Origin: a virus
Virus record (IMG/VR): IMGVR_UViG_3300048102_000256
Location: 1-22,033 of that record
Direction: 5' to 3' (one strand)
Length of the DNA stretch: 22,033 nucleotides
The position numbers and the translations under genes are program-made. The notes below the pieces were generated by a model. That model made no database searches and was not told where the DNA came from. It was given only the letters and a program-made list of their open reading frames with translations. Shown piece after piece: positions 1-22,033 of this stretch. Within the stretch, counting starts at the first letter, position 1, and each line of letters opens with the position of its first letter.

Positions 1-1020
1 GCGTACAACGAGAATGATGACTACAACGTAGACTACGGCGGCGCTGATCCTGACAATACGGACATCATCAACAACGGCACACAGAACGAGGATGATGAGT
101 TCGAGGAGGACTTCGGCGTAGACACTGACATTGAGATGCCCACTATTACTCCTAACGTCGAGGACGTAGAAGGCGGCGGCGGCAGTAGCGGCGGCGGCGA
201 CACAGGTGGAGACGCAGGTGGAGACACAGGTGGTGACGTTACCGGCGGTGACGTTACAGGCGGCGACACAACCACACAAGGACAGTACGAAGTAATCAGC
301 AGGAACCCCGACGGAACCGTAACTGTCCGAGACAACGTAGACGGGGACGTCTGGATCTTGGAAGGCGACTACGCTGTCGGTGACTTCGTGCCGGAAGAAG
401 GCATGGTAGATGCTGTCGGAGCTGAGGGCGAGTTAGAGGGCGGCGAAGTTAACACAGACTCTGACGTAGACGTAGACGTGAACAACCCCATCACCAACTC
501 TCAGATAGACATCCTGATAGACAGAGGGATGACTCAAGAACAGGCCGAAGCTAACCAAGAGTCTGCCATCAACCAAGGCGCTGACGCTAATGGTGACGGC
601 ATGGTGACGGACGAAGAGTGGACCGAGCACACGGGAGGAGACGGTGATTCAACAATGGGCGGTGGCGACAATACCTCTACTGATACCGGCGGCGACGTTA
701 CTGGCGGCGATGGCGGCGATAGTACTACCCCCGGAGGAGACGGCATCGGCGGAGACGGCATTGGCGGAGACGGAACTTCTGGAGACGGAGACGGCGGAGG
801 AGACGGCAACGGTGACGGTGACGGCGACGGTGACGGAGACGGGAACGGAGACGGGGATGGCAATGGGAACGGAGCCGGCGTAGGTCTCCTTGCAGGCGGC
901 GGCAACTACACTCCAAAGTGGGGCGAGTTGTTTGAGTACACGACTATCACTCCGTACCTACCCAAGCAACTGGAACCAGTACGACAATACATTGCTAAAG
1001 CTAGAGGAATGCTATCATGA
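1..1020 (+). CDS. Gly/Asp-rich acidic protein with an EF-hand loop (5' truncated by window)
   Basis: The frame is open from the first base, so the true start lies upstream; 339 residues are visible. The first Met in this window (position 136) has no convincing ribosome site, and the protein is equally acidic before it. Visible residues 1-45 are very acidic. Then come GGDT/GGDV-type repeats (about 55-90), a mixed region, a helical stretch, and one canonical EF-hand calcium loop at about residues 195-206 (D-A-N-G-D-G-M-V-T-D-E-E). A second long Gly/Asp tract of GGDG and GDGD units follows (about 215-295), then a compact C-terminus with aromatic residues and prolines. The stop overlaps the tail-adaptor start by ATGA, so it belongs to the virion-gene operon. 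T7 has the capsid gene here, but this is no capsid protein. A calcium-binding structural or decoration role is inference; the function is unknown. Confidence 0.85.
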   Translation, partial: AYNENDDYNVDYGGADPDNTDIINNGTQNEDDEFEEDFGVDTDIEMPTITPNVEDVEGGGGSSGGGDTGGDAGGDTGGDVTGGDVTGGDTTTQGQYEVISRNPDGTVTVRDNVDGDVWILEGDYAVGDFVPEEGMVDAVGAEGELEGGEVNTDSDVDVDVNNPITNSQIDILIDRGMTQEQAEANQESAINQGADANGDGMVTDEEWTEHTGGDGDSTMGGGDNTSTDTGGDVTGGDGGDSTTPGGDGIGGDGIGGDGTSGDGDGGGDGNGDGDGDGDGDGNGDGDGNGNGAGVGLLAGGGNYTPKWGELFEYTTITPYLPKQLEPVRQYIAKARGMLS

Positions 1021-1679
1021 ACTACACGGACCTAGTCAACGAAGTCCTGATCCGTATGCGAGAAGACACCGTAGACTCCATCGGCGGAAGCCGTCTTACT
1101 ATCACCGACGATCCGGTGGTAGATATCGTCAAGCTGGCTATCAACGACGCCAAGCGACTTGTCGAGGACTCTCACACGTGGAATGCTCTGCGTCATGACT
1201 GGACATTCACCAGTGTGGCAGGGACTCACACATATCCCTTGACAGGTGCCGGAAACTATGGTACAATAGATACTGTATACAGCAGTAATGGTACAGAGTT
1301 ACGTAACGTATCGTTATCGTACATACATAAGAAGTCAGCACAACAGCCTGCTAACAATACTCCTATGTACTTTGCGGCTAATGGTGTAGACTCTAACGGC
1401 GATCTATCTATTCGTCTGTTCAACACTCCTAAGGCATCACTGACCTACACCGTACACGGATTCAAGCGAACTCCTGAGTTAGACATAGACAGCGACAAGC
1501 TGATCGTCCCCTCCAAGCCTGTCATCTACATGGCCTTTGCATTGGCCTCACGCGAGCGTGGAGAAGCTGGCGGCGCACAGGCAGGCGAGTTGTTCATGAT
1601 GGCCGAGCAGTATCTCAAGGATGCTATCGCACTGGACTCCGCTAACTCTGATCTTGATAACGACTGGAATGTCCGCTAA
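1017..1679 (+). CDS. Tail tubular protein A-like tail adaptor (T7 gp11-like)
   Basis: A 220-residue protein of the size and type of T7 gp11, which forms the ring joining the portal to the tail nozzle. The N-terminus (MNYTDLVNEVLIRM) and the stretch about 25-60, with helices and the W-N-A-L-R motif, match the usual start of this family. The C-terminal helical region (about 165-205, with S-R-E-R-G-E and a run ending M-A-E-Q-Y-L) is typical of podovirus adaptors. It starts at an ATGA overlap with the preceding gene and its stop overlaps the next start (TAATG), so the three genes are translationally coupled. The middle of the gene (about 1255-1420) is visibly more AT-rich than its neighbours and contains a promoter-like sequence. 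The family assignment is from recognisable sequence pattern and gene order, not from a search. Confidence 0.82.
   Translation: MNYTDLVNEVLIRMREDTVDSIGGSRLTITDDPVVDIVKLAINDAKRLVEDSHTWNALRHDWTFTSVAGTHTYPLTGAGNYGTIDTVYSSNGTELRNVSLSYIHKKSAQQPANNTPMYFAANGVDSNGDLSIRLFNTPKASLTYTVHGFKRTPELDIDSDKLIVPSKPVIYMAFALASRERGEAGGAQAGELFMMAEQYLKDAIALDSANSDLDNDWNVR
1239..1267 (+). promoter_or_regulatory. Sigma70-type promoter inside the tail-adaptor gene
   Basis: Perfect -35 TTGACA at 1239-1244, a 17-nt spacer, and -10 TACAAT at 1262-1267 (5 of 6 to TATAAT). It faces the tail nozzle and internal-virion genes and sits in an AT-rich patch of the tail-adaptor gene. It could give extra transcript for genes from 1679 onward. 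That it is used in vivo is inference. Confidence 0.6.
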
Positions 1680-3373
1680 TGGCTAAACCCTTACAGTCAC
1701 TACTAGTCCGAGCCCCCTCATTCGAGGGTCTTAACACTGAGGACAGCCCGCTGGGGCAGAACCTCAACTTCGCGCAGTCCGCAGACAATGCGGTCATCGA
1801 CAGGTTAGGACGACTGGGCTCACGGCTGGCGTTCGCCAAGGACACCGACACTATCGACGTCTCCTACGGGGACGCCGGTAACGAGGTCGTCCGCACTGAC
1901 ATTGAGGTCATGCAGATAGGCGGTGGAGATGTCAACGGTAAGTACATCATCCTCTGCACCGTCAAGGTGGAGCAGTTGGACGACGACGGCACAGCCCTGC
2001 AGACAGACTACTTCGTATGTCGGCGCGACGGCACTACACTCACCGAGCTGAGTCTGCCTCCCGGTATCCCCAGTGCGACGCAAGTGGGCAGAGCTAAGAT
2101 CATCTACTTCAACGACAAGCTGTACGTATTCAGCAGTGGCAACCCCGCGCTGATCTACGATGACACGGCAGACCAGATGACGTTCATGTCGGCCGAGCCC
2201 AACTGGCTCCCGCCGCAGGACGACAACGGCAACCTAGCTGACGAGATCGACGGGGACATCGTGTTGTCTGCGTACGGTCGGCTGTGGGTGGCTGGAGTAG
2301 GCTACGACTACAACAAGATCTACTACAGCGATCTGCTGATTGCCAACCAGTGGTACGACGGCAAGTCTACGCAGACTGACACACAGAACACAGGCGGCAT
2401 CATCGACGTGTCTGAGTTCTGGCCCAACGGCGGCGACCGCATTATATCGATAGCGGCGCACAACAACTTCCTCATCGTCTTCGGCCGAGAGTCAATCCTA
2501 GTGTACGCTAACGCGGCATCCGGTGACCCTGCGGCGGCTGACGGTATCTTCTTGCAAGACTCCATGATGAACCTTGGCTCTGTAGGCAGGGACGCTGTGG
2601 TCAATACGGGTAGCGACGTGCTGTTCGTAGACGATAGCGGAATCCGGTCGCTTAGCCGTACGATCCAAGAGAAGTCAGTGCCGATTGGCGACATCTCACG
2701 TAACGTACGTGGCGACATACGGCGAATCATCGGCGAGGCAGATCAGGAGCGTGTCACGCTGTCCTACTGGCCTGCCGAGTCTGTCATCGTATGCCTGTTC
2801 CCAGACTCAGCTCAAGCGTTCGTCGCCTCAGCTAACGCACCGTCCTCTACGGGCGGGCTGAAGATGACCAAGTGGAACAGATGCTTCTTCAATAAGATGC
2901 ACTACTTCGAGAACCAAGGAGTGACGGGCATCTACCTCGCAGGCAACACGAACCAGAACGGACTGCTGGAGTACACCGGCTACACCGAGTGGAACGACAG
3001 ACCGTTCACGTTCAAGTACTCGTCCATGCCTCTTGACTTCGGTCATCCGGCACACGACAAGTTCCTGCGTAGCATTGACTACACCATCTTCTCGTTGTTC
3101 GAGGAGACTAACGCTACCGCGAGATGGGGCTACGACGGCAACCTGACGCGGAAGAAAGCCATCGGCATTGACGCACTGATCCCAGCCTACTACAACGAGG
3201 CGACGTTCGGTGACACTACATTCGGAGCATCCGGCTCGACCATCCGACGCTACAGGGTTAACACCCGAGGGAGCGGGAGCATGGCACGGATCGGACTCGA
3301 CATACAGATCCTCGGGAACGAGGTTAGTGTGCAAGAGATTAACGTACAGACACTTCTCGGGAGAATCAACTAA
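1679..3373 (+). CDS. Tail tubular protein B-like tail nozzle (T7 gp12-like)
   Basis: A 564-residue protein placed directly after the adaptor, as gp12 follows gp11 in T7-like phages. In that family six copies form the nozzle of the short tail through which DNA leaves. The N-terminus has the expected pattern: a short lead, then P-S-F-E-G-L-N-T-E-D-S-P and a region about 30-50 with N-A-V-I-D-R-L-G-R-L. The middle is rich in beta-strand and aromatic residues (W-L-P-P, Y-G-R-L-W-V, I-Y-Y-S-D), like the propeller-type body of nozzle proteins. It is shorter than T7 gp12 (about 790 aa), as in many marine podoviruses. It starts at a TAATG overlap and ends at another, and so is coupled to both neighbours. 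The family call is confident; structural detail is from the family. Confidence 0.82.
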   Translation: MAKPLQSLLVRAPSFEGLNTEDSPLGQNLNFAQSADNAVIDRLGRLGSRLAFAKDTDTIDVSYGDAGNEVVRTDIEVMQIGGGDVNGKYIILCTVKVEQLDDDGTALQTDYFVCRRDGTTLTELSLPPGIPSATQVGRAKIIYFNDKLYVFSSGNPALIYDDTADQMTFMSAEPNWLPPQDDNGNLADEIDGDIVLSAYGRLWVAGVGYDYNKIYYSDLLIANQWYDGKSTQTDTQNTGGIIDVSEFWPNGGDRIISIAAHNNFLIVFGRESILVYANAASGDPAAADGIFLQDSMMNLGSVGRDAVVNTGSDVLFVDDSGIRSLSRTIQEKSVPIGDISRNVRGDIRRIIGEADQERVTLSYWPAESVIVCLFPDSAQAFVASANAPSSTGGLKMTKWNRCFFNKMHYFENQGVTGIYLAGNTNQNGLLEYTGYTEWNDRPFTFKYSSMPLDFGHPAHDKFLRSIDYTIFSLFEETNATARWGYDGNLTRKKAIGIDALIPAYYNEATFGDTTFGASGSTIRRYRVNTRGSGSMARIGLDIQILGNEVSVQEINVQTLLGRIN

Positions 3374-4470
3374 TGGATGAGTCACAGATTCAAGGCCTAT
3401 TAGGGCTTGCTAGTTCTGTCGGACAGATCGGCGCGGGGTATGCCTACGCCGACTTGATGAGCGACAGGGGCCAGCAATACGCCAACCAGATGGGGACGCT
3501 AGCGAGCCAGCTACAGGAAGACGCTAAGTTCAAGACCTACGGCATCACGCCTACCAGCGCCATCGGCGGAGCTACGCAGGACGCCGCAATGGGAGCCGCT
3601 GGTAACGCAGGCATTGCCGCAGGGCAGGCGTCTATGGATCAGGCTATGGGTGTGCTGGGCAACAACGACAACGCACTCACTGGTCAGGCTACAGCAGGCT
3701 TCGGCGCTGGACAGCAGGGCTTGAGCGGACAGCAGATGGGCAACTACAGCGCGGCTGACATGTTCCGACAGCAGTCTATGCAAGGCACAGGGGCCCGTGA
3801 GCAGGAGATCTACAACCGCGCTATGGCTATGCAACAGCCGGCTCTCGACGCACAGCGCGCACAGATGAACGCCCGTGAGTTCGCTCAAGGTCGGTCAGGT
3901 ATTCGTGGTAGTCAGTTCGGCGGTACGGGTGAGGACGCGGCAATGGCTCGCGCACAGGCTCAAGCTATGAACACGGCGGCCTTCCAGTCTATGGGTCAGG
4001 CACAGGCTGAGCAGTTGCAACAGGCTAACATCGCCGCCCAGTACGGACAGCAGGGAATAGGGGCCGCGGGCCTCAACGCCAACATCGGCCAGATGTACGG
4101 CCAGCTCGGCACGGCTAACCAAGCAGGGGCGCTGGCTAACGCACAGGCTATGGGCGCTATCGGCGCTAACCAAGGCCAGCTTGGGTTGGGCCAGTACGAT
4201 GCTTCGTTCGCTGGCATGGACCGCGCTACGGCGGCCGCACAGGTGGCGAACCAGCAGATGCAGATGGCTCAGACGGGTCAGCTCACAGGTGCTGGGTATG
4301 CCGCACAGCTTGGCCTCGGCGGTATTCAGACTGCGGTCAACGCAGACAAGGCGGGGTCGGAGCTCATGGGCAACATCCTCGCGGCTCAGATCAACGCGGC
4401 AGGCAACAGCCAAGGCGAGAGCGGAGGCGGCGGTCTGTTCAGTCAGCTTGGACAAGCCCTCGGACTTTAA
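3373..4470 (+). CDS. Ala/Gln/Gly-rich internal virion (ejection) protein
   Basis: A 365-residue protein very rich in Ala, Gln, Gly and Met, mostly predicted helical, with low-complexity runs. A more conserved core lies at about residues 135-220: an R-E-Q-E-I-Y-N-R-A motif, then Q-Q-P-A-L-D-A-Q-R, F-A-Q-G-R-S-G-I-R and G-G-T-G-E-D-A-A-M-A-R-A-Q-A. This pattern recurs in structural proteins of marine podoviruses in the slot of T7 gp14. That protein forms part of the ejection channel through the host outer membrane. A hydrophobic segment near the N-terminus (about 8-25) and a Gly-rich C-terminus fit a protein that must rearrange during ejection. It starts at a TAATG overlap with the nozzle gene. 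The virion role is inferred from position and composition; which T7 protein it replaces is uncertain. Confidence 0.7.
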   Translation: MDESQIQGLLGLASSVGQIGAGYAYADLMSDRGQQYANQMGTLASQLQEDAKFKTYGITPTSAIGGATQDAAMGAAGNAGIAAGQASMDQAMGVLGNNDNALTGQATAGFGAGQQGLSGQQMGNYSAADMFRQQSMQGTGAREQEIYNRAMAMQQPALDAQRAQMNAREFAQGRSGIRGSQFGGTGEDAAMARAQAQAMNTAAFQSMGQAQAEQLQQANIAAQYGQQGIGAAGLNANIGQMYGQLGTANQAGALANAQAMGAIGANQGQLGLGQYDASFAGMDRATAAAQVANQQMQMAQTGQLTGAGYAAQLGLGGIQTAVNADKAGSELMGNILAAQINAAGNSQGESGGGGLFSQLGQALGL

Positions 4471-4481
4471 GGAGATAAGTA

Positions 4482-5675
4482 ATGGCTGGATCAGATCAAT
4501 CAATTAATCTGACGGGCATGCTCGGGCAGATCGGGAATACAGTAGGTAGCATGGGGGACGCGTACAAGCCTGTGTCGCAGGCGCTGTCGAAGCCCCAAGG
4601 TAACATGACTGACCCCGCGCACTTACAGCGATTGGCGCAGTGGGCGTCCTCTAACGGCGACAGTGCGTCCGCGTCTATGTACATGCAACAGGCTCGAACC
4701 CTGAGAGATCAGGCGGAGAAGGCGCGCATGGTAGAGGGGCAGGGTGTGGTAGCCGGACTGATGACTCAGGTTCGAGAGAACGAGACAGCCGAAGGTGTGG
4801 ACCCGTTTGTACGTAACGCCACGTCCAGACAGCTTAACGCCGAGATGCTTGCGGCGGCGGAACAGTACGGTCTCGATCCTACTCGATACGTAGGGTACGG
4901 CGAAAGCGTGCGCGACGAGGCTATGATACGCGCTCAGAGACAGGCGGCGGTAGATGCTACTGCACGGGCTAACAACGAGCGGGCTACCTTAGAAAGGCTC
5001 AACGGCTTGTACGCCAGCGGGGACGAGACTGCACTAGAGAACGCGCTGGTGACCTTGGAGCAAGACGGACAGTCTACGCTGACTCGCGAGTTCCGAGAAG
5101 GGCTGGCTAGAGTCGCAGACGCAGAGGCTGTTCGTGACGAGCACGCTCGAACCCGCAATGAGAAGGACAACCACAACCGGCCGCTGACGGAAGAAGAGCA
5201 GGAAGAGGCCAAGAAGTTCGGCATCAAGGTAGACGCATACCCGTCTATCGGAGCCGCACGTAGCAAGATTAACGAACAGCGTGTGACAGAGGCCCGTGCG
5301 AGTCTGTCTTCTAAGAACAGCAGGGTGGTTGCCACTGGCGTAGTCGAGTCTATGATGCCCGAGATCCTTAGAGAGATAGCGCGCGATTCAGAGTCTTTCG
5401 ATGACTACCGCTTTACTCCCGGCAACGACGGTCTTACAGACTACATCCGGAATGACCTGCTAGACAACGAGGCCCTCGTTAAAGAGATTGCCGCATTCGT
5501 ATCGGCGCAGGGACCAGAGCAAGGAGAGCAGGCGGCGGCACAGATACGCCGTCTTGTCATCGAACACCTCAAGACTCGCGCAGGCGAGGACGGGTTTATC
5601 GAGAAGATGTTCGGAGGAGGCGTACAGGCCGACCTTCGTAAGCTAAGTGCCAAGTCAGCGGATGATTACTTATAA
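4482..5675 (+). CDS. Putative internal virion protein
   Basis: A 397-residue, mostly charged and helical protein between two other putative ejection proteins, in the slot of T7 gp15. The start is clear: AAGGAGATAAGT directly precedes the ATG, one of the strongest ribosome sites in the window and one of the few in this block not made by overlap. The N-terminal 60 residues are Gly/Ser-rich (T-G-M-L-G-Q-I-G-N-T-V-G-S). A long coiled-coil-like region (about 70-270) is rich in Glu, Arg and Ala. No enzyme motif or membrane segment is seen. The stop overlaps the next start (TAATG). T7 gp15 is roughly twice as long, so this is a short equivalent or a different protein. The assignment rests on position and composition. 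Confidence 0.65.
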   Translation: MAGSDQSINLTGMLGQIGNTVGSMGDAYKPVSQALSKPQGNMTDPAHLQRLAQWASSNGDSASASMYMQQARTLRDQAEKARMVEGQGVVAGLMTQVRENETAEGVDPFVRNATSRQLNAEMLAAAEQYGLDPTRYVGYGESVRDEAMIRAQRQAAVDATARANNERATLERLNGLYASGDETALENALVTLEQDGQSTLTREFREGLARVADAEAVRDEHARTRNEKDNHNRPLTEEEQEEAKKFGIKVDAYPSIGAARSKINEQRVTEARASLSSKNSRVVATGVVESMMPEILREIARDSESFDDYRFTPGNDGLTDYIRNDLLDNEALVKEIAAFVSAQGPEQGEQAAAQIRRLVIEHLKTRAGEDGFIEKMFGGGVQADLRKLSAKSADDYL

Positions 5676-8479
5676 TGCCATCATTAGAGCAATACAAGAA
5701 CGCCATCGCGGCGGCACAGGAGGACGGTAACGAGTCCGCTGTTGCTGAACTGCGCGAGCGTGTCGGAGAGGCGGCTGAGCAGGCCAAGTCCGACGGCAAC
5801 ATGGAAGCCTACGGTGAGCTGGCGGCTGTCGCCGAGTTCGACAAGTGGGACGACAATACGTTCGCTGAGGACTTGCAGGCAGTAGGCCAGAAGATGTTGA
5901 ACTTCGTCGGCACCGGCGAAGAGATAGCCGCTGGAGGACGTGCGGGCTTGAGCATGTTGCTGGAGCCTATCACTAAGAAGGTACTGGGTCTCGACTACGA
6001 GTCCGAGTTCAGTATGGAGGAGCTAGCCCGACGCTACGACGAAGAGTACGCCGAGGGCCAGCGTGTCGAGGAGAACCTTGAGCGCGACGCCCCTGTCACG
6101 GCAGTCGTGGCCGAGGTAGCTCCCCAGATAGTCGGCGGCTTCGGTGTCGCTAAGGCCCTAGGCACAGCGGCCACGCGCGGCGGTAACGCCCTGCGTCAGG
6201 GTGCGGCCCTCGGCGGTGAGATGGCGCTGTACCAAGTAGGCGAGAAGGAAGGCGATCTGCGTACGCGTGTCGAGTCTCTGGACCTTACCGATGCGGCTGT
6301 CATCACGGCCGGTACGCTACTGGGTACGGCAGGCGGTGCGCTGATACGCGGCACTGATCCCGACTCTGCTACGATCATGGATCTGGTAGGGGCCGCCAAC
6401 AAGAACATAGCCACCGCTGGTATGAAGGGCGGCGAGGCTACTGCTGAGCTAGCCAAGGGAGTGGGCAAGTACGTCGAGGGCGTGGGCAACTTCGCTACCG
6501 GCGGACGTGTAACGCCGGCGCTGGAGCAGTTGAACAAGAACGCAATCGCTCCCGTCAAGGAGCAGTTCGACGCCAGCATAAGCCCTGTGCTCAAGGCGGC
6601 AGGTAAGAAGGTCTCCCAAGAGTTCGACAAGGCGTTCACTCCTGTGCGTACTCTCGCGGCCAAGACGGTTGACAAGCAGTTCGGCGGTCGTCTGGAGCGT
6701 GGGGCCATCAACGGCCAGCGCGGTACAGAGGAAGTGGACCGGCTGATGTTCGATACGCATAAGCTGGGCAAGGTTCGCGACGCTATACAGGGTAACGAGC
6801 GCGCGATGGCGGCTATGGCAGACGCTACTAACAACGAGCTGAAGTGGGAGAAGCGCAAGCTAGGCTTCACGGTCCTCAAGGAAGAGCTAGGAGAGACCGA
6901 CTACAACGGCTTCATGAAGTTCCTCACGGACCAAGAGGATATACTCAACAAGCACGCGCCTCACACGCAGACGTACAAGCGTAGGTTCGGACACATGTCC
7001 GTCGCTCGTAGGGCCGCGAAGAATGAAGACACTGTAGCAGAGAAGACGTTCCGCGAACAGCGTGAGGCAGGAGAGGCGGCGAGCCGTCTGAACACGTCTG
7101 ACGGTACCATGAAGGACAAGCTACAGCTAGCGCGTCTGTCTGAGGACGGATCGACTACGTCTCGATACCACAACGAGAACCTGATTGAGAACCCAATCGA
7201 CAGCCACCACTACTTCATGCGGGCTAACGCACAGATGGGCGAGATGAACAAGGCTCTCGGCATCCGTGGGGCGCAGACCGCTGAGGAGATGGATCAGGCG
7301 GCCAAGGGTAAGTTCTACCAAGAGCGTCTGCGTGAGTACTACGCAGGAGACGCACGCAAGGCAGATCAGGCTATCGAGCTGTACAATCAAACGGTCTGGG
7401 GAAGCCAGCGGTCTATGGCGGCTGAGCTACAGATCGTACGTAACTTAGGCTACTCGTCTACCATCGCCAACCCGTACGGTGCGCTGTTGCAGGCACACGA
7501 CGGACTGAACGCGGCTTACATGCACGGCAGTGACAACGCGATCAAGGCCATGATGAAGGAGGCCGACTTCGGTGACCTCACTATGGAGGAGCTGGGGATT
7601 GTACGTCAGCACTTCAACGAGATGACCGCTCCTGCTATGGGCACCAAGACTCAGTCGTTCACTGGTGAAGACGCCATGCGTGTACTCGCACAGCAGACCG
7701 AGAAGCTGTTGGAGTTCTCTATGAAGTACTCCGGCTTCGCTCCGGGCGATCGCTTCATGAAGGCTAAGATCGTACGCTCGGGTCTGCTACAGGAGCAGGC
7801 GATCGTCAAGAACAATCCCGCTAAGTTCCGCAGTAAGTGGCAACACACGTTCGATAAGGCGGAGCTGGACATTCTTGAGCGTGCCGTACGCGAGGGCGAC
7901 AGCACTAACGATCTGGTCAAGCAGTTGGGTCTGATGAAGCTAGCGCGTCTTCAGCCTATCAGCGCGGCCAGCAACACGTACTACCAGTTGTCCGTCCCTA
8001 ACGCACGTATCTTCTACATGCTGAAGGGCTTCGCTATCACACAGCTTGACCTCATTAAGCGGCAGATCCAGCAGAACTACAAGGAAGGCGGGATCAAGGC
8101 GGCTGGTCAAGACATGGCGCGGTACATGCTCCTGTCGGCTGGCGGCTACGGTGTCGTACATGAGACACGCCAGCTTGCCAAGGGTAACCTACCTGACTAC
8201 AGCAACGTACCTGCGCTGGCCTTCTATCAGGCTCTGTCGGTAGCTACTATCGGCGCATCAGGCGGTACGCAGTACGGCTTCAGCCGGTTCCAGCAAGATC
8301 CTACGGGTGCTATGACGCAGAACTTCATCCCACCTCTTGGCCCTGTCGAGGGCGTGACTAAGGATATGGCGGAGATGCTCGGCAGTAGCGAGAACCCGAA
8401 CAAGTTCGTACCAGATGAGACTCTAAAGGACGTGCCGGTTATCGGCCCGTTGTTCGCATGGATGTTCGATCCGGAGTAA
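5675..8479 (+). CDS. Large internal virion protein (putative DNA ejection protein)
   Basis: At 934 residues this is the largest protein in the window and the last large gene of the virion block, as T7 gp16 is. The N-terminus is a charged helical region (about 1-60). Two alanine/glycine-rich weakly hydrophobic stretches at about 150-185 and 205-225 (around V-V-A-E-V-A-P-Q-I-V-G and V-I-T-A-G-T-L-L-G) could insert in membranes. A long charged helical body (about 230-640) follows, then a C-terminal part with further hydrophobic patches at about 800-880. I see no lytic transglycosylase motif like that at the N-terminus of T7 gp16, so peptidoglycan opening must come from elsewhere. It is coupled to the previous gene by TAATG and followed three bases later by the next gene. 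The role is inferred from order and size. Confidence 0.7.
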   Translation: MPSLEQYKNAIAAAQEDGNESAVAELRERVGEAAEQAKSDGNMEAYGELAAVAEFDKWDDNTFAEDLQAVGQKMLNFVGTGEEIAAGGRAGLSMLLEPITKKVLGLDYESEFSMEELARRYDEEYAEGQRVEENLERDAPVTAVVAEVAPQIVGGFGVAKALGTAATRGGNALRQGAALGGEMALYQVGEKEGDLRTRVESLDLTDAAVITAGTLLGTAGGALIRGTDPDSATIMDLVGAANKNIATAGMKGGEATAELAKGVGKYVEGVGNFATGGRVTPALEQLNKNAIAPVKEQFDASISPVLKAAGKKVSQEFDKAFTPVRTLAAKTVDKQFGGRLERGAINGQRGTEEVDRLMFDTHKLGKVRDAIQGNERAMAAMADATNNELKWEKRKLGFTVLKEELGETDYNGFMKFLTDQEDILNKHAPHTQTYKRRFGHMSVARRAAKNEDTVAEKTFREQREAGEAASRLNTSDGTMKDKLQLARLSEDGSTTSRYHNENLIENPIDSHHYFMRANAQMGEMNKALGIRGAQTAEEMDQAAKGKFYQERLREYYAGDARKADQAIELYNQTVWGSQRSMAAELQIVRNLGYSSTIANPYGALLQAHDGLNAAYMHGSDNAIKAMMKEADFGDLTMEELGIVRQHFNEMTAPAMGTKTQSFTGEDAMRVLAQQTEKLLEFSMKYSGFAPGDRFMKAKIVRSGLLQEQAIVKNNPAKFRSKWQHTFDKAELDILERAVREGDSTNDLVKQLGLMKLARLQPISAASNTYYQLSVPNARIFYMLKGFAITQLDLIKRQIQQNYKEGGIKAAGQDMARYMLLSAGGYGVVHETRQLAKGNLPDYSNVPALAFYQALSVATIGASGGTQYGFSRFQQDPTGAMTQNFIPPLGPVEGVTKDMAEMLGSSENPNKFVPDETLKDVPVIGPLFAWMFDPE

Positions 8480-8482
8480 TGT

Positions 8483-8866
8483 ATGACAAACGATGACGTA
8501 ACAAGGAAGTTAGGACACGTCGAGAAGGAACTAGCGGCACACGGAAGTGCCTTGGTTAGTACAGCCCAGCAGATGAGCCACCTAGCTCATAGATCAGACG
8601 AGCGCCTCGAGTACATACGCGAGCGGTTCGACGATCTGCAGGAGGCTGGCAGGGCTATCTCGGCAATGTTAGATCGAAGGCATGAGGAGATGCTGTCGGC
8701 TCGCCGTAAGATCATCTCCTTCGCATCCACTGTGCTTATCACGTGCTTCAGTGCGCTGTGGATGGCGATCCTTGCTCCCATGCAAGAGGAGATGGCGATA
8801 CTAGAGAGGAGAATGATTGATGCTGAGAAGCGTATTGCTGTGTATCTTCATAGCGACAACGACTAG
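8483..8866 (+). CDS. Coiled-coil protein with one membrane segment (lysis candidate)
   Basis: A 127-residue protein. Residues 1-75 are charged and helical with coiled-coil character. One hydrophobic segment spans about 77-99 (I-I-S-F-A-S-T-V-L-I-T-C-F-S-A-L-W-M-A-I). A further charged helix of about 28 residues ends the protein. The R-R-K cluster just before the segment predicts the N-terminus in the cytoplasm and the C-terminus in the periplasm. GGAG six bases before the ATG is the ribosome site. The gene lies between the last ejection protein and a spanin-like lipoprotein whose start is nested in its 3' end, a position where podoviruses often carry lysis genes. It could be a holin or a scaffold partner of the lipoprotein; no family was recognised. 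Confidence 0.75.
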   Translation: MTNDDVTRKLGHVEKELAAHGSALVSTAQQMSHLAHRSDERLEYIRERFDDLQEAGRAISAMLDRRHEEMLSARRKIISFASTVLITCFSALWMAILAPMQEEMAILERRMIDAEKRIAVYLHSDND

Positions 8867-9197
8867 CGGATGTAGTGCGATAGCGCCACTAGCCAAGGAT
8901 GCCCTCCTAGGAGGCGCTAAACAGGGCATAGAGGCACGTGCTAACATAAGTAAGGGCGATGCAGAGGGTCAGGACAGCGTCGCTCAGAACGCCAATACGG
9001 CCGTCTCAGTGACGTCCGGTCAGAGAGAGGTATTCGAGGGTCCAGTAGGGACAGTGGTAAACGAGGCAGGACTGCCGATACACATACTGCTGTTGCTAGT
9101 ACTGTTGGCAGGCTGGGCGATACCTTCGCCGGAGGAGATGGGACACGGTATTGTTAGGATTATCCGTGCCCTAACGGGTAGGCCTAGTCCAAGATAA
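8820..9197 (+). CDS. Putative unimolecular spanin (lipoprotein with C-terminal membrane segment)
   Basis: A 125-residue protein with a short signal sequence ending in T-T-S-G-C. The lipobox Cys is residue 18, so the mature N-terminus would be anchored in the outer membrane. About 65 polar residues follow, then a very hydrophobic segment at about 84-102 (L-P-I-H-I-L-L-L-L-V-L-L-A-G-W-A) and a basic tail with four Arg. A lipobox at one end and an inner-membrane anchor at the other is the layout of one-component spanins such as T1 gp11 (similar length), which fuse the two membranes at lysis. A TTG at 8817 is possible, but the ATG at 8820 has GAGAGGAGA seven bases upstream. The gene is nested 47 bases into the previous gene and ends inside the opposing protease gene. 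Function is inferred from topology. Confidence 0.72.
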   Translation: MLRSVLLCIFIATTTSGCSAIAPLAKDALLGGAKQGIEARANISKGDAEGQDSVAQNANTAVSVTSGQREVFEGPVGTVVNEAGLPIHILLLLVLLAGWAIPSPEEMGHGIVRIIRALTGRPSPR

Positions 9198-10413
9198 GCG
9201 GACGTCGTACGTCTGTTGACACGGCCCGTGCCCTGAGTGGGGCTGTGCCGTCGTCGTGCTCGTCGTGGATGAGCGACAGGTCGTAGCGTATGCGGTTCCA
9301 GTGATAGGCTGAGTCAGCACGGTAGCGGTCACCCGCCAGCGTCTCACCCCACTGCTCACCGAACCTCTCGCCGCATGTCATCAGGCTGTTGTAGAAGTGG
9401 GTCTTGTCTCCGTACGACATGATGTCGTCGGTGCGTCCACCTATGCACTGGTCGTAGTCCCCATGCCCGAACTCTGGGAACACGTAACCTATCGCAGGGT
9501 AGGAACTGTTGTTGGGACCGTGCGCCAGACCGACCACGTGACCTAGCTCATGCAGGTCTACGTTACCGGAGCAGTTAGAGAACGCGAAGCCAGCCCTGTC
9601 GAACGTGCGATTGGGGTACGCCACGCCGCAGGTGTCGGGGTATGTGGTTCCCCGTCCTAGGCCAATGTCAACCGGCCGGCTACGGGTGAAGCTCTCGCCT
9701 AGGCGCAGGTCAATGTACGGCGTAACCCACACCTCCTTCAGCACGAAGCGTATGTAGATACGGTCACGCTCCAGCGCAGTGTTCCATTGTGCGACACGAC
9801 GCATGGCTGATTCGTAGCGTGAGCCACTGCCTAGCTGGTACGGCTCGACGTCTCTCTCGTAGTAGGTCAGCAGTACCTCGACTGGGACTACGGCAGTGTC
9901 TCCGTCGCCGTAGTAGATCAAGTCCCAGCCACCGTCTTGCTTGTACCCCATGCAGTCGTAGCCCGCCTCAACTAGACAGCGCGGCTCCTCACGGAACGGT
10001 ACAAGATACTCCTCAGTCCGGCCCGCCACCGTCAGGGTGAGCGAGGCGTAATCCCCTCCCCCATCCCCACGTACGAACAGGGTATTCCCCTCCCGCACGG
10101 CAGACCCACGGTCTAACTCGTAGTCCCACTCGGTGGCGTTGGTGTCGATGAACACCTCAGCCTCGGAGAAGCGGTCAGCCTCCCCCTCTACCACAACGTC
10201 ATCAACCCACACGCACTCAGGAGAGTTGTACTCCTTACGTACCGTCCAGATCTGGTCGCGCAGACGCCACACCTCGGCGTTCGTGTAGCCCTCGGGCACG
10301 TAGATCGACCACTGTATGTGGGAGAACGGCTCCCCGCCACAGCCAGAGCGGAACAGGACGTCCGCTGAGGCCACAGAAGACAGGAGCATTAGTGCGCTAA
10401 GTATTATCTTCAT
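9184..10413 (-). CDS. Secreted metzincin-type zinc metalloprotease
   Basis: A 409-residue protein with a typical Sec signal peptide: M-K, a hydrophobic core about 3-15, cleavage predicted after A-S-A at residue 17. Residues 18-175 form a Cys-containing, beta-rich N-terminal region. The catalytic part (about 180-350) carries H288-E-L-G-H292-V-V-G-L-A-H298, the full HExxHxxGxxH zinc motif of metzincins with Glu289 as catalytic base. Thirty-four residues after His298 come I-M332-S-Y-G, a good Met-turn. Cysteines flank the site (262, 281, 323, 347), suggesting disulfides and hence an exported enzyme. The start has AGGGAG upstream and overlaps the preceding 57-aa membrane gene by 17 bases. It is the last minus-strand gene and overlaps the spanin-like gene by 14 bases tail to tail. 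Substrate is unknown: cell-envelope, surface or secreted host proteins are possible. Protease class is confident; subfamily is not assigned. Confidence 0.85.
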   Translation of the reverse strand: MKIILSALMLLSSVASADVLFRSGCGGEPFSHIQWSIYVPEGYTNAEVWRLRDQIWTVRKEYNSPECVWVDDVVVEGEADRFSEAEVFIDTNATEWDYELDRGSAVREGNTLFVRGDGGGDYASLTLTVAGRTEEYLVPFREEPRCLVEAGYDCMGYKQDGGWDLIYYGDGDTAVVPVEVLLTYYERDVEPYQLGSGSRYESAMRRVAQWNTALERDRIYIRFVLKEVWVTPYIDLRLGESFTRSRPVDIGLGRGTTYPDTCGVAYPNRTFDRAGFAFSNCSGNVDLHELGHVVGLAHGPNNSSYPAIGYVFPEFGHGDYDQCIGGRTDDIMSYGDKTHFYNSLMTCGERFGEQWGETLAGDRYRADSAYHWNRIRYDLSLIHDEHDDGTAPLRARAVSTDVRRPLILD

Positions 10414-10570
10414 GCTTCTCCCTCTGCTCGACGAGGCAGTCGTACGCCAACTGAAGGGCGTATCGTGCCATGTTAGTCCACCGTGCGTACTTCTGTATGA
10501 CGCTGTGTAGGTAGACGATGTACAGGCCTGCGGCCACTAGGGACGCGGATAGTAGGTATATGCTGTTCAT
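10397..10570 (-). CDS. Small single-membrane-segment protein (57 aa)
   Basis: M-N-S then a hydrophobic segment at about residues 4-21 (I-Y-L-L-S-A-S-L-V-A-A-G-L-Y-I-V-Y-L), followed by a basic and then acidic tail (Q-K-Y-A-R-W, E-Q-R-E-K-H-E-D-N-T). Its ATG overlaps the stop of the nucleotide-hydrolase gene by ATGA, and the protease gene starts inside its 3' end. It is thus tightly coupled between the two. It could assist export, be a small holin-like or anti-host membrane peptide, or mainly couple translation to the protease. No family was recognised; reading frame, overlaps and topology support it as a real gene. Confidence 0.65.
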   Translation of the reverse strand: MNSIYLLSASLVAAGLYIVYLHSVIQKYARWTNMARYALQLAYDCLVEQREKHEDNT

Positions 10571-10881
10571 CGCTTCAGCTCCTCTGGGTGGTACTTGAGT
10601 TGGTGGAGCATCTGCAACAGGTTACATAGAGCGTGGCCTAGGTGAGAGCGTCCAGACTCGGGGTCCAGATCCTCGCCTGCTTGCCATGCGCTCATGTGCC
10701 GCATCAGGCAGGCGTAGCTCACCGTCCAATCGGTGGGCCTCTTCCAGTTGTCACGCTCGTACTTACTAGCCCCGTACTCCAGCACCCGTGCCGCCTCTTC
10801 GAGAAGCTCCATGGGTACGAGGGAGTAGTCGGGCTTGCCTTCGTTGTATCGTAGGCTACGGTCAGTGGATGATTGGCTCAT
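10567..10881 (-). CDS. dATP/dGTP diphosphohydrolase-type protein (DUF5664/MazZ-like N-terminal domain)
   Basis: A 104-residue protein matching the pattern of the phage family once called DUF5664, now the dATP/dGTP diphosphohydrolase N-terminal domain. Seen here are R11-Y-N-E-G-K-P near the N-terminus, then L-E-E-A-A-R-V-L-E-Y-G-A-S-K-Y (about 26-41) with N-W after it, R61-H, and the C-terminal E70-D-x-D-P-E-S-G-R-S-H-L-G-H-A-L-C-N. Characterised relatives such as MazZ of cyanophage S-2L convert (d)GTP or dATP to the monophosphate and pyrophosphate, and act in nucleotide pools or in making 2-aminoadenine DNA. I chose the ATG at 10881, with GAGG upstream, over the ATG at 10896, which lacks a site. 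It overlaps both neighbours. No PurZ-like gene is in the window, so base modification cannot be claimed. Confidence 0.78.
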   Translation of the reverse strand: MSQSSTDRSLRYNEGKPDYSLVPMELLEEAARVLEYGASKYERDNWKRPTDWTVSYACLMRHMSAWQAGEDLDPESGRSHLGHALCNLLQMLHQLKYHPEELKR

Positions 10882-11137
10882 CGTCGTAATCCTCATTCAG
10901 ATACTGCATGATGATGGCAGTCTTGCCTAAGTCCAGCATGGTGTTGAGTCCGTCGTTGCCTGTCTCGCTGTTGCCACACAGGGCGACACCAACGTCAGGT
11001 ACGAGGGCCACACCAGCCACCTCTACGTCAGCTCCTTCTCGCTCGAACTCCTCAAGCAGGTCAGCGAACTGCCGCAGTGCTTCGGAGGCGGGTACCTTGT
11101 CTTCCTTCTTGCCGCCGGGAAACTCTAAAACACTCAT
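10862..11137 (-). CDS. Small acidic protein of unknown function (91 aa)
   Basis: A 91-residue acidic protein. A basic lysine-containing start (G-G-K-K-E-D-K) leads into a helical acidic stretch (A-L-R-Q-F-A-D-L-L-E-E-F-E-R-E). A beta-rich, valine-rich middle follows (V-A-G-V-A-L-V-P-D-V-G-V-A-L), then a helix and an acidic tail (N-E-D-Y-D-D-E-P). No catalytic or membrane motif is seen. The start has GGAG eight bases upstream and overlaps the preceding stop by ATGA. The 3' end overlaps the nucleotide-hydrolase gene. I do not recognise the family; the location suggests a nucleotide or replication accessory, which is inference only. Confidence 0.72.
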   Translation of the reverse strand: MSVLEFPGGKKEDKVPASEALRQFADLLEEFEREGADVEVAGVALVPDVGVALCGNSETGNDGLNTMLDLGKTAIIMQYLNEDYDDEPIIH

Positions 11138-11295
11138 TCGTCTATCTCCAAGTAGTCGTTGAAGGATGCTCGTCGGTCGCAGATGTGGTCGCGCAGTGCC
11201 TCGACAAGTACGTCTATGTCTAGGTCCAGCACCTCCACGATCTCGTCGGGGTTCATGCGTGCTACGATCTCTGCTATCAGTCCGTCGTTACTCAT
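11134..11295 (-). CDS. Small acidic helical protein (53 aa)
   Basis: A 53-residue acidic protein starting M-S-N-D-G. Its helical body contains I-V-E-V-L-D-L-D-I-D-V-L-V-E-A-L, a heptad-like leucine/valine pattern that could dimerise. It resembles short phage proteins with an N-P-D-E-I-V-E-V-L motif, whose function is unknown to me. The frame is open back to 11388, but the ATG at 11295 is preferred because AGGAG lies nine bases upstream and it overlaps the end of the upstream membrane-peptide gene. The stop forms ATGA with the next start. Confidence 0.65.
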   Translation of the reverse strand: MSNDGLIAEIVARMNPDEIVEVLDLDIDVLVEALRDHICDRRASFNDYLEIDE

Positions 11296-11395
11296 CTCCG
11301 GAATCTCCTGCTCCATAAAGCATGAAGGCCAAGAGGCAAGCCGAGAATGTAGCTCCGGCGGCAAGTGCGGCGTAGTAGTATAGTCCATGACTCAT
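11288..11395 (-). CDS. Tiny membrane peptide (35 aa)
   Basis: M-S-H-G then a hydrophobic, small-residue-rich segment at about 5-28 (Y-Y-Y-A-A-L-A-A-G-A and S-A-C-L-L-A-F-M-L), and a short acidic tail ending G-D-E. GGAGG lies just upstream of the ATG. The start overlaps the preceding 35-aa gene's stop by ATGA, and the next gene starts eight bases before its own stop. It is too short to judge by coding statistics; ribosome site, overlap and a single clean membrane segment support it. Function is unknown. Confidence 0.55.
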   Translation of the reverse strand: MSHGLYYYAALAAGATFSACLLAFMLYGAGDSGDE

Positions 11396-11499
11396 GGCTC
11401 CCTCCGACTGAACATCTTCTCAGCGTCAACCGAATCCGTTAGGGTTAATATAGCCAGTATGGCAACGGTGGCAGTGAATGTCAATATACCAGTAATCAT
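11392..11499 (-). CDS. Tiny membrane peptide (35 aa)
   Basis: M-I-T-G followed by a hydrophobic Thr/Ile/Leu-rich segment at about 2-22 and a charged tail (D-A-E-K-M-F-S-R-R-E-P). The ATG overlaps the stop of the phosphoesterase gene (ATGA) and its stop overlaps the next tiny gene the same way, so two membrane peptides sit in tandem, both translationally coupled. The basic tail after the segment predicts N-out/C-in, opposite to the acidic tail of its partner. Function is unknown; a paired holin-like or membrane-inhibitor role is speculation. Confidence 0.55.
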   Translation of the reverse strand: MITGILTFTATVAILAILTLTDSVDAEKMFSRREP

Positions 11500-12182
11500 A
11501 CTCTGCGTACCTTCTTACCTAGGTTCATGAACTCTACGTGTGGCTCGCCGTCGATGACGACACCGCACGCTACGATTGGCTTCTTGGCGAAGTGCTTGCC
11601 GTACGCGAAGGCCATGTGGTTGTGGTCTACGCCACATCCTACCGCCATGCCCCAGACCAGCTCCTGATCGGTAGCTGTCGCGCTGATGCCTGCGTTGCTG
11701 TGGTTGTGACCGGACACAGTACATTGCATACGTGTCTCACAGTCCTTGCGGAAGCCGTTGATGCCGGTCGCTGTCTCACCGTGGTGGTACAGGACGTCAT
11801 CTATACGGACGCTGTCCGCAACAGACCAGCCCTCGGGCATGCCGAACAGCTCCTCGATGGGACGCAGGAAGATGGACGGCTCCATGCCCAGCTTCTTGAG
11901 TTGTCGTGCGGGGATGCGGTCGTGGTTGCCCATGATGAGGGTAGCCTCGGGGAACGCCTCGTACCATGCCTTGGCACGCTGGGCCGCACTCTCGTACTCA
12001 CCCATGACATTGTGCAGGGTGGGCTCGCTGTCGTGGAATGACAGGCTGTGGTTGTCGAACATGTCGCCGATGTGGACGACGGTATCTACGTCCCACGCAT
12101 CAAAGGTATCGACGCAGAACTCCAGATATCCTTCCAGCTCGAACGGAAGGTGGGTGTCACCGATGATTCCTACTCTAGCCAT
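11496..12182 (-). CDS. Calcineurin-like metallophosphoesterase
   Basis: A 228-residue protein with the ordered metal-binding motifs of the family: G-D9-T-H11 near the N-terminus, H-I-G-D40-M-F-D, G-N86-H87-D88, then Y-H133-H-G and G-H159-N-H161. These residues bind two metal ions and support phosphomonoester or phosphodiester hydrolysis. There is no signal peptide, so it acts in the cytoplasm. The usual substrates of phage members are uncertain: DNA ends, cyclic nucleotides and protein phosphates have been shown in different relatives. It lies immediately downstream of the HNH and exonuclease genes (overlapping the HNH stop by eight bases), which favours a nucleic-acid or nucleotide substrate, but this is inference. 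The start has a GGAA-type site and overlaps the previous gene. Confidence 0.85.
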   Translation of the reverse strand: MARVGIIGDTHLPFELEGYLEFCVDTFDAWDVDTVVHIGDMFDNHSLSFHDSEPTLHNVMGEYESAAQRAKAWYEAFPEATLIMGNHDRIPARQLKKLGMEPSIFLRPIEELFGMPEGWSVADSVRIDDVLYHHGETATGINGFRKDCETRMQCTVSGHNHSNAGISATATDQELVWGMAVGCGVDHNHMAFAYGKHFAKKPIVACGVVIDGEPHVEFMNLGKKVRRV

Positions 12183-12537
12183 TACGTTGCTTCCTTTCGT
12201 CGTTAGTCTTCGTCTGATGGCACGGCTTGCACAATACTTGGAAGCCTTCTACCTCACAGAACATTCGCTCTACGAACTGCGGTAGATCCTCGTACGTCTT
12301 GAGGCTACCGCAGGGTACGACGTGATCCACTTGGACCTCGCCTGATCTGAACAGCTCCTTGCAGGAGGCACATTCGTATCGTGCGCCTTCCTCTGTGTCA
12401 CGCATGGCACGCTTCTTGGCGTGGTACTTGACAGGGTACTTCTGGAACGCAGAGCGCAGGGCACTGCGGATGAAGCCGAAGTATCTGGCCTCAGTCCACG
12501 TGCCCGACGCCCGTGTCCGCTCAACTCGGCGTGGCAT
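12175..12537 (-). CDS. HNH endonuclease
   Basis: A 120-residue protein with a basic helical N-terminus (about 15-45) and a zinc-supported HNH module. It shows C-A-S-C-K at about 57-61, V-Q-V-D-H-V-V-P-C-G at about 68-77, and V-L-C-K-P-C-H-Q-T-K-T-N near 101-112. The V-D-H His supplies the general base, and the last K-P-C-H-Q-x-K-T-N segment is the metal-binding helix. Such small HNH enzymes are common in replication blocks of podoviruses. There is no intron or flanking split gene to mark it as a homing enzyme, and it overlaps the exonuclease stop by 17 bases, so it is part of the operon. It may take the place of T7 endonuclease I, which I do not see in this window, in branch resolution or host DNA breakdown. 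Confidence 0.85.
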   Translation of the reverse strand: MPRRVERTRASGTWTEARYFGFIRSALRSAFQKYPVKYHAKKRAMRDTEEGARYECASCKELFRSGEVQVDHVVPCGSLKTYEDLPQFVERMFCEVEGFQVLCKPCHQTKTNDERKQRNG

Positions 12538-13258
12538 AAACCTCTCCGGGCTCTCGCCTTATCCAGAGTTGACCCCCGATGCGCGTCAGCCAATCGTCCA
12601 GCACGCTGTCCATGTCATCCATGCACATGCCCACGTTCTCGTACCCGTCAGCGTACACACTGCGTACGTACTGGTACATCTCGAGCGGGTCAGTCATGTC
12701 TTGGATAGGTGCCTTGGTCTTGGCGAGCGCTTTGACTCCGACCATCTTGAACAGGCCGGGAATGTTATCTGTCGAGTCACCAGTCAGCATCTGCGTGTAG
12801 AAGAACCGATCCGCCTCTACGGGCGTTACCTCGTACAAGCCCTCTCGCTTGCCCTTCCAAACATAATGCCAGCCGGGGATACCGTCCAGATCTTTATCTA
12901 ATGTTGCAATACCCCAGCCGTCTTGCATGGCGTGGATACCTAGGAGGTCATCTGCTTCCTCGTTCTCGGAGACGATAGCGTCTAGAGATTCGATGGCAAA
13001 CTCTTTGAGTGCCTCGATGTGGACCGGCTTGTCAGCTCCCTTACGGTTAGCTTTGTATACGTCGCTCAACTCGTTGCGGAAGTTGGTGTCGCCGGTGAGG
13101 AATAGCTGTGCCTTCTTGCACTCGCATCCGTCCATCACACCCTGCACACGCTGGCGCAGGGAGTGACGTGCGAAGTCAATGGGATCATCCTGAGCGGCGA
13201 ACCCTACCTCGTACAGTAGGATGTCGCCGTCGATTCCCCATATCTCAGGGCGCTCCAT
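12521..13258 (-). CDS. 5'-3' exonuclease (FEN/T7 gp6-like)
   Basis: A 245-residue protein with the acidic metal-binding motifs of the flap-endonuclease family: G-I-D10-G-D12 at the N-terminus, Y68-K-A-N-R-K in the arch region, E98-N-E-E-A-D-D-L-L-G, T-L-D121-K-D123-L, and G160-D-S-T-D-N-I-P-G-L, which starts the helix-hairpin-helix DNA-binding part. T7 gp6 (about 300 aa) removes RNA primers, degrades host DNA and aids recombination; the same roles are likely here. It is coupled to the ssDNA-binding protein by a TAATG overlap and followed by HNH nuclease, giving a compact DNA-processing set. No motif residue appears to be missing. Confidence 0.9.
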   Translation of the reverse strand: MERPEIWGIDGDILLYEVGFAAQDDPIDFARHSLRQRVQGVMDGCECKKAQLFLTGDTNFRNELSDVYKANRKGADKPVHIEALKEFAIESLDAIVSENEEADDLLGIHAMQDGWGIATLDKDLDGIPGWHYVWKGKREGLYEVTPVEADRFFYTQMLTGDSTDNIPGLFKMVGVKALAKTKAPIQDMTDPLEMYQYVRSVYADGYENVGMCMDDMDSVLDDWLTRIGGQLWIRREPGEVYATPS

Positions 13259-13668
13259 TAGAGCACTTCACCTTCTACGAAGTCGCCGCCTGCCTCTGGA
13301 ACTGCAAGCTCCTCGACTACGATGCGCTCGATCTTGGGTGATACGCCTGAGTTGCCGCCCACGTTGTAGGCGAAGGGCTTGATGGTAGCTCGGACAACAG
13401 AGCCGTACCCGATCTGCTGGGTAGCACCCATGAACGAGTTGCCGTCCACGTCTACCGGAATGATCGGCCACTTGCTCGTCGGCTTGATGGTAGCGCCCAT
13501 CTCACCGTTGTCTGCTCGTACCTTGATGCCCACCTCTTCGAGTTTCTCGACTGCGGCGGGGGACAGGTTACCCAATACAACTTGGTACTTGCCTGACATC
13601 TCGTCGGTAGTCTCGAACTTGGGGAAGTTTACCACTGCGCGTACTGTGATGCGTTCGTTTGAGATCAT
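13258..13668 (-). CDS. Single-stranded DNA-binding protein (T7 gp2.5/DUF2815-like)
   Basis: A 136-residue, mostly beta protein in the slot between DNA polymerase and exonuclease. A central region (about 60-115) resembles podovirus ssDNA-binding proteins: W-P-I-I-P-V-D-V-D-G-N, G-Y-G-S-V-V-R-A-T-I-K-P-F, then S-P-K-I-E-R-I-V-V-E-E-L. The last residues are acidic (G-D-F-V-E-G-E-V-L), as in gp2.5, whose acidic tail contacts polymerase and helicase, although the usual terminal Phe is replaced by Leu. The tail is shorter than in T7. GGAGA lies before the start, and a strong promoter lies about 50 bases upstream, so high expression is expected, which suits a stoichiometric protein. The family call is by pattern and position. 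Confidence 0.72.
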   Translation of the reverse strand: MISNERITVRAVVNFPKFETTDEMSGKYQVVLGNLSPAAVEKLEEVGIKVRADNGEMGATIKPTSKWPIIPVDVDGNSFMGATQQIGYGSVVRATIKPFAYNVGGNSGVSPKIERIVVEELAVPEAGGDFVEGEVL

Positions 13669-13691
13669 ACTCTCGTCTCCGTTGTGCGGGT

Positions 13692-13702
13692 TGCATTATG
13701 CA
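13692..13702. promoter_or_regulatory. Palindrome, possible operator
   Basis: TGCATTATGCA is a perfect 5-bp inverted repeat around one central base, located about 8-18 bases downstream of the expected start of the minus-strand promoter at 13717-13745 and upstream of the SSB gene ribosome site. A repressor bound here would block that promoter. An 11-bp palindrome can also arise by chance. Confidence 0.3.
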
Positions 13703-13716
13703 GTCCCTATATACTC

Positions 13717-13745
13717 ATAATACTACGGGTGGCTGGTCTTGTCAA
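13717..13745 (-). promoter_or_regulatory. Strong sigma70-type promoter for the SSB-exonuclease segment
   Basis: On the minus strand TTGACA (13745-13740), a 17-nt spacer and TATTAT (13722-13717, 5 of 6 to TATAAT). It lies in the only gap of this block, between the polymerase stop and the SSB start, and faces the SSB, exonuclease, HNH and phosphoesterase genes. An AT-rich initial region follows. The ordering and perfect -35 make it the best promoter in the window. It implies host RNA polymerase use. Confidence 0.75.
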
Positions 13746-13749
13746 CACC

Positions 13750-15381
13750 TTAGTGCGTCTGAGACCAGTTGTCACCCACCATGTACTCGCCGTCGAGTGG
13801 GCACCGGAGTCCCAAGTCTCTGCCCGCCTGCCGTATGGCATTGCGGACACAAGCACCCACCCGATCGGCGTACTGCTCTGGTACTTCTAACTGGTATTCG
13901 TCGTGAACATTCGCTACGAACTTGTACGGGTAGCCATACGCGTCTAGCTTCTGCTCTGCGATTACCAGCGCCTTCTTCATCACGATAGCACCAGCGGACT
14001 GGAGTAACGTGTTGAGTGCGGCGTGTTCGCTACGTACGTGTAGCCTCCGACCGTCCAGTCCGGGGACGGTGCCGCTCCTAGCTATCTTCTTGATGCGTCC
14101 TATCAGCTCTCGGTACGCCGGCCAGTTGCGCTCGTAGCTGTCACGCAGGGCCTTGCCCTTGGCGGCTGAGCCACCGACAGTCGAGCCTAGCTTGGCGTCG
14201 CCTGCGCCGTAGAGTAGGGCGTAGATCAGGGTCTTCGCTTGGCTCCGCGTCTCGCAACCGAACGCCTTCTGGTTGGCAGTGTGGATGTCACCGTCGAGTA
14301 TCTCCTTGGTGAACTCCGCGTCCTGCATGTAGTGCGCCAGCATACGTAGCTCCAAGCCTGACGCGTCACACCCCACCAGCTTGTGACCTTCGGGCACGAT
14401 GAAGAACGTGCGGTAGTCTGAGTCGCTGGGGATCTGCGCCATGTTGGGGCGAGCGTGTGTCATGCGGCCCGTGACTGCGCCGTTGGTGTTGACGTAGCCG
14501 TGCAGTCGGCCGTCATCCTCGTAGGCGTTGAGCCACGACAGTATCATCGCACTGCGCTTACCTAGCGTGAGGTACTCTAGCACCAGCGAAGCCTCTGGGA
14601 CATGCGCGTTGTCAGCAAGGGTGTTCTCGTCAACAATAACCGCGCCTTTCTCTGTGCGCTTCGTCCACTTCGCACCCTTACTCTCAAGACGGCGGGCAAT
14701 CTGTTGCCTCGACGCGACATTGAACTCCTCAACGTGGTCCTTGAGTCGCTTGCCCGTCTTCTCACTCCACCTCTCAGTGACGATGGGAGGGAAAGTCTCC
14801 TTGAGGATCTCGTCAATCTCATTCATTCTCTCCTTCTGTTGTGCGTAGTATGCCGATGCACCTGCGAAGTCGAACATGAATCCGTTCTCCTCCTGCTTAC
14901 GTACGATGCGGGAGCACTCATGCTCCAGAGCAAGGCACTCACCGCCGAAGCCTAGCTCGTCGAACTCCTTGAGCAGGAATCGGTAGGCGTCCCAGTTGGC
15001 ACGCGTGTCCTGCAAGCAGTAGTCGATCATCTGATCGGTCAGCCCGTTGTCGAAGTCGGCGACGTCGAAGTCATCCTTCTGCTCCAGACCGGCGCGCTCG
15101 GCGATAGCCTTGAGACTGTTGTGTCCCTTGGCTGGGTTGATTAGACGTGCCAGTACCAGCGTGTCGATGATCTCGACGTCAGCCGGCGGAGTCCAGCCCC
15201 ACACCTGCTTCATCACGGGCAGGTCGAAGTGCAACAAGTTGTGGCCTATGAGCGCTGTCGCATCCTTGGGTATGTCGCTCGCTTGCGTACTCCAAGAAGC
15301 GTTCCCATCTTCGTCGCACCATGCCACCATCCAGATGCAGTCGTGCGCTAGGTTCGTCTCGATGTCGATCACGTACCGCAT
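13750..15381 (-). CDS. Family A DNA polymerase with 3'-5' exonuclease (T7 gp5-like)
   Basis: A 543-residue replicative polymerase. The exonuclease domain (1-140) has D6-I-E8-T-N, H47-N-L-L-H-F-D53 and Y121-C-L-Q-D125. The polymerase domain has T-G-R-M-T-H (304-309), motif A C-D339-A-S-G-L-E-L-R, motif B R379-S-Q-A-K383-T-L-I-Y387-A-L-L-Y-G and motif C V-H493-D494-E495. Tyr387 is the position equivalent to Phe762 of E. coli Pol I and Tyr526 of T7, a form usual in lytic phages. It is shorter than T7 gp5 (704 aa). About 200 residues separate the exonuclease from motif A, which leaves little room for T7's 76-residue thioredoxin-binding loop, so processivity probably comes some other way. AGGAGG precedes the ATG. 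All catalytic residues are present. Confidence 0.96.
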   Translation of the reverse strand: MRYVIDIETNLAHDCIWMVAWCDEDGNASWSTQASDIPKDATALIGHNLLHFDLPVMKQVWGWTPPADVEIIDTLVLARLINPAKGHNSLKAIAERAGLEQKDDFDVADFDNGLTDQMIDYCLQDTRANWDAYRFLLKEFDELGFGGECLALEHECSRIVRKQEENGFMFDFAGASAYYAQQKERMNEIDEILKETFPPIVTERWSEKTGKRLKDHVEEFNVASRQQIARRLESKGAKWTKRTEKGAVIVDENTLADNAHVPEASLVLEYLTLGKRSAMILSWLNAYEDDGRLHGYVNTNGAVTGRMTHARPNMAQIPSDSDYRTFFIVPEGHKLVGCDASGLELRMLAHYMQDAEFTKEILDGDIHTANQKAFGCETRSQAKTLIYALLYGAGDAKLGSTVGGSAAKGKALRDSYERNWPAYRELIGRIKKIARSGTVPGLDGRRLHVRSEHAALNTLLQSAGAIVMKKALVIAEQKLDAYGYPYKFVANVHDEYQLEVPEQYADRVGACVRNAIRQAGRDLGLRCPLDGEYMVGDNWSQTH

Positions 15382-15417
15382 TCTGTTCCTCCTCGATAAT
15401 CCATTGTCCCATCCTAC

Positions 15418-15666
15418 TCATATCTGCTCCTTCGCTCGGAAGGCTCGGCCCGTCTCGTAGCTCAGTCGGCAGTGGTCTGCCTCACCGAACAGGCTGAACA
15501 CAAAGTCGATTATAGCACGCGGGATTGCATAGCGCAACATGTGCCGCCGCAAGTAGCAAGTCTCGCTGAACGTGTACGGGTACGGCGCACCACCGAAGTG
15601 TACTATCTGGTTGAACAGTATGCTCACGCACGCCCAGAATGCACGCGCCCTATACCAGAAACTCAT
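15418..15666 (-). CDS. Small conserved podovirus protein of unknown function (82 aa)
   Basis: An 82-residue basic, aromatic-rich protein starting M-S-F-W-Y-R-A-R-A-F-W. A moderately hydrophobic stretch spans about 8-22 (A-F-W-A-C-V-S-I-L-F-N-Q-I-V), followed by F-S-E-T-C-Y-L-R-R and a C-terminal E-A-D-H-C-R-L-S-Y. Proteins with an F-W-Y-R-x-R-A start and a T-F-S-x-x-C motif occur in replication regions of other podoviruses, but I know no function. Two Cys and a Cys-His pair might bind a metal. It sits between primase-helicase and polymerase, overlapping the helicase stop by four bases (ATGA), which suggests a replication accessory or membrane-association role (inference). Confidence 0.72.
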   Translation of the reverse strand: MSFWYRARAFWACVSILFNQIVHFGGAPYPYTFSETCYLRRHMLRYAIPRAIIDFVFSLFGEADHCRLSYETGRAFRAKEQI

Positions 15667-17330
15667 AGTGCCTCCTCCTCTGCTACGACAGGCTCGAAGT
15701 CAGTGAGCCTACCTGTGTCTGCGTTGTACAGCAGGTGTCCGGCGGGGCCGGTGATACCACTGAACCTGTTCTTTAGCACACGGATGTGTGTGGTGTTGCG
15801 CTCGGTCTCATCCTCTGCCTGACCGTTACGCTCAAGGCCGATGACGAAGTCGCTAAGCTGTGCGATGCTGGCGCTACCACGTAGCTGTGCCACGCTGGTG
15901 ACTGCGCCCTCTTCGTGGCCCTTGCCGTCTGGCCGCTTGAGGTGGCTCACCGCGAACAGCACGATGCCTGTGTCCTGCGTCAGCGTACGTAGCTTGGTCA
16001 TGATCTCATCCAGCGCACGGCGTTCGTCACCGTACTGCCCACCCGATACGAGTATCGAGATGTGGTCGAGGATGATGACCTTGCAGTCCATAGCCTTAGC
16101 CATGAAGCGCACGCGGCTCACCACTTGATCCACGGTAGCGCCGGTGTCGAAGCTGGCGTCCATGATGAACAGTTGATCGTCGCCGAACGTGCGGTCGAAG
16201 CTATCCTTGTATGCCGCGTCACCGTACTTGACGGGTGAGGTAGGCAGGTGTATAGGGAACGACAGGTCAACGCCCATGAATCCCTCTGCTGTACGCTCGA
16301 CGCTCTCCTCCATGAACAGACACCCGATCTTGTTGTCGGTAGTCTGCTTGATGTGCATCACGATCTCACGCAGGATGGATGACTTACCCAGACCTGAGCC
16401 TGCACAGATGGTGACCAGCTCGGTAGGTCGGAAGCCGTACGTCAGCTTGTTGAGCGGCGGCCACGGGTAGTCGCCCAGTGACTCGGGTCGCTCACGTGAC
16501 AGCCTCTCCCACAGGTCGGACGATGACAGCACACCCTCGGGGGTGAACGGCTTGGCGTCCCACATGAGTCGCTTCAGCTCGTCGGTCTTGCCTGCCATGA
16601 CGTAGTCGTTCGCATCCTTACCGATCGCGGGGTCGAACTGCATGACCTTGATCTTGCCTGCGAACACGTCGCACATATCGGCGGTGGCCTTGCGTCCCTG
16701 CTCGTCGGCGTCGAAGGCTAGGATGATCTCGTCGTAGCTATCGAGGAATGTATACGATGCTTGCAGATCCTTACGTACACTGCCTGCTCCACCGGACAGT
16801 GACACCACGTGCTCGTCGTACTGCTCCTTGCTCTTGAGCCCCTGACGTGCGGCGATGGCGTCGTTCTCTCCCTCGACTACGATTACACGCTTGGATCGCT
16901 TGCCCTCGATGGCCTGCTGTCCGAACATCATGATGCCTTCGGAGTCGCCGGTACTGCGGAATGTCTTAGACTCCTTGCCTCGGATCTTGAAGAAGCAAGG
17001 CACGTTCTCGCCTGCTCGGAAGTATGGGTAGGCATAAGTGATTGTGTCCTCGACGACACCGTAGAACGCCACGTGTGCAGGCTCAAGCCCACGGTTAGCG
17101 ATGGCGAACTTCTTGCGCTCATGCCACAGCCCGATCAATCTCTCGAACTCTGAGCTACGCGGCTGTAAGTCCACGCCTTTGGTCATAGGTTCTCCTCCTG
17201 TCGGTGGGGTGTAGGTCTCACATACGAAGCAGTATGCGTGATTATCATCATAATGCTGATTGCCATCACTACTGCCGCAGTTATCACACGGCCCCTTGTG
17301 GGTAGCATTAGAACCTCTCGTCGTATTCAC
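15663..17330 (-). CDS. Primase-helicase (T7 gp4-like)
   Basis: A 555-residue bifunctional protein in the T7 gp4 order. A zinc-binding domain has C15-x-x-C18 and C34-x-x-C37. A Toprim primase core has V-E153-G-E-N-D157 and D207-A-D209-E. A linker leads to the RecA-like helicase: Walker A G-S-G-L-G-K316-S317, catalytic E341, Walker B V-I-I-L-D422-H, V-S-H463-L-K, and Q-L-R-G-S-A-S-I-A-Q-L-S-D with K-N-R522-F-S as the finger. It unwinds the fork 5'-3' as a hexamer and makes primers for the polymerase encoded next. The start is a GTG at 17330 with GGGAGGT upstream, inside the preceding gene. A second start at 17186, behind a very strong ribosome site, would give a 507-aa form lacking the zinc domain, as in T7 gp4B. 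Confidence 0.95.
   Translation of the reverse strand: MNTTRGSNATHKGPCDNCGSSDGNQHYDDNHAYCFVCETYTPPTGGEPMTKGVDLQPRSSEFERLIGLWHERKKFAIANRGLEPAHVAFYGVVEDTITYAYPYFRAGENVPCFFKIRGKESKTFRSTGDSEGIMMFGQQAIEGKRSKRVIVVEGENDAIAARQGLKSKEQYDEHVVSLSGGAGSVRKDLQASYTFLDSYDEIILAFDADEQGRKATADMCDVFAGKIKVMQFDPAIGKDANDYVMAGKTDELKRLMWDAKPFTPEGVLSSSDLWERLSRERPESLGDYPWPPLNKLTYGFRPTELVTICAGSGLGKSSILREIVMHIKQTTDNKIGCLFMEESVERTAEGFMGVDLSFPIHLPTSPVKYGDAAYKDSFDRTFGDDQLFIMDASFDTGATVDQVVSRVRFMAKAMDCKVIILDHISILVSGGQYGDERRALDEIMTKLRTLTQDTGIVLFAVSHLKRPDGKGHEEGAVTSVAQLRGSASIAQLSDFVIGLERNGQAEDETERNTTHIRVLKNRFSGITGPAGHLLYNADTGRLTDFEPVVAEEEAL
17184..17199 (-). promoter_or_regulatory. Internal ribosome site and ATG for a short helicase form
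   Basis: Within the primase-helicase gene, AGGAGG (17199-17194) lies seven bases before an in-frame ATG (17186-17184) encoding Met49. This is directly after the zinc-binding domain (Cys15-Cys37). T7 gene 4 has the same design, with an internal start at Met64 giving gp4B, a helicase without primase zinc finger. The site is stronger than that of the full-length GTG start. Use in vivo is inferred. Confidence 0.68.
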
Positions 17331-17529
17331 TCATACCTCCCGTATTGTAACGGCCAGTTGAATCGTAGCACTCGTCCCTCTCTCGCCAAGGCCGTGCTAA
17401 GGCCTCAACAATAGAGTGATAGTGATCGGCCAGCTCTTTGAACTGCGTCTCGGTGATGGCCTCATCCTCAAAGTAACATGAGCCATCGATCTTGTAAAGC
17501 CTGTCGTGAATGATGATTGTGTTTGACAA
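17308..17529 (-). CDS. Small protein of unknown function (73 aa)
   Basis: A 73-residue protein with a short beta-rich start (N-T-I-I-I-H-D-R-L-Y-K-I-D-G-S-C-Y-F), a helical middle (T-E-T-Q-F-K-E-L-A-D-H-Y-H-S-I-V-E-A-L) and a polar tail. The frame is open to 17562, but GGAGGA at 17542-17537 sits seven bases before a TTG at 17529, which I take as the start. The 3' end overlaps the GTG start of primase-helicase by 23 bases, so it is probably coupled to it. The start region coincides with a promoter-like sequence on the opposite strand. No family was recognised. Confidence 0.6.
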   Translation of the reverse strand: MSNTIIIHDRLYKIDGSCYFEDEAITETQFKELADHYHSIVEALARPWRERDECYDSTGRYNTGGMSEYDERF

Positions 17530-17551
17530 GATAATGTCCTCCGGATACAAT
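17523..17551 (+). promoter_or_regulatory. Sigma70-type promoter antisense to the early genes
   Basis: On the plus strand TTGACA (17523-17528), a 17-nt spacer and TACAAT (17546-17551). The same -35, spacing and -10 occur in the promoter at 1239-1267. It would transcribe rightwards, antisense to all small early genes, as no plus-strand gene lies ahead. The spacer contains the complement of the ribosome site of the gene on the other strand. Either a regulatory antisense promoter or a chance match. Confidence 0.4.
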
Positions 17552-17640
17552 GGTATTAACAAGAGATACTTTAGACTAGGTTATGTATACTACTTACTAC
17601 TCTCGACGTTACTCTAGAGTTAAAGATAACAACAGTTACC
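17530..17640. other. AT-rich gene-free gap
   Basis: About 110 bases without a gene, the longest break between 20154 and 9184. It is AT-rich, with a perfect 10-bp palindrome ACTCTAGAGT near 17611-17620 and several TATAC/GTATAC stretches. It divides the small early genes from the replication genes. I find no clear minus-strand promoter with both boxes and no hairpin with a T tract; the convincing promoter match here faces the other way. Confidence 0.5.
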
Positions 17641-17895
17641 TCAGTATACATTAGACTCATTGTCTACAGCGTCAAGCATCTCGTCCATCTCAACCTGACC
17701 TAAGCTCTGCCAGTACCCTACACGTGCCGCGATCTCTACCTTCCAGTCGTATGGTATCTGCTCGATCTCACCGCCGCCAGCAAGGAACGTCTCAGTATCT
17801 TTCGCTAGCTTCTCACGCCACTCACGCTTAGACATACCGCACACGTCGTCGGTGTAGTCAATAAGCGCACGGTCCCAATCAATAAAGTCGTTCAT
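17641..17895 (-). CDS. Small acidic early protein (84 aa)
   Basis: An 84-residue acidic protein beginning M-N-D-F-I-D-W-D, with W-R-E-K-L-A-K-D-T-E-T-F-L-A-G-G-G-E in the middle and W-Q-S-L-G-Q-V-E-M-D-E-M-L near the end. GGAGAG just upstream of the ATG at 17895 favours this start over the Met five codons earlier, and the ATG overlaps the preceding stop (ATGA). It is the last of the small early genes before the AT-rich gap. Acidic, Trp-containing small proteins are common among phage host-takeover or DNA-mimic factors, but nothing specific can be said. Confidence 0.68.
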   Translation of the reverse strand: MNDFIDWDRALIDYTDDVCGMSKREWREKLAKDTETFLAGGGEIEQIPYDWKVEIAARVGYWQSLGQVEMDEMLDAVDNESNVY

Positions 17896-18104
17896 GATCT
17901 CTCCACGCACTGCTTCAGTGCTTCAATGTCTTCGATAGATAACGGCTCGCCTTCGCGCGGCTGGTGCTGTACCTGCACACGTTGGAGCCGTACGTTCTTG
18001 TATCCCTTGTCAACTAGGCGACGCTTGTCGCACAAGGCGTCTGCCTCATGGATGTACACCATGCGTAGCTTGCCGTCGTTGTACATGACAATCACTTCGC
18101 TCAT
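17892..18104 (-). CDS. Small early protein of unknown function (70 aa)
   Basis: A 70-residue protein. A beta-strand-rich first half (S-E-V-I-V-M-Y-N-D-G-K-L-R-M-V-Y-I) leads to a charged helix (A-D-A-L-C-D-K-R-R-L-V-D-K-G-Y), another strand with Q-R-V-Q-V-Q-H-Q, and an acidic C-terminal helix. GGAGCG lies before the ATG, which overlaps the previous stop by ATGA; the stop overlaps the next start the same way. No motif or family was recognised. Confidence 0.68.
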   Translation of the reverse strand: MSEVIVMYNDGKLRMVYIHEADALCDKRRLVDKGYKNVRLQRVQVQHQPREGEPLSIEDIEALKQCVERS

Positions 18105-18337
18105 ATATACGCTCCTCCGTATGCCTCAACAGATATACTGTCGGACAGGTTGCCCTCGATCTGGTCAAGGAAGTTGGTGTAGTGCGTCACGTTCAGCCAA
18201 GTGCTGTCGTGTTTGTACTCATCGTCCGGCATCCGGGTCGTGCTCTCAAGCAACAGACGCGCCTCCGTTACGTTACCGTCCTCGACATTCACTTCAACAG
18301 TTACTTCAATCGGTACTCTCACAATCTTACTCGTCAT
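18101..18337 (-). CDS. Small early protein of unknown function (78 aa)
   Basis: A 78-residue acidic protein. The start M-T-S-K-I-V-R-V-P-I-E-V-T-V-E-V-N-V-E-D-G is an alternating beta pattern; the rest is polar with H-Y-T-N-F-L-D-Q-I-E-G. I prefer the ATG at 18337 (GAGAAGGA eight bases upstream) to the longer frame from 18355. It overlaps the end of a 30-aa membrane peptide gene and is coupled by ATGA to the next gene. Function is unknown. Confidence 0.65.
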   Translation of the reverse strand: MTSKIVRVPIEVTVEVNVEDGNVTEARLLLESTTRMPDDEYKHDSTWLNVTHYTNFLDQIEGNLSDSISVEAYGGAYI

Positions 18338-18419
18338 CGTTTCGATCCTTCTCATTCCACTGGGATATAACTAGTGACAACATGAACACTAGGACTATTC
18401 CAATTGCTAGGTCAGCCAT
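18327..18419 (-). CDS. Tiny membrane peptide (30 aa)
   Basis: M-A-D then a strongly hydrophobic segment at about residues 4-19 (L-A-I-G-I-V-L-V-F-M-L-S-L-V-I-S) and a charged tail (W-N-E-K-D-R-N-D-D-E). It starts inside the 3' end of the preceding gene and ends inside the next start region, with overlaps of eight and eleven bases. No strong ribosome site is seen, so translation would rely on coupling. Support comes from topology, overlap pattern and the other tiny membrane genes in this region. Function is unknown. Confidence 0.5.
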   Translation of the reverse strand: MADLAIGIVLVFMLSLVISQWNEKDRNDDE

Positions 18420-18621
18420 CATTGCTTCGCACCTCCGCCACCACTCGCTTGATCTCTCGTAGCTCGGTGACTCGCTCGCACAGGTCGTCCAACATACCCT
18501 CAAGCGTGACGAGTGCGGCGTGCGCTATCCAATCATCGGTCTGTGAGATGTCGTAACACACCTGAGCTAGGTTATCACATACCTTGTCCAAGTGCTTGAT
18601 ATCCTTGTCAATCTGGTTCAT
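18412..18621 (-). CDS. Small helical early protein (69 aa)
   Basis: A 69-residue protein, almost entirely helical, with a heptad-like pattern of Leu, Val and Ile (I-D-K-D-I-K-H-L-D-K-V-C-D-N-L-A-Q-V-C, then L-V-T-L-E-G-M-L-D-D-L-C-E-R-V-T-E-L) that suggests a coiled-coil dimer. Three Cys lie on the helices. AGGAGG precedes the ATG, which overlaps the previous stop. No family was recognised; a protein-protein inhibitor or DNA-associated role is possible but not shown. Confidence 0.68.
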   Translation of the reverse strand: MNQIDKDIKHLDKVCDNLAQVCYDISQTDDWIAHAALVTLEGMLDDLCERVTELREIKRVVAEVRSNDG

Positions 18622-18890
18622 ACGTCCTCCTGCGGTGTATGCTCTAGAGTTATAAGCTCAAGTAACTGTTCTTCAATCCATCGGGTGTTCTCGTAGCCCA
18701 TCAGACTTAAGTGCCTCGTCGCTCGCGTCACCACAATCTCGTCGCCTCCAAGCGCAGGACGCTTGATGACGTCCTTCGCGTCCAGCTCTAGGCCGTAGTC
18801 GTACAGGATAGTTTCCCCACCGTCGAACGTGTACTCTACGTATACGTCCATGCCGTCGAGCACTTCGTCTTGAAACAGTAGCTTACTCAT
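18618..18890 (-). CDS. Small early protein of unknown function (90 aa)
   Basis: A 90-residue acidic protein. A beta-rich N-terminal half (L-D-G-M-D-V-Y-V-E-Y-T-F-D-G-G-E-T-I-L-Y) is followed by a mixed region and a C-terminal helix (W-I-E-E-Q-L-L-E-L-I-T-L-E). The ribosome site AGGAGGTGA is close to a full anti-16S match, so strong expression is expected. The start overlaps the previous stop by ATGA and the stop overlaps the next start. No recognisable motif. Confidence 0.7.
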   Translation of the reverse strand: MSKLLFQDEVLDGMDVYVEYTFDGGETILYDYGLELDAKDVIKRPALGGDEIVVTRATRHLSLMGYENTRWIEEQLLELITLEHTPQEDV

Positions 18891-19081
18891 CCTTCACCTC
18901 CTGCTTCCGACACTACCTCGCTCACGTACTTAACGATGCGATGCTCCGAGCCGGGGTCTCTCGCCAGCTCGTAGCCGAACTGCTCCACCGCTTTCACGTA
19001 GCTTGGGTATCGGTCTGTGTTCACATCGGCCCACGCGCACTGCGGGTCGAGCCATTGCACTTTATAGTATACATCACTCAT
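18887..19081 (-). CDS. Small early protein of unknown function (64 aa)
   Basis: A 64-residue protein with aromatic residues near the start (D-V-Y-Y-K-V-Q-W-L-D), Y-P-S-Y-V-K-A-V-E-Q-F-G-Y in the middle and a short Gly-rich end. GGAGG lies six bases upstream of the ATG. It overlaps the preceding gene by eight bases and the next by four. The pattern resembles small phage proteins built of a short sheet and one helix; no function is known to me. Confidence 0.65.
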   Translation of the reverse strand: MSDVYYKVQWLDPQCAWADVNTDRYPSYVKAVEQFGYELARDPGSEHRIVKYVSEVVSEAGGEG

Positions 19082-19268
19082 CGTCTGCCTCCAGAAAGTA
19101 TTCGCCTGCGTCAGTCATGCCTTGCAAGTGGGCACGTGCCGCGCTCAGCTCGCCTCGGATGACCGCCGCCATAGCATGGTTGCCCTTCTCAAGGCACTCA
19201 GCATAGTCAGCGGTCAGTTGGTTAACTCGTTGCATGCCCTGCTTGAGGGCGTCAGTGTATGCGCTCAT
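19074..19268 (-). CDS. Small helical early protein (64 aa)
   Basis: A 64-residue protein starting M-S-A-Y-T-D-A-L-K-Q-G. It is helical throughout (M-Q-R-V-N-Q-L-T-A-D-Y-A-E-C-L-E-K, then M-A-A-V-I-R-G-E-L-S-A-A-R-A-H-L) with an acidic end, consistent with a helical hairpin. The frame runs back to 19337, but the ATG at 19268 has AGAGGA upstream and forms ATGA with the previous stop, so the longer reading is rejected. Function is unknown. Confidence 0.65.
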   Translation of the reverse strand: MSAYTDALKQGMQRVNQLTADYAECLEKGNHAMAAVIRGELSAARAHLQGMTDAGEYFLEADDE

Positions 19269-19477
19269 GATTCCTCTCCCTTCTGGTATCTGATGAACTC
19301 GTCCACGGTGAGGTCGGACTTGCTCGCCCTGTCCCACATGCGGTTCAGTTGCTGTAATGTCATCTCGTGTTGCTCAAAGTGCAGACAGTCGAGGATGAAT
19401 GAGCAGTACCGCTCGTCGCTCATCGCCGACCGCACTAGCCTGTCGGTGTTGGGTGTCCACTCCTGCTTACCTAACAT
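19265..19477 (-). CDS. Small early protein of unknown function (70 aa)
   Basis: A 70-residue protein with M-L-G-K-Q-E-W-T-P-N-T-D-R at the start and a mostly helical remainder (C-S-F-I-L-D-C-L-H-F-E-Q-H-E-M-T-L-Q-Q-L and V-D-E-F-I-R-Y-Q-K-G). Two Cys and two His lie within about 15 residues and might bind a metal, but spacing does not match a known finger. GGAG is seven bases before the ATG. It overlaps both neighbours. Confidence 0.65.
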   Translation of the reverse strand: MLGKQEWTPNTDRLVRSAMSDERYCSFILDCLHFEQHEMTLQQLNRMWDRASKSDLTVDEFIRYQKGEES

Positions 19478-19682
19478 AGGTCCACTCCAGTATAACGCAG
19501 TCCTCGCCGATGTAATCCACGCGTCGCTCCAGTGAGGGGTCGCCGGTCTGCATCCTCATGGCGTCAGCGTACGTCTCCAGCATGTCACGCCGTGTGAAGT
19601 GGATCGTCTGCGTTGCACCACGCGGCATCGTCTCGCCCTCGCGGTAGTGGAACTTGATGTGGTCTGCTGATAGTCTACTCAT
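19467..19682 (-). CDS. Small early protein of unknown function (71 aa)
   Basis: A 71-residue basic-to-neutral protein: M-S-R-L-S-A-D-H-I-K-F-H-Y-R-E-G-E-T then a strand (T-Q-T-I-H-F-T), a helix (M-L-E-T-Y-A-D-A-M-R-M) and a C-terminal strand (D-C-V-I-L-E-W-T-Y-V-R). GGGAGG lies nine bases before the ATG, which is inside the 3' end of the preceding conserved gene. No motif recognised. Confidence 0.65.
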   Translation of the reverse strand: MSRLSADHIKFHYREGETMPRGATQTIHFTRRDMLETYADAMRMQTGDPSLERRVDYIGEDCVILEWTYVR

Positions 19683-20154
19683 TTGTCTTGCCCTCCCATG
19701 TCATAGGCCTACCCTTAGCCGCCCACTCGTCGGCCTTGGCGTTGTAATACACTTGATACGCTAGCACGGTGTCCTCGCGCTTGCATTCGTCATACATGCA
19801 CTGCGGCGGCACGTCGAACGGCTTGCGACAGTCGTCGAGGTTGACGGGCAATTGGCTCAGTGCCTTGGCGTGCTCGGCGATGGTTTTGTGCGTCTTGCCA
19901 TAGCGCCGTGTGTACTCAGCACCCAGCGCCATCATGTGGGTATAGGACCACTCGTATGCACTAGCACTAGAGCGTACCCACACGGTGCTGGGGTGGTTCT
20001 TGTGCGTAGACTTGTACGCCACCTGTATACCGTCAAGCTCGATGTGCGCCGTGCTGAGCATTTGCGCCGTCTCGAGTATCATCTTGACCACGTGTCGGTC
20101 ACACTGCATACGTGCGGCCTCGACGGGGTCGTGGTTGAGATAGAATAGATTCAT
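19675..20154 (-). CDS. Conserved phage protein of the MNxFYLxHDP type (159 aa)
   Basis: A 159-residue protein with a pattern widespread in marine and T4-type phages: M-N-L-F-Y-L-N-H-D-P at the start, C-D-R-H-V-V-K-M-I-L-E-T-A-Q-M-L-S-T-A-H at about 18-37, Y-K-S-T-H-K-N-H-P-S-T-V-W-V-R at about 46-60, Y-T-R-R-Y-G-K-T-H in the middle, and D-T-V-L-A-Y-Q-V-Y-Y near the end. Relatives are sometimes annotated as pyrimidine-dimer DNA glycosylase-like, but I cannot confirm that activity from the sequence. The conserved His, Lys and Glu residues could be catalytic. The ATG at 20154 with GGGGGAA upstream is preferred to the longer frame at 20172, which would start inside the regulatory repeat. It is the first gene after a terminator and a Fur-like repeat. 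Confidence 0.78.
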   Translation of the reverse strand: MNLFYLNHDPVEAARMQCDRHVVKMILETAQMLSTAHIELDGIQVAYKSTHKNHPSTVWVRSSASAYEWSYTHMMALGAEYTRRYGKTHKTIAEHAKALSQLPVNLDDCRKPFDVPPQCMYDECKREDTVLAYQVYYNAKADEWAAKGRPMTWEGKTNE

Positions 20155-20168
20155 TGGCAATTCCCCCT

Positions 20169-20204
20169 TCACCCTTTACGGGAATGAGAATGATTCTCGT
20201 TTAC
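20169..20204 (-). repeat. 36-nt repeat copy A (Fur-box-like, upstream of gene at 20154)
   Basis: The first of three near-identical 36-nt elements. On the plus strand it reads TCACCCTTTACGGG followed by a dyad centred on GAGAATGATTCTC. The 19-mer GGGAATGAGAATGATTCTC matches 14 of 19 positions of the classic Fur box. It lies between a terminator and the ribosome site of the conserved gene at 20154, the place expected for a promoter or operator. It differs from copy C at five positions, without indels. Confidence 0.75.
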
Positions 20205-20272
20205 AATAAAAGAGCCGGTGAGCGGTGGCTTTCAGAGGCACGCTCCTATTAGGTTAAGAGCCGCCCACCGGC
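20205..20272 (-). terminator. Factor-independent terminator after the 111-aa early gene
   Basis: On the minus strand a GC-rich stem (20272-20259 pairing with 20230-20214; arms of the type GCCGGTGGGCGGCT) encloses a loop of about 28 nt and is followed directly by CTCTTTTATT. The stem starts seven bases after the stop of the 20279-20614 gene. It should end the transcript of the rightmost early cluster before the next regulatory repeat. The loop is longer than usual. Confidence 0.65.
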
Positions 20273-20278
20273 AAACTG

Positions 20279-20614
20279 TTAGACGCCCATCAGCAGGCGT
20301 CCGCTGTCTCGTTGCATGAAGAAGCTCGTCACCACTTCACGCAGGAACTCGAACGCAAGCGCCATCGTGTGGTCGGCGTGATCGTCCCACTCCTGTCCGC
20401 CCAGATTACTCTCGGCGTCGTTCAGCCAATCGCCCCAGTTATGGCGCGCTTCCTCGACGATGTCGTACGCTTCTGCGTAGTATATGATCTCGCACTCGGC
20501 ATCGATCATCTCTATAATCAGGTCGTCTAAACCGTAGCGGTAGGTCGGCCACTCGTCGAACACTCGTTGCACGGCGTCTTCCGCGCAGTTGTCAATGTAG
20601 CTGTATAAGTCCAT
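20279..20614 (-). CDS. Acidic early protein of unknown function (111 aa)
   Basis: A 111-residue, strongly acidic helical protein rich in Asp, Glu, Tyr and Trp: Y-S-Y-I-D-N-C-A-E-D-A-V at the start, D-L-I-I-E-M-I-D-A-E-C-E-I-I-Y-Y-A-E-A-Y-D-I-V-E-E-A in the middle, W-G-D-W-L-N-D-A-E-S-N-L-G, then a C-terminal helix. Conserved phage proteins with a Y-Y-x-x-A-x-x-I motif occur at early positions, but I know no function. Its charge would fit a DNA mimic or an inhibitor of a host factor (speculation). The start overlaps the previous stop (TAATG), and a terminator follows. Confidence 0.72.
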   Translation of the reverse strand: MDLYSYIDNCAEDAVQRVFDEWPTYRYGLDDLIIEMIDAECEIIYYAEAYDIVEEARHNWGDWLNDAESNLGGQEWDDHADHTMALAFEFLREVVTSFFMQRDSGRLLMGV

Positions 20615-20781
20615 TACGCTTCCTCCCAGAATAAAGGCTCACCGTGGACAGGTTCCAAGGCGCGCAGTATTGGTACGATGTACTTTGCGGCATAGTCGTA
20701 TAGACATAGCTTGGTATCGAACTCGGACTTCACCGTCAGCACGATGTCGCCCGCTTCAGTAATGATGTCATAGGTGTACAT
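20614..20781 (-). CDS. Small early protein (55 aa)
   Basis: A 55-residue protein: M-Y-T-Y-D-I-I-T-E-A-G-D-I-V-L-T-V-K forms a two-strand pattern, then a helix (L-C-L-Y-D-Y-A-A-K-Y-I-V-P-I-L-R-A-L) and a short acidic end. GGGAGGG lies six bases before the ATG and the stop forms TAATG with the next gene. Ribosome site and coupling support it. It is the first gene after the hairpin region 20782-20946. Function is unknown. Confidence 0.65.
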   Translation of the reverse strand: MYTYDIITEAGDIVLTVKSEFDTKLCLYDYAAKYIVPILRALEPVHGEPLFWEEA

Positions 20782-20946
20782 GTCAGACCCTCCCAGATCA
20801 GTGTTAGGTGAGGCCGCTGGTTTCCCACACGGTTTACCCCCGCCGCCTCGCGCTTAATCCCTCAGGAGTCTACATCAAGCACGAAGCCGACGGCCTCACG
20901 GCCTTAAGGGAACCCAGAGGCCTCGCGGCTTGGGTTCCCGTTGGGG
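20782..20946. other. Gene-free stretch with hairpins
   Basis: About 165 bases without a gene. A perfect 9-bp inverted repeat (GGGAACCCA at 20908-20916, TGGGTTCCC at 20931-20939, loop 14) lies just after the stop of the 23-aa peptide gene on the minus strand. A second short hairpin GGCC-TCAC-GGCC is at 20892-20903. The large hairpin lacks a T tract on either strand, so it may be an attenuator, an RNA-processing site or a transcript-stabilising structure rather than a simple terminator. Confidence 0.55.
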
Positions 20947-21018
20947 TTACTCGGAGAAGAATACCACTCCGATGATGATGGCACAAGCGACAGTCGCGAA
21001 CATGTAGTAGGCGATCAT
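20947..21018 (-). CDS. Tiny membrane peptide (23 aa) coupled to the peptidase-like gene
   Basis: M-I-A-Y-Y-M-F then a continuous hydrophobic segment to residue 22 (T-V-A-C-A-I-I-I-G-V-V-F-F), ending S-E. Its ATG overlaps the stop of the peptidase-like gene by ATGA. No separate ribosome site is obvious, so translation would depend on coupling. It is very short and could be a chance frame, but a membrane segment spanning the whole peptide right at a coupling overlap is repeated elsewhere in this region. Confidence 0.45.
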   Translation of the reverse strand: MIAYYMFATVACAIIIGVVFFSE

Positions 21019-21470
21019 GATACACACCCGTCTGGCACTTGGATCACATAGCCCACCTTATGGCGATTGTGGTCTTCCATCCAATCAACGATCTCACCGT
21101 CGCGGATAGCTGTCGCATGGCCCGCCTTGCTGGACATGGTGACGATGATCCACCGCCCGCCTTTCTCGGACAGATCCTTGGCAACCGTGCGAAACTGGCG
21201 TCCAGCGTATTCAGTGTCGCCGAACTCGCCACCCATGATGCGGAACGAGTCACCGTAAACAGACTCTAGCAAGTCACGGAAGCGGTCGATGTTCAGGCCC
21301 TTGTTCAGCTCGAACCCATCCACGTGGCGCTTTGCCAGTGCCACCACCTTACCAGCACTCAGGCCGGACACACCACACACACTCGCGGTGGTGCAGTAGT
21401 TCGAGCGGTGGCCGTTGAACTCCAGCCCCTTAACGATGGTCTTGTATGGTCTATCCTTTGGCTTACGCAT
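21015..21470 (-). CDS. Papain/C39-like cysteine peptidase candidate, early protein
   Basis: A 151-residue protein with features of the papain-like fold. Candidate nucleophile Cys26 lies in N-Y-C-T-T-A-S at the start of a helix. L-S-A-G-K-V-V-A-L-A-K and L-N-I-D-R-F-R-D-L-L follow as in C39-like proteins. A strand G-G-R-W-I-I-V-T-M-S precedes G-H118-A-T-A-I-R-D-G-E-I-V-D129-W, giving a Cys26-His118-Asp129 triad. There is no signal peptide or membrane segment, so it acts in the cytoplasm. It is the second gene of the early cluster, overlapping the gene before it by eight bases (AGGGGGTGA upstream of the ATG), and is followed by a 23-aa membrane peptide. Phages carry many small proteins of this fold of unknown target; protease, deamidase or transglutaminase-type chemistry are all possible. 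Identification is by motif order only. Confidence 0.6.
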   Translation of the reverse strand: MRKPKDRPYKTIVKGLEFNGHRSNYCTTASVCGVSGLSAGKVVALAKRHVDGFELNKGLNIDRFRDLLESVYGDSFRIMGGEFGDTEYAGRQFRTVAKDLSEKGGRWIIVTMSSKAGHATAIRDGEIVDWMEDHNRHKVGYVIQVPDGCVS

Positions 21471-21672
21471 GGTTCACCCCCTGTCGTACGTAGTGACCGT
21501 TACCCAGCGACGTCCCCCGAGGGGCGGCGGTGACTTGCCGCGCCCATCTCGGGAGCTTCTGCGGGGGGAGGTATGTGATAGGTATCTGCCGATAGTATGC
21601 AAACTGCCCACAGCGTACCAAGTCCGTGCAATGCGCTTCGATAGCGCGTTCGTCTCTGTCGATGTATTCCAT
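21463..21672 (-). CDS. Small basic early protein (69 aa)
   Basis: A 69-residue basic protein: M-E-Y-I-D-R-D-E-R-A-I-E-A-H-C-T-D-L-V-R, then Y-Y-R-Q-I-P-I-T-Y-L-P-P-Q-K-L-P-R-W-A-R and an Arg/Gly-rich tail. The frame is open to 21744, but the ATG at 21672 has GGGAGG nine bases upstream, and the longer form would read through the repeat at 21707-21742. It is the first gene after repeats C and B, so it should be among the earliest expressed. Function is unknown. Confidence 0.62.
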   Translation of the reverse strand: MEYIDRDERAIEAHCTDLVRCGQFAYYRQIPITYLPPQKLPRWARQVTAAPRGTSLGNGHYVRQGVNHA

Positions 21673-21706
21673 GATAGTAGGCCTCCCAGCCTGTTGTGTT
21701 GCTCTG

Positions 21707-21742
21707 TCAACCCTTACGGGAATGCGAATGGTTCTCATTTGC
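21707..21742 (-). repeat. 36-nt repeat copy B (Fur-box-like)
   Basis: The second copy of the 36-nt element, in the same orientation as the others. The core 19-mer GGGAATGCGAATGGTTCTC matches 12 of 19 Fur-box positions. It lies 35 bases upstream of the first early gene (21672, minus strand), where a promoter or operator is expected. It differs from copy C at three positions, all in the flanks. Confidence 0.75.
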
Positions 21743-21775
21743 ACACTGGCAATTCACCAGCGTATAGGTGAGGGC

Positions 21776-21886
21776 GAGCCCCGCCGTGTGTCCCGTCCCT
21801 CGCATATCGTCAGGGCTTACCGACAACGCATGTCTGCGCCCCGTGCCGATCCTATGCTTGTACGTTGTCCGTTACTGGCGGGGCTC
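21776..21886. other. Structured noncoding element (nested inverted repeats)
   Basis: GAGCCCCGCC (21776-21785) pairs perfectly with GGCGGGGCTC (21877-21886). Inside, GACAACG (21822-21828) pairs with CGTTGTC (21863-21869), and a short CCCT/AGGG hairpin (21797-21815) forms a third arm. Together they make a three-way-junction shape of about 111 nt between repeats B and C. No gene is seen here. It could be a structured RNA, a leader or a DNA site for replication or packaging. It lacks tRNA arm lengths and a T tract. Confidence 0.5.
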
Positions 21887-21922
21887 AGGAGATGCCCTTG
21901 CAATGCTGGCCGTCTCCCTCCC

Positions 21923-21958
21923 TCACCCCTTACGGGAATGCGAATGGTTCTCATTAAC
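21923..21958 (-). repeat. 36-nt repeat copy C (Fur-box-like)
   Basis: The third copy, 216 bases from copy B. The core from CCCTTACGGG through TTCTCATT is identical to B. It lies upstream of the structured element on the minus strand, not directly before a gene, so it may control a noncoding transcript or the same early cluster from further upstream. Confidence 0.75.
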
Positions 21959-22033
21959 AGCACCTGATCCACTCAGAGTCTGGGGAGCGGCCCTAGCAGG
22001 ACGCTGGCGGGCACCCAGTACCTGAGCATAGGC
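21959..22033. other. Right-edge sequence with no gene seen
   Basis: The last 75 bases continue a noncoding region that begins at 21673, about 360 bases in all including repeats B and C and the structured element. It is GC-rich, has no ribosome site with a convincing frame on either strand and no sigma70-type box pair. It may approach the genome end or the main early promoter lying outside the window. Confidence 0.4.

What the first reader, a model, noticed from the sequence alone, without database searches (positions are those of the whole stretch)
9184..10413. Phage-encoded exported metzincin metalloprotease next to the lysis genes
The protein has a Sec signal peptide, a complete HExxHxxGxxH zinc site (His288, His292, His298, Glu289), a Met-turn (I-M332-S-Y-G) and paired Cys, so it should be an active exported zinc protease. 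Such enzymes are known mainly as secreted bacterial or animal proteins, and I know of no standard role in T7-like phages. It is the terminal gene of the replication-strand operon and abuts the spanin-like gene. Possible roles are removing envelope proteins for release, cutting surface receptors to stop re-adsorption, or damaging neighbouring cells. The role is inference; the motifs are seen.
Basis: partly seen in the sequence, partly recalled or inferred. Interest (0 to 1): 0.78.

Follow-up and report, generated by a model that had tools for sequence, protein, structure and literature searches.

The report
Phage family of exported zinc proteases
This phage gene encodes an exported zinc protease of the ADAM and snake-venom fold; it belongs to a previously unnamed family found in about 80 uncultured phage contigs from several lineages and almost absent from bacterial genomes, which suggests that these phages cut proteins in their host's cell envelope during infection.

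Summary
Window:9184-10413(-) encodes a 409-aa protein with a Sec signal, a full HExxHxxGxxH zinc site (H288/E289/H292/H298), a Met-turn (M332) and 8 Cys. AlphaFold2 (pLDDT 81) gives a metzincin fold over residues 171-386: CpaA Z 16.3, adamalysin II Z 12.2. An Ig-like module precedes it.

The gene is not an oddity of one phage. A profile search found 79 viral contigs with relatives; 76 carry the motif and the other 3 end upstream of it. In 32 aligned full-length members every catalytic residue and six Cys are invariant; dN/dS is 0.08-0.29. Cultured phages and plasmids gave no match, and the only full-length bacterial hit lies on a virus-like contig.

In the window's clade the gene fills an accessory slot at the end of the replication operon: type A metzincin (5), a second metzincin type (4), or neither (8). 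It is far more divergent (30-40% identity) than its neighbours (67-92%). Adjacency to the spanin is specific to this clade.

Best reading: an accessory exported envelope protease made with the replication genes. Receptor or surface-protein removal is its likeliest benefit, then lysis help. Substrate and timing are inferred. Precedents: Listeria prophage Mtz, T5 Llp.

The parts
9184..10413 (-). Exported metzincin protease P0001, 409 aa (type A)
   Evidence: ORF and motifs; 32-member alignment; AF2 model and fold match
10363..10413 (-). Signal peptide, residues 1-17 (SPI-like, cleavage after VASA)
   Evidence: by inspection; hydrophobic N-terminus in all full-length members
9982..10209 (-). Ig-like beta-sandwich module, residues 69-144, preceded by a small module with C25/C67
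   Evidence: AF2 of residues 18-162 alone, pLDDT 90.5; VIA-align best Z 8.4, a common arrangement
9256..9903 (-). Metzincin catalytic domain, residues 171-386
   Evidence: CpaA Z 16.3, adamalysin II Z 12.2
9520..9552 (-). Zinc site HELGHVVGLAH, residues 288-298
   Evidence: invariant ligands and Glu in 32 of 32 members
9409..9426 (-). Met-turn DIMSYG, residues 330-335
   Evidence: M332 and Y334 invariant in 32 of 32
10397..10570 (-). 57-aa single-TM protein P0004, overlapping the protease start by 17 nt
   Evidence: homologous small ORFs also in relatives without the protease (L012, L015, L017)
10567..10896 (-). Stand-alone N-terminal domain of dATP/dGTP diphosphohydrolase; upstream flank of the variable slot
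   Evidence: PF18909 E 6.9e-30; conserved in relatives
8817..9197 (+). u-spanin-like lipoprotein P0002, convergent, overlapping the protease 3' end by 14 bp; downstream flank of the slot
   Evidence: TSGC lipobox (first letter off the consensus), C-terminal hydrophobic segment, no Cys after the lipid cysteine; PHROG 1804 Rz-like E 0.006
8483..8866 (+). 127-aa coiled-coil protein with one TM segment, possibly lysis related
   Evidence: sequence; no family match above cut-off
11456..11484 (-). Promoter-like site before the five-gene block that ends with the protease
   Evidence: TTGACA-17-CATACT; number of such sites not above chance

Best explanation
The gene encodes a Sec-exported zinc endopeptidase: a signal peptide, an Ig-like module and an adamalysin/CpaA-like metzincin catalytic domain with probably four disulfides. 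It is made with the replication genes, folds in the periplasm (in some relatives as a lipid-anchored lipoprotein) and cuts host envelope proteins. It is an accessory, often-exchanged cargo gene at the end of the replication operon, not a core lysis gene. The benefit I consider most likely is removal of receptors or other surface proteins from the infected cell, so that later and newly released virions are not lost on it. Sub-confidences: metzincin fold 0.95; active protease 0.9; exported and envelope-acting 0.85; accessory exchanged slot gene 0.85; receptor or surface-protein clearance as the main benefit 0.4. Shown by computation: motifs, fold, conservation, purifying selection, slot behaviour. 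Inferred: activity, timing, substrate, benefit.
For: Zinc ligands, Glu, Met-turn and six Cys invariant in 32 members; metzincin fold; export signal in every full-length member, 29 SPI-like and 5 lipobox; dN/dS 0.08-0.29. Accessory slot: of 17 window-clade contigs, 5 have type A, 4 type B, 8 neither; five of the latter have a small exported protein there instead. Protease identity to the nearest slot relatives is 30-40% while the flanking phosphoesterase, dGTPase domain and spanin are 67-92% identical, as expected for a gene under host-specific pressure or frequent exchange. In other lineages it sits by ribonucleotide reductase and replication genes, not lysis genes. Precedent for a lytic phage guarding progeny with an envelope lipoprotein: T5 Llp (PMC9586334).
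Against: No activity, timing, location or substrate has been measured. T7 keeps its lysozyme gene among class II replication genes (general knowledge), so operon position does not exclude a lysis role. The Listeria metzincin precedent points to lysis (PMC8235301). A periplasmic enzyme would have to reach outer-membrane or surface targets; there is no direct evidence that it cuts receptors. P0001 is a long branch in the family tree.
Confidence: 0.42

Rival explanations
1. Accessory lysis factor: it accumulates in the periplasm and weakens the envelope by cutting lipoproteins, outer-membrane-peptidoglycan linkers or cell-wall enzymes (or by processing the spanin), so that holin, endolysin and spanin release virions faster.
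For: Abuts a u-spanin-like gene in the window's clade; Listeria prophage Mtz with Tim makes cells more sensitive to phage lysis in a protease-dependent way (PMC8235301); lipid anchoring in some members fits envelope action.
Against: It is on the opposite strand from the spanin; the spanin adjacency is absent in the other lineages; close relatives with the same spanin lack the gene altogether (L012, L015, L017, L020).
Confidence: 0.27
2. Periplasmic counter-defence or host takeover: it destroys host periplasmic proteins that would harm the infection (envelope-located antiphage proteins, proteases, stress sensors), not receptors.
For: Location with replication genes; accessory and exchanged like anti-defence genes.
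Against: No direct evidence; no known defence protein is linked to it here, and no target was tested.
Confidence: 0.16
3. Action after lysis: the enzyme is released and acts outside, on neighbouring cells, debris, biofilm protein or organic matter, benefiting later infection rounds.
For: Most members are SPI-type and soluble once processed; Mtz-Tim conditioned medium affected neighbouring cells (PMC8235301).
Against: Five members, three of them in the window's clade, are lipoproteins tethered to the producing cell; dilution in water makes the benefit small.
Confidence: 0.1
4. A decayed or stray host-derived gene without function in the phage.
For: P0001 is a long branch and alone scores under Pfam cut-offs. 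One type B relative, L026, is frameshifted.
Against: All catalytic residues and 8 Cys intact; purifying selection across the family; almost no bacterial relatives.
Confidence: 0.03

Closest known systems
CpaA, Acinetobacter secreted metzincin glycoprotease (MEROPS M72, PDB 6o38)
   Same: Best structural neighbour (Z 16.3, rmsd 3.2, 185 residues) and best PDB profile hit (E 0.047); Ig-like modules before a C-terminal metzincin domain (PMC7542363)
   Different: 17% identity; CpaA has four Ig-like domains and a membrane chaperone CpaB; NCBIfam CpaA model 13 bits against a cut-off of 750
Adamalysin/reprolysin (M12B): snake-venom metalloproteinases and ADAMs
   Same: Catalytic fold over residues 171-386 (Z 10-12); 28 of 32 members match Pfam Reprolysin_3
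   Different: 14-19% identity in the structural alignments; no prodomain or disintegrin; viral, with an N-terminal Ig-like module
Mtz-Tim, Listeria prophage metzincin and TIMP-like lipoprotein (PMC8235301)
   Same: Phage-borne, Sec-exported metzincin with the extended zinc motif, accessory in phages
   Different: Gram-positive temperate phages; Met-turn AIMLD; next to holin-lysin; paired with Tim. No exported partner gene is conserved next to this family
T5 Llp superinfection-exclusion lipoprotein (PMC9586334)
   Same: Phage-encoded exported envelope protein of a lytic phage; model for the proposed benefit
   Different: Llp blocks its receptor by binding; it is small and has no protease domain
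PHROG 18894 (unknown function)
   Same: 5 of 32 members and the type B L021 match its metzincin-like stretch (E down to 1.4e-6)
   Different: Only a catalytic-core stretch matches; P0001 does not; 521-position profile

Membership tests
Metzincin superfamily | HExxHxxGxxH zinc motif | tested here: met
   H288, E289, H292, G295, H298 invariant in 32 of 32
Metzincin superfamily | Met-turn downstream | tested here: met
   M332 and Y334 invariant
Metzincin superfamily | Metzincin catalytic fold | tested here: met
   AF2 model; residues 171-386 align end to end with adamalysins, Z about 12
Metzincin superfamily | Three His around one zinc over the Met-turn in three dimensions; proteolysis | not testable with these tools
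   model coordinates not available; no assay
Reprolysin-like (Pfam Reprolysin_3) | Profile score over the curated cut-off | tested here: inconclusive
   P0001 itself does not match at E <= 1; relatives L011, L013 and L029 exceed the cut-off
CpaA / MEROPS M72 | Sequence-model match | tested here: not met
   13.2 bits against cut-off 750 in NCBIfam
CpaA / MEROPS M72 | Four tandem Ig-like domains and a CpaB-type membrane chaperone | tested here: not met
   one Ig-like module; neighbouring P0004 is 57 aa and is present without the protease
Mtz-Tim pair | Adjacent TIMP-like exported partner in the same operon | tested here: not met
   neighbours in the other lineages are RNR, small cytosolic-looking proteins or structural proteins; the spanin in the window's clade is on the other strand
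Superinfection-exclusion protein | Blocks later adsorption or injection | not testable with these tools
   needs adsorption and superinfection assays
u-spanin (neighbour P0002) | Lipobox, C-terminal TM segment, no periplasmic Cys (PMC6139136) | tested here: met
   sequence by inspection (the lipobox TSGC departs from the consensus at its first letter); criteria; lysis function untested

The most novel reading that the evidence does not exclude
Lytic phages of several lineages carry a dedicated, virus-specific family of exported metzincins that shave protein receptors or surface glycoproteins off the infected cell: enzymatic superinfection exclusion, a proteolytic counterpart of the T5 Llp blocking lipoprotein.
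Probability: 0.3. Interest if true: 0.85.

Novelty: new variant of a known kind. Interest (0 to 1): 0.64.

Why it matters
Enzymes of the ADAM/snake-venom fold turn out to be a recurrent cargo of uncultured virulent-type phages and almost absent from bacterial genomes, with no name in phage collections. If the envelope-cutting reading is right, these phages remodel the outside of their host by proteolysis before lysis, a mode of superinfection control or lysis help not described for virulent phages in the papers searched. The family gives clear tests (E289A mutant, lipobox against SPI anchoring, natural presence/absence pairs) and a source of new, possibly glycoprotein-specific, proteases.

Tried and rejected
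P0001 alone found no relatives in viral contigs, cultured phages, plasmids or PDB sequences; single-sequence searches were too weak. Degenerate DNA patterns for the active site found nothing, probably because residues, the first H codon or the spacing were fixed too tightly; what worked was to find relatives through the neighbouring phosphoesterase and then search with their protease alignment. The 934-aa virion protein as query failed. tblastn of P0001 and four relatives against 50,697 phage records gave no match, even at E <= 1 for two of them. A bacterial origin was considered and not supported: one GTDB hit, on a contig with ClpX, IscU-like and tandem kelch-like phage genes, and one weak hit among 369 Gammaproteobacteria. 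The protease tree is unreliable for P0001 (long branches), so no origin is claimed. The Ig-like module match (Z 8.4) is at the level of a common arrangement, so glycan binding is not claimed. Foldseek against viral models gave no metzincin relative among the top rows. Full-text searches for phage plus metzincin, metalloprotease or reprolysin gave one relevant paper, Listeria Mtz. P0004 was considered as a dedicated chaperone or inhibitor and rejected because homologous small ORFs occur without the protease.

Full report
OBSERVATION. The ORF at 9184-10413 on the minus strand encodes 409 aa with the stated zinc site and Met-turn. The window is a 22,033-base linear virus record. The N-terminus is a typical signal peptide by inspection, and the first predicted strand begins at residue 18. 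The ORF overlaps the convergent spanin-like ORF by 14 bp.

SURROUNDINGS. The minus strand carries T7-type replication genes: primase-helicase, PolA, SSB, exonuclease, HNH endonuclease and a metallophosphoesterase. Then follows a block of five overlapping ORFs: 11134-11388, 10862-11137, a stand-alone dATP/dGTP diphosphohydrolase N-terminal domain (10567-10896), a 57-aa TM protein (10397-10570, overlapping the protease start by 17 nt) and the protease. A promoter-like site lies before the block, but such sites are not above chance here. The plus strand carries tail and virion genes, a coiled-coil/TM protein and a u-spanin-like lipoprotein.

RELATIVES. Direct searches with P0001 failed. The DNA polymerase gave a few relatives, and the phosphoesterase alignment gave 80 loci. 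In the nearest of these, the place between the dGTPase-N domain and the spanin is a variable slot. Seventeen contigs show it, counting the window and L028, where only the spanin flank is recognised. Type A metzincins occur in the window, L011, L016, L029 and L013, the last with two catalytic domains in tandem. A second, shorter type B occurs in L018, L021, L027 and, frameshifted, L026. Neither is found in L005, L007, L012, L015, L017, L020, L025 and L028; of these L005, L007, L015, L017 and L025 have a small exported protein there (L005 by position and length only). Types A and B align only over the catalytic domain (hhalign E 1e-10).

FAMILY. An alignment of four type A proteins found 79 viral contigs; 76 carry HExxHxxGxxH and the other three end before it. 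A scan of 84,980 genomes gave one locus, on a contig with ClpX, IscU-like and tandem kelch-like genes, probably viral. A profile search of 369 Gammaproteobacteria genomes gave that one and one weak match. No cultured phage matched. PHROG 18894, of unknown function, matches 5 of 32 members weakly. In 32 deduplicated full-length members the zinc ligands, the catalytic Glu, M332, a further His (H317) and six Cys are invariant, and C25/C67 nearly so. Pairwise dN/dS is 0.08-0.29. All have a hydrophobic N-terminal export signal, 29 SPI-like and 5 with a lipobox; the lipobox members L013, L016, L029, L163 and L168 have low-complexity, mostly Pro-rich linkers after it.

STRUCTURE. AlphaFold2 on alignment A5 gave pLDDT 81 and pTM 0.71. 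VIA-align ranks CpaA first (Z 16.3, 185 residues), then adamalysins and ADAMs (Z 10-12) over residues 171-386; Foldseek agrees (ADAM-8, acutolysin). The N-terminal part, modelled alone (pLDDT 90.5), contains an Ig-like sandwich at residues 69-144 (best Z 8.4), a common arrangement from which no function follows.

CONTEXT IN OTHER LINEAGES. Grouping by neighbours gives several backgrounds: upstream ribonucleotide reductase and downstream a convergent small non-lysis protein (groups 9 and 14); a contig group with exonuclease, protease, structural protein, NrdA and NrdB; and others. Lysis adjacency is therefore not general, while location in the replication/nucleotide region is. In the protease tree the backgrounds are intermixed (13 changes against a least possible 5), consistent with exchange, though long branches make it unsafe for P0001.

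MECHANISM. Shown by computation: an intact, conserved, exported metzincin under purifying selection in a variable slot at the operon's end, far more divergent (30-40%) than its neighbours (67-92%). Inferred: it is made with the replication proteins, oxidised in the periplasm, and cuts envelope proteins. Accessory status, rapid exchange and variable anchoring fit a host-specific surface target better than a core lysis step, so receptor or surface-protein clearance is put first (0.4) and lysis help second (0.27). The lysis rival has the only experimental precedent: Listeria Mtz with Tim increases phage-mediated lysis in a protease-dependent way (PMC8235301). T5 Llp shows that a lytic phage may protect its progeny with an envelope lipoprotein (PMC9586334).

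COMPARISON AND NOVELTY. It is a metzincin by motif and fold, reprolysin-like by the profiles of its relatives, and nearest CpaA by fold without meeting CpaA's own sequence and domain tests. It is not an Mtz-Tim pair. The papers searched hold no description of such a family in virulent-type phages, but the library lacks most subscription journals. Verdict: a new, largely viral variant of a known enzyme kind, of good interest, with function untested.

Noticed in passing
window:10397-10570 (-): Small single-TM protein (57 aa) overlapping the protease start by 17 nt; similar small ORFs occur at the same place in relatives with and without the protease. Role unknown.
   Followed up: partly
window:10567-10896 (-): A stand-alone dATP/dGTP diphosphohydrolase N-terminal domain (109 aa) that also matches PHROGs labelled 'endolysin; inhibits RNA polymerase'; possibly a domain reused as a regulator.
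   Followed up: no
L005, L007, L015, L017, L025: slot before the spanin: Relatives without a metzincin carry a small Sec-exported protein (LYLDDGTQ.../LVLDNGET... type) in the same slot, so the slot seems reserved for exported cargo.
   Followed up: partly
L013:6955-8904 (+): Lipoprotein with two metzincin catalytic domains in tandem and a Pro-rich linker.
   Followed up: partly
L168/L174 (MAG contig JAAERX010000116): Two adjacent metzincin genes next to three tandem kelch-like proteins on a contig with ClpX and IscU-like genes, filed as a Gammaproteobacteria MAG but virus-like.
   Followed up: partly
L026:9011-10013 (+): Type B metzincin split by a frameshift between the zinc site and the Met-turn; real decay or assembly error not settled.
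   Followed up: no
window:1679-3373 (+): 564-aa tail-region protein matching PHROG 5107 'amidase' (E 1.9e-21) without any Pfam hydrolase domain; no clear endolysin was recognised among the window proteins tested.
   Followed up: no
alignment A5, P0001 residues 316-318: An invariant second GHG (His317) between the zinc site and the Met-turn, of unknown role; possibly substrate or metal related.
   Followed up: no
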